A model generated the notes under the pieces. That model worked only from the letters and a program-made list of their open reading frames with translations. It was not told where the DNA came from and searched no databases. Shown one piece after another: positions 1-64,000 of a stretch of 64,000 nt of DNA (position 1 is its first letter; each line of letters starts with the position of its first letter). The stretch is taken from positions 24,379,127 through 24,443,126 of the forward strand of contig NC_088297.1 of the NCBI RefSeq assembly GCF_032854445.1. The letters are read 5' to 3'. The DNA comes from Liolophura sinensis (lineage: Eukaryota > Mollusca > Polyplacophora > Chitonida > Chitonidae). The translations under genes and the position numbers were made by a program.

Positions 1-1246
1 TGAGCAGAGGCTTTCGCCTGACATTTAAAGGCTGAAAGTAATTGTGTAATTAACACTGTAATTAACTCCGAGAAAATATTCTTTATCGATTGAAGAAAAC
101 CGTCTAAATATTATTTCTTATTGTTACAATATTCCTCTGGGCCGATCCCTTAATATATTATATTTCATGACTTTAATTCGGCCTTACTTATAATACTCTT
201 TTAGCATACAGATAACAATGGATTGGGTCGTGAGTCAAAAAAAACTTGTACCCTGGAAATTTAACCCTGTCACCAGAGCCAAAACAACTTAAGCTGGTGT
301 TCATCAACTTAATTAATATCTAATTAGTATTTTTCACAAAATACATGACGTAGGTAAGGTCAACGTGGGGAACCATACCATTCAAGATAGTGACACAAAG
401 GTATCTGAGGTAGATTTCGAAAAGAAATCTTTTTCACTGAAGTAAACGATCTATATATTTTGTACACACGAATGTTGAAAGCTTTACTGCCCTAGAATTG
501 TTTCCGCATAACACATGTTAGTCGCGAATATATTTTACTTCTAGTTTCCAAAACTTAGCCTTTCAATGCAAAGAAAGGTTTAAAAAGAGGTAAGCATCAG
601 TGAACAGATCATTTAAAACTGTTTCTTTCCTTGCAATTTAGATATTTTTACTAAATTAAAATGCACCCATGTGGTCTCTGTTCCTTCTTTTAATGCATAC
701 ATGTTTAAATATTGCTTTCTCTTTAAATTTAAATCTTTGGGTTTTTTTTTACTAAATTCAAAATACTTTATGTAACTAGTGATGTACAGCATTTTGACAT
801 TTCAGTCTTTATGAATTTCCATAGCAAAGTTAAAGAAGTATAAAATTTTTTTTAAAAAAACCTAATTAAAAACATGGATTATATTTCTCAGTTTCTTTGA
901 CGAAATGAAATGCAATTTAGTGACAAAGATTTATTATGGGTTTTAAAGATCATTTTAATAATATTGGAAACTATCATTAAGAACTTATATTTTATACGCC
1001 TCTCTCTGCTATAACAACTCGAGAAAGACTATGCCTCTCTCTATCCTTACAACTCCGACTCAGAAAGACTATGCCTCTCTGCTGTTACAGCCATGGCCGA
1101 TAAAAAATAAGCCTTTTTCTGGTTTTACATCTCTGGATGAGTAAGACTACATGTACACCCTCCTCCTGTTGGAAATCTGACCGATTAAAATTACACACTC
1201 ATTACAGTGGCATTCATTTAGTACTAAATTGACTAAATGCTGTTAC
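1..1246. other. AT-rich intron sequence
   Basis: Probably an intron of the EGF gene. A short repeat (GAAAGACTATGCCTCTCTCT types) occurs at about 995-1085. No further EGF exon is visible. Confidence 0.5.
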
Positions 1247-1381
1247 CTGTAGGTGTCTGACAGGAGATCCCTTCCCATCCAGGAGCACAGCCCTCTCCCG
1301 AACACCGATCAGAGCCGCAATAAAAGGTATTATTACAATGACAAATGTTGCCACATTTGGTTGCACTCGATGCTTCACACA
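1247..1381 (-). CDS. EGF-domain protein, exon 3 (EGF-like 2)
   Basis: A 135-bp, phase 1 to 1 exon (acceptor ATTTCAG, donor GTAACA). It encodes CEASSATKCGNICHC, then NNTFYCGSDRCSGEGC and APGWEGISCQTPT. The cysteine spacing equals that of exon 2, so the two arose by module duplication. The gene continues beyond position 1. Whether it ends as a receptor phosphatase, a scavenger receptor or something else cannot be seen here. Confidence 0.85.
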
Positions 1382-2013
1382 CTGAAATATAAAGAGACGA
1401 AACTGTAAGTGTGGTAATGGGTCACAGGACACATACTATAAACCTATACTATACACACAGTATAAATGGTAATGAGTCATATATAGAAAAAGATTCTACA
1501 ACACAACAGCATGAATATAAATGCATCAAGATTCTGATGTCTTTGCATTCATGTCTGTTTTTTAATCATATCACTTAGTAGACACTAATAAAAATATATT
1601 GCATATAATGCATTTGATATTGGTCAGAATTGGTCAGTTTTATGGGGTTTTTTTTAATTTGTCATTCGATCACACGACTTCATTGGCTAAGGGCAGCGAG
1701 TCCGCGCAAGCATGAGGGTTAATGATCCGGATGCGAGCTTGTTTGGGACAAAGTTACAGCACTAGACGTTATCATTGTCGCTTATGGAAAATTAATGGGG
1801 GTCTAAGGCCGTATCCTTTGTAGGGCTGTACAAGCACAGAGATTCTGGTAACACTGGAATATCACTGGAATAACACTATATATTAAATACTGTACAGTAT
1901 GAAGAGGAATGTTTTCGATATCAGAAAAATCTGAGTGGTGAAGATAATGGCTCTATCCTGTAAACTGAATCTATAACCAATATTCACATACATGTGCCTT
2001 TACTAAAACGCAC

Positions 2014-2909
2014 TAAAAACGCACCAGTGATAAAATGGAATTGACACTAAACCAATTCTTATTTGTTGTTGGCTGTGTATTACATTAAACACTCAGATAA
2101 GTCAGTTACGCGTTAGTAATGACAAGTGTCACTGGAAAGTATACAAATTACATGTAGAGGAAATGAAACACACAAGAGGTCCAAAGACAAGTTAGTACCA
2201 GGTATGACCACCCTTGTTTGCAATGCATACCATAAAACACTATCAGTCTCCGTGTAACAGTGTTTGGTAGCCTGCGCTACTCACGTTGATGTTTACGGAA
2301 ACAGGGGGCAACGCGACGCCTTAAAATGACGTCCCTGCATTAACGCGACCAGTGTATACATGGAGGCGTGTCCTGTGATTAAAAGTGATACCGCAGCAAG
2401 ATAATGTTCACCACCGCGTATAAGTTCGCTGGGGTGCCTGAGATGAATTTCGTCAGAGAAGAGAACGCCATAACAGCGTCGAAGTAACCATTGTCTGTTC
2501 AGTCTTGTGTTGGTATTGTGGTGACATCCAAACCTTGCTGCTATAGCCCTTGTAGTCAAGCCAACTTCAGTCAAGGCAGTAGCGCGCTCCCGTTCCCCAA
2601 GTGTCAATTGCAACACTGCGTCTTCGGTGCTATTCCGCTGCTACAGCGATTGTGCGGAGAGCCATTGAATGCCTTCCCTTTATACCCCATTTCTGTACTC
2701 AAAATTCATACTTCTGAATTTTTTGTGCTTTTCAGGTGTAAAAACGTGTTTTCCCGTCCTGTACCCTGTTGCGTTTTGGTGACGACCCACACAAAGGTTA
2801 CCAGACTACACATCATCTTTGGAGCTTCCTTACTCCTAACCATGGATAGTTCCGTTTTTATTCTCAGACTATCATCATATTTTAATGGATTCATGTTGGT
2901 GCGTTTTTA
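2014..2909 (-). mobile_element. Tc1/mariner-like element, internally deleted
   Basis: About 13-bp inverted ends (TAAAAACGCACCA at 2014 and its complement ending at 2909) with TA at both edges. Inside, on the minus strand, 2293-2616 keeps a helix-turn-helix start (MLQLTLGERERATALTEVGL, then TTRAIAARFGCHHN) and, after a deletion, part of the catalytic region with the VLFSDE motif. It is too short for a working transposase. The inverted ends are short, so the outer limits are less sure than the transposase remnant. Confidence 0.7.
2293..2616 (-). pseudogene. Tc1/mariner-type transposase remnant
   Basis: 107 codons hold an N-terminal DNA-binding helix-turn-helix (about residues 5-40) fused by deletion to a VLFSDEIHLRH segment, which matches the second Asp region of Tc1-like transposases. 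The rest of the catalytic domain is missing or out of frame, so it cannot be active. Confidence 0.75.
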
Positions 2910-3501
2910 AAGCGGTGCAGTATATGTACTAGCGGCCACAAACACTCACGCCCTTATTTCAATCCAAAAATATCATTTTCACCGATAATGCCTGTTTGGT
3001 GGGTGATTAACACGCAATCATTTCTTCTATGGCCATGAAACTTTTGTTATCGCTGCCAGCAAAATGCATAATGAATATGTAAAAGAGTTGTGCTCGGATC
3101 TCAAATTTGCTTTTTCTTATCGCACTGTTTTGAACCCGACTTGTTTATCTATTAGCTCATATATTAATATAACTTTCTTTTCTAAGAAGAGGTCACCAAC
3201 CAGCTGCATGCGAAATCTCCTGACGTTAAGCATGTACAAGACTTCCCCACTTACCAGGAAGTATCTCCCTCACAGAAAATGCCACGTGACCAATGTAAAC
3301 ACTGGTTAGAGAACGTCGGCGAAAACAGCCACAGGTAAGTCATCGGTAAATAAAGGCAGGTGTACATATATGAACAGGTGGTTGTACAGTGTAACTATAC
3401 AGGCCTATGCTTTGGAAGAGTACTCTGGTTCGTCAGAAGATATCAAATGTGTTTTGAAACTATGCCGTCCTGTAAGAGTTAACATGAATATCTACACTTA
3501 C

Positions 3502-3627
3502 CTATCTGACAGTCAGTGTTTGTCCATCCGTCCTGACAGCCTCCCACACAAATCCCTCCTCCACACCTCGTCCTGTTCGCACAGTGACATTCATTCCCAC
3601 ATTTAGTGCTTGATGTCAGGTTACAGT
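3502..3627 (-). CDS. EGF-domain protein, exon 2 (EGF-like 1)
   Basis: A 126-bp, phase 1 to 1 exon (acceptor ATGTTTTAG, donor GTAAGT). It encodes DCNLTSSTKCGNECHC, then ANRTRCGGGICVGGCQDGW and TNTDCQI. The eight cysteines, spaced 7-3-1-5-4-3-7, form an EGF-like domain of the MEGF/laminin-like type. Two N-glycosylation sites (NLT, NRT) are visible. Symmetric phase-1 borders are typical of shuffled extracellular modules. Confidence 0.85.
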
Positions 3628-3965
3628 CTAAAACATAATAGGACTCATAACTTAAGTGATCTTTTTGTGAGAAGTTTTTGCACATGCAAAACGTATGTAG
3701 ATGTACTTTAACTTCATAACCAGCTGAAAATGAACTCAAAATCAATCGCTAGTGAAGGACTCAGTCCCATAAATTGTCGGAGACTGATGAGGAAGTATTG
3801 GCCCTATTACAGCATAATGCCCAGTACACACATATATACATGTTCTAACAAAGGTAACGGTATCTCAAATGGACCTCGATCAATATCATCAAGGTACAAC
3901 AAAAAAACGCCTCAGACAATATCAGCAAAGGGATTAAACCACAAGCGTGAAAAGTGTCGTCTCTG

Positions 3966-4113
3966 CATTTTTGACTGGTGTTTTACGCCGTACTCAAGAA
4001 TATTCCACTTATACGAAGTCGGCCAGCATTATGGTGGGAGGGAACCTGGCAGAGCTCGGGGAAAACTCACGACCATCCCCAGGCTGCTGGCAGACCTTCG
4101 CACCCCGCCGTAA
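3966..4113 (-). mobile_element. SINE, family A, 3' half
   Basis: GACTGGTGTTTTACGCCGTA, CTCAAGAATATTCCACTTAT, CAGCATTATGGTGGGAGGGA and ACCATCCCCAGGCTGCTGGC. The tRNA head is missing. Confidence 0.8.
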
Positions 4114-5784
4114 GTACGCAACGCGGCATTTCTGGAGGCTTTATTCCGCCGATGTTATTTGTACAGAAAATATCATGAGATTAATTTTTTTTTGGTTCCA
4201 CACTGAAATATAAGGAGAAAACTAAACTCCTATGAATGAATCCTGACAATGGTTCTCATTCTGGTAGCGACGACTGGTGCCGAAGTAATATAAACTGGAA
4301 TAAACAGGCCTATAGACCTTTTTGGACTGGCTTGTGGGAGTGCATGTGTGAGCGTATGATCGAAGCCCATAGCTCATTTTTGTCCCAGTAGGTGCATACC
4401 ATGGTATACTCTAGGTGCCGTGCAGTGGACCATTGATTAGGCTAAGCATGCTCTACGCCCTTCTGTCGATGTGTCATGCGATAGGCCAAAACAGCTAAGA
4501 CTTAGACGCTCACTGGGCCGGATAGTGTAATATACATATACAATATGATATAGGAGTTTGTTACAGGACCAATATAGATTACACAACGTACTGCAGCCCT
4601 GTATTCAGGCGCTAAAACAGTATGAAGGTCGCTGTACTGGCTCAAGGGAATGCGAAAACGCTCAATATATAATGTTTTTTTTATTAATTTTCATTAATAA
4701 ATCGTTTTTAATGAGATGTTGTCTGGTATTTTCATTTGTGGCGTCATGCTACTTGCGATGGGCTATGACTTCTGCCAAAAAGGACTTTAAAATCGGCCAG
4801 TGAACTTTCAAATGGATCACTACAACTTGGCTAATACAGTCTTGATTTGGAAGTTTATAGGGAGTATTGCCAGACTGTATCGACTGTATTTTGGGCAATG
4901 AAATACGAAGTTAATAAATCTGGTTACAAGTAACAGGCATTATACCCACAGGCGTACAATTCGAGTGATGAGACATCTCACATCTACATGTGCAAACTGT
5001 TTTATTAAAGAACACTCCATACCTTTTTGCCATACCTAATTCTACTTCATCCGTGCTGCTAAGCTCCTGTAAATAGCTATACTATATATACTATATTAAG
5101 CATTTCCATAAACAGTTAGAATAAACACCTCAGGCAAATGGACAAGAAGCCGATTTTCACCTGTTAGTGAGACCATTTGCCAGCTATTAAAGTCGTCATT
5201 GCACTAGTATTTAGTTTGTACACTGTAGTGTTTTATATCATAACGTGACAGATGCTAAGTGCTGTTGTGTCGATATGGACCATAGAATCTTGATATGTTG
5301 TACATTGCCAGTCGTCGGTAGTGCCGAATGTTTGTACTCCGGCCCATTTATCCAAAACGATTTCGGCTTTTAACATAAAATTTCAATCCAAATTAAAATG
5401 TATACCTTAAATCAATAAAATTTTCTATGCTGATTTTTGGCAGTTGCTGTGCAACTTGAACATCCAGATTTAAAAAAGATCTGTTCTGTAAACAAGATTA
5501 AAGTTTTGGGGTCCATCTGGACAAACAAAAAATACCATGGCGGTTAGTTGGAGGATACCTGAGTGCCTGAGGTAAACCAGCGATTTTTGGTAAGTTTACT
5601 GACAGAGTTTCCCATATGTATATGAGTGCACTGCCGTTTTCAGCCTGCTTAGGGCGATGCACGGGGTGTACCTTAGTGATTGAAAGGCAAGCATCTTATA
5701 CGCAAAGCCCTAGTCCTTAATTACTTTACTGCTTATTTACGTCGGTTCATTCTGTGGATAAAGAGGGATGAAATTGCCATTATT
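4114..5784. other. Intron sequence of the EGF gene, nothing recognised
   Basis: No repeat or exon seen. An open frame at 4558-4803 (plus) is without motif. Confidence 0.5.
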
Positions 5785-5906
5785 AGAGACCTTGAGTTAA
5801 AAGTTACAACTTGTAACTTGTAACTTCAAAGTGCATTTAGTTTACTTATTCCGGTTTGAAGTTGGAAGTTACAAGCTGAATTTGTAACTTCTAACTAAAG
5901 GTCTCT
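5785..5906. mobile_element. Small fold-back element
   Basis: AGAGACCTTGAGTTAAAAGT and TACAACTTGTAACTT at the left are mirrored by GAAGTTACAAGCTGAATTTG and TAACTTCTAACTAAAGGTCT CT at the right. It is 122 bases long with no open frame. A similar motif recurs at about 14725-14745. Confidence 0.65.
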
Positions 5907-6354
5907 ATAGTTTGTTTTCAAGTTTATGTAACATGAGGTTTTCACTGGAGCTAAACTGTATTAACATGCCACATGCCAACTGATGAGAGCCAAATTCTGA
6001 ATTGGCAACTCCAAAGGTTTATTTGTTAACATAACAACAAAGCTTGGACTCGGCGTTTACCAACGATACCTTGCGACAAACAATCCATGACGCCATTGAG
6101 TTTTAGGGCTATTTAACCACTAGACAACCCTTATCGCTCCCCTTAAATAACTAAATAAATATGTTGGCCCACACATAATTTAAAAGAGGTAAATTCACCG
6201 TGTAACACCGATGATGTAGCGTATTGTAATGAGTTGTAACGTGATAAGTGATAAGGTGATGGGGACACCATTAACACCTGTGTAGGAGATTCAGTTCAGA
6301 GTATTATATACCCCTCACTGCCTGTAGATGTATACATATTGTGGAGGGAGACTG

Positions 6355-6672
6355 AAGTTAGCAACGAGTTAGTTGTTAGTTATTAGTTATTCGAATAACC
6401 AATAACTAAGCCAACACCGGGCTAGTTATCTGAATAACTAATAACTAATCAGCAGTGAGTTAGGTAATCAAATAACAAATAACATATTTGCTGCTCTTTA
6501 GTTATTCCAAACCAGTTATTGGAATAACTAATATCGAACTAGCAGCGGGTTAGTTATTAGAATAATTAGTAACTAACCAGCTGTGGGTTTGTAAATCGAA
6601 TAACCAATACTTAACCCGCTGCTGGGTTAGCTATTAGTTATTCAAATGACTGATTTCGAATAACTAACCCGC
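6355..6672. repeat. Palindromic AT-rich repeat cluster
   Basis: Units such as AGTTATTAGTTATTCGAATA and ACTAATAACTAACCCGCTGC follow one another in both orientations for about 300 bases, so the DNA can fold into many hairpins. Confidence 0.8.
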
Positions 6673-6874
6673 GGTGGTTTACCAGCAATGCGTTGCAACA
6701 AACAACCAGTGTACTTATTGTGAACAGTATTTGAGGTTGGGACTAAGAGCAATGGCGGAGATTAACGTGAAAGTCCCTCGAAGTCAGGAAATCCGGGATC
6801 AAACCCGGGTCGTGCCTTACCACAGACTTTAAAAGCTGTAATTGCTGCTGCCTCACATAGCGCTCGGAACTGAG

Positions 6875-7250
6875 AGTGAGTGAGGGAGTGCTTGGGGTTT
6901 AACATCGTACTTAACAATTTTTTCAGTCATATAACGACGAAGGAGTCCGTAGAGTGCATGTAATGTGCCTCCTTCTTGCAGGACGGATTTCCATTGCTCT
7001 TTTATCTGGTGCTGCTTCACTGAAGGAAAGTAAGCCGCCCGCCCGAGCCATAATACTGATACGGGTCAACCAGTCGTTGCACTATCCCCTTCATGCTGAA
7101 CGCCAAGCGAGGAAGTTACAACTTTCTCTTTTAAAGTCATAGGTGTGACTCGACCCAGGATTAATCTTTGGATCTACCGCCACGAAACAGACGCTCTGCA
7201 GACAGTGCTATTGGTCGGAACTGAGAGGCTAGAGCAGAGCAACTAGTTGT
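6875..7250 (-). mobile_element. SINE, family B, full-length copy, in an EGF-gene intron
   Basis: GCTTGGGGTTTAACATCGTA, then ACAATTTTTTCAGTCATATA, CGACGAAGGAGTCCGTAGAG, GTGCCTCCTTCTTGCAGGAC, GCCAAGCGAGGAAGTTACAA and the tRNA-like CGACCCAGGATTAATCTTTG. This is the clearest copy of the family. Confidence 0.82.
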
Positions 7251-7681
7251 CCCAGCGTGATGTGAATGAGCATATGTATAACTGAAAAATTATTAAGTAC
7301 AACATAAAAAGCCAAACACACATACATTTGAAACATACATACAGTCTTCCAATTTAAACAGAGGGTGCAGCAACACTAGGTAATCCTGTAAAGATGCTCT
7401 CATAAAAATATAACCGGTGTGCCTTCTGTACTATTCATGCCACGGCGAGCATCATCCGTACCACGGTCTGTACCATGAAATTTGTTAAATCAGTAACACT
7501 TAATTCTAAAAAAAATCATTAAATTTGATCAAGTGTATCAATGAGCTCCATTATTAGATCTATATGTGTTTCTACGCACTAAATTCCTTGTAATATATGT
7601 ATGGTAAGAGTTTTATCGAAAAGAGGCCTCTACTGCAGATGAAATTCGGGGTCAGCGAGAATACTGTCACGTGATATTTAC

Positions 7682-7751
7682 CTTGCCCGTAGCAGACCGG
7701 AATTAACGTCAGAACTACCAGGGTCAGCAGGAGTGACGAGAGCGTGGCCAT
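7682..7751 (-). CDS. EGF-domain protein, exon 1 (signal peptide)
   Basis: An ATG at 7751 opens MATLSSLLLTLVVLTLIPVC then YGQ, a strong signal peptide with a likely cut near CYG-Q. It ends in phase 1 at donor GTAAAT. The next exon begins in the same phase with AC, making Asp. The protein is therefore secreted or a type I membrane protein. Confidence 0.78.
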
Positions 7752-8264
7752 CGTGTTTGGACAATCGTGCGGTACCGTCTCGTGACAGGCACAGACAGTG
7801 AAGACTGAGCTAGCAGCGCAGTTTTCAGCGTGATCAAACTTACCTTAAAGTTGCCTGAGCAGGAAGTAAAAATATAGTCTTCACAAATATTGGTATTTAT
7901 GATGGCATAGCCGTCCAGCCACATGCTGCGCTGCTTTTTGTTCCGCATAAAGTGAGATCTAGGACCTGTATGGGCTCTATTCACGGAAAAAACACGATGG
8001 TGGTACTAAGGGCCTATACACCTGAGGGTCAGGGCCTAAATAGGCGTTCATGCGTGCAGGTTTATACATTATCTAGCTCTCGTGTTATTTATAAAACCTC
8101 GATATAAGGTTGTGACAATCTTAACACGGTTTTATACACACAGGAGAATAAGTCCAATCTACCTTATAGTCATTCTCACACAGGGCTTTTTACATACTGC
8201 TCGTGTATTGAGTTACATAAGCAAAAACATATTTGAAAGGCACAAAGGTATATTGGCGTCTTGA

Positions 8265-9119
8265 ATAGCGATGGTTTGATGGAGGGGGTATAGACATATT
8301 TGTGTTCAAGCTTCAGCAAATATAATCTGGCTAGTTTGATGTATGCGGGAAAGATATCTGGCTACCCTTTAAAGTATGTCAAATGAAAAAGACACAATAT
8401 TTATGTGTCACCACCATACATTTTCGCACAGCGCTATAATTTAGCTTGGGCCGGATAAAGTCTATATACTGCGGCACTTCGATACATATCTTGGTTGGAG
8501 GGGAGGGGGGGAGGGTCTTGCGTGAAGGGGCTAAGGTGGGGAGGGGGGATGTGAAGGGTACAGTAAAAGTGCAATATTTACGGCATCGAATCCAGCTCTT
8601 TGTATCAACCCTAATTATAGCCCATAATTACGTCACTGTTTTTACAATCACCGCCCCTTGGTATCTGCTTTGCATTATCTCCGGTTTTCCTGACGGTGTT
8701 TGTAAGTTTGGCTGTGATATATGCCACGTAATTATTGTTGTGTGTCGTCACTGGAAATATTAGTCTCTACAATGGCCAGGAAGACCCTGTATGTTTTCAG
8801 TCTTCTTGGATCAGATATTGGCTGTTAGACTGAGTGCTGAAAATACACGAATTTAATAATTACAGGTAACAGTAAGATTGCATAGGCAGATAGTTTCATT
8901 TTTTTAATTTATTTTCGTACAATGTTTCGGCAATATGACCATAAGGCTTGGAGAAAAACATTCAGACATGCGCTTAATCATTTAGTATACATTAGTTATC
9001 AGTACAAAGATTGAAGGAAAAGAAACATATATGTGAATTTTCACATGATCAATCTGCTTTTCATCAAAGCCGACAGTTTGAGCCATGTTTGACAGTGTGA
9101 ATGTCAGTGTCATTAATCA
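8265..9119. other. Upstream side of the EGF gene; G-rich patch only
   Basis: No gene or repeat recognised. G tracts at 8493-8550 (GGAGGGGAGGGGGGGAGGG and on) may fold as a quadruplex. Any promoter of the EGF gene would lie near 7752-8300, but I see no TATA box I would trust. Confidence 0.4.
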
Positions 9120-9280
9120 TGACAGAGATCGTACATAGGATGGTGGCTGTGGGTTTCCCATGAGTTCTGACCGATTTCCTCCCATCATAATGCTGCATGA
9201 CCGCCGTTACATAAGTGAAATACTCTTCAGTGCGGCGTTTAACTCCAGTAAAATAAATAAATAAATTATTAATAAAATAA
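9120..9280 (+). mobile_element. SINE, family A, 3' part
   Basis: GATTTCCTCCCATCATAATG then CGTTACATAAGTGAAATACT, CTTCAGTGCGGCGTTTAACT and an AATAAATAAATAAAT tail. Confidence 0.75.
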
Positions 9281-10204
9281 GCAAGTAACGTGGAATGACT
9301 CAAAGTCACAGATGGACGTTCATGTCAGCGTGTGGAGACAATAACATACCATTATGTTTAAGCGGAAGGCGACACTTCCCTCCATGTATAATCCGACAAC
9401 AGCATTTCAGACACCTGTTGTAAGATCTCATGTACTTGGCCTCATATTGAAATAACAGTAATATAATTTATAATTGAAATCGGGAAATGACCTAGTTGTT
9501 CAGGCTGCGTGGGAAAGGCCGGGCTCAATGCGAATCCCACTAACACCAAGAGTGGCCAATCTCTAAAGGACTTTCTTTAAAGGATACATGAAAAGGGTCA
9601 TGTAAAACGAGGAGTGTGGTTTCACAGCAAATGATTGAAAAATATACCAGAAAACTGAGATTTTTTTGGATTTTTTTAATCTTATGTTATATTTCTTGAT
9701 AACCCTCGGTCATTTAAAGTTGTCTTGACAGGTATCACCGTTGACTTCACCACAGCAAGACCGACTACTGGGACCTGAGAAAAACTGTAGTCTAAAGTCC
9801 TAAAAAAACTGAGGAGATTTTTTGTATTTTTACATGTCAGGCCACATCATGTATTACATATTAAGAAATAAAAACAAGCGTTTAATGTATCCTGAAACCC
9901 TCAACGTTGGTGGACAGGCCTGATAATGGTCAACCACAAAGTGGAGTCACACATCGCCCTCATTTCAGTGAGGCAGCATGACGTACCTAGGAGACACCGT
10001 CTTTTGCAATGAGGAACGTTTCCGGCCTAAAGTCATTCGGGTCCAAGCCGTGTATTCTGAAGCTCATTCACGTTCATTCATTACAAGAGGACAATGTTTA
10101 CTCCAGCCTGGACCTGAGTTGCCATTACGTGGGAACACGCATCCCATTGGTGACCAGAAGAAGGTTAACGGCGACAATATAGCACCAAGCGAGGAACAAA
10201 ACGT

Positions 10205-10432
10205 CATGGATCGCTTCGGTGGACTAATGGTTAGAGCGTCCGCCCCGAACTTGGGATCAAACTCGGGGTCATACCAAAGGCTTTGAAAATGACACTTGCT
10301 GGTGCCCAGCACTGAGCATTGGTTGATCCTGTGTCAGTATAATGTGACTGGGTGGGGAGTCTTCATATTACTGAAAAATTGTTAAGTATGAAGATAAACC
10401 ATAAACACTCACTCACTCACTCACTCACTTAT
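10205..10432 (+). mobile_element. SINE, family B-related, plus orientation
   Basis: A tRNA-like start (GGTGGACTAATGGTTAGAGC, then GGGATCAAACTCGGGGTCAT), then TACTGAAAAATTGTTAAGTA and a terminal (ACTC)n run. Confidence 0.65.
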
Positions 10433-11283
10433 AAACTCAACAATAAGGCCATCTTTTTCTATAACTTCAGATGTTTAAACATGTGGATCCCCAGATCCCA
10501 GTAGCCTTTTTGACAATACAGTTTATCACCTCCCTCCAGGTAGCCTACTGTATCTGATGTACATATCCAGTTGTATTAATCTCGACCAGGAAGTCTCTGA
10601 CCTAACCCCCAAACTGGTTAACGTGCAGAACAGGCTCGCACACTTTTCTCTGCACACACATGGATCTGTTTCAATGCAGCAAACATTCGCTGTAAGTCTT
10701 GACAAGGAACCGGTTTTTCTTCAAGTTTTCTTTGACACATAAATATAGAGACAGATTTTTAGTGAATAAGCTGTTGAACTGAGCCGCCGTTTCAAAATAG
10801 ACCATGCTAATTATCAAGTGATGAATGCGCCTGTGTGGGTTTAGGTACATTTTCAACAGTTCAGTCACATGTTGACAACGTGATTCTGTATTAGTCTTCT
10901 ACAAAGACTTCGTAAAATTATGTTATATTGCAGCGTCAGGTGACAGATCAAGGAAGGAAGAGGGGATTTCCCCAGAGTCACAATTATTTGAGCTCTACGT
11001 CTGTGATGATAACGTACACTGGATGACTAATCTGCTCAACCAGCTAATTTATTGAAACATTCATTCATCCATTTGTGCATTTTCCACGCCGTAGATAAGA
11101 GTGTTTTTACCGTGTTCAGTTTTCAGTGTGAAACGAACACGAATTTCAAGAGTAAACCACTGGCTTCTGGCAAGTAACTGAAGAATTTTTCCTGTCTATG
11201 ATGTATAGATCTTCGCAGAGCGAGTGTGAAAGCCAAAATGGTGGAAGACAGGTGATATCCGAGGAAGTTCATATTCAGCTGGT

Positions 11284-12202
<919 letters not shown>

Positions 12203-12380
12203 TAAGTGGCTGAGGGCGGTGAAAACATGGAATCTCGAAAGCTTTCCCGTCCAAGGCTGTAACACGACAGTGTCTCAATTTGCGCCTGCCTATCGTTTCT
12301 CGTGGGCAGAATATAAAGTGACAGCCGCTTGTCTGCTGTATACTGACATTTATTTATTTGAAATGGATAATGGATTTTAA

Positions 12381-12560
12381 CGATGGATTATGGATAATAT
12401 TTATCCATAACGAGTGGCATTTGTCCATATGAATAATTCAGTTATCGGTATAAATAATTCGGTTATCAGTATTAATAACTGATTTATCGATACCAATAAT
12501 TCATTAATCGATGTCGATAATTCATTTATCTATATCGATAATGATATTCTTTGATATCAT
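12381..12560. repeat. AT-rich repeat of about 22 bp
   Basis: AATAATTCAGTTATCGGTAT and AATAATTCATTAATCGATGT type units recur about seven times, preceded by GGATAATGGATTTTAACGAT and GGATTATGGATAATATTTAT. Confidence 0.75.
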
Positions 12561-13469
12561 TAGATTCATTTGTCACCTTTGAGATAATAATATTCAATAT
12601 GACTGGTCAAACGCATATTCTGGATTGATGGTTTTATAAATTTGAGCCTATAAAAGAGGCGTGACAACCATGTTGGTTACTGAATGCCCAATATTCCATT
12701 CCCGCGATATTAATACCAACCGTACTGAGTTTGTGTCGCAAGGACTTCGACTGAGAGTCGATCACGCTCTTTACCTATCAGTACATGTTTGGACAATGAC
12801 CAACCCACCTACCCCTCCCTCAAATCCCTCCACATGCGCACACACACCACCCTTTTTAGCTATTCGTGGAGACAGCTCAAATGACCGTTTGCGCAATCAA
12901 ACGTTCCTCGATGACCACTTGCCTGCCACCAATATGGCGTGTATATCTATCTATACGTCACACGTGGGTAAGTTCGTCAGTAACATACCCATGGTCGATG
13001 GATTACCCCGAGCACATCGGTTTCCCCCATGCATCGAACTAACCACCTTTTTGTAGATGAAAACTTCCTGAGTACGGCGTCAAAGAAGAATCAACGATTA
13101 TTTAAATGTATAAATATCAGTACATGTAAGTTTGATGTTGGTGTCGAAAGACTGTGTTGGCAGTTGCGAAGTCCACATGAGCCCTGTTGACTGTCCAGTG
13201 TCAAATCCCGTAAAGGAAGGCCCATCGGCTATTGGAAGCGACAATACACACTAATTTTACCACGCCAATTCTGTTGTGGATAATGCTCTTTTGGAGATCT
13301 GACGGACGTAGGGTTTGTGTACTTTCACTAAGCCCTTTTGGACATCTAATGGAATCTGTTGGTGTATAAACCCAGCGTGTTGAAAGCAGTTCCTGTTGAT
13401 AGGATACTTGACATCACCGTGACCTAACATACTCAAAGAGGAAGAAAACATAAACATGATGCCAAACTC
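12561..13469. other. Non-coding stretch, nothing recognised
   Basis: An open frame of 131 codons at 12661-13056 (plus) has no recognisable motif and no splice context. I do not call it a gene. Confidence 0.45.
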
Positions 13470-13810
13470 AGAGGAGTGGATGGGTGAATGCTTAGGGTTT
13501 AAAATTGTACCGGTACTACATAACTTTTTAGTAACATGACGACGAAGGAGTCCGTAGAGTACACGTACGTGTAATGTGCCTCCTTGTTGCAGGACAAATT
13601 CCCACCGCTCCTTTTTCTAAGGCTGCTTCACGGAGACGACTTACCCGAGCCATTATACTGATACGGGTCAACCAGTTGTTGCACGACAATCGAACGACAA
13701 TCGAGGAAGCCTACAATTTCCTCATTTTAAGTCTTAGGTGTGACCCGACCCAGGATTGACCCTGGATTCCCCAATGCGGAAGCTCTAGTAACTCAACCAA
13801 AAGGTGGTCC
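13470..13810 (-). mobile_element. SINE, family B
   Basis: GTGAATGCTTAGGGTTTAAA, then GTAACATGACGACGAAGGAG, TGCCTCCTTGTTGCAGGAC, ATACTGATACGGGTCAACCA and the tRNA-like GACCCAGGATTGACCCTGGA. Confidence 0.8.
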
Positions 13811-13954
13811 CAAATACCCACCATACAAAAATTATTTTGATATGTCTTTTTCTCTTTAAAGAAAAATCGGGAACAAATACTGAACACCACACTTACAACT
13901 AACTTTCGGCAGTCTTTCGTCTAAACTTGATGTAATTTTTTTGTACGTTTTTCT

Positions 13955-14362
13955 GCAGACAGACAGACACACAGACAGACAGACAGACATAAAGGCAGAC
14001 ATAAAGACAAACATACGCATACAGACATATAGGCGGACAGACAGACAGACACAGACATACACACGGACAGACATACAGACACAAAGACATACACACGCAC
14101 GCACACACAGACACACGGACAGACATACAGTCACAAAGACATACACGCACAGACAGACACACGAACAGACACACGGACAGACACACGTACATACACATAC
14201 ACACGCATATGTACATACATACACACAGACAGACACATATACACATAGACAGACACACGGGTATAAACAGACAGACACACGGATATACACACACACGCAC
14301 GCGCACATGTACAGACATACGCACGGACATACACACAGACATACACACAGACAGACACAAAA
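13955..14362. repeat. CAGA/CACA microsatellite
   Basis: About 400 bases of ACAGACAGACACACAGACAG with ACATACACACGC variants. All long open frames here, on both strands, come from this simple sequence. Confidence 0.95.
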
Positions 14363-14807
14363 ATTTCTCATTCGCCTGCCACCGCAGGCCGATTTGCATG
14401 GAGAAACTCAAAGTGTCTGAGTAAAACTATAGATCCATGGCACGATACTGACAAGCTTTCTTACGTGCATACGTGCATACCATATATATCCCAAACGGTC
14501 CTACGAACTCTGGGGAACACTTTTTGTCACAAAGACCACAAAAAGATTGGAAACGGGCAATCTTGAATTCCTTGTCCAACGACGGGATGAACTTCCGCCT
14601 GGTGGTCGGTAATCTATCGACAACATTACTTTCTGATCAATATTCCGGCATACATGCCCTTTGGAGGGTAATATTTTTAATAGATAGAACTTGTACCTTC
14701 AACCTAGAATAGATTAACTACGTTAGAAGTTACAACTTGTAACTACAGATGTCTAATATTCTTGCATATTTTTTGCTTGGAACAAGATAGATCAAAGACA
14801 AAAGAAA

Positions 14808-14947
14808 GTTTATTTATTTATTTAGTTGATTGGGTGTTTTACGCTGTACTCAAGAATATTTCACTTATACGACGGTTGCTGGCCGGAAGTCACAGTGTCC
14901 GCATTGATGAGAGGCTTCTAGGTCATTAGAGCCACAGAGGCCTCATA
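14808..14947 (-). mobile_element. SINE, family A, internally deleted
   Basis: TTTATTTATTTATTTAGTTG and GGTGTTTTACGCTGTACTCA are joined to GTGTCCGCATTGATGAGAGG and CATTAGAGCCACAGAGGCCT, with the core missing. Confidence 0.8.
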
Positions 14948-15285
14948 AAAGAAAATGGATGAATGATAAGTTGTGAACTTTTTCCTGAAGTGACATGGAA
15001 GAGAGCTGCCAAGACGTAGCCCTTACAAATATCAAAACTCTTCCTATTTCATTCATTTATTTATTTGATTGATCTTTAACTCTATCATAAAAAGTTACAT
15101 GTATGTGACAGCAGTCAGGCTTATGGATAGAGGAAATCGGAGTGCTCAAAGTGAGTCACCAGGTACGAGTCAGTTACGTTCACCAGGTACGAGTCAGTTA
15201 CGTTCACCTGACAAAAATCTTGACTTAGAAAGGCTGGATTTGTCAATGGCCAAGGGCCTGGCGATAACTCTGGGAGACTGGTTGT

Positions 15286-15475
15286 AGTGGTAAGATTCCA
15301 ACCTTTTCTCCGGGTAGGCGTGACTTATTCATGAATATTAATGAAACACGTCATCACTGGAAATATTTTTTAGGGTTGGGGTTAGTGTTCGGATTAGGAG
15401 ATAGGGTTAGGATTACGGTTAGACGTGTTTCGTTCATATTCATAAAGGAAAGGGTCGTAATCTTACCGCTACCGT
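15286..15475. mobile_element. Fold-back element with telomere-like centre
   Basis: The left end (GTGGTAAGATTCCAACCTTT, then TTCATGAATATTAATGAAAC ACGTC) is matched in inverse by the right end (GACGTGTTTCGTTCATATTC, then GGGTCGTAATCTTACCGC). The middle holds TTAGGG-like steps. I see no open frame. It could be a short MITE. Confidence 0.65.
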
Positions 15476-16397
15476 CGCCTCATTAGTTTGCCTTCAGCTG
15501 TTGGTATTGTACAAAACTGCATTGGAATTCTTCCATACTGACAGTTACAAAAATCAACGTGATGAACAGTTCAGGAATTGTAATTCCAGATCTCCATCTC
15601 AACGAGAGCTTTTCCATCAACTTTCTTTAGCAAGCACACGTACCTGTAAAAACAAAGACGTTTATTCTGGTAAACTACAAATGTCCTAAGTTAGGTAACT
15701 CTTCATGTAATATCTACAGATTTAGAAATTGTAGTCGTATCACAAATTGTTCCCTGAACTCCTCTACTTTCCTGGAACACTTAATATCTGCCGTGAGGAC
15801 TTGTTCCTAGATTAGACTAACTGCTTTCCGTAAAGTGAATGATTGGAACTTTTTTACTTATTTCATGAGTGTTCAAAGCCGAATGTATCACTTACTGTAT
15901 ATGACGGCAGGAACTTTTATGATCCCAACAGGAAACCAGATGCTACTTTTTATCGTACTGGATTCTGAGATTCATACAGTCAGTAGACAAAGCTTGTATA
16001 TACGAACTTCTAGACCCTAAACTGTGTAGGGTCACTGATATTCGCGTGGCATGTGAAATTCCCCATCAGCCGGCAGGATGAAGGTTACACCTTTGAACCA
16101 GTAAGGTCAGGAATGATCGCAATACGAGATGCATAACGGTACTGATGTTCAAAAGAAACGCTACCAAGGCTTTGAGAAACTACCGAACAAAAGCAACCAC
16201 ATGTTGCATATGCAAGAGACATGTATTCAAGAGAGTGATATTTTAGAATGGTGTGAACTAGATGAGACTACATGACAGGAGAACATTTTGATGGACAGTC
16301 ACACACAGACGCCTGTGTTTCCAAATGAAACGAGTTCAAATGGCATTTGTACCGCTTCCTTTGGACGTCAGTATATATGAAATTCAACTCGGCTTAC

Positions 16398-16539
16398 TTT
16401 CCCTTTAGAACACGTCCATCGTCGTACAGCTCTTTGAGTTCAGCCCAAGCTACCGCAAATTCCTGGGTGTATTCCAGTATGTCAATCACTGTCAAAATGT
16501 CCCCCGACTCACCATGCTGGCCTATGTAACTCGGGAATT
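16398..16539 (-). CDS. Secreted SnoaL/DUF4440-like protein, exon 3
   Basis: A 142-bp exon. The acceptor CATTCAAG gives G|AA (Glu), so the frame runs GREEFPSYIGQHGESGDIL, then TVIDILEYTQEFAVAWAELK and ELYDDGRVLKG, ending in phase 2 at donor GTAAGC. The family normally continues with a strand of the type G.Y..VW....G.W; that last exon should lie at lower coordinates, but I could not find it. If the donor is not used, the frame closes at TAA one codon later. Confidence 0.72.
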
Positions 16540-16964
16540 CTTGAATGAATGGATGAAAAGACTTTAGCCTGTATATTTGTATTAAAAGATAAAAAGTTTT
16601 AAGTTTCTCAGCTTTTTTCTTGAGGCCCAAAAATGGGTGTAAAGTACTTTCTTCTAAGATCTCAACAAAGATAGCTGTCAAACCAACTTGAGGGCCGTTA
16701 ATCTCTCTGTTCCGGTAATTTCGTCAATGACGTCAGTTTTGGAAATTTCCGACAATTGGTGGAACATATGCATACAGAGCAGTTATTAAGAGATATAAAC
16801 TTCGTTTTAAGAATTTTATTCAACATATCTCTGAACACTGCCTAGGAGTTCCGGGTCAATCTTTGGTGACTCTTAAACCTTAAATCATTAAACCTCATTC
16901 TATCAAAGTCCAGCAGAACTGGAGAATTTCTTGAGTATAACATTGACATCATTCAAGTTCATTC

Positions 16965-17250
16965 AATTTTTATTTATTTATTTATTTATTTATTTTATTT
17001 GATTGGGGTTTTACACCGTACTCAAGAATATTTCACTTATACGACGGCGGCCAGCATTATGGTGGATGGAAACGGGGCACAGCCCGGGGGAACCCATGAC
17101 CATCCGCAGGTTGCTGCAAGACCGTCCCAAATACGGCGGGAGAGGAAGCCAGCATGAGCTGGACTTGAACTCACAGCGGCCGCATTGGTGAGAGGCTCCT
17201 GGGTCATTACGCTCCGCTAGCGCGCTAGCTAACTGAGCCACGGAGGCCCC
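16965..17250 (-). mobile_element. SINE, family A, full-length copy
   Basis: On the minus strand it runs from a tRNA-like head (GCCTCCGTGGCTCAGTTAGC, then TAGCGCGCTAGCGG and a B-box-like GAGTTCAAGTCC) through a core (AACCTGCGGATGGTCATGGG; ATAATGCTGGCCGCCGTCGT). It ends in TTGAGTACGGTGTAAAACCC and an (AATA)n tail. This is the reference copy for the family in this window. The core resembles those of widespread animal SINE superfamilies, but I cannot say which. Confidence 0.9.
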
Positions 17251-17377
17251 TCATTCAATTTTTTTTCCTTTACCTATTTGTTTGTCGTTTAACGTAACAT
17301 GTAAGATAAATGTATCTATACGATGGCGGTAAGGTTCAAGGGTTCCGGAATCTATATTTTGGACTTCATACCGGACC

Positions 17378-17650
17378 GAGTGAGTGAGTGCATGCACTTA
17401 AGGTCGTTCAGTCATATGACGACGAAGATGTTCTTCGAGTGTTTGTAGTGTGTCTCCTTGTTGCAGGGCGGATTTCCACATCTCTTTCACCTAGTGCTGC
17501 TTCACTGAGACGAATTACCGAAGGCAAATAAGCGGCCCCGTCCGAGCCATTATACTTTCTCTTAATTCTGAACGCCAAGCGAAGAAGCAACACCTTCCTC
17601 TTCTCAGGTTTAGGTGTGACACGACCCAGGATTGAACCTGGATGTATCTA
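17378..17650 (-). mobile_element. SINE, family B
   Basis: GTCGTTCAGTCATATGACGA then CGAAGATGTTCTTCGAGTGT, GTCTCCTTGTTGCAGGGCGG, and a tRNA-like CGACCCAGGATTGAACCTGG. It is in the intron between exons 2 and 3 of the secreted-protein gene. Confidence 0.78.
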
Positions 17651-17765
17651 AATATTAAATCTGGTCCTTAATTTAGCAACTCCCCGAGATGTTTTGAATT
17701 GGAAAAGGCACGGAATTTTTCAAAAATACGATTCCAGGCGTAGATGTATTCGAAAAACTGCCTAC

Positions 17766-17906
17766 CTTCCCTTCCATGGATAGCGTCAAGATCTGGAGGG
17801 AGGACGACAGCCGTTTCTGTGTAAAACTCCGACGTGGCGTTAAACTCGTGCTTCTCTACGTCAGCTCCATAACGGTTGAAGATGTCCTGTAGTTCCGCGT
17901 GCCATT
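17766..17906 (-). CDS. Secreted SnoaL/DUF4440-like protein, exon 2
   Basis: A 141-bp, phase 1 to 1 exon (acceptor TTAATCAG, donor GTAGGC). It encodes EWHAELQDIFNRYGADVEK, then TSEFYTETAVVLPPDLDAIH and GRE. The pattern of a long helix, then FYTETAVVLPP, then a charged GRE, is typical of NTF2-fold SnoaL-like/DUF4440 domains. In those domains it forms the first helices and the floor of a small cone-shaped pocket. Family identity rests on this pattern only, and no ligand or reaction can be stated. Confidence 0.78.
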
Positions 17907-17997
17907 CTGATTAACCAAAATTATGTACCCAATATTTTAAATCAAATATACATGAATAATAAAGTTACAAAGCTAAATACCCGACCGTAATCCAATA

Positions 17998-18113
17998 CTG
18001 TAAACCTACAGAACTGTACCCCTACAGAACCGTAAACCTACAGAACTGTAGACCTACAGAATTGTAAACCTACAGAACTGTAGACCCACAGAACTGTAAA
18101 CCTACAGAACGTA
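17998..18113. repeat. 16-bp tandem repeat (about 7 copies)
   Basis: AACCTACAGAACTGTA and close variants, in the first intron of the secreted-protein gene. Confidence 0.9.
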
Positions 18114-18511
18114 CTTGTGTGTGGAGACTAATTTTTGTAGATCTACTCCATTCGTTTTTATAAAACAATTGCAGCATTTAAAGAAATGACAGGGCCCACT
18201 TGTCTGAAAGGGTATTAGCCAGCACTGGTATTTCATTTAAAGTTTAATCTTAAACCAGTTTTGAGCAACCGGGCCCAGACAAATATTGTGTAGATATAGA
18301 GAAATAGTAAATAGTGAAGTATCATTAAACTAAGAGATTGTACTCCTAAGGGACCTCTGTAAATGGACACCAGCTGGAGTGTGGACACATACACGCACTT
18401 GTACATGCTCTAGACACTTGAGCAAACATTTACCTTTGGACTGAGTTCTACAAGTAAATATTCAGTGGAATTAAGTTTGTTTAAACACGGCAACAAAACA
18501 GAAAAACCTAC

Positions 18512-18578
18512 CTTCTTTCCTGAAGGTCCACGCACCTCCGAAGACAAAAACAAGAAAGAGCACGTTGGAGAGCACCAT
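18512..18578 (-). CDS. Secreted SnoaL/DUF4440-like protein, exon 1 (signal peptide)
   Basis: An ATG at 18578 opens MVLSNVLFLVFVFGGAWTF, a good signal peptide, followed by RKE and a donor (GTAGGT) in phase 1. The start was chosen because the hydrophobic core follows at once and the next exon fits in phase. The exon directly adjoins a family-A SINE upstream, so the promoter is not recognisable. Confidence 0.75.
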
Positions 18579-18629
18579 GTTTCTGAGGCTGAAAGAGAAT
18601 GATTACAGCTGGTTACAGCTGCGGAATCA

Positions 18630-18856
18630 TGTTTTATTTATTTATGTGATTGGTGTTTTACGCCGTACCCAAAAATATTTCACTTATACGACGGCGGCCA
18701 GCATTATGGTGGGAGCAAACCGGGCAGAGCCCAAAGGAAACCCGCGGCCACCTAGCCGGAAAGGAAGCCAGCATCAGCTGGACCGCATTGGTGACAGGTC
18801 ACTACTTCTAGGTCACTACGCTAGTGCGTTCACCAACAGAGCGACGGAGGCCCCGC
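18630..18856 (-). mobile_element. SINE, family A
   Basis: TTTATTTATTTATGTGATTG and GTGTTTTACGCCGTACCCAA at one end, and CAACAGAGCGACGGAGGCCC (tRNA-like head read backwards) at the other. Part of the core is deleted. It lies upstream of the start codon of the secreted protein. Confidence 0.85.
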
Positions 18857-18889
18857 GGAATCATCGGAATGCTTATGCGTGCATACACA

Positions 18890-19368
18890 GAATAACATGT
18901 GGTTACATCTGTGGAAACAGAATGGCTTGTGGTTATAGGAGCGGGAACAGAATGGCATGTGGTTACATCTGTGGAAACAGAATCGCTTGTGGTTATAGCA
19001 GCGGGAACAGAATGGCATGTGGTTACATTTGTGGAAACAGAATGGCTTGTGGTTATAGCAGCGGGAACAGAATAACATGTGGTTACATCTGTGGAAACCG
19101 AATGGCATGTGGCTATAGCAGCGGAAACTGAATAACATGTGGTTACATCTACAGAAACAGAATGGCATGTTGTTATATCTACAGAAACAGAATAATATGT
19201 TGTTACATCTGCCAGAAGAGAATGACTTGTGATTGTATCTGCGGAAACAGAATGGCATGTTGTTATATCTGCGGGAACAGAATGGCATGTTGTTATATCT
19301 GCGGAAACAGAATGGCACGTTGTTATATCTACAGAAACAGAATAACGCGGTTATATCTGCCAGAGTGA
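18890..19368. repeat. 30-bp minisatellite (about 16 copies)
   Basis: GGTTACATCTGTGGAAACAG followed by AATGGCATGT alternates with GGTTATAGCAGCGGGAACAG followed by AATGGCTTGT. In-frame because of its length, so it reads as a ten-residue repeat on either strand. I do not think it is coding. Confidence 0.92.
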
Positions 19369-22299
19369 CTCCTAGTTATACCTACCTGATCATTTAATTA
19401 CACTTATAGGACGTGATACAATTACACCTGTGATTAACACCTCCGTGGTAGGACATTCTAATTACATCATACAATCACACCTGTTATAAACACCTTCGCA
19501 GTATGAAATTAAAATTACGTGATACAAACGCACGTATGATAAACACCCCCTTGCCTCTCATTGGAGAACATTGAAAATCCATTAAAATGTCACCGATTAA
19601 CAGATTTAATGCGAACGAGTCAATCTCCAATACCCAGGAGAAAATAGCATAGTGGATTTTCTGAAACTCTGAGTTAATGCTCACAGTTATGCTTAATCAT
19701 AGACCAAGTAAACTCGAATACCTCCTGTAAGTGTATGACTCCAGGAAACACAAGCTTATTGCGTTCTCAACGGTATCTTGAGGTCAGCTCTCCAATTCCG
19801 CTTTTAAAACCATGTGTTCGACCATACTTTTTTCCATTAAACATTTCGTTATGTTTGTCTTCATAGCATTTGTCTGCTAGAGGTTGTACTTTCAACGTGT
19901 TGAATTAGATCGCCACGTTGGATATATGAACAGCAATCAAAGCACATCTGAGATGCATGTTTTGTTATCGACAACTAATATTCTAGCATGGTACACGATT
20001 TGAACCTATCCATCGAAACAGACATTCATATACCAGCCGTCAACCAGAACTAAGAAAGTATTTAAAGTACGAAAATAGGAAAAATCATACAAATAGTGTT
20101 TTCAATGATGTTGGGCAGATGCAAGTTGTGTTCTAGGCAACTGAGTGAAATCAGCGATCAGTAGCCTATAGTTTCTTACATTAGTACATGTATACAATAC
20201 AAAATGCTGATTTAGACAATTTCTACACACTAACCGTCTTGAGGACGTATCCCAGAGTGTTGACCACTTCACGCTGTCGATAGTAAGAACCCGGACTTTA
20301 CACGTCCACTCTTTCCAGTGAAACAGTTGTTCATTTGGTGCGCACATGTAGATATAAACTCACTTTTTAATGATGTTTTCCTGTCAACGCTTAAAACGTT
20401 TTTTGTTTATCATTTGTCCGTTTTAATTAAAAATCTCGTCTTATACCAATATGGACTTAAATGACAGTATGATAAGCGATCTTCCACATGCAAAATCAAT
20501 ACTTTTTTGTATTTTTACAATATGTTTTACACCGGAGGAAAAAGTTTTATTTCAATATGCCTTTACTGCATTCTAAAAGGGATACTTTAAATTCAAATGA
20601 ACCTCCCATATGTCATCTTCAGCAAAACGTAGTCATTTGCGTTTGTGTTACTTTATCCTAATATTTTCAAAAAAAATATATTAAAAAACATTTTTGTCTA
20701 ATTTGTTTATGATTATAGTAACGATTTCGGTCACATGACACGTATACATGTATATCGTACATTAACAACACATCTGATAAGATATCTCATAAACAAACAA
20801 GTTGTTATACCGACGAGTTTTTGTCAAACTTCACAGTTTAACAAAATGTTACAAAGGGACCAAAAGCTACGAAAGTGTATACGACAACCTAAGTTCGACT
20901 TTTGTGCGGGCAGAAGCGTGAACTCTTCAGAGCCGCGCAAAGAGATCAGCCTGTATATTCCTTCAACAACATGTACTTATTTTCCGAGGGCGTTGTTACA
21001 TCCTGGGGCCAACTGTTAACTGATATATGGCCTGACATCAGACTATTTTAAAGCGGTCTCTGACAGCACACGAACCCTGTCGTCTGTTCTGTCAATGTTT
21101 GACACTTTCAGTTGAGAAATGTCAGACCAAAGTGAGAAAGCGATCGATGAATTCGTTTAATTAGAAATATATACCCGGTCAAAAAGTTACTGTGCATTAA
21201 AGTTTGCAGAATTTCAAAAACGTTTGAACGAATGCCGCAGGATTAACGCAACAGGAGATCGTGAGGCGGATGCGTTGTCACAGAAACACCATAGCAACGC
21301 TCACCCGACGCTCTTGGCGCCCATGGCTAATGACGCATGGGCAATATCGGTGGATTTGTTTGAACCATTCCAGACCATTATCCCATAAACCCACAAACCG
21401 TAAGAAATCGTCTAACGGAGAAAGGGTAGCGCGCATGTCGTCCTCCGAGGCTACAGTGGTGCAGACAGCGCGTAAGATGTCCTTTACAATGGTGACAAAA
21501 TGCACTGTCTAGGGACAAATCCGCTTGCCAACGCTTGTCCCCATACAGCTAGAGTGACGAGAGCATTCATGGATGCAAACCACCTTCATGTGAACCAATT
21601 TCGAGTACAAATTCACCAGATTTAGCCCACTACTGAGCCCGTTTGCGACGAAATGGGACGAGCTCGTTTATTCTCGGATTCTCTCGCAGTTTTGCAAAGT
21701 TTCCTTGGACTATATTTTACATACATAGCAAACAAACTTCACTGGGTCGAATTTTGAAGGTAAACATTTTAGGTAAAAGAAATGAAAAAAGGTCAGCCTT
21801 AGCTAAAAGACCATTGAAAACTATCCCCAAACTATTAATGGGTAAACTAGTTAAAAGGTTTCCATCAGGATTCATCCACTTAAAGGCTTAACTGTTTTGG
21901 CCATACTGATCAATGTAACTGTCTGGGATGGTAAACCGAAAGTTTCTAATTTAAAAGAGAAGAAAACATAATAATGTTGTCAAAATCAATCGAAAGAGAG
22001 TCAACTTTCCTGAAAATATGGTCCTTAATATTTTTCAGATTTTGCATAATGTTCTAAATAATGATGTGATGCTTGTCTTATAAATTTATTTGACATTTCT
22101 TAGCTGAAAAACCGAAGTCTAGTGCAAATATACTAGTATTTATCAACCATGTATTACACCTCCTTCATAAATTGTTACACAACGGTTACATATACCAAAT
22201 ACCTACCACACAGCACATTGCCACTTGTAGTCTTGAATGTGCTTCATTTTCTGTTTCTGTGCCGCATTAAACCCATTACTAGGGATTTAAATGAGTGGT
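19369..22299. other. Intergenic stretch, nothing recognised
   Basis: About 2.9 kb without SINE or tandem repeat. The small block 21261-21512 is more GC-rich than its surroundings and open on both strands, but I recognise nothing in it. Confidence 0.45.
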
Positions 22300-24125
22300 T
22301 ATCTCCCATATAGCGTTGGTGCTTGGTTACCTCCAACATAGGCTACTTCTCATATAGCGGTGGTGCTTCTTTACCTTTGATATGGCGGTGGTATTTGGTT
22401 ACCTCCCACATAGCGTTAGTGCTTGGTTACCTCGCATATAGCAGTGGTTACTTCTTATATGGCATGGGTTACCTCCCACATAGTGCTTAGCTCTTATATA
22501 GCAGTGATACATGGTTACTTTCCATAAGGAACTGGTGCTGAGTATCTTCTCATATAGCGGTGGTACTAGGTTATCTCTCGTATGGCGTTGGTTACCTCCC
22601 ATATGGCGTTGATTACCTCCCATATGGCGTTGGTGCTTGGTTACCTCCCAGACAACAGTAGCACTTGGTTTGCTCACATATACAGGTGGTGCTTGGTGAC
22701 CTCCCATGCACAGGTGGTGCTTGGTCACCTCCCATACACAGGTCATGCTTGGTGACCTCCCATACACAGGTGGTGCTTGGTGACCTCCCATACACAAATG
22801 GTGCTTGGTCACCTCTCATACACAGATGATGCTTGGCGATCTCCCTTACCCCGGTGGTGCTTGGTGACCTCCCAAACACAGGTGGTGCTTGGTGACCTCA
22901 CATACACAGGTGGTGCTTGGTCACCTCAAATATACAAGTGGTGCTTGGTGACCTCCCATACACAGGTGGTGCTTGGTCACCTCTCATACACAAATGGTGC
23001 TTGGTCACCTCCCACACAGGTGGTGCTTGGTCACTTCTCATACACAGGTGGTGCTTGGTCACCTCCCATACACAGGTGGTGCTTGGTCACCTCCCATATT
23101 CACGAGGTGCTTGGTGTTATCCCATGCACAGGTGGTGCTTGGTCACCTCCCATACACACGAGGTGCTTGGTGTTATCCCATGCACAGGTGGTGTTTGGTC
23201 ACTTCCCATACACAGGTGGTATTTGGTAACCTCCCATACACAGGTGGTGCTTGGTAACCTCCAATACACAGGTGGTACTTGGTCACCTCTCATACACCAG
23301 TGATGCTTGGTGACCTCCCATACACAGATGGTGCTTGGTGACCTCCGATACACAGGTGGTGCTTGGTCACCTCCAATACACAGGTCATGCTTGGTGACCT
23401 CCCATACAAAGATGGTGCTTGGTAACCTCCCATACACAGGTGGTGTTTGGTGACCTCCCATAAACAGGTAGTCCTTGGTGACCTCCCATACACCAGTGGT
23501 GCTTGGTCACCTCCCATACACCAGTGGTGCTTGGTCACCTCCAATACACAGGTGCTGCTTGGTCACCTCTCATACACAAGTGGTGCTTGGTAACCGCCCA
23601 TACACAGGTGGCTTTTGGTGACCCATATACAGGTGGTGCTTGGTAACTTCCCATACACAGATGGTGCTTGGTAACCTCCCATACACAGGTGGTGTTTGGT
23701 CACCTCCCTTACCCCGGTGGTGCTTGGTCACCTCCCATACACAGGTGGTGCTTGGTCACCTGATACACAGGTGGTGCTTGGTAACCTCCCATACACAGGT
23801 GGTGCTTGGTCACCCCCCATACACAGGTGGCGCTTCTTCTCCACCTATACACACGAGGTACTTGGTCACCTCCCATACACAGGTGGTGCTTGGTGTCATC
23901 CCATACACAGGTGGTGCTTGGTGTCATCCCATACACAGATGGTGCTTGGTCACCTCCCATACACAGGTGGTGCTTGGTTACTTCCCATATACAGGTGGTG
24001 GTTGGTCACCTCCCATGCACAGGTGGTGCTTGGTAACCTCCCATACACAGGTGGTGCTTGGTCACCTCCCATACACAGGTGGTGCTTGGTTACCTCCATA
24101 CACAGGTGTTGCTTGGTCACCAAGC
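22300..24125. repeat. 28-bp minisatellite (about 60 copies)
   Basis: ACACAGGTGGTGCTTGGTCA followed by CCTCCCAT, repeated for about 1.8 kb. The first 350 bases (22300-22650) are older and more diverged (ATAGCGTTGGTGCTTGGTTA types). Frame-lengths of 70-196 codons here reflect only the repeat. Confidence 0.95.
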
Positions 24126-26635
24126 AGCGGGGATCAAAATTTGGGGTTCAAGACCAGCTTTTTGAGCCTGTGGTTAAAACAAAAGTCAACCCTTCTTACA
24201 ACTGGTCTTCCTTTATGTTTTCACTAGAAACTGTAGAACAAACGTACACATTTTTAGTAATAATTTTAAGAGAGACAAACGTATAAGAACTTTTGTTTTA
24301 TTATCAAATATTTTGCGTGCCACACTAAATTAAGATTATGTACAGCTTCTATAGCCACTACATTAGATGCAAGCTGAATGCGTTTCTTGACAACAATAAC
24401 ATGACCTAAGAAAAAATGATAAAATACAGGTTAAACTGTGATATGGATAAAACATTGACATGATATACATGCAGAATCTTAAGATCAGTTTTAATTTCTT
24501 ATTTCGTTCATTTATCATCGTTTAATGAACATACAGGTATTGGAATGTACAATCATGGTGGTATAATGCAACAAAATACTTTGTTAACATCGCCTCCACA
24601 TAAACAGGGAGTGATATAAACATGTTAAATCGTATTTTACATGATAATTATGGTCATCGCACTTGGTATGGATTGAGTAACTTAATAAATTCAATGTGTT
24701 CTGCTAAATATGCTTCACTAAAGGGAATGATCACTGTATTATCATAATCATTGCTTTTTAATGCTAAAAAAATGTCATCTTAAATATGGGCCCACAGCCA
24801 AAAATACCAGGAAATTTGTAACAATGTGCACAGGCCGAAACAGAATGTTCATATATACATCATGTTTTACGTGATACATGACAGAAAAAGGGAACAATTT
24901 GTGGCCAAATTTCTTGGCAGAGGATATCAATGTATAAGTACTACAACCATAATCCTGATAAAGCAAAATAAAAAATAATCCTGATTAAAATTGAAATCTG
25001 ATCCTTATTTACATAATGCAATGATAAAGAAAAGCTGTTTTTTAACACTTTCCCGATGTAATAATATTTTATTGCCAAAAAAATATTCTACCTTTTACGT
25101 AAGTATAAGTGCACCACGTAGATGACTGAAAAACTGCAATTCAGATCAAAGGCCGAGTGCAGTTATTCCTCAGTCGAAACAGAAAAAGATTCTGAACAAG
25201 GCTAAGGCCGAAGAGCCAGTAATGCTGATCTGCTCTTTTATTCATGGCCCAAATTTTCACAAAATAGCGCTGGATTTAATAGTCTGGTCTTTCCTTTTAC
25301 CCCAAAAGTATGTGAACTGTTTACATTTACCTATTTTGGAGAAACAGGTATTTATTTTTACATCTGCATTAATTATCTCCTGGTCGTGAGTTGTAATCAT
25401 TCTGGTCTGTGCTAACAAACCAATAGAAGGTACTGTGTGAGCTTATGAAAGAAAACAAAATTGAATGGAATGGCACCCATATTTAAAAGGAGCGGAAAAA
25501 ATAAATGCCCTTCATAAAATATAATATGATGATATGTTTGACAGTTCTATTTGTATTGGAATGAAACTGGTTTAATTTTAGCTACTATTAGCTGATGCCC
25601 CTTTCAAACTTCTAGTATCAGCACTGGTATACTTACAATATTCTAAATCCTCCAAACACCCAGCCATGCAGAGAAAGTATTATACCTTGATATATAATTT
25701 AAAAGACATATTTGATATCATTTTGAAGATTCAAATTTATTGGTCCTGTATGCTGACTTATCCTGTTTACCTGTTCATATAACAGAGCACTCTTCTAATT
25801 CATGTACACCACAAAAGACAGCATGATGATGGTTGAATTGGCTTACGATTTGAATGTAGGCCAGATGCACACCTATACAATGTTTGCTGTTGAAGGCATT
25901 CACTGATGAAGAGCCCACGGATACCACGATATTAAAGGGCAACAAAAATTATTTGTTTGGAAATTCAGAATGATTCAAAAGGACAACACTATAAATAACA
26001 ATTTTGCCCGCTTTCCTCATATTGGGCTGTTAAAAGGACCAATGAATTTGAAAGTTGAAAGTTCTGTACAGGCTTTCTAAACACAAAGCACTCAAATCTG
26101 AGCATTTTGTCTGCGTATACATATCTCAAGATTCAGAGAGAAGTGTTCCACAGCTGAATTCTGCATTTCAGGGAAGAGAATCTAACGAAATCCCAGGCGT
26201 CACGTGAAACACTTGAAAATCTGAATCATATTTGGGCCAGTGACTTCATACCAGGTTTTTATCATTTTCCACACACAGACCGATAAATTTCATCACTAAA
26301 CATGTATGTGCATATAGATTTATGAATAGATTCGCCGAATGGATCTTGAAACCAGCTATTTCAAACAAAAACATATACATGTGATATCTCTCACACCCTT
26401 TGCTTCACAACGGACCACCGTATAATCTGATATTTTAAAACTACTTTACTCTGTTAGAAAAATTCTAAAGAATTAAATCAAAGTATTTTCTGAAATTGTC
26501 TTCCATCTGATGTATATTTGAGTGTTTTCTTTGCCTTTAATGACTTTTCCTACCACCCACTCTAAAACGACACTTCTTGAGAGCCCCCGTAACTGCCATG
26601 TAATACTGGGGAGAGACTGCAGCTGTATGGGGTAA
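24126..26635. other. AT-rich non-coding stretch
   Basis: About 2.5 kb without SINEs, tandem repeats or a supportable open frame. Part of it may be the 3' UTR of the membrane-protein gene, which points this way, but I cannot place a poly(A) site. Confidence 0.5.
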
Positions 26636-26668
26636 AACTGGGGGAGGGGGGAGGGGGGAGGGGGGCTC
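26636..26668 (+). other. G-run cluster (possible G-quadruplex)
   Basis: Four runs of five or six G separated by single A lie about 40 bases past the end of the membrane-protein exon, on the opposite strand. Confidence 0.6.
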
Positions 26669-26708
26669 GCCAAAACCACCCCAGGGAACCCATGATCGTC
26701 ATCTTTCA

Positions 26709-27046
26709 TCAGGGGCAGGGTAATAACGGGTGGGGCTGGTACAGTTCTACAATAGGCTTTACGGTCTTGCGGTAGTCATACTGGCGGTAGACGGTCTCAT
26801 CGTCCAGCAGGTGGTACGAGGTGCTCTGCACGTATTTTATGGCCCGGAGGGTGCGACAGAACTGCATCCAGAGGAGGACGGCGCTGGCAAGGGTCATGAC
26901 CGCACCGATGATGACAATGAAAAATCCCCAGGTGAGGGACTCCAGACTGACTGTGGTATTCCGCCACATGTTGTTACACCAGTTGTTACTACACGATGAC
27001 TACAGAGAGACTAGGGAGAGTAGGACGCTGGCTGCCAGGGAAATAC
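26709..27046 (-). CDS. Multi-pass membrane protein, last exon, with an in-frame TAG
   Basis: After acceptor TTTACTTCAG the frame set by the upstream exon reads GISLAASVLLSLVSL, then a TAG at 27000-27002. It then stays open as SSCSNNWCNNMWRNTTVSLE, followed by a strongly hydrophobic segment (GFFIVIIGAVMTLASAVLLW), a cytoplasmic-looking tail (YHLLDDETVYRQYDYRKTV) and a stop at 26709. The part after the TAG looks like a real extracellular loop (Cys pair, N-glycosylation site NTT), membrane helix and tail. The TAG may be a nonsense allele, a pseudogene mark, a read-through stop or an assembly error. I do not recognise the family; a four-helix layout is possible. Downstream on this strand are C tracts (plus-strand G runs) and a long AT-rich region. 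Confidence 0.6.
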
Positions 27047-27054
27047 CTGAAGTA

Positions 27055-27850
27055 AAATAACGTGATAACATGAGGGCAGAGAAGACTGACTCACTGACTG
27101 TTAAACTCACTGACTGACTAACAACCAGGGAGACATCTCAGGGAAGATAAGGTGATATCATCAGGGCAGAGAAGACTGTCCGACTGGCTGCATGGCTGAC
27201 TAGCTGACTGACTGCCAGCCAGGCAGACCCCTGAGGGAAGATAAGGTGATAACATCAGTGCAAAGAAGACTGACTGGCTCACTGACTGACTAACCACCAG
27301 GGAGACACCTCAGGGAAGATATGGTGATAATATCAGGGCAGAGAAGACTGTCTGACTAGCTGCCTGGCTGACTGGCTGACTGGCTGACTGACTGACAAAC
27401 CACCAAGGAGACACCTCAGGGAAGACAACGTGATAACATCAGGGCAGAGAAGACTGACTGACTGACTGCATGGCTGACTGGCTCACTGACTGACTAACAG
27501 CCAGGGAGACATCTCAGGGAAGATCAACTGATATCATCAGGGCAGAGAAGACTGTGTGACTAGCTGCATGGCTGACTGGCTCACTGACTGACTAACCACC
27601 AGGGAGACATCTCAGGGAAGATAAGGTGATATCATCAGGGCAGAGAAGACTGTCTGACTGACTGCATGGCTGACTGGCTCACTGACTGACTGACAGAGAG
27701 GGAGACACCTCAGGGAAGATAAGGTGATAACATCAGGGCAGAGAAGACTGTCTGACTAGCTGCATGGCTGACTGGCTCACTGACTGACTGACAACCAGGG
27801 AGACACCTCAGGGAAGATAACGTGATAACACCAGGGCAGAGAAGACTGAA
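27055..27850. repeat. About 105-bp tandem repeat in the membrane-protein intron
   Basis: About eight units, each containing CAGGGAGACACCTCAGGGAA, then GATAAGGTGATAACATCAGG and GCAGAGAAGACTGACTGACT. The GACT-rich part varies in length. It begins ten bases upstream of the acceptor of the last exon. Confidence 0.9.
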
Positions 27851-28119
27851 TGACTGGCTTCAGTGATGCTACAAAGATCTCTTTAGATCTTAACATGAAC
27901 TGGTAAGTGGCAAGAGATACATGTAGTCAGACTGCAGGTTTCAAACAACCACCCTTTTCCAGCCTTTAGTTATTCTAAATTCTCAACAAATTTGACCTCT
28001 AAAGTATAACTTTACACGCACTTCAAAAAATAAAATTCATACGACTTTGAAGACTTAAATACACTGTTCATGTAGGCCACACATACGAACTTCACAGAAA
28101 TCATAACATAACCTGTTCG

Positions 28120-28470
28120 CTTCAATTAAATATGCCTCTAACATGACAAATATGCCTCAAACATGACAATTAAATATGCCTCTAACATGACAAATATGCC
28201 TCCAACATGACAATTAAATAAGCCTCTAACATGACAAATATGCCACTAAAATGACAATTAAGTATGCCTCTAACATGACTATTAAAGATGCCTTTAACAT
28301 GATAAATAAATATGCCTCTAACATGACAAATATGCCTCCAACAGGACAATTAAATAAGCCTCTAACATGACAAATATGCCTCTAAAATGACAATTAAGTA
28401 TGCCTCTAACATGACTATTAAAGATGCCTTCAACATGATAATTAAATATGCCTCTAACATGACAAATTAT
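28120..28470. repeat. AT-rich tandem repeat, about 25-45 bp
   Basis: AATATGCCTCTAACATGACA and its variants recur about fifteen times, often followed by ATTAAAT. Confidence 0.88.
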
Positions 28471-28838
28471 GCACTTTGTGTCCAGTTGAATGTGTAAAGG
28501 TTTGGGGTAAATACAAAATGCATACATGGACCATAAGCTGAGCACAATGCAGAAAAAAATGACTAACATTTAACTCCTCCTGGGTGCAATACAGACAAAA
28601 AGTTTTTTAAGAGTTACCTCCTCCTGACAAAGCTATCCTGTACAGCAAGCATGGAAATAATTCTCAAGTTGGTACATGATAAAATGGCAAATCTCCTGTT
28701 ATTTACAGTATTAAAAACAATTAATCCTGGTAAAATACTATTTGGTGCAGGACATTGTCCTTGTTCTGCAACTTATTTTCAGTCTTGTACAGGTAAATGT
28801 ATATGTACAGAAAGGATATTAGAGACAACAATTGTTAC

Positions 28839-28982
28839 CTGCTCCTGACACGGCCGCAGCCAATCCAATCTCCGCTACCAAGTGGAGGTAAGGACTGATC
28901 GCCAAGATGAACAGTCCAGCACACGTCGCACCACCCTTTGTCGTCCCCAGGAACCACAAGATCTGGGCAACCTTAAAGGTGT
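28839..28982 (-). CDS. Multi-pass membrane protein, internal exon
   Basis: A 144-bp exon with acceptor ATTTTCAG and donor GTAACA. It encodes TFKVAQILWFLGTTKGG, then a helix (ATCAGLFILAISPYLHLV) and AEIGLAAAVSGA. It enters needing one base and leaves in phase 1, which fits the exon at 26709-27046. The first coding exon was not found; it must lie at higher coordinates. The protein would sit in a membrane, and nothing in the sequence tells its function. Confidence 0.65.
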
Positions 28983-29039
28983 CTGAAAATTACATCAAAA
29001 CTGTAACACTCATTCCAATATGCTAGAGGTTATGTCATG

Positions 29040-29130
29040 GATTTCCCCCTTTGAGTTCCTTCCTCCGTAACGCTCATATAAGTGAAATATTCCTCAGTAG
29101 TGTGCACAACACCAATCAAATATATCAAAT
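29040..29130 (+). mobile_element. Degraded SINE, family A
   Basis: CATATAAGTGAAATATTCCT then CAGTAGTGTGCACAACACCA and ATCAAATATATC. It is a diverged 3' end of the family-A SINE. Confidence 0.5.
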
Positions 29131-29324
29131 CAGTGCTCAGTTCAGTTTAATTTATTTACACTGCTATGCCATTTGACCAAAAATAAACAACAAAACAGGA
29201 ATACAAAACTACATACGTACAGTATACAGTGCCATACAGTCCCACAAAGTTGCCGAAAGAATAGCTGAGAAAATAAATTTCCCGCAGTGTTAAGCTAAGT
29301 AACGTACGTTTTAATTAAATTATG

Positions 29325-29573
29325 GTATATATTTATTTTTATGATGGGTGTTTTACACCGTACTCAAGAATAGTTCACTTGTACACGACCAGAATTACGG
29401 CGGGGGGGGGGGGGGGGAGGTGGGGGACTGCGCAGAGCTGCAATGAAACCCACAACCATCCGTAGGTTGCTGACAGACCTTCCCACGTACGAGAAGAGAG
29501 GAAGCCAGCATAAACTGGACCTGAACTCTCCTGCATTGCACTGTGCTGTGCTAGCGCGCTAACCACCAGCTAA
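29325..29573 (-). mobile_element. SINE, family A, nearly full length, with poly-G insert
   Basis: It runs from a TTTATTTTTATGATGGGTGT tail through CACCGTACTCAAGAATAGTT and the core to a tRNA-like head (TGCTAGCGCGCTAACCACC). The core is interrupted by a run of about 16 G at 29402-29417. Confidence 0.75.
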
Positions 29574-30067
29574 AAGAATAAGGTATCTTTTCTAATGTGC
29601 AATGTAACATGTAAACCATGCACAGAAAAGGTCACAACATGTAGAAACCCTAATTCCTCAACCTTTCCCATATGGAGGGATAAATTTTAGAGCTATTTAT
29701 GTACCTCTATAATTTCATTTTGAAGACAAAAGTACATTGGTTGGGTTCACAAAAAATTCTTTTTTTTTTGTCAGTCTACACAGAATAATGCCTTCAGAAA
29801 GTGCTTGAATCAACACTTTGCAAACTTGTAAAATGGTTGAGTAGTGACAGTATAACCTGTGTTGTCTTGATGAAAAAACCTAGAGCTCTGCATTTTAAAA
29901 TGCAATCAACCATGGATTACTGTATTTTACATAAAATTTAGCATTTTTCAAGAGACGCTCTTTGCTCGATGCTGATTGATTCAACCACGTTTTAGTTTTT
30001 TGTGAAGTTCGATTAATTCATCACAGATACCAGGAAAACTGCAGTGTTGGAACGAAGTGTGTCATTT

Positions 30068-32625
30068 TAAAGCCTTCATGTCCTTCTGACAGCGCATATT
30101 CACACACAGAACTAGGTGAAATGCAGCATGGCTCTGCAGCATGTTGAACAGCTGAAGCCTTCATGTCCTTCTGACAGCGCATATTCACACACACAACTAG
30201 GTGAAAGGCAGCATGGCTTTGCAGCATGTTGAACAGCTGAAGCCTTCATGTCCTTCTGACAGCGCATATTAACACACAGAACTAGGTAAAATGCAGCATG
30301 GCTCTGCAGCATGTTGAGCAGCTGAAGCCTTCATGTCCTTCTGACAGCGCATATTTACACACAGAACTAGGTAAAATGCAGCATGGTTCTGCAGCATGTT
30401 GAACAGCTGAAGCCTTCATGTCCTTCTGACAGCGCATATTTACACACACAACTAGGTGAAATGCAGCATGACTCTGCAGCCTGTTGAGCAGCTGAAGCCT
30501 TCATGTCCTTCTGACATCGCATATTTACACACCGAACTAGGTGAAATGCAGCATGGCTCTGCAGCCTGTTGAGCAGCTGAAGCCTTCATGTCCTTCTAAC
30601 AGCGCATATTTACACACACAACTAGGTGAAATGCAGCATGACTCTGCAGCCTGTTGACCAGCTGAAGCCTTTCATGTCCTTCTGACAGCGCATATTTACA
30701 CACAGAACTAGGTGAAATGCAGCATGACTCTGCAGCATGTTGAGCAGCTAAAGCCTTCATGTCCTTCTGACATCGCATATTTACACACAGAACTAGGTGA
30801 AATGCAGCATGACTCTGCAGCCTGTTGAGCAGCTGAAGCCTTCATGTCCTTCTGACAGCGCATATTTACACACAGAACTAGGTGAAATGCAGCATGACTC
30901 TGCAGCCTGTTGAGCAGCTGAAGCCTTCATGTCCTTCTGACAGCGCATATTTACACACAGAACTAGGTGAAATGCAGCATAAATGTGCAGCATGTTGAGC
31001 AGCTGAAGCCTTCATGTCCTTCTGACAGCGCATATTTACACACACAACTAGGTGAAATGCAGCATGACTCTGCAGCATGTTGACCAGCTGAAGCCTTCAT
31101 GTCCTTCTGACAGCGCATATTTACACACAGAACTGGGTGAAATGCAGCATGACTCTGCAGCCTGTTGAGCAGCTGAAGCCTTCATGTCCTTCTGACAGCG
31201 CATATTTACACACAGAAATAGGTGAAATGCAGCATGACTCTGCAGCATGTTGAGCAGCTGAAGCCTTCATGTCCTTCTGACATCGCATATTTACACACCA
31301 AACTAGGTGAAATGCAGCATGACTCTGCAGCATGTTGAGCAGCTGAAGCCTTCATGTCCTTCTGACAGCGCATATTTACACACAGAACTAGGTGAAATGC
31401 AGCATCACTCTGCAGCATGTTGAGCTGTTGAAGCCTTCATGTCCTTCTGACAGCGCATATTTACACACAGAACTAGGTAAAATGCAGCATCACTCTGCAG
31501 CATGTTGAGCTGTTGAAGCCTTCATGTCCTTCTGACAGCGCATATTTACACACAGAACTAGGTAAAATGCAGCATCACTCTGCAGCCTGTTGAGTTGTTG
31601 AAGCCTTCATGTCCTTCTGACAGCGCATATTTACACACACAACTAGGCGAAATGCAGCATGACTCTGCAGCATGTTGAGCAGCTGAAGCCTTCATGTCCT
31701 TCTGACAGCGCATATTTACACACACAACTAGGCGAAATGCAGCATCACTCTGCAGCATGTTGAGCAGCTGAAGCCTTCATGTCCTTCTGACAGCGCATAT
31801 TTACACACAGAACTAGGTAAAATGCAGCATCACTCTGCAGCATGTTGAGCAGCTGAAGCCTTCATGTCCTTCTGACAGCGCATATTTACACACAGAACTA
31901 GGTGAAATGCAGCATGACTCTGCAGCATGTTGAGCAGCTGAAGCCTCATGTCCTTCTGACAGCGCATATTTACACACACAACTAGGTGAAATGCAGCATG
32001 ACTCTGCAGCATGTTGAGCAGCTGAAGCCTTCATGTCCTTCTGACAGCGCATATTTACACACAGAACTAGGTGAAATGCAGCATGGCTCTGCAGCATGTT
32101 GAGCAGCTGAAGCTTTCATGTCCTTCTGACAGCGCATATTTACACACAGAACTAGGTGAAATGCAGCATGACTCTGCAGCCTGTTGAGCAGCTGAAGCCT
32201 TCATGTCCTTCTGACAGCGCATATTTACACACAGAACTAGGTGAAATGCAGCATGACTCTGCAGCATGTTGAGCAGCTGAAGCCTTCATGTCCTTCTGAC
32301 AGCGCATATTTACACACAGAACTAGGTGAAATGCAGCATGACTCTGCAGCATATTGAGCAGCTGAAGCCTTCATGTCCTTCTGACAGCGCATATTTACAC
32401 ACAGAACTAGGTGAAATGCAGCATGACTCTGCAGCCTGTTGAGCAGCTGAAGCCTTCCTGTCCTTCTGACAGCGCATATTTACACACAGAACTAGGTGAA
32501 ATGCAGCATGACTCTGCAGCATGTTGAGCAGCTGAAGCCTTCATGTCCTTCTGACAGCGCATATTTACACACCGAACTAGGTGAAATACAGCATTACGTT
32601 GCAGCATGTTAAGTATTTGCAAGCT
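30068..32625. repeat. 85-bp satellite-like array (about 30 copies)
   Basis: The unit is AGCCTTCATGTCCTTCTGAC, AGCGCATATTTACACACAGA, ACTAGGTGAAATGCAGCATG and ACTCTGCAGCATGTTGAGCA plus GCTGA. Copies are very similar and keep the 85-bp period. The outermost copies differ most. The 66-94 codon frames seen on the minus strand come only from the repeat period. Confidence 0.95.
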
Positions 32626-32635
32626 TCATGTTCTT

Positions 32636-32766
32636 CTGAAATGTACGTGAGAAGGTCTGTCAGCAACCTGCGGATGGTCGTGGGTTTTCGCGGGCACAGC
32701 CCGGTTTTCTCCCACCATGATTTTCTCTCACTACAATCCTGGCCGTTGTCAGTAAATAAGTAAAAT
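32636..32766 (+). mobile_element. SINE, family A, inserted in the 85-bp array
   Basis: GGTCTGTCAGCAACCTGCGG then ATGGTCGTGGGTTTTCGCGG, ending in GTCAGTAAATAAGTAAAA. The flanks CTTCTGAAA (about 32632) and CTTCTGAAA (about 32769) look like a target-site duplication, and the 85-bp repeat resumes on the far side. Confidence 0.8.
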
Positions 32767-32850
32767 CCTTCTGAAAGCGCATATTTACACACCAAACTAG
32801 GTGAAATGCAGCATTATTCTGCTACATGCTGAACAGTTGAAGCCTTCACA
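32767..32850. repeat. Detached last copy of the 85-bp repeat
   Basis: CCTTCTGAAAGCGCATATTT then ACACACCAAACTAGGTGAAA through GAACAGTTGAAGCCTTCAC. It is the continuation of the array beyond the SINE. Confidence 0.85.
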
Positions 32851-33426
32851 GATATGTTTCCCTGCAGCATTTACGATTGGCAATCTTTTGGTCCTACTCA
32901 ATAATTATATGTAGTCTATAACGGTTTACACGTAATACAGAGTACTCAGTAGTAGTACTCTGATTTAAAATAGTCAACATGGCCTGCCATGTTCTGTACA
33001 GGAGATGTTAATTGTGACACCCATTTCTCAACTTTAAAAGAAAAGACAACAAATAATATATAAACTGAAGTTATTTAGGAACAGTCGTGAAAACAAATGT
33101 GAACGATCACAGACACGCTTGGTAACTCTACATATCAACTTCTAACAGGGCATTCAGAGAATTCCGGTAGCTCCTGCTCGCCTCATTGAGCACTTTGTCA
33201 AACTACACAATGTTAAAGTCATGTAATACATTCAAATACTGAACTCTCTACCACGATTTCAACGGATTAAGGAATTTTAAATCATTGTGGTGGTAAAAAG
33301 ATACTATGGGGAGTCAGTGCACAAATTGACCACAGAGGTCTATGATATGCGAATCGCGAACTGCATTTACCTTCCCTGTACTATGGGAGGAAACTGCAAA
33401 CTGGGTGTTAGGTTTGGTATGCACAT

Positions 33427-33935
33427 GTATGTATATGTATGAATGGGTTTTCACATCGTGCTCAACTATTTTTTAGTCATATGAGGAAGACGAGTCATTT
33501 GGTTTTTACCTACATGTATATATATATACGTCTTCTTGTTGTAGGGCTAGTCCATGTCGCCAAAGTCCAGCCTTTAATGGCTGACTATGACTCGCTCAAT
33601 AATGTGTGCACATGTATGTATCCTTGCGGTTTAACGTCATATTTAACAATTTTTTTAGTCCTATGACGACGAGAAGTAAGGACGAGTTCATGCCGTCAAA
33701 GAGGTGCCGCTACTGCAATATCATTCCGAAGACACCAGACGTGATACCCCACCCAGTAGACAACGGGCCACCAATCGTGTTTCTTTGCACTTACCTCTCC
33801 GTGCTGAGCAGCAAAGTTAGGCAGCAATAAGTATAATTTTTAAAGTCTCTAGTATGACCCAACCCGGGTTTGATCCCGAACCTCCCGGCTTTGATCCGGA
33901 CGGTCTAACCATTAGGCCACTGAAACTGTGTCATG
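33427..33935 (-). mobile_element. SINE family B, two overlapping or nested copies
   Basis: GGGTTTTCACATCGTGCTCA at 33446 and GCGGTTTAACGTCATATTTA at 33627 are two starts of the same 3' body. The second runs to a tRNA-like head near 33910 (GGTCTAACCATTAGGCCACT). Confidence 0.6.
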
Positions 33936-36554
33936 TCTGGTGTCATCAGCATGCTACTTTATTGGCGGCAGCACTTTGGCGGCATGGATTCACTCTCCCA
34001 GATTGTACATGTATGTACACAACTCAAGGATGGCCCCAAACCAACGTCAGGTTTAAAAACCTGATGCAGGTGCTGTGGCAGTGTGTCAGGGCACATGGGA
34101 CAAAAATTATCAAGTATGTCTTCACGACCTTAAGTCAGCAGACGCTTATGTTCCTTGTCTTTTCGCCTGTCGATTTATCGTTGGCACAACGTCGATCTGT
34201 TATTTCCCAGACCGCATGGGTCCGATATTCCTCTGATGCTATGGCATGTTTGGGCAGGTAACTATGTCAGGTTTTTAAATGGAGCTCACTTTATTACAAG
34301 TCGGGGCGGCGACATAATTGACCAATCATAATTAAGGGTTACGGTAAGATCTTATCTATATAAATGGGGCTACTCACTGATCGTCAGTGACATTATGCCT
34401 TTGCAGATTAACTTTTGTCGCTTGCAAATTATACTTTCCCAGTACCAAAATGTTCTCTTAGACGACGATGACCGCCAACTCGATTAATAGTATAACCTTC
34501 TACAGTCTGGGATTGCTATTAATAAAGTAAACACTCAACCAATTAATACGATAATTTTAAAACTTATCACGGCCGTCCTCAAACATTGTATGTGACATAT
34601 GGTCTTTGGTCCTAACGTATAGATAGCTTGCCTGAGTTCCAGCCAACCTGGATCAAGTACATGAGGTGGAAAGAGATCAACTAGGCTATGTGAGGGCGGG
34701 GCTGCACCCTACATTTTGCGTTCTATTTTTATTTTGTCCATACATATCTCTTTGAAGCTATCAATAAGCTGCCTCACTGATGTAGGGAAATGCATTGCCC
34801 GCCTAAAGGCGAGTCGGTCTTTAGCGAGTTACTCTTTTATTCTTTCAGTACGTCACTGTTTCTGCGCAGACCTAGTCGTGCTCATCCATGCAGGTCAAAG
34901 CCCACCGAAACGTACCAATATCTACACAGGGGGTCGGCACACCACCTGTCCTGCTTTTAATCTTCTATCAGCGGTGAAATCACTAGGTACTGTCGACCCT
35001 GCAGCAATACGCTGGATTTCTTTAAGAAATCAGCACTCTTCAAATCTAAATTGCTCATCAGAGGATACTCGGAAACTGAAGTTGATTCCACTGTCAACAA
35101 AGTGAAATTTGAGGACCGTGCTATGACTCCTCCGAAAAAACAAGACTACCAAACACACAAATAAGTTTCACAACCACTTATCACAATCGTCAAAGGAATA
35201 TTAGAAGCATCCGTAACAAATACAAGCATCTAATTGAAGGAAATAAAGACTGTAATGAAATATTTCCTCTTCGTCCTCTAATCGGCTAATCCAAATTATA
35301 GCATATGCTAACATTGTCTTTGCCGTGGACCCGTGGATTTATCTCACGGTGAGACCCTAGTCAGTGAGTGAGAGGTGTTTGTCTGTGGCTGCCCTATTGG
35401 CTGTTTGATGGCAAACGACCTGTGATCGGTCAGTTTAATCGGGTTCCCGACTTGTTAACTCGGGGCCTCGATCTCAATGCTATGCTACTCTTGTTTAAAG
35501 GGAGCGCGAGTCTTCACGAGAATGCGGTTAGCTGTTTGTGATGTAATTTCGGAACCAGTGATCGCACTGAAGATAACAAAAGTAGAGGATAAGATCTAAA
35601 GTGCCACATTCTTCAGGAAGCAAGCTTATCCTTGATAGTGGATCAAATCCAAACGGGGGGGGGGGGGGAGCCGTTACCAACCACGTCTTTAAATATGGTA
35701 CAATATTGTTTTATTTGTTCTTGAGCTTACCTGATCAGTGTCTGACCTACATTTTCCCCTGTGCGTACGTAATACAGTGTGTTGTAATTCAGTCGAGCGT
35801 TCTCGAAGCTTCGGTGTGTATGAGTTTCGTGTTATCGTAAATAGGATATACATTCTGGTAATATGCATCGGTGTTGTAAACATGTTTAACCATCCAGAAT
35901 TTTCTTTACGTTAGTCTGTAAATATGAGTGACGGGGCTGTGAAGCTGGCAGTCATTTACTCAAGTTCACTTGGAGCAGTCATATTTACTGTCATCGACTG
36001 TGAAGGATTTTACTGGGTTTGGAGACATCGACTTTCACGCCATTCGCCGTTCATCATTTGTCCTCCATTTTCTGAATGTAGCACTTTATTAGCTTGTGTT
36101 TTGTAACATGCTAATTTCTTGAGACATTATTTTGTAAAATAATACATCGCCAGCTGGGCATCACCGACGCTACTGTCAACCCCACCGCCCTGAGAAGTTG
36201 CACCGTTACATGCAGTTGGGGATCAACCATCGTCAGAATGTCGTGCCAACTATAGCTTGTCACTTATCGGACTATCATCCGTCCATTGTGGAATTCCCCT
36301 TAACTGTGGATTCTATATTTACGTGGACTGACTCACCTGTGGAAGCGGGATATCCCATCCGGATTTAGACGCTGTATTTATTAAGAGACTATATTTTTGT
36401 AATTATTTGTATTGTTTTGTACATTATTATCAGTTCTATTTTTTTGTCTATTTTGTTCAAATGTATTTATTGAACTAATTCAAGCGTGTTTGTCTTTATT
36501 TGTTTGATCTTGTGTAAGACCTATCGCTGATTTGAGAGTTGAAAAAGCCAATTG
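33936..36554. other. Non-coding stretch, nothing recognised
   Basis: No supportable gene on either strand. There is a run of about 13 G at 35657-35668. The longest plus-strand frame (34716-35105, 129 codons) has no familiar motif and no codon pattern that I would trust. Confidence 0.5.
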
Positions 36555-36648
36555 TTCCTCATCCTTTCTCATCTTTACTCTCCGATAGTGTTCTCATCTT
36601 TACTCTACGGTAGTGTTCTCATCTTTTCTCTACGATAGTGTTTTCAGA
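36555..36648. repeat. 25-bp tandem repeat (about 4 copies)
   Basis: TCTCATCTTTACTCTACGAT followed by AGTGT is repeated with small changes. Confidence 0.85.
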
Positions 36649-38749
36649 AGAACGTTTGCCGATAGAGTTTTTGTTAAGATCTATGAAACCCATTGGCGTG
36701 GAAATTCTCTGCATAGGCTTACCAAACATTAGAATGAGCTGGATTTATGAAAGTAAATACAAACATCTACATAATTAATATGACAGATATGTCGAACTGT
36801 ATGTTGTAAATGAGCCCGATTGGCAGAGCGGTTTATTTCACTTATGCCCACGATTTGAAAAATTAGAGTAGAAAAGTCGAAATAGAATGTAGGCATAAGT
36901 GGAATGGAGGGACAAGGGATTAGGATAAAATCATGCTCACTGTCAGAAGACATACGTCGTTTCCCAATACAAAGATCAAAAGGTGCTTCCTGATGACGTG
37001 ATCTGTGTCACCTTGACATAAAACGATAACGATCGACAAGGAGCTGACATGGTGCTGTGGGACTGGGTGGGGTCGGAGTGGGTGGTCTGGCTCGGGGAGG
37101 GAAGGAAACCTGGGAATTCTCACACATGTTAAATAATGCGCCTACATGAAAACCTAACTCTGTTACCAAAGGCCAATACAAAACTCAGTCCAAGTGTCAA
37201 GTCCGCCACTCGTATACCATTCGTGAACAATGAATGCGCGTTCCAATCGCAAGATACACTTCCAAAACAACCAAAAACACTTTTTGTTCCCAAAGGACCA
37301 TTTAAGGAATAATATATAAATGGTAAATAAGGTTGCTAAAATACACAAGAGAAGCATTCATTAGTTTTCAGTTTTCAATGATGCGCAAGACTTTCTAGGC
37401 ACGAAATGTAATTCAAAATTCAAACTCGTAGTTCGTGAATAATTATCAGGTTAGATACAAACATTGTTTGACTGGGATGGCGACCACATCTAGTCCAACA
37501 CCTCTTTTGAGGAAGCAATCGAGGTGACAAAAACGGGCAAAAGTGAGTGATCATCTACATGTAGCTTGGACATCAAAAACTAAAAGCGGTAGTTGACTTA
37601 CACAATGTTTTCATTGCTTGGAAATGTTCATTCATGTCATGAAATCACCGGTTTAGCGTTTGAAGTTGGAAAGAGTTTTCTATATTTTGAAATACACCGT
37701 AAGATATGTGACATTTTATTCGTATGTGTTTGTAAAATTACACATTTTACTAATTTCAAGAAGTTGAAGAAGGTTTAAGAAGCAAGATGATACAACATTA
37801 ACACCGTATAGCGTCAAATACATCTGTGTGGATTTCTCTGAAGCCGTCGAAATGAGCTATATCTGTTCCCGATATTGATTTGGCTTTTTTTTTCAATCTG
37901 TTAATACGTCTGTTATCCATTACACTGGTGCCTTGACACAGTTTTACCACATCGTGTTACTTCGTGTAGGTCCGCTTTTATACAATTTAGTAAGGTGTTC
38001 CAACAGAGTTTGAAGAGCACAAAAACACAGCTAATATCTTACTCTGATTCATGGCCTTATCAAAGAATGTAGCAAATTTTTATATTTTGAACAGATCTCA
38101 AACATCATTGTTTTCCCAGCAGATCTTGGTCTAGTGAGAGACTCAACCAAAATGACGTTTTCTAAAAACGGTAATTTCTTTTGAACAAATACCACGGACA
38201 AAAAGTATCCAGCAACATTCTTTTTACTGCTACAAGTACGTAATATTCTATACAGATACACGTAACAGCTCACTTGAAAGCTTTAATAGTAGATATTTCC
38301 TTATTATTGCAAATAGCAAATTTGTTCGATGAAACTAAACCCTCCTGTTCGTAAAATTTATTCTGCTAAACTGAAAATGGTAACTTATTTATCTTTTAGT
38401 CAATCAATAGCTGTATAAAAGAGCTTGAGCAAAGGGCTTCATGCAAGTGTTAATGTTATTGTTGAGAAACGTAGGTACCGGAAAGATAGCACGATGGTAC
38501 GATGATGGCCTTTCCGGCTTCCATAGAAAGATGGAGCTACATGTAGCTCAGATCCCGGAGAGTTTGTCGTTGTGGATCATATTTCTATGTATCTGGTGAG
38601 ACACCCGTCACCTCCCCATTCAGGATTGCTGATTTCGTCCACAATAAAATGTGGTAGAACACCTAACAAACTCCAGGAAGAAAAGAGACTTTCCCATTAC
38701 CTTTTCCATCCTGTCTAGAATACAGAGTCATTTCCGCCCGCCATGACAT
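36649..38749. other. Non-coding stretch, nothing recognised
   Basis: AT-rich, without tandem arrays. Short frames such as the hydrophobic 37163-37357 (minus) have no splice borders or motif to support them. Confidence 0.45.
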
Positions 38750-38950
38750 CTAATTATTTATCTCATTTACTTTGCGCCGTATTCAACAATTTCTTAACGT
38801 ATATATGATGACAGTTAGGTTTATTGGTAGAAAAAGGCGTCCTAAATTCTGTATAGAAAACACCACCCATCACTAGGCAACAGGTAAAGCTCTGTGCCTA
38901 GAGTTGAAGCTTTATTTGCCAACGAAACCTGAATTCGAACCCTCCACTTT
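38750..38950 (-). mobile_element. Degraded tRNA-derived SINE
   Basis: ATTTATCTCATTTACTTTGC then GCCGTATTCAACAATTTCTT at one end, and a tRNA-like GCTCTGTGCCTAGAGTTGAA and CGAACC at the other. Confidence 0.5.
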
Positions 38951-40011
38951 TTGGCCAAGGGCTTTGTTCGAAATATAAACGGTTGCAATCAAAGCACAAC
39001 TGAGATACATATTTTTACTATAGACAACTTTTACGGATAGAAAATTGATTACACTCAATCGCCTAGAATATACCTTGCGTCTTTCAAGCATCATTGAAAA
39101 TTGTTGACTATTTCTCTTTGCATAATTCCGTTTTGTTTTCGTATTTTATATGCTACCTTAGTTCTTTGATAGTTTGTGCTAAACATTGTTTTGGGAATTG
39201 GCCTTGCCATTATTGACCTGGAACGTCCATCTTGGTTGACGACTGGTGCAGGAATGTCTCTTTCGACGAATAGATTGTAACATCAGGTTGTAAAAGTCAT
39301 TAGTTCAAAGTTTTATCGGTCCGCTAGAATTCTTCAATGCTATTAGTTTACCTTGAAATATAAATTTTTTGTCAAGATTTCTTTAAACGAGATTGCATTC
39401 ATGTTATTTGCGAAGGCTTTAACACAGTTTTTGACTATTTTTCGAATTTTGGTTGTTTTGTGTCGGTTTGTTTTTTTTTTTTCATTATTTTTCTCGTAAT
39501 TGTCCAATTACGAAAAGGCTTCCGGAAATATCTATGTGTTTAGAATCCACTTTAAAAGCCATATTGATTGATGGCGTTACCACGGTCTTGTCCTTTTGTT
39601 TATAGCTTATCCATATTGTTTATAGAGCGTGTTACCATAGTCTCGTTCAGTCATCCAATCTTTTAATATTCCATGTTGAAAGCCATCATATATATATGGC
39701 AAATTTTTGACTTTGGATATACATGTGTAAGCAACGAACAAATAAATAAATAAATGAATAAATAAATAAATGAATAAATAAATAAATGTACTTGTAAGTT
39801 TTCAAGCGCCGTCTTGTACTTACGTGTGTATGCTTACATAAGGTCACTAATCAAGCGATGAAATGTATTTCCCGCATTTACGGCGTATTATCCAACGTAT
39901 CCAATATCAGTAGGTTTTGTCAGCTTAATGACATTTCTTAATCGCATTTGTCACCTAATATATCATGAATGTTATCACTTTACCTACCACGCGCAAAATT
40001 AACCATCCATA
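38951..40011. other. Non-coding stretch with a short TAAA microsatellite
   Basis: AT-rich. An (AATA)n tract (AACAAATAAATAAATAAATG and on) spans about 39737-39788. Nothing else is recognisable. Confidence 0.6.
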
Positions 40012-40376
40012 TTGTGAGACACTTGAGCCCATATTAAGATATACCCATCTAAAACAGCTTTATACTCGAGGTACACTTTCATTCTGAGACACTTGAGCCC
40101 ATATTAAGGTATACCCATCTAAAACAGCTTTATACCCAGGTACACTTTCATTCTGAGACACTTGAGCCCATATTAAGGTATACCCATCTAAAACAGCTTT
40201 ATACTCGAGGTACACTTTCATTCTGAGACACTTGAGCCCATATTAAGGTATACAAATCTAAAACAGCTTTATACCCCAGGTACACTTTCATTCTGAGACA
40301 CTTGAGCCCATATTAAGGTATACCCATCTAAAACAGCTTTATACCCCAGGCACACTTTCATTCTGAGACACTTGAT
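40012..40376. repeat. 70-bp tandem repeat (5 copies)
   Basis: GAGACACTTGAGCCCATATT, then AAGGTATACCCATCTAAAAC, AGCTTTATACCCCAGGTACA and CTTTCATTCT. The starts fall about 70 bases apart, and a sixth copy is cut short. Confidence 0.93.
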
Positions 40377-41621
40377 AGCCGCTTTGAAGAAAGCAAATAA
40401 AACACGGAAGGTTGATTACAAAATTGTGCATTTTATTAAGCCTGTGCCAAAAGTGGATGTAACATCACAGGATAAGTAGCGTATATATATCATTTAAACA
40501 ATTATATATAATTTGTTAGCAGAAAACAAATAGCGTGTCCGACCCACAGCTTTGACGCACACATAACATACATTTAGATTTTAATCCTGTGTTACCATGG
40601 CAACTGGATGTCATAACAGGAAACTTTTATCCAACTGCATCGAGTCATGATATGTCACAATTTCAATATGTCACACCAAATGTAAAACTGACAGTAAGTT
40701 AATTTAGAACAGAATGCGTAAATAATGCGGAAAGATTTCACGTGACACACATTAAACTAATATGTCATGAAGTACTAAGTCTGGTAGCCATCATCTTTGT
40801 TATTTTGTTATCACAGTCAATTCACATGTAATTGTGTTATTTTAAATTTCAACATAATTCAAATGTAACTTAAGTCAATACAATTGTTCTATAGAAAGGG
40901 CTGAAGGTAATGAAGAAGAACATACAAAACTGAACAGAATTAGATAACACTTAATGAAACACAATCAGCATTTTCCGACACGTGTTTTTAAATAATATTC
41001 CATTCCTTATCGCAAAGAAATGTAGCACATGTAAATACAAAACCTACCGATAGATTAAAAGCTTGTCCGCTCTCGTTGTGCCAGTTCATTTAGTACAGCA
41101 GCAACAGCGGCAACCTCGGCAACAGTATATAACATCATCTGATCATATTAGATCTAAGTGTAATTTGAATAAAAAAAGTATTCTATAAACAATCGCAAAA
41201 ACTCAAACCATAACCTGATTATATAAGTAATAAAAGTAATATGCCACTTAGAAATGGGTTATATTTCTGTAGTTTCAGTTTCATAGTCAGATGTACGAAA
41301 AAGGCACTGCCTGATTCATAATACAAAGTTGTAAATACAAAAGTGGGCATAGCATGCAATGTTAGTGTGCAGAAATCTAAAATTCATTCCAAAGCAGTCT
41401 GCAAGCTAGTTGAACAAGACATTGATATCGGGTAGAAATCCGTAAATTTATGTGATCTGTTAACCCTTTGCCCGGCTGGCTTTGTTACTATGGAATGCTG
41501 GGTAATATTTCGTGGCACAGTTTCAATCGATCATACACATACATAAACTATACACACAATTTGGATCGAGAATTTTGCAGATGCCAAATGAAAATGTTTT
41601 CATGTATTTAACGTTTAAATG
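40377..41621. other. AT-rich non-coding stretch
   Basis: No repeat or gene recognised. A minus-strand ATG with a good donor near 41048-41090 was considered as a first exon for the membrane protein, but its phase does not fit. Confidence 0.45.
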
Positions 41622-41758
41622 TGCGTTACACGGTGAAGGTCACACCTCTAATTGTGTTACACGGTGAAAGTCACACCTCTTGCCGTGCTACACAGTGAAG
41701 GCCACACCTCTAATTATGTTGCACGTTGAAGGTCACACCTCTAATTGTTTTACACAGT
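41622..41758. repeat. About 31-bp tandem repeat (4 copies)
   Basis: GTTACACGGTGAAGGTCACA followed by CCTCTAATTGT is repeated four times with variation. Confidence 0.88.
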
Positions 41759-41759
41759 G

Positions 41760-41840
41760 AATTATATTTATTTATTTCATTGGTGTTTTACACCGTACTC
41801 AAGAATATTCCACTTATATGACGGCGGCCGTTACGCATGG
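41760..41840 (-). mobile_element. SINE fragment, family A
   Basis: TTTATTTATTTCATTGGTGT then TTTACACCGTACTCAAGAAT and CACTTATATGACGGCGGCC. Only the 3' end is present. Confidence 0.7.
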
Positions 41841-42055
41841 TACGGTTATACTTCCTATTTATTTGGTTTGTCTGTAATGTCATAACAGGACAGTTACTAA
41901 CCTTTATTATGGTGGTTTATGTTTAAATGAATAACTATACTACGACACGAATAAAGGTCTTGTAAAAGAGTGGATGGGATGGAATGACAGAACGAAGCAA
42001 CAACAACGGTTTAAACACGGGAACGTTTATATTATATGACTTATATGTAGTCTAT

Positions 42056-42061
42056 TTTATT
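42056..42061 (-). terminator. Candidate poly(A) signal of the RPTP gene
   Basis: AATAAA on the minus strand, about 390 bases after the stop codon and with no further coding exon visible between. The motif is common in AT-rich DNA, so this is only a candidate. Confidence 0.35.
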
Positions 42062-42450
42062 GCAAAACAGATGTAGACCTTAACAGTGAGAGGGTAGATA
42101 GAACTAATAAGAGTTATAAGGTGATGAACAGCGTGTTTCTGAGAGAAAATAAAACTGAGAAAGGAGGAAAGAGGGAAGAGCCTGTGAGTTCGTAACTGAG
42201 TTATCTCCCTTAAACAGCCTCCACATGGCGCTATACTTATGTTGGTCATTTACCAAAGCTGGGTATTCTTTCCCATTTGTAAATATCGTACATGTATGTA
42301 AATAAAATGAAAACTTCAGCCAAGTACATAATAGTGACAGCAAAGTCGGAAGCTAAGTTATAATTGGTGCCTCGCGCTGGCAGTCACGCGGGGCTGTTGC
42401 TAAGACCCACAGAAGACTCAGTTACTTCCCTTTGTAAAGGTCGGTCTCGC

Positions 42451-42528
42451 TCAGGGGACAAAGTTGGCGTACGTATCAAAACTCTCAATGAACGTCCTAA
42501 CAACTTCATAGCAGAATCTATACTGCTC
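42451..42528 (-). CDS. RPTP last exon: D2 C-terminus and stop
   Basis: This exon reads EQYRFCYEVVRTFIESFDTY then ANFVP and a TGA stop. EQYxFCYE is the usual last helix of a PTP domain and follows RPGALPNV in phase 0. Acceptor TTTTTCAG. Intron sequence of 1.7 kb, including the 67-bp array and two SINE remnants, separates it from the previous exon. Confidence 0.93.
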   Translation of the reverse strand, partial: EQYRFCYEVVRTFIESFDTYANFVP

Positions 42529-45500
42529 CTGAAAAACAAAAATACAATAGGTGCTCACGAGGTACGTATGGGAATCTATCCCATGTTATGATCGCTGATA
42601 ATGGCCACAATATGCCTGCCGTAATACCGATGTAATCTGGTCGCGTCCAGCCATACACCTGACCGAAATCACATTGGTGAAAACTTCTTGAGCATAGCGT
42701 TAACGAACAAACGAACAATAATCCAATCAATAAGGTCGGGGGTTCGAATCCAGCTCTCGCTGATTCGTCGGCAGCCTTAATTTTATTTTTTTTATTTGAC
42801 CGGTGTTTTACTTCGCACTTAAGAATATTTCACTTATATGACGGCGGCTCGGCAACATAAAGTTAAGTGGTTTCTGGTGTTCCTGGCGAAGGACCTTGTG
42901 TTAATCCAAGCATTTCTCTTTTAGCCACCCCAAAAATGATAGCTTTTAGATATGGGAAAAATGTTTAAATGTGGAAATAAACAAAAAAATAAATAAACAG
43001 GACAGGACGAGAAAGGTTCTGTAAACACGGCTTTGCTTTGGAATTGGCGTCCGCTTTCCTGTGTGAAAATAAGTTACCTAAATTTTATATTCTAGAATCT
43101 AAATTACAAAAACAATTTACTGGTATATTGTTGTGTCACCGTATAGGTGAAATGGTGATGTGATACCTGATGAGGACAAGGAGAAAACCTTTTGTCTACA
43201 GGCGTCTGGTGCTTTACTTTAAAGTTTAAGGCCAATACTTTTATCATGCTCACACTAATTGTGTCTTGCAAAAAGCGGCTAGTTCTAGTGTTTGGGGATT
43301 TATTTATTTATTTACTTATTTCATTGGTTCTTTACGCCGTACTCAATAATATATAACTTATACGAAGGCGGGCTCGGGGAAAATCATCACCATAATAATA
43401 GTATCCAATATTCTGCTTGAAACATTGGCAAAAATTGATAAGAACGATGACAAAGCACTCTTTTTTGGAATGTATCCGGAGTAACTTACCACGTTAGGCA
43501 GAGCGCCGGGCCAGTGTTTCCGGTTGGTGTTCCCAGTATTCAGTACAATAACTTACCACGTTAGGTAGATGTCGAGGTTGGTGTTTCTGATTGCTGTTCC
43601 CAGTATTCAGTACAATAACTTATCACGTTAGGTAGATGTCGAGGTTGTTGTTTCCTGTTGGTGTTCCCAGTATTCAGTACAATAACTTACCACGTTCGGC
43701 AGAGCTCCGTGCCGGTGTTTCTGGCTGGTGTTCACAGTACAAAGTACAATAACTTACCACGTTAGGCTGAGCTCCTGGGCGGTGTTTCCGGTTGGTGTTC
43801 ACAGTATACAGTAAAATAACGTACCACGTTAGGTAGATGTCGAAGATGGTATTTCTGATTGTTGTTCCCAGTATACAGTACAATAACTTACCACGTTAAG
43901 CTGAGCTCCGGGCCGGTGTTTACGGTTGGTGTTCACAGTATTCGGTACAATAACTTACCACGTTAGGAAGGGCGCCGGGGCGGTGTTTCCGGTTGGTATT
44001 ACCAGTATACAGTACAAAAACTTACCACGTTAGGCAGAACTCCGGCCCGGGGTTTCCGGTTGGTGTTCCTAGTATACAGTACAATAACTTACCACGTTAG
44101 GCTGAGCTCCGGGTCGGTGTTTCTGGTTGGTGTTCACAGTATATGGTACAATAACTTGCCACGCTAGACTGAGCTCCGGCCCGGTGTTTCCCGTTGGTGT
44201 TCCCAGTATATGGTACGATAACTTACCACGTTAGGCAGAGCTCCGGGGCGGTGTTTCCGGTTGGTGTTTACAGTGTACAGTACACTGATCATATGTTCCG
44301 CTTTTAGTTTCTCCAACACAGTGAAACAGGTACACAGCAGCACGGTTTTGTCCACGCCATTCCTAGGAAGGAAAAAAACCATAACTGTCAGAAAAAAATG
44401 TGTGGCAAACTGAGCCCGGTCAGCCAAAGCAACGACAACAATATCATAATAGGAAACTTAGACTTCGAACTCTTTTACTGCTAAAGGTAAAAAAGTGCAA
44501 TAGTATCATGTGACCTGTCAAGTACTGCAGGGTCGCACTTTTTACAGCTGTAAAAAGATTCATAAAAAGCTGTTTAGAATAAACAAACGATGGAGACATT
44601 TCTAGCGTTGCCCGCGTGGGAACTTGAGACGTTTCTGAAGGAAAGAGGCGTCATTTGTATCTCTGGAACACGGCCTTGTCATCTTGTCATATATAACGAT
44701 ATATATAGTACAGTTACATGATATATCTCAACATGGATTTTGTACCTTATCTCAACATGGACTTTCTTCAAGACGATGCTTAAATCCTAACAACATGTAT
44801 CGTTCAGCCTATATGAGTGAAACGCCTGAAAGTTCCAGCACGAGGAATGTAGCTGTGGATGTACACGTGAGCAAAAGAGGCGGTAACTTAAAACCGTTAA
44901 GGCGAACACGCGATACCTTTAATGAAATAACAGCTTCGTCTGTGCACGTCTTACCGTTCAAATTCGGTAATAAAGTTTGTTTAATTCATAATGTGGACCT
45001 CTTTTAAACGCTCTGAAACATTATTTTTCTGAAACGCAGTAATTTCCGCTTTTTTTGTTAAATAGAGAAGTGCAGTGTATTGCTGATGGCCCAGAATTGC
45101 TGATTGCTGAAGTGCAGTGTCGTATATTTAAGAAACATGGAGTATGCCGTATGCAAAGTAGGCAGTGCTGACGTCACAAACAGGCACTGCCCTAGTGCAA
45201 AGAATAAGAGGTCATAGCCGTGCTGGCGGGCCTGTGGTTCTTACACGCAGTGGACGATGATGGGCCTGTTGTCATTCTGTCTCTGCCATTCCTGAACAGT
45301 CTTCTGCAGGTTGATCAACCGCTCTGCTGAGGCCGGTACCACCGAGCCGGGCTTCCATAGGTTCACACAGAACTGACGCACGATCTGATCAGTCTTTTGC
45401 TCCTGCCAAATATAGGAAACAAAAGGAAAACTTTAAAAAATAAAAGTTTTTAAAGTGAAAGACAGCTAAGATAGGTCAGACGGACTTTCAGTTATATTTT

Positions 45501-48500
45501 AAAATCCTTTTAGGAGAGTAAAATGCATTCACATGCCGTCTGTGGCAGGGTACTCTTAAATCCCATCGTTGTTTTATTTCGTACAAACTATGCGCCGGAA
45601 CACACATTCAAGGCTTGTTATCGCCTTTACAAGGAGGTATTTTTTTTACATACGGTAATTCAGATTACAAATTGGAACATCCGTAATTGCTGGCTTCATT
45701 TGCAAAGGTACCCTTCCACATGAAACCCTAACGAATCCAAGAAGCCATGGTTGAGTGGTTAATGTTCTCTCGTTTCAGTCTGTAGGACAAACGAGGTGAC
45801 AGGGCCTTTATAGATGAAGATTTCTATCAGTGGGGCTTAGGTGACCATTAGTGCTCGAAAGCGCATGCGCGGTCTTTGCGCATTGTAAGGTTTGTTGAAG
45901 GCCATGCACTTTTTTCATACCAATATGGTATACAAATCTTTAATTGACATGTAGAAAGGTTCGTCAGTAAGTTGCCAAAAGTCGGCGGTTTATTGTGGGC
46001 ACTCCGGTTTCCTCCAACCATAAACTGACTACCATTATCTAAGAGAAATCTTCTTGTGAATGGTGTCAAACAACTATGGCAATTATCAATAAAGAAATAA
46101 ATCAGAGATATAAAACCTATAAAAGGGAGATCGAAATACTTCCGGTTTACCGGCATGAATCGCTATTGCTACTACTCACTCCTTTCTCATAGGATAGGTT
46201 GAGCTGTCGAACAAGATTCCCTGCATCTGACGTCGTCCATTGATGCTGTACCTCAAACGGACCGAAATTTCGAGTTTCATCATCAGCCGGCCAATACTGA
46301 CCGTCCTGGAGAGACAGGTGAGCAATATCATGATAGCAATAAAAGTAAAGGAAGCGGAGACTAGGGTGATAAAGAAAACCAAGCGCTACATGTAGCTGAA
46401 CAGACCCACACTGAGCAAACTCACTGAGCAAAACCATGTGTTAACTCAATAGACCCATATAGTTACTGACAAAAACATGCGTTAGCAGAACAGACCCACA
46501 CAGAGACTGAACAAAACCTTGTGTAGCTGAACAGACCCATACAGTGACTGAACAAAAACATGTGTTAACTGAACAGACCCACACAATGACTGAACAAAAC
46601 CATGTGTAGCTGAACAGACCCATATAGTAACTAAACAAACACATGTGTTAACTGAAAAGACCCATTCAGTGACTGAACAAAAACATGTGTTAGCTGAAAA
46701 GACCCATTCAGTGACTTAACAAAAACATGTATTAGCTGAACAAACACACACAGTGACTGAACACAAATATGTGTTAGCTGAACAGACCCATATAGTAACT
46801 GAACAAAAATATGTGTTAGCTGAAAACACACACACGAAGACTGAACAAAAACATGTGTTAGCTGAACAGACCCAGACAGACGCTGAAAGTAACCCTTCCT
46901 CCGCTGAACAGAACGCAGTGATTGAACAGAAACGTGCTTTAATTAGCTAACTAAATTTATAAATAAAGCCGTGTGTCAGATGAACAGAGGAATACAATGA
47001 CTGAGCAGAATCGTATGCGAGCATCCTGTGGTGATTGTTCAAAACTCTCCTTTATAATCATGTTGCAGATTAAAACTAAACCTTAAATAGTTAGAATAGA
47101 TCGTTAGCTGAAAGCTCAATCGCTCCTCAGCTGGACAGAGTCGCTCATCAGCTGGACAGAACCACTAATCAGCTGGCCAGAACCGCTCATCAGCTGGACA
47201 GACAAAACCTCTCATCAGCTGGACAGACAGAACCTCTCATCAGCTGAACAGAACAACTAATCAGCTGGACAGAACCACTCATCAGCTGTGCAGAACCCCT
47301 CATCAGCTGGACAGACAGAACCACTCATCAGCCGCACAGAATCGCTCATGAGCTGAACAGAACCACTAATCAGCTGGACAGAACCACTCATCAGCTGGAC
47401 AGAACCACTCATCAGCTGGGCAGAACCTCTCATCAGCTGGACAGAACCTCTCATCAGCTGGACAGAACCGCTCATCAGCTGGGCAGAACCTATCATCAGC
47501 TGCACAGAAGCGCTCATCAGCTGGACAGGACCTCTCATCAGCTGGACAGAACATCTCATCAGCTGGACATAACCCTCTGGGCGGCTGGACATAATCCTCT
47601 GGGCGGCCCCACACAGCTTACCTCGTTTTGTCCTGTATTCAGCATTATGATCGTTGACGACCTCTGTTCGAGAACAAGCCTCCAAAAGTCAATGATAGTG
47701 TCCGGTAAAGGCATCTGAGTGGAGATGTAGGCGAACTTGTTCTCGTAACCCTGCCATTCAAAAGACATAATCCTCAAGAACTGGTTATGGCTGGAGGGTA
47801 CCATTAATTTCATTTCGCCTCATACTAAACTCATACTAAAATTCGCCAGTACCCTACTTAAATTTCACCAATCTCTACTTAGCTCTCTTAGATTTGCCAT
47901 CCTCTTTAAAGTCTCCCATTGTCCTCTTAAATTCCAAACTTTATACTTAAATTAACCACACTTAAGCTCCCGATATAATCCTATGACTAGCCGATAGCAT
48001 ACTTAAATTTGCCAATATCATACTTAAATTAGCCGGTTCCATACTTAAAATCACGGAAAACTTTACTTACATTCACCAATTTCGTTTTTTTTATTATTAT
48101 TTGTTTTTTCTCTGGGAGGGGGGGAGGGTAGAGAGTTTAGTCTCTTTTATACTGTAGGCATAGCTTTTGCAAACTTCTGTGGACGGCTCGGGAGGAGTCA
48201 AATCTAGTTCAATTTTCATTACATCTAATTGTAATTGTCGATTTAATATATGGCCAGACTTTAGTGACACTCGTATATTTCAATACCTAGCAGAATTCAG
48301 TACAATGTAACAATCGGATTGAACCGATCAAGACTATCTTGTGGTAATCCTCTACTGCAACAAATAAGGTACAATCTTCCTCACTTCTTGATAGCTGAAG
48401 GGGTTTTCACTGGCAAGGGGAGATTACTCAGGCTTACCCGTAGATAAACGGCGTTGATATAGTCTGTTCTCCCGGGGATGTACGTTGACAGGAATGTACG

Positions 48501-51500
48501 GCTTATGTCGGCTGTAATCATAAATGTTATGTATATTTATTTATTTATTTATTTGATTGATGTTTTACGCCTTACTCAAGTATATATTGTTTTGTAAAGT
48601 AATGTTTTATATAAACTGGAAATTATGTAATATAAATCGTTTAATGCCAGGTGGTTTCATGTTATAATTTACTTAATGTAATGATCAAACAGCAGTTTGA
48701 GTAACTGTAGGCCATCACTATTAACATTACTGTAAGTTGTTTTACCTGATTCTGCCTAAACCGTAGACGTCAAAGTATGTATGTGTAATTGAGGTTTAAC
48801 GTACTACTTAACAATTTTTCCGTCATATGACGACTAGAGATGTCAAAGTTACTGCTATCTTAGCATTTACACCAGTACGTGATGAAATTTAGTCGCTTAT
48901 AGCATTCAGTTATAATGTTTTGTTTACATGATGAAATTTAGTCGCCTGTTGCATTCAATTACAATGGTTTTGTTTACATTATGAAATTTAGTCGCCTGTT
49001 GCATTCAATTACAATGTTTTGTTTACATGATGAAATTTAGTCGGCTGTTAAATTCAATTACAATGGTTTGTTTACATGATGAAATTTAGTCGCGAGTTCT
49101 TTGGCGGTTTGTGTTGAGTATTGTTTCGGAAATTGGGTCACGATTAATGGCCTTGAAGGTTCATTATCGTTCACAATTCGCCTTTAAGGAATATTTGCTA
49201 AGAGGCCTTAATTTCACTATTACTATTGCACACATTGCCTGTGATAAAGCTCTTCTTGATTTTTACATGTTATATTCTGGATGTCAGATTTGACTTCTCA
49301 GGTTCTTTATAAAAAATATGTTCACTTGAAACTTTAAATGAGCTTTCCCTACTGTAAACTGTCAATCATTTGAAGACTATTTCAAACCGAGGATGAACTC
49401 TAAACCTGTTTAGTTTTACTTACGCGGCAGATGGTCGGGATCTCTGTTCTTAGAGATGTTCTTCTCTGTACACGCCGCCTTGAAAGCCTCAGAGCTCGGC
49501 TTATTCTGTAGTACCTCCAGTGCCTGAAAGCAAAGAGGCAAAATCCATACAACTCAGTATACGACACCTCACGTGCGTGAGAAAAAAAAAACGTTTTATT
49601 TCTCATGCATTTAATAATATTTATCATAACTTCTTCTTCCATTAGAAGTAATCCTCTATACCTGTATGGAAATGAAAAAGTTCAATCTAATTTTTAAAAA
49701 ATTGACAACCACATTCAAAGCTTATTATGCATTATTGATTTTTATCTGATTTGTGTTTTACGCTGTGCTCAAGAATATTTCACTTATACGACGGCCGCCA
49801 CCATTATGGTGGGAGGAAACCGGGCAGAACTTGTATTTGTAAGGCTATATTCTTTGACACGATGACTAATAGTATAAAACTGAAATACTGGAAGGTACTT
49901 TGGACGGCATAAACAAGTTTAATAAAAAGTTTATGCAAAACAATTACAAATTATGATTCTCATTTTTATTCGCTTACATTTACAATAAATAGTTCTGAAA
50001 CAAATAACACATTTATCAACTGGATAAATGAAAATCGGAAAACACAGCTGACTGAGAATATTGCATTTTGATGTTTCTGTTCTGAACAAAATGTCCCAGT
50101 CCATGTACCTCAAATTCTGACTGGATCTTGGGTACATTGTTAGGCGGGACAGGCCGGAAGTAAGATGTGGATTGCTGCGCAAACTCCGGGGTTGTGACAA
50201 TGCTGTCAGCTCCAACCCAGGCATCAAGGAGTACACGGTGAAGGAAGGTAAACTGACCCTAGCAAAGAGAAACACATTTAAAATATTTAAACATTTTAAA
50301 GTCGTTGGTGAAGAGAAATTTAAATATTGAGAGAATAATCTAACCTAGCAGAGACACCATCTGCCTGCTCGGCTAACAGTCAATCAAACATAATGATATT
50401 CCTTACAAGAATAGATTTTCAACTGTAGGTTGTGTACTTTACAAAATTTAAAGCATGGAAAATTTTCAGGACCTATGGTGCTTAGATAGAAAAATATAAG
50501 TACATTTGCGAAGAGTAATTAAATGATCTCTACTCTAGCCACATTAGTATGTATATTATACCATTGTACTGAAACCGGGAACGAGGTAAATTTTCCCGCG
50601 TAAAGACGACTCGGGTCCAGGCCGGACTGACCATTGTTCTCTCCTAATATATGAGTACTACGTCACCATTCTGCACACAAAACGTCATCACAGAGGTAGG
50701 AAAGAACAATGGATTACACATGTTAGAGGTGGATTACTTTAGGAGGGAAAGGCTTTCATTTCCCGCTCAGCTATGGCACACTGTTGAGATATGGAGGAAA
50801 CAATCTCAAAGTGACAAATGTTACCTGAGTTTAGTGAGTCTCACATCACCTGGTTTGTTTGTGGAACCGTTGAAAGGTCTTAAATACAGCAAGGAGATAT
50901 CCACTTTTCTAAACGTAACTGAATTTGAAGTTGTTTACTGCCTTCCTCACGCGATCTCGACGAGGCATTACAGAGCAGGAAAACATCTTAGAACATGTCA
51001 TGCAGGTAACAGCCAATCGGTAAGTTCACACCTGCCCATGCTCCTGATTCTGTTACAGAATTCTCCGCTCGACGTTCGGTATCGCGAGACGGTACAAGAT
51101 TTTGCGAGACTAACCTGAGTCTGGATCATATTTGCCCTCTGTGACCGGATCCGTGTCACATACTTGGGAATGTCAACTTGATTCTCGGCCCGAGCTTGCT
51201 CCAGTAAAATGTCAAGGGCGATATACGTGCCTGTCCGGCCCACCCCAGCGCTGTGGTAGTGTAAAGACAATGTGAAATGCTTGAGTGAGTACTTGGGGGT
51301 TAACATCATACTTTAACATCGTAATTTTTTAGTCATATGACCACGAAGGTTATTAGCGTCCATGTTCGTGTAATGTGCCTCCTTGTTGCAGGATGGATAT
51401 CCATCACTCTTTTACCTAGTGCTGCTTCACTGAGACGACTTACCGAAGGTAAGTAATTCGCCCAGCCAGAGCAATTATACTGATACTGGTCAGGCAGTCA

Positions 51501-54500
51501 TCGTACAATCCCCTTAATGCTGTTTCAACTTCCTCTGTTTTAAGGTCTTTGGTGTGACCCGACCCATGATTGACCCTGGATGTACCGCCCCGAAGTGGAC
51601 GCTCTACCAACTGAGCTACCGAAGCCAGTGAAGACAATGTGGATAGATAACATTCACCACAAATAGACATTCTATAGTGCCTGCAGCGATGTAGGAAATG
51701 CACAGGCACTCTGATAATGTACAGACAATGTGGATAGATACCACCCACAACAAACAGACATTGTATAGTACCTGCAGCGATGTAAGACAGGCACAGGCAC
51801 TCTGATAATTTACAGACAATTCGAGTTGATAACACTCACAACAAATAGACATTATATATTACCTATACCGATGTACAACCGACACAAGAACTGTGATGGT
51901 GTACAGACAATGCAAGTTGATAACACTCACAACAAGTAGACATTCTATCGTACCTATACCGATGTACAACCGACACGAGAGCTGTGATGGTGTACAGGCA
52001 ATGCAGGTTGATAACACTCACAACAAATAGACATTCTATCGTACCTATACCGATGTACAACCGACACGAGAACTGTGATGGTGTACAGGCAATGCGGGTT
52101 GATAACACTCACAACAAATACACATTATATAGTACCTACAGCGATGTAGGACAGGCAGTTACACTCTGATAATGTACTGACAATGCGAGTTGATAACACT
52201 CACAACAAATAGACATTCTATAGTACCTATACCGATGTACAACCGACACGAGAACTGTGATGGTGTACAGGCAATGCGGGTTGATAACACTCACAACAAA
52301 CAGACATTCTATAGTACATACAGCGATGTATGATAGGCAGTTACACTCTGATAATGTACTGACAATGCCAGTTGATAACACTCACAACAAATAGACATTC
52401 TATAGTACCTATACGGATGTACAACCGCCACGAGAACTGTGATGGTGTACAGACATTGCGGGTTGATAACACTCACAAACAGACAAATATTCTGTGGTAC
52501 CTAACAAGGCACTTACTTTAGGACAGGTTAAACTTACTTTGCTTGCATATATAATTGCCAAACATTATGCACCAATTTGATTAGTTTCAATGCAAAATCA
52601 AAATGTAATGAAAAATTGCAAGTAAAATTAAGAAAAATTCCAATCGTAAAGTGGAATTTTAGCTTGAAACATAGCGAGTAAACATTGTTGTGAGACACTG
52701 AAACTGATTACGTCCGTTAGACACATAAAATATACTAATAATGTAATAGTTAGGGCTATTGTCAAAGACTCCCAAGCCCAACCGTGCAAAGATACATTCG
52801 TTTTACATTTTGGTATAAATATACAGCAATATTTCACTCATGCAAAAATCCTAGTGTTATAAATTCTGTAAACCAAAGTGGGCTTACATGTACACGGAGA
52901 AAAAGGTGTGTGATGAGTTTAAACACGCTACCTGACTGGTTAAGGTCTGGTCACCATCCACAGGTGGGTGATGGATACAAACACCCTACCTGACTGGTCA
53001 AGGTCTGGTCACCATCCACAGGTGGGTGATGGATTCAAACATTCTATCTGACTGGTCAAGATCTGGTCACAATCCACTGGAACGCATTATCTGTACTGGT
53101 CAACGATCGCTGTTCTATGTTTAGAATTTACTATTCTGATTGTTGTTTTACGCCATAATTATGACTTGTTTACTCCACTCTTCTTTGTTGGTTAGCTGTG
53201 GGTGCATGACATCAAAATGCGCCGGGTAAACGATCGTTATCACAATGCACACACGGCCATACGAGCGTCGGCGGCTGTCACCAAGGCCCCATATACAAGG
53301 GGTATACACACTCCGTGTCCCAGGCCCGTCTTGAACCCGCACATCGTGTGTCCTACAGATTGAAAGGCAAGCCTGTTTAAGCGGTAACCGAATAAATGAG
53401 GTGCTACCTGCAGTGGACGACAATGGGTCCCTTTCCCTCATCCTTGGCCTCCTGTACCCGAGTCAGTAAGGAAATTACACCCGTGGTCTCAGACGGGGCA
53501 TCATGATCACCCCAGTGGGTAAAGTGGAACTGTTTGAGCGTCCGCACCTTGCCGTCCTACAACAACAAAGACGTGAATCAGTCACACTAAGTTGTCGTTG
53601 AAATGCAAACAAGGAACTAGAATTTCAGCGTCGAAACATTTGTGTATACAAGCCGTCAACCATACTGAACGTTCCCGGTCAATAATCGCAAGACCTATAT
53701 CTTCGACACAAACCACCCAAAAACTATGAAAGTATATAAAAATAGGAAATTAAGACAGACTCGTTCAAAGAGAAGCAGTCAACAGTTTTTTAACGATGAC
53801 TAAAAGACACAAAGGAAGTTCTAAGCCAATAAATTAAATCAGTATTCAGTTTATGTACCATGTTAGTTCATACGTTGTCTTTAATAACAAAAATATGTGT
53901 AGCATACTGGATTTGTAGAAGGCACCCTTTGACCAAACATCTATATCACGGCTAAATGTACTAATTCTTGCACTATAAACAAAGGGACAAAACTCCGTAT
54001 TTCTGTTCAATTTGCCAATGGTGAATAATCACCTCAAAAAACCGTGCTTAATTTTTGACTATAGCAATTCACTGGATAAGTCCATAGCCGAAGGTCTAAT
54101 CCCGGTACAACTTTTCCCTTAAATCCCCTTAAAATGAACATGTGAATCTAAATACGGTGCATACGCACTTATATTCCAGGGGTGTGGCAAACAATACACT
54201 GGTCAGACAACAGATTTAACTGACCCCCGCTAGCTGTACACAGACAACAGATTTTCAATGGAAATCACTGTTCTCTTCCTGTTAGTCGACACATTAGACA
54301 ATGCTTTCTCTCTTTAACACCGCCTTTAAAGTTTTGTTTTCGTTTTGCAAAGTTCAGGATGAAAACCAGGCTTTGGTAGATGTCAAAGAAACTTTGTTTA
54401 TAAAATAAGTATTAACCCGGTCTGAATGGAAGCCATAGGCCAAGATTAGTATTATTATCCTTTTTGATCTCTCTCTGTGTGTATAGATGTGCACAACACT

Positions 54501-57500
54501 TTGGCATGTCCGTACTTGAAAATTTCTTATCCCAGTGACAATTTACTCCCTAGAAACATTCCCAGATATAAAGCCTGTCGAACTGTTACAATTCACTCCC
54601 TGATGGGCACAAGACGTTCGGAACTGCAGTCAGAATACAAAGACGTAGAAAGTCTAGGACGGAGAATTGACCACGATCATGTACCTGTCAAACCGCAAAA
54701 CTGCAACTACGGCCCAGTCAGTGAGAGCTGGGCTCGAACCCGCGATCTCCATTGTCAGAAACCGATCCGCGGCGTGGAAAGCAAGACTCTAGCCGAATAG
54801 GCTACTATTAATCCAATGCTATATTCAGCTGTCTGTAAAATCAGTCAGACTCACTACCAAAATTTCCTTTGGTCAGTGACACGTAATAACTGAAGCTCTA
54901 CACGTTGATATGTTGTGCGTCTTTAATATTCCAATTCATAACGTTAAACTTCATAAGCTTAATTTCGACATCAAGAATTCATTGCCTCAGGCGACGTCAT
55001 AATTATTCAAAAGCAAGTCGCACGCTAGACATTGGGCGTAGATAGTAATTTGTTTTTCAATAGCTGTACCAGCATGCGGTAAGAATAAACTCCACATAGT
55101 AACAAGACCTACACTTCTGTCTCAGCAAATAGACTACATTAAGGTTTTTCTTACATCCAGTTCTAAAACCATACTGGAAAAAATAAAATAAAACTCATTT
55201 ATGAAGGTTATATTATGCTAAGCCATGCGAACAGTGTCAAATATGGCACTGTCATAAAGTACAGTAAAAGTAGGTAGCAGTTTATGTAACAGGTGCCACT
55301 TTTCTCCAACCACACTGAATTCCGCCCAATATCCAGCATGCCACTGGTTTTTCATAATAGCCACGTCGCCCAAGGCAATGAGTTCTTGCCACGTTCGCTT
55401 CTTTCGTTGGCGTGCCCGTTCTCGGCCCTGTAATCATCATTTATCATTAAACTTGCTTTGAAATGTCATTGTTAGTACTGTGCAAGATTTCTGTAAAACT
55501 TTCCCTGGTGACGGGAGTCATTGTAAATCAAACGCTGAGAGCTGAGCATGCGCTGTGAAGGTCCTGTGCGCAGGACCAATCAGGAACGCCAATCCGCTCT
55601 TTCTGCTCCACCCAGCAAGTCACCTGATGGTTTTCATTGTGCGTGTACTCAAGTAAGTACTCACCGCTCGAACAGTCAGGGTGCGCACACAGAAGTCCTC
55701 AAACTGGTGTGTGGCCAGAAGTTCCACAGTGACGTGGCCGTAAACGGTGCTACCTGACTCCGGCCAGTACTGGTCACATTTGATCTAAAACACATAAAAT
55801 AATGTAAAAAGATTGAACTAGGGAAGAAAACGGGTTTTAAAGCTATAATGAGACGTGAAGACAGTTTGCAGAAAAACGTCTTTACTTTGACTTTGTTATC
55901 TGAAATTTCCTAGTTCAAAGTGAAATTAGCCTGGCATCTGAAACTATGATTTTTGTTTCGCGACATGCTTTAGCTTTACGTTGTGGATTTTCACTGAAAG
56001 ATCGGCCGGTAATCGGGTAAGTGAATTCATCCTGAACCAGACATAGTGTGGCTATAATTTTCAACTTTGCCACGTGTGCATTTTTTCTATTTCTGACATT
56101 CCCCTTTTCCGATTGCTTAGGGATTAATTGGAAAATACAAACGCGCTCCAATGTATCAACAAAAACTACATTTACTAATCTTGAAACTATTATTGTAAAG
56201 TACTTAGCGTGCGGCGTTTCAAAATGTGACCGGTTTACCATGTTTGTAAATGCCAGAACCAGGCTTAAATTGATTTGTCAGAATCCGAAACATTTACACG
56301 AGACAAACCATAACCTGGGGTTATTGTGTAAAAATAAACACCTTGTTTCCCTCCTTTATTTTTGTCAGCATAATGATGATGTCCGTATTCAGTTGCCAAA
56401 CCATCCGCCAGAAATCGTTCATGATGAACGTCGTGGGTCCTGTGAATACAAATGCCCTGTTATTTTCATGCAGACTTACATGTAGAACAAATAATATAAG
56501 GCCGAGTAAATAATCTCCTCAGAAAGAAACCCATAGGTGAAAAATCGCGGTCACACCAGATCTTAGGAAGCCATATGTGGCACATGGACTATTTAGTTAT
56601 ATACATACAACTAAATGTTATAGACATTGGAACGTCACATACAAAGTTTTAATATAATAAAAATGCATACCAAATATTTAGATGGCACATGGTGATCACA
56701 CCAGATGCTCAAAACACACAGGTGACGCATGGTGGTCACACCAGATGATGAGAGCACACAGGTGACACATGGGGGTCAAACCAGTTGGTGAGAACACACA
56801 GGTGACACATGGTGGTCACACCAGATGATGAGAGCACACAGGTGACACATGGTGGTCACACTAGATGCTCAAAACACATAGGTGATGTATGGGGGTCAAA
56901 CCAGATGCTGAGAACACACAGGTGACACATAGTGGCCACACCAAATGCTGAGAGCACATAGGTGACACATGGGGGTCAAACCAGTTGGTGAGAACACACA
57001 GGTGACACATAGTGGTCACACCAGATGCTGAGAGCACACAGGTGACACATGGGGGTCAAACCAGTTGGTGAGAACACACAGGTGACACATAGTGGTCACA
57101 CCAGATGCTGAGAGCACACAGGTGACACATGGTGGTCACACCAGATGCTGAGAGCACATAGGTGACACATGGGGGTCAAACCAGTTGGTGAGAGCACATC
57201 GGTGACACATGGTGGTCACACCAGATGCTGAGAGCACATAGGTGACACATGGGGGTCAAACCAGATGGTGGGAGCACATCGGTGACACATGGTGGTCACA
57301 CCAGATGCTGAGAGCACACAGGTGACACATGGTGGTCACACCAGATGCTGAGAGCACATAGGTGACACATGGGGGTCAAACCAGTTGGTGAGAACACACA
57401 GGTGACACATAGTGGTCACACCAGATGCTGAGAGCACACAGGTGACACATGGGGGTCAAACCAGTTGGTGAGAACACACAGGTGACACATAGTGGTCACA

Positions 57501-60500
57501 CCAGATGCTGAGAGCACACAGGTGACACATGGTGGTCACACCAGATGCTGAGAGCACATAGGTGACACATGGGGGTCAAACCAGTTGGTGAGAGCACATC
57601 GGTGACACATGGTGGTCACACCAGATGCTGAGAGCACATAGGTGACACATGGGGGTCAAACCAGATGGTGGGAGCACATCGGTGACACATGGTGGTCACA
57701 CCAGATGCTGAGAGCACACAGGTGACACATGGGGGTCAAACCAGTTGGTGAGAACACACAGGTGACACATAGTGGTCACACCAGATGCTGAGAGCACACA
57801 GGTGACACATGGTGGTCACACCAGATGCTGAGAGCACATAGGTGACGCATGGTGGTCACACCAGATGCTGAGAGCACATAGGTGACACATGGTGGTCACA
57901 CCAGATGATGAGAACGCACACGTGACACATGGTGGTCACACCAGATGCTGAGAGCACATAGGTGACACATGGTGGTCACACCAGATGCTGAGAGCACATA
58001 GGTGACACATGGTGGTCAAAACAGATGCTGAGAACACATAGATGACACATGGTGGTCAAAACAGATGCTGAGAGCACATAGGTGACACATGGTGGTCAAA
58101 ACAGATGCTGAGAGCACATAGGTGACACTTGATGGTCAATACAGATGCTGAGAGCACATAGGTGACACATGGTGGTCACATCACATGGTGAGAGCACACA
58201 GGTGACACATGGTGGTCAAAACAGATGCTGAGAGCACATAGGTGACACTTGGTGGTCAAAACAGATGCTGAGAGCACATAGGTGACACATGGTGGTCACA
58301 TCACATGGTGAGAGCACACAGGTGACACATGGTGGTCAAAACAGATGCTGAGAGCACATAGGTGACACTTGGTGGTCAAAACAGATGCTGAGAGCACATA
58401 GGTGACACTTGGTGGTCAAAACAGATGCTGAGAGCACATAGGTGACACTTGGTGGTCACATCACATGGTGAGAGCACACAGGTGACACATGGTGGTCAAA
58501 ACAGATGCTGAGAGCACATAGGTGAAGCATGGTGGTCATATCAAATGCTGAGAACACATACGTGACACATGGTGGTCACACCAGAGGGTGAGATCTCCGA
58601 TGGTAAGAACACATAGGTGACACATTCTGGTCATGCTAGATGCTGAGAACACATAGGATGTACTCGATGGTCACACCAGAGGGTGCGAACGCCGCACAAA
58701 GTGACACATGCTGATCACACCAGATTCTGAGATCACATAGGTAGCACATGGTGATCACAACAGATTCTGAGAACACATATGTGATCATATCAGATGCTGA
58801 GAACGCACAGACGGCACATAATGGGAACACCAGATGCTGGGAACACAGCATATGTTGAGAAGTGTTGAGAAGGCATAGGTGGCCAAGAACTAGATATTTT
58901 ATACATTGAAGCGTTACATACCAAGTTTTAAAACAAGTAAACATGCACACCAAATATTTAATAATCAGTTACACAAACGCCGAAACATTACAGCTCATGA
59001 TTCAAACAAATTAACAAGCAACCCAAAAGAAGCAAAGTGTAATACAGTCAAGCATTTTGATCGAGAATCCGGTATCTTGTTTAACTGACCTTGTGCCGCT
59101 ATAAATTTCTTCTTCGTAGAATATCCCTGCAACAAATCATACAAATCGTATCAGGAATCGAAAAGTTCGCTGAAACCTGTATTAACATGATATGTAATCA
59201 CGGAGCTAAATCCTTACTGAAAGACCACTGAAAACTGAGTCAAAACAACTTTTATTTCCTCATTTATTATTAGATTGATTTGGGCTAAATTAATTACAGT
59301 CTCGTGGTTTAGTTCTATGATAAATAATTATCAGCAATGAGAACCTACATCAATGTAACTGGCATTGATGAAATCCGAATAGGGATCGCTGTCACGTGGC
59401 TCCAAGACAACGCGAGAGTGGTCATCTGTAACGAAAAAAATGATCATGTGGGGTTTTGGAAGGGAATACACAAAATATGATTGAGTAATCTGCGTCAATA
59501 TAGTTTTAGTGCTGCCTCAGTGGAATGCCATAGCGATCAGGCATAACGTTTCGTCCAGACATTGTTTATGGACACAGCACTGATGGCACATTGTACAGAT
59601 CGCTTATCCCATTTCTGATGATATCAAATAATGCAATACCAGGATTATTGATTTAAAAGTGGAGTATAATGAGAAGGATCATTTGAAACAAAAATAAAAC
59701 CAATAAGAAAAAACCCACAAAAGGCCTTGAGATATACGCACATGGAACCATTCCTTTGTACCGGCATTTGTGCGCGTGTTGGGGTAAGAATGCTGTCTCT
59801 GACTTCTTCGACACACCTCCAGGTAAATTCTGACAATCAGAAAATAGAGGGTGCATTATCACCCAGGGCCAAATATAGCGCCTTCTGTCTCGTGGAAATT
59901 ATTTTTCAAAAACTAGCTCTTTTTTGTCTGAATTAAAGCTTACACACACAAGAAACGAGAAATCAAATAGTTCACCTACTCATATTGTTACATGCAGAGG
60001 AACTTAAATAACGATGACTCTTGAAGACGAATAAAAAAAGCTTGATACAGTCAGAACAGCTATATCTTGCTTAGTTTCATGCACACACTATCGATGAAAT
60101 TTTACATTGCGTTTCCTTTAACATATCTCCTTCTACCCACAGTGTTCTGATAAAATTCATCGATGAAAGAATACACACAAACACACACACACGTATTTAC
60201 CTCAAATTCATCCGCCAGGGCTTCTGGATCCGCGTCACAATAGCCGACAATTGTCACCAGTTCATTTATACCAATGACCTTGGTTAACATGACCGAATTC
60301 GTGGCATGACTGCCCCTTTTATTTGAAACCTTGAGACTGTCTGCAATACAGAAAGAAGGGGCATATGTATACAAAGTGTTTGCTGCTAAGGTCTTCTTAA
60401 CCACAAATGTCCAGAGCTTTATTCACACGGGGCTGGGGAGGGGGGGAGGGGGGGGCGCTCCGTTGCTGAGGGTGTAGCACGCCATGACCCATCAGCTGTG

Positions 60501-61518
60501 AGTTTTAAGTCCAGCTCATGCCGGCTTCCTCTCCGACCGTATGTGCCACGGTCTTGAGTACGGCGTAAAACACCCATGAAATAAATAAACAATTAAAGTA
60601 TTCACACGGTCAACTCTGTAAACCTGATAAAACCTGACCCTAAGTCTGGCCCCTCGATCATTCCTCCGTTAACCTCTAAGGCACCAAGCTGCCTGTCGTA
60701 TTATCAAAGCCACTCACAAAACGATGAGGATATCATTACCATGATAACTCGGATAAACATTACACGTGTACATAGAACACATACCATGGTCCATTTGCAA
60801 AAAGCTTTGCAAATCTGGTTTTCGAAACATATCCCTGAATTGCTTCATTTGTTGCATTATAATCGAGATGTACAAATATAATACATAGTAAATATAGTCT
60901 ATGTTTCACGTCACTTCCTTGTGCCATTGCATGCCAAACAATGATTGGCTTACACTGACAGTGCCAGAATAGTGATAGATAGTGATCTTTTGCTGAGACT
61001 CCATCATAAATATGACGCCATCGGACACATCACAGAAAAATTCGTGAAGGAAATACCAGAAACCTACTAAATAAATATTATTGATTTATTTATTATTTAT
61101 TTAATTTATTTATTTTATTTTGTAGGTTTCTGGGCCGTATTTACGAAATAAATAAATACAGGAACAGAGCCTGTTGCTCTCTGATAAAATATCGTACATT
61201 CTTCGATAAAACGGACACCATTTTGTACCTCTTTTTTGACAGTTGGCCTATATGCATTGACCTGTGCTGGAACATGCCCAACCTATTGTTTGTGGTTTGT
61301 TTCGTTAAGCATTATGGTTTTTTTTACTTTAAAATCTTCCTCAGAAACGAGATTGTAAATCACAACAGATTCACATCCGAACAAAGCATTTATGTACGTT
61401 AGGGAATAGCGGAGTAACACTAAAACTCCGCCATACTTATATGAACGCACCAGTTACGATGATTGGCCTGTTGACGATATTGTCAGAATCAGATTCCGAG
61501 TTCCTTCGCGCAGACCTC
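42451..61518 (-). CDS. Receptor-type protein tyrosine phosphatase, intracellular part (17 exons)
   Basis: Seventeen exons with GT/AG borders join in one frame and encode 620 residues: a basic juxtamembrane segment, phosphatase domain D1, domain D2 and a short C-terminus ending at a TGA at 42451-42453. D1 removes phosphate from phosphotyrosine on the cytoplasmic side of the membrane. It shows the KNRY-like loop (KCRYKGMVPYDHSR), the substrate-loop region NDFWRMVW, a WPD-loop equivalent (HWGDHDAP) and the intact signature HCSAGVGRTG. D2 has HCVNGVDKT, in which the catalytic arginine is replaced by lysine, so it is probably inactive and regulatory, as is usual for D2 of two-domain receptor phosphatases. 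The signal peptide, ectodomain and membrane helix must lie upstream, and I did not find them before the window ends. Assignment to a receptor PTP is very secure. The subfamily is uncertain, because the ectodomain is missing. Confidence 0.95.
42720..42850. mobile_element. Two SINE fragments back to back
   Basis: At 42728-42745 there is a tRNA-like B box in plus orientation (GGGGGTTCGAATCCAGCTCT). At 42783-42850 there is a family-A 3' end in minus orientation (GGTGTTTTACTTCGCACTTA, then CTTATATGACGGCGGC). Confidence 0.6.
43300..43390 (-). mobile_element. SINE fragment, family A
   Basis: TTTATTTACTTATTTCATTG then GTTCTTTACGCCGTACTCAA and CTTATACGAAGGCGGGCTCG. It is a 3' fragment with internal loss, in the last intron of the phosphatase gene. 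Confidence 0.65.
43480..44293 (-). repeat. 67-bp minisatellite made of an exon end plus 5' splice site (12 copies)
   Basis: Twelve exon/donor junctions fall at 44227, 44160, 44093, 44026, 43959, 43892, 43825, 43758, 43691, 43624, 43557 and 43490, each exactly 67 bases apart. Each unit carries the end of the exon coding for NTNRKHRPGALPNV and a donor. Most donors are GTAAGT. The copy at 44160 has GCAAGT, 43825 has GTACGT, and 43624 has lost the GT (ATAAGT). Confidence 0.95.
44227..44362 (-). CDS. RPTP exon: D2 pseudo-P-loop; its 3' end is the 67-bp repeat unit
   Basis: A 136-bp exon encoding NGVDKTVLLCTCFTVLEK and ending TVNTNRKHRPGALPNV at donor GTAAGT. The D2 signature is HCVNGVDKT: the Cys is kept, but the invariant Arg is Lys. 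The last part of the exon, with its donor, is repeated twelve times downstream at 67-bp spacing. Only this outermost copy gives the correct frame into the final exon. Confidence 0.92.
44363..45244. other. RPTP intron without recognised elements
   Basis: 882 bases between two D2 exons. I see no repeat, SINE or second gene. Short open frames on the plus strand here (the longest 44684-45007) resemble nothing I know and are probably chance. Confidence 0.6.
45245..45402 (-). CDS. RPTP exon: D2 up to the pseudo-catalytic Cys
   Basis: A 158-bp exon encoding VRQFCVNLWKPGSVVP, which has no WPD acid loop, and ending NDNRPIIVHC plus GT. Acceptor TTTGGCAG, donor GTAAGA. GT joins G of the next exon to make Val. 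Confidence 0.93.
45955..46105 (+). mobile_element. Degraded SINE-like fragment
   Basis: It contains GTCAGTAAGTTGCCAAAAGT, then GTGGGCACTCCGGTTTCCTC and CAACCATAAACTGAC, a diverged form of the family-A core. It ends in AAAGAAATAAATCAG. Confidence 0.45.
46180..46305 (-). CDS. RPTP exon: D2 QYWPADD block
   Basis: A 126-bp, phase 0 to 0 exon encoding DGQYWPADDETRNFGPFEV through RQLNLSYEKG. QYWP is the D2 counterpart of the KCxxYWP block. Acceptor CTCTCCAG, donor GTGAGT. Confidence 0.92.
46390..46935. repeat. About 42-bp minisatellite in an RPTP intron
   Basis: Some thirteen degenerate copies of TGAACAGACCCACACAGTGA followed by CTGAACAAAAACATGTGTTAG. They sit in the intron between exons 47622-47750 and 46180-46305, next to the 21-bp array. 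Confidence 0.9.
47110..47590. repeat. 21-bp minisatellite in an RPTP intron
   Basis: About 20 copies of a unit like CAGCTGGACAGAACCACTCAT lie just inside the intron after exon 47622-47750. The unit is a multiple of three, so retained intron would read as heptads such as QLMSGSV on the minus strand. I see no reason to call it coding. Confidence 0.9.
47622..47750 (-). CDS. RPTP exon: D2 DFWRLVLEQ block
   Basis: A 129-bp, phase 0 to 0 exon encoding GYENKFAYISTQMPLPD then TIIDFWRLVLEQ and ending LNTGQNE. Acceptor CAG before GGT, donor GTAAGC. The intron that follows starts almost at once with a 21-bp minisatellite. Confidence 0.94.
48438..48511 (-). CDS. RPTP exon: D2 DYINAVYL block
   Basis: A 74-bp exon encoding DISRTFLSTYIPGRTDYI then NAVYLR, the D2 version of the INASYI block. 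Acceptor GATTACAG, donor GTAAGC, phase 1 to 0. Confidence 0.93.
48533..48590 (-). mobile_element. SINE fragment, family A (tail only)
   Basis: A (TTTA)n tail followed by GATTGATGTTTTACGCCTTA and CTCAAG. Only the extreme 3' end is left. Confidence 0.6.
48855..49095. repeat. About 49-bp tandem repeat (5 copies)
   Basis: ATGAAATTTAGTCG recurs at about 48882, 48931, 48981, 49030 and 49079, with similar spacer sequence rich in CAATTACAATG. It is intronic. Confidence 0.88.
49424..49523 (-). CDS. RPTP exon: linker and D2 start
   Basis: A 100-bp exon reading ALEVLQNKPSSEAFKAAC then TEKNISKNRDPDHLP plus one base. KNR is the D2 counterpart of KNRY, but the Tyr is replaced by Asp. Acceptor CTTTCAG, donor GTAAGT, phase 0 to 1. 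Confidence 0.9.
49737..49832 (-). mobile_element. SINE fragment, family A (3' part)
   Basis: It carries GTGTTTTACGCTGTGCTCAA and GAATATTTCACTTATACGAC, then GGTGGGAGGAAACCGGGCAG. This is the 3' core of the family-A SINE without the tRNA head. Confidence 0.75.
50109..50258 (-). CDS. RPTP exon: D1 end and linker to D2
   Basis: A 150-bp, phase 0 to 0 exon beginning GQFTFLHRVLLDAW, the helix after the Q-loop, and ending NNVPKIQSEFE, the start of the inter-domain linker. Acceptor TTTGCTAG, donor GTACAT. Confidence 0.93.
51115..51250 (-). CDS. RPTP exon: D1 catalytic P-loop (AGVGRTG)
   Basis: A 136-bp exon completing the signature HCSAGVGRTGTYIALD and ending SQRANMIQTQ, the Q-loop region. Cys, Arg and Thr of the P-loop are all present, so D1 is predicted to be active. 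Acceptor CTACCACAG, donor GTTAGT. A family-B SINE begins about 20 bases upstream of the acceptor, in the preceding intron. Confidence 0.96.
51270..51630 (-). mobile_element. tRNA-derived SINE, family B
   Basis: On the minus strand it has a tRNA-like head with an A-box-like sequence (TAGCTCAGTTGGTAGAGCG) and a B-box-like GGTCAATC. A body and the tail motif CATATGACTAAAAAATTACG follow. It shares its body with copies at 6875, 13477, 17380, 33435 and 61920. It sits in the phosphatase intron just upstream of the catalytic exon. Confidence 0.75.
51625..52505. repeat. About 91-bp tandem repeat (about 10 copies)
   Basis: GATAACACTCACAACAAATA followed by GACATTCTATAGTACCTA recurs about every 91 bases. 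Two sub-types differ in the following segment (ATACCGATGTACAACCGACA versus CAGCGATGTAGGACAGGCA). It lies in the intron upstream of the catalytic P-loop exon. Confidence 0.9.
52905..53080. repeat. 57-bp tandem repeat (3 copies)
   Basis: CTGACTGGTCAAGGTCTGGT followed by CACCATCCACAGGTGGGTGA is repeated three times, the last copy diverged. It is intronic in the phosphatase gene. Confidence 0.85.
53130..53402 (-). mobile_element. SINE-like element, third family
   Basis: It starts with TGATTGTTGTTTTACGCCAT, like the 3' end of the other SINEs read on this strand, and ends with a degenerate tRNA-like head (TTGAACCCGCACATCGTGTG). A similar element occurs at 61665-61915. It lies directly beside the donor of exon 53408-53556. 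Confidence 0.5.
53408..53556 (-). CDS. RPTP exon: D1 WPD-loop equivalent to catalytic Cys
   Basis: A 149-bp exon encoding QFHFTHWGDHDAPSETTG and ending GKGPIVVHC plus AG. The general-acid loop is WGD rather than WPD: Pro is replaced by Gly while the acid Asp is kept. The exon ends just after the catalytic Cys codon, and AG joins C of the next exon to form Ser (HCS). Acceptor TTGTTGTAG, donor GTAGCA. Confidence 0.95.
54560..54835 (-). mobile_element. tRNA-like SINE fragment
   Basis: On the minus strand GCCTATTCGGCTAGAGTCTT, then GAGATCGCGGGTTCGAGCCC gives an A/B-box-like pair about 60 bases apart, without the fold of a real tRNA. It lies in the phosphatase intron. Confidence 0.45.
55222..55427 (-). 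other. Open segment behind a splice acceptor in an RPTP intron, unrecognised
   Basis: After an acceptor (GATTACAG) at 55428 the minus strand stays open for about 68 codons, starting GRERARQRKKRTWQELIALG and continuing with VAIMKNQWHAGYWAEFSVVG. It starts in phase 0 between two phase-0 exons of D1. It could be a rare cassette exon or a remnant of a mobile-element protein; the basic and Trp-rich content vaguely recalls an integrase C-terminus. No PTP domain has such an insert at this point, so I do not add it to the gene. Confidence 0.25.
55665..55784 (-). CDS. RPTP exon: D1 IKCDQYWP block
   Basis: A 120-bp, phase 0 to 0 exon starting IKCDQYWPESGSTVYG and ending FCVRTLTVRA. KCxxYWP is a hallmark of PTP domains. 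Acceptor GTTTTAG, donor GTGAGT. Confidence 0.95.
56342..56439 (-). CDS. RPTP exon: D1 NDFWRMVW block
   Basis: A 98-bp exon encoding PTTFIMNDFWRMVWQ then LNTDIIIMLTKIKEGNK, matching the conserved DFWRM.W block. Acceptor TTCACAG. The donor GTGTTT is a weak match to consensus, but the phase (1 to 0) and the next exon (IKCDQYWP) fit exactly. Confidence 0.93.
56670..58860. repeat. 40-bp minisatellite (over 50 copies) in an RPTP intron
   Basis: The unit is AGGTGACACATGGTGGTCAC followed by ACCAGATGCTGAGAGCACAT. It runs for about 2.2 kb. Variant units (GGGGGTCAAACCAGTTGGTG; TGGTCAAAACAGATGCTG) recur in ordered blocks, which points to higher-order duplication. The array fills most of the intron between exons 59090-59126 and 56342-56439. 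Both ends degrade gradually. Confidence 0.93.
59090..59126 (-). CDS. RPTP micro-exon: D1 GYSTKKKFIAAQ
   Basis: A 37-bp exon reading GYSTKKKFIAAQ plus one base, the FIAAQGP block of PTP domains. Acceptor TTGCAG, donor GTCAGT, phase 0 to 1. The next intron (about 2.65 kb) is mostly a 40-bp minisatellite. Confidence 0.93.
59349..59425 (-). CDS. RPTP exon: D1 DHSRVVL / DFINASYID
   Basis: A 77-bp exon encoding DHSRVVLEPRDSDPYSDF then INASYID, one of the most conserved blocks of PTP domains. Acceptor GTTACAG, donor GTAGGT, phase 1 to 0. Confidence 0.95.
59742..59829 (-). CDS. RPTP exon: D1 start, KNRY-loop equivalent
   Basis: An 88-bp exon, acceptor TTGTCAG, donor GTGCGT, phase 0 to 1. It encodes NLPGGVSKKSETAF and ends KCRYKGMVP. 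The usual KNRY phosphotyrosine-recognition loop reads KCRY here, with Asn replaced by Cys. The final T joins AT of the next exon to give Tyr in the conserved PYDHSR. Confidence 0.92.
60201..60340 (-). CDS. RPTP exon: juxtamembrane to D1 wedge
   Basis: A 140-bp exon with acceptor TTGCAG and donor GTAAAT. It encodes DSLKVSNKRGSHATN and, at its end, PEALADEFE, the acidic helix that precedes D1 in receptor phosphatases. It enters in phase 1 and leaves in phase 0. The (AC)n run at about 60176-60192 begins just past the donor. Confidence 0.88.
60418..60600 (+). mobile_element. SINE, family A, internally deleted, with a G-rich lead
   Basis: GAGTTTTAAGTCCAGCTCAT and GCCGGCTTCCTCTCCGACCG of the tRNA-related part are joined directly to CTTGAGTACGGCGTAAAACA and an AAATAAATAAA tail. 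The middle core is missing. A run of G tracts (60429-60456) precedes it. Confidence 0.7.
61451..61518 (-). CDS. RPTP exon: juxtamembrane segment
   Basis: This 68-bp exon lies between an acceptor (CCACAG) and a donor (GTGCGT). It reads RSARRNSESDSDN followed by IVNRPIIVT: a basic then acidic juxtamembrane stretch. It ends in phase 1, and its last G joins AC of the next exon to make Asp. It is the most upstream exon I can place in this gene. Its first base completes a codon from an exon I did not find. Confidence 0.7.
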
Positions 61519-61664
61519 CTGTGGAATAAAGCATGTACATAGTTAATTTTGTTACTGCTACTTTTTATTTCCATATTTCATTTACTTGGTTAATCTTTTA
61601 ACTATACACAGATCCTCGACAGTGTTATGACACCTTCGTAATCCTGAGATTGACTATTTGTTTG

Positions 61665-61918
61665 ATTTAGTGGTTAACTGTTGTTTAACGCCATTCTCAA
61701 GATTTTTAAGGAACAGCAGTGTTCTGATTCACCATACGACACCATATTTGTTGAAGGCAAATGGTATTCAGTAAACGCAAGGCTATGCAAACAGCCGCAT
61801 GAGCACAATCGGCCGCATATTGCCACCAAGGCCTAACTTAACAGTGAGAGATGAGCATCTACAAATTCCACGTCCAGGGCTGGCTTTGAACTCTCAAGTC
61901 GCGTGTCTCTTTGTTACA
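61665..61918 (-). mobile_element. SINE-like element, third family
   Basis: It starts GTGGTTAACTGTTGTTTAAC and GCCATTCTCAAG and ends with a tRNA-like CTTTGAACTCTCAAGTCGCG. It matches the layout of the element at 53130-53402. Confidence 0.45.
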
Positions 61919-62195
61919 TTGGATGAATAAATGCTTGGGGTTTAAAGTCGTGCTTAACAATGTTTCAGTCATATGACGACGAGGAATCATTAGGTGTGTG
62001 TACATATACTGCGCCTTCTTGTGGCAGGATGGGTCCATGACGCAAAAGTGCTGACGCCACTGAAGTATCATACCGAAGACACCAAACATGACACGCCACT
62101 CAGTCACATTATACTGACACCGGGCCAACCGGCCCTTTTCTTAGCTTTTACCTTTCTGCCGAGCGCCAAGCGAGACGGCAACAATTACCGGCAAC
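61919..62195 (-). mobile_element. SINE, family B
   Basis: It contains GGGGTTTAAAGTCGTGCTTA, then ACAATGTTTCAGTCATATGA and CGACGAGG, a CTTCTTGTGGCAGGATGG segment and CGCCAAGCGAGACGGCAACA. This is the same order as the full copy at 6875-7245. Confidence 0.7.
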
Positions 62196-62204
62196 ACAGA
62201 GTTA

Positions 62205-62660
62205 TCTCCGAAATAACTCAACCATCTCCCAAACCGAATAAGCATCTACGACCAAAATAAACATCTCCCAAGCTAAGCAAACATCTACGGCCATATCAGA
62301 CAAGCATTTTACAAATCAAAAATGCATCTCCCAAACTTAACACATATCTCTAAAACCGAATAACCATTTCCCACACCAAGCAAGTATCTCCCAAACCAAT
62401 CAACCATCTCCAAAACCGAATAAGCATCTGCAAAACCAAACAAGCGTCTCACAAAGCAAACAAGTATCTCCCAAACCACATAAGCATCTCCCAAACCATA
62501 CAAGCATCTCTCCAAACCAAACAAGCATCTCCAAAACCTAATAAGCATCTCCCAAATTAGATAATCATCTCCCAAACCAAACAAGAATCTCCCAAACCGC
62601 AAAAACATCCCCAAAAACGAATAATCATCTGCAAAACCAAACAATCATCTCTCAAACCAA
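62205..62660. repeat. About 20-bp minisatellite
   Basis: About 23 degenerate copies of AAGCATCTCCCAAACCAAAC. The sequence at 63905-64000 looks like the same repeat in the opposite orientation, continuing past the window edge. Confidence 0.88.
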
Positions 62661-63904
62661 AGCAAGGTCCACCAAAAGCACTCGGACAGCATGTTGGAGA
62701 AGACTCACCGCCTGGTAAACCTTTTAGTCAGTAGAATTTAAATCAGTATAAATTAACAAGTTAGGGGTTAAATATTTAGTGTGTATCGAATCTGTAGTGT
62801 TTGCTGTATTTTGGCACATACTGCCTTGTTTTCTCGCCTGAACCAATCAGTCGACAGGATTTCCTTGTAGTACCTATGGTCTTTGACAGTTCTACATTCT
62901 GCAATGAGTATAATACTCTGTTGCTCGACACTGCGTCTAGGCGAAATATTTATATTGTTGAAGCGAATCTGAGGCTTTGGTGTAGATAAAGATAGTATTA
63001 GGAGCAATGTTTTATTACTTTTTTCTAGCCCTGGAAATACAACTGGGCATTTGTAGCCTGTTGACCACGAATTTACAGTGCACCCAGAATACTCACGTGG
63101 CCTGGTTACAGGGGATGCCGCACATAGGCTACTGTTTGTAACGTTGTTGTAATAATCCTGGCCTATCTATACAATGTTCTCATGATAATGTTTGGAAGTT
63201 AGAAGTGATAATCGACATCAACAGTACAACTATTCCACAATGTTATACAAGTATATACTGAGACTGGGACAGTCCTGTCGGAGAAAAGCTGAATATGCAG
63301 AATTTCGTGTGTCCTTAAAATAAACCCATGTACTTCTGTTGTCTTGGAGTGATCGTTTCCGTTTTAATATAGCATGCTTCTACATGTATAGTGACTTATA
63401 CATAAATGAAGCGTGTATTTAATATATAGGAAGCAATTTTCTTGTTATAAATGTCATGAAACAAAAGAATATGTTCATTATCAGATCATAGATCACGACG
63501 TAAAGTTTTGCTATTGTCATGTCGAAGGGAGCAGTCCAAAGCTAACAATAATAAATAACGTCGTACAATATTACAACAATATATTTGCAATTGCATTTGT
63601 CACGAGTCTGGTTTAATGTTATACAGTAACCAAAAGTTAAATGTAGAAAGAACTGAACCATAACCTATGCCCGCCCCATTATAGTACTCTATTAAAATAA
63701 AATAGAGGTAGGGATATGCAAACACCTGAATTTAATCACATAATGTGGTGTTAGGCACATTAATGAGAGTGTCGGATATATAATTAAAGACATTTTGATA
63801 TACATTGTCTCACAAGATCTCACAAGTTGGCAATCTTTGGTCACTAAATTCATTTACCCAGTTCTGATAATTACCTCCCCTGCTTTAGTTACTTTACTTT
63901 GAAA
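62661..63904. other. Non-coding stretch upstream of the first placed RPTP exon
   Basis: AT-rich sequence with no convincing exon or repeat. The phosphatase's membrane-spanning exon should lie on the minus strand here or further right. I saw no clearly hydrophobic open exon with good borders. Confidence 0.5.
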
Positions 63905-64000
63905 GACGCTTGTCCCGTTCGGGAGATGTTTGCTCGTTTCGGCAGATGCTTATTTCCTTTGGGTGTTGCATATTTCATTTGAAAGATGTATTTGAGGGGT
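63905..64000. repeat. Inverted copies of the 20-bp repeat, cut by the window edge
   Basis: The reverse complement reads AAATAAGCATCTGCCGAAAC then GAGCAAACATCTCCCGAACG, clearly related to the array at 62205-62660. Confidence 0.6.

Follow-up and report, generated by a model that had tools for sequence, protein, structure and literature searches.

What decides the choice of splice site when the end of a coding exon, together with its 5' donor, is repeated a dozen times, and do the extra donors serve the gene? The locus that raises this question lies in a 64,000-nucleotide stretch of the genome of the chiton Liolophura sinensis (referred to as the window), on scaffold_11 of an assembly whose report names the species Liolophura japonica (PMC11068029); a later correction (PMC12441733) gives it as L. 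sinensis. The host is a receptor protein tyrosine phosphatase (RPTP) gene, with a PTP domain and a degenerate second P-loop. Read from the ORFs, a D1 domain containing HC...AGVGRTG lies upstream of D2, and the D2 exon joined to EQYRFCYE matches PF00102 with an E-value of 2e-8 (34.6 bits, cut-off 20.9). The acceptor of this exon (44362-44227) is CCTTCCTAG, and a by-eye reading places the HCV/NGVDK P-loop across an exon junction. The intron that follows (44226-42529) is the last of the coding sequence, because the next exon encodes EQYRFCYEVVRTFIESFDTYANFVP followed by a stop. The gene features concerned are, in window coordinates:

44227..44362, minus strand: RPTP D2 exon with degenerate P-loop (HC/VNGVDK), 136 nt, ending ...RPGALPNV (Pfam PF00102)
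42529..44226, minus strand: last coding intron, 1698 bp and phase 0 when spliced from the proximal donor
42451..42528, minus strand: last coding exon, EQYRFCYEVVRTFIESFDTYANFVP plus stop

The original prediction held that the exon end and donor of this signalling gene had been amplified into a 12-copy array of 67-bp units, and this is borne out. TRF reports a period of 67, 12.0 copies, 0% indels and a score of 1004 for positions 43482-44284, and a second, independent repeat finder gives a start-to-start spacing of 67 for all of the steps listed. Each unit joins the last 58 nt of the D2 exon to 9 nt from the start of the last coding intron, and the array is thus mostly exon-derived. The donor states had also been read correctly, with GTAAGT in nine of the 12 copies and GCAAGT, GTACGT and ATAAGT in one each. 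The outermost donor had been placed at 44227, which is the last base of the exon; the G of the donor is 44226. The elements of the array are as follows:

43482..44284, minus strand: 67-bp array, putatively of the mirage type discussed below, 12 copies (TRF and second repeat finder)
44221..44226, minus strand: proximal (original) donor GTAAGT, the sole donor yielding full-length D2
44164..44166, minus strand: in-frame TAG reached from any inner donor
44154..44159, minus strand: donor 2, GCAAGT, with a GC state common to all four paralogs described below
43484..44092, minus strand: donors 3-12 in 67-nt steps, with first bases running from 44092 to 43489 (8 GTAAGT, 1 GTACGT, 1 ATAAGT)

The window as a whole is rich in tandem repeats (62 TRF rows in 64 kb). 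A separate array of 21-22-bp units occupies 47123-47607 in the same gene, about 14 bp past position 47621, where a different D2 exon has its donor, and exon sequence is not evident in its unit.

The consequences of using an inner donor can be predicted from translation. Reading through the proximal donor adds VSYRTIYWEHQRETPGRSSV and then encounters the TAG at 44164-44166, as had been claimed. Because this stop precedes donor 2, all 11 inner donors encode one identical truncated protein, whatever the phase of the inner donor; the earlier argument that 67 cannot be divided by three is irrelevant. It is nevertheless right that the outermost donor alone joins EQYRFCYE in frame, and no other donor gives a full D2. 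The stop is separated from the exon junction by 4 nt when donor 2 is used and by 71-674 nt with donors 3-12. Under the customary 50-nt criterion for nonsense-mediated decay (NMD), mRNAs from donors 3-12 are NMD-prone, as the stop lies at least 71 nt upstream of the last junction, and donor 2 alone of the inner donors would evade decay. In the mRNA predicted for donor 2, 20 residues substitute for the final 25 residues of D2. The predicted outcomes therefore agree with the earlier expectation of a truncated C-terminus or a decay-prone mRNA. These distances would suit a regulatory ladder in which the inner donors are spliced with some frequency, donors 3-12 feed NMD and copy number sets output, a reading that we regard as unlikely on the evidence below. 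Recursive splicing and the inclusion of inner exons within the array were considered and ruled out, as the 803-nt array contains no AG/GT and no good acceptor: the highest pyrimidine share before an inner AG is 0.64, as compared to 0.93 at the true acceptor.

To place the array in its genomic setting, a protein search was made with the exon and the best candidates were scored. The exon is found at four places on the contig that carries the window (C3), all in one orientation and with 98-100% identity; the seven further rows comprise six stretches within the arrays and one distant match, which, among these best candidates, has 40% identity and lies on another contig (C15). The four paralogs are:

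P1, C3 24248k: 11 copies
P2, C3 24342k: 26 copies
P3, C3, the window gene: 12 copies
P4, C3 24501k: 18 copies

The array sits on the same exon-intron boundary in all four. Its freedom from indels, which had been part of the original prediction, holds for the window copy and for P1; it fails for P2, where irregular units measure 66, 68 or 120 nt, and for P4, which has one unit of 54. In exon, array and upstream intron P1 resembles P3 (A type) and P2 resembles P4 (B type), so that the order of the RPTP genes over 24248k-24502k is A-B-A-B, which perhaps reflects tandem duplication of a gene pair. The downstream intron departs from this grouping, with 97.2% identity between P2 and P3 and 93.6% between P2 and P4. 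Two copies can be traced in all four paralogs, the last one and copy 2 with its GC donor, and the array must therefore be older than the split between the A and B types. The copies differ in how well they have been kept. The 58 exonic nt of the exon-proximal copy are 96.6-100% identical across the paralogs, and this copy carries two states that are seen in none of the 59 inner 67-nt units; when A and B types are compared, identity is 82-84% for copy 2, 95.5% for the last copy and 90-97% for the flanking intron. The inner copies thus diverge unequally, a pattern that exchange between units would also produce.

The same data bear on the possibility that the array is an assembly artefact, either a single copy that was inflated or two haplotypes placed in tandem. 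HiFi coverage of 14x and a heterozygosity of 1.2%, as given in the assembly report (PMC11068029), leave some room for such an error, and the alternation of A- and B-type paralogs along the scaffold points the same way. However, the mean HiFi read of 8,347 bp in the same report is about ten times the length of the array, the inner units differ from one another by 12 nt on average (paralogs pooled), and a separate array is present at each of four loci. There is also no N between 24343000 and the end of the window, which indicates a true tandem arrangement of at least P2 and P3. We consider an artefact extremely unlikely.

If the inner donors were maintained for use, they should stand out from the rest of the unit. 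We compared the 63 inner copies of the four paralogs; entropy ranks were calculated for the 59 that are 67 nt long, the four of other length being omitted. GTAAGT is kept in 45 of the 63, which favours the regulatory ladder, and GT is kept in 51 and lost in 12, which speaks against it. Ranked by entropy among the 67 positions of a window along the unit, the GT dinucleotide comes 40th and the 9-nt donor window 21st (42nd and 26th, respectively, when only the 49 distinct units are used). Likewise, 38 of 67 windows of equal size have a better-kept intact share than GT. The donor hexamer falls among the best-kept fifth of windows: it is intact in 0.73 of the 59 units against a window mean of 0.49, with 12 of 67 windows higher. 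Parsimony gives 3.5 changes per GT column as compared to 2.1 elsewhere, a difference that is not significant (P 0.18; four paralogs pooled). When the paralogs are taken separately, the 9-nt donor window holds the top rank among 67 in both P1 and P3, rank 22 in P2 and rank 47 in P4. The top ranks count for the regulatory ladder, yet P1 and P3, being near-identical, amount to one observation. Across the pooled paralogs there is no clear donor-specific constraint on the ladder; weak constraint on the donors may exist, chiefly in the A type. Changes at third codon positions (51 of 124; P ~0.08 by column shuffling) provide a weak hint of coding constraint. A related reading is that the extra donors are left unspliced and recruit U1 snRNP, promoting exon definition or suppressing early polyadenylation. 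Many U1-complementary sites do persist in the arrays, but the donor columns offer this reading no more than they offer the ladder, and we judge it very unlikely.

The array has close counterparts in amphioxus, where tandem repeats across exon-intron boundaries, termed mirages, are described in Adh3, troponin C, the globins BflGb6 and BflGb9, and PGBD5 (PMC3087553, PMC3902484). In the excerpts of these reports available to us, mirages are unstable in length and many of their units bear splice signals, splicing is apparently regular, and the boundary copies of BflGb6 escape homogenisation. The chiton arrays are alike in each structural respect: their units straddle the boundary (58 + 9 nt), many units retain donors, copy number varies (here compared across paralogs), and the boundary copy, with its two private states, stands outside homogenisation as in BflGb6. 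The report that mirages seem to leave splicing undisturbed (same excerpts) is a further point against the regulatory ladder. The chiton arrays differ from those of amphioxus in their molluscan host, in their 11-26 copies and in their presence in four tandem RPTP paralogs. Judged by its structure, the chiton array would belong to the mirage kind and so would not be a singular event.

Other known systems are less similar. The AGGT model, in which introns are gained by tandem genomic duplication, shares the tandem copying of splice signals (PMC4974935, PMC3443670, in the parts available); in the chiton, however, there is no sign of a new intron, the donor is what has been multiplied, and AG/GT is missing from the array. 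Human paralogs from segmental duplications likewise contain minisatellites, some at exon-intron boundaries, in recently formed copies, but the internal repeats described in the accessible text of that report (PMC2812944) alter exons or create transcript introns, whereas the mature chiton mRNA is predicted to be unchanged. Minisatellites of the earthworm metallothionein and abalone TSSK1 genes are intronic and, in the excerpts available, are not described as spanning a donor.

We think it probable that the array is a mirage-type minisatellite that arose by tandem duplication across the exon-intron boundary, with the proximal donor in use and the further copies drifting in the intron. Under this explanation, a duplication in the RPTP gene of an ancestral chiton would by chance have begun 58 nt inside the exon and ended 9 nt into the intron, and the array would then have expanded and contracted in copy number, its birth and later changes presumably proceeding via slippage or unequal exchange. 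Such a duplication leaves the upstream exon end and its donor intact, so the proximal donor is still usable, and the extra copies would lie in the intron, free to drift. If the exon is defined together with its upstream acceptor, the donor closest to that acceptor should be preferred. The proximal donor is most likely the one used, the remainder being harmless intron, and the additional splice signals seem closer to neutral passengers than to a means of control. In all four paralogs, moreover, the nearest competitor of the proximal donor has the GC state, which again argues against a regulatory ladder.

Splice-site strength tells a less simple story. P2 and P4 have TTG/GTAAGA as their proximal donor, with a modelled U1 duplex of -8.0 kcal/mol, and inner donors are stronger (-9.1 in the same model) in 15 of 25 cases in P2 and nine of 17 in P4. 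That many inner donors equal or exceed the proximal one in U1 pairing would suit the regulatory ladder, and the stronger inner donors of P2 and P4, the well-kept donor hexamer, the top rank of the donor window in P1 and P3, the conserved last copy and the share of third-codon changes all count against the explanation by passive duplication that we prefer. If full-length protein is made from P2 and P4, position, not strength, must decide, as their proximal donor is weaker than many inner ones. The locus offers a natural experiment in which the spliceosome selects a single donor from as many as 26 that are nearly identical; the protein-preserving donor of two paralogs is, by the U1 model, weaker than many of its neighbours, and the rule would have to be positional if that donor is used.

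Whether ladders of donors are favoured more widely was examined in the whole genome (609,464,459 bases, 632 contigs). Three GGTAAGT motifs at 60-90 nt steps yield 2801 matches as compared to 2838 for the reversed control, and AGGTAAGT at 30-60 nt steps yields 672 as compared to 509, matches within an array not being independent in either count. Donors are therefore at most mildly enriched in arrays, and the genome is simply minisatellite-rich. The first comparison weighs against recruitment of U1 by unspliced donors, as GGTAAGT ladders are no commoner than their control, and the mild excess in the second, subject to the same non-independence, could favour it. The first also bears on the original proposal that the ladder is kept because copy number tunes output: with no enrichment of the motif in tandem arrays, and with GT columns changing and being lost as described above, this is a fair hypothesis that is unproven and so far without support.

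The genes beside such arrays were then identified where possible. Among the matches listed (C1 up to 14.9 Mb), the GGTAAGT places form 17 clusters by a by-eye count, and matched-strand ORFs of at least 30 aa at the array edges were scanned against Pfam for these clusters and for 13 control ORFs. The ORF reaching the first donor has a Pfam match over the cut-off in three of the 17 clusters (L023, L030 and L034), which provide these boundary arrays:

DUF4457 gene: unit 42, 20 nt exonic; Pfam match over cut-off
Prominin gene: unit 76, 52 exonic; Pfam match over cut-off
DNA-PKcs gene: unit 83, 71 exonic; Pfam match, and a PDB match (E ~1e-12) ending at the donor

We take DUF4457 to be the KATNIP domain. 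A further cluster, L025, belongs to a GH18 chitinase gene, with a weak edge-exon match (E=0.23) and an array that starts at the donor or, under another period, 13 nt before it. The other 13 of the 17 show nothing over the Pfam cut-off, and two of them (L020, L027) have no matched-strand edge ORF. Open frames also reach the first donor in L019, L021, L031, L032, L033 and L035; frames of this kind often arise by chance, and they were left uncounted. TRPM and MCT, considered as identities for L031 and L033, found no support in the searches, and a Herpes_UL73 match under the cut-off was taken as chance. For the reversed motif, none of 16 clusters exceeds the Pfam cut-off, five of the 16 having no matched-strand edge ORF of 30 aa. 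The difference between three of 17 and none of 16 is not significant (~0.12, one-sided), and the control is impure, as its cluster at C1:2940605-2940761 is, on the other strand, a 30-bp GCAGGTAAG ladder that is itself donor-bearing. One control cluster, L051, has a NifU domain just under the cut-off (26.1 vs 27 bits). In L051 (C1:6685350-6687050, minus strand, about 1465-1474), the array starts about 9 nt past the donor of the NifU-domain exon. Boundary arrays exist in several unrelated genes of Liolophura; the sample gives their existence, and neither a rate nor an enrichment. Tandem arrays may thus have a preference for the beginning of introns.

Within the open-licence literature, mirages had been reported from lancelets alone, and no earlier mirage-type array was found there for a mollusc, chitons and bivalves included; they are now seen in a chiton, where four RPTP paralogs and three unrelated genes carry them. 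This suggests that minisatellites come to span exon boundaries in any genome in which they abound. A more far-reaching proposal would make donor-spanning minisatellites a genome-wide chiton feature with an origin separate from that of lancelets, and the ladders a reservoir of decoy donors: the nearest decoy would be weakened (as with the GC donor of the four RPTP paralogs), the others would feed low-level NMD or C-terminal switching, and array length would modulate expression among paralogs and individuals. We think this proposal improbable. Two observations made during the searches concern other parts of the assembly. A mollusc-type haemocyanin gene is present, with eight consecutive matches to PF14830, and a single contig (C99) contains seven COX1 matches at a spacing of ~15.5 kb, presumably the mitochondrial genome in concatemeric form and perhaps an assembly artefact.
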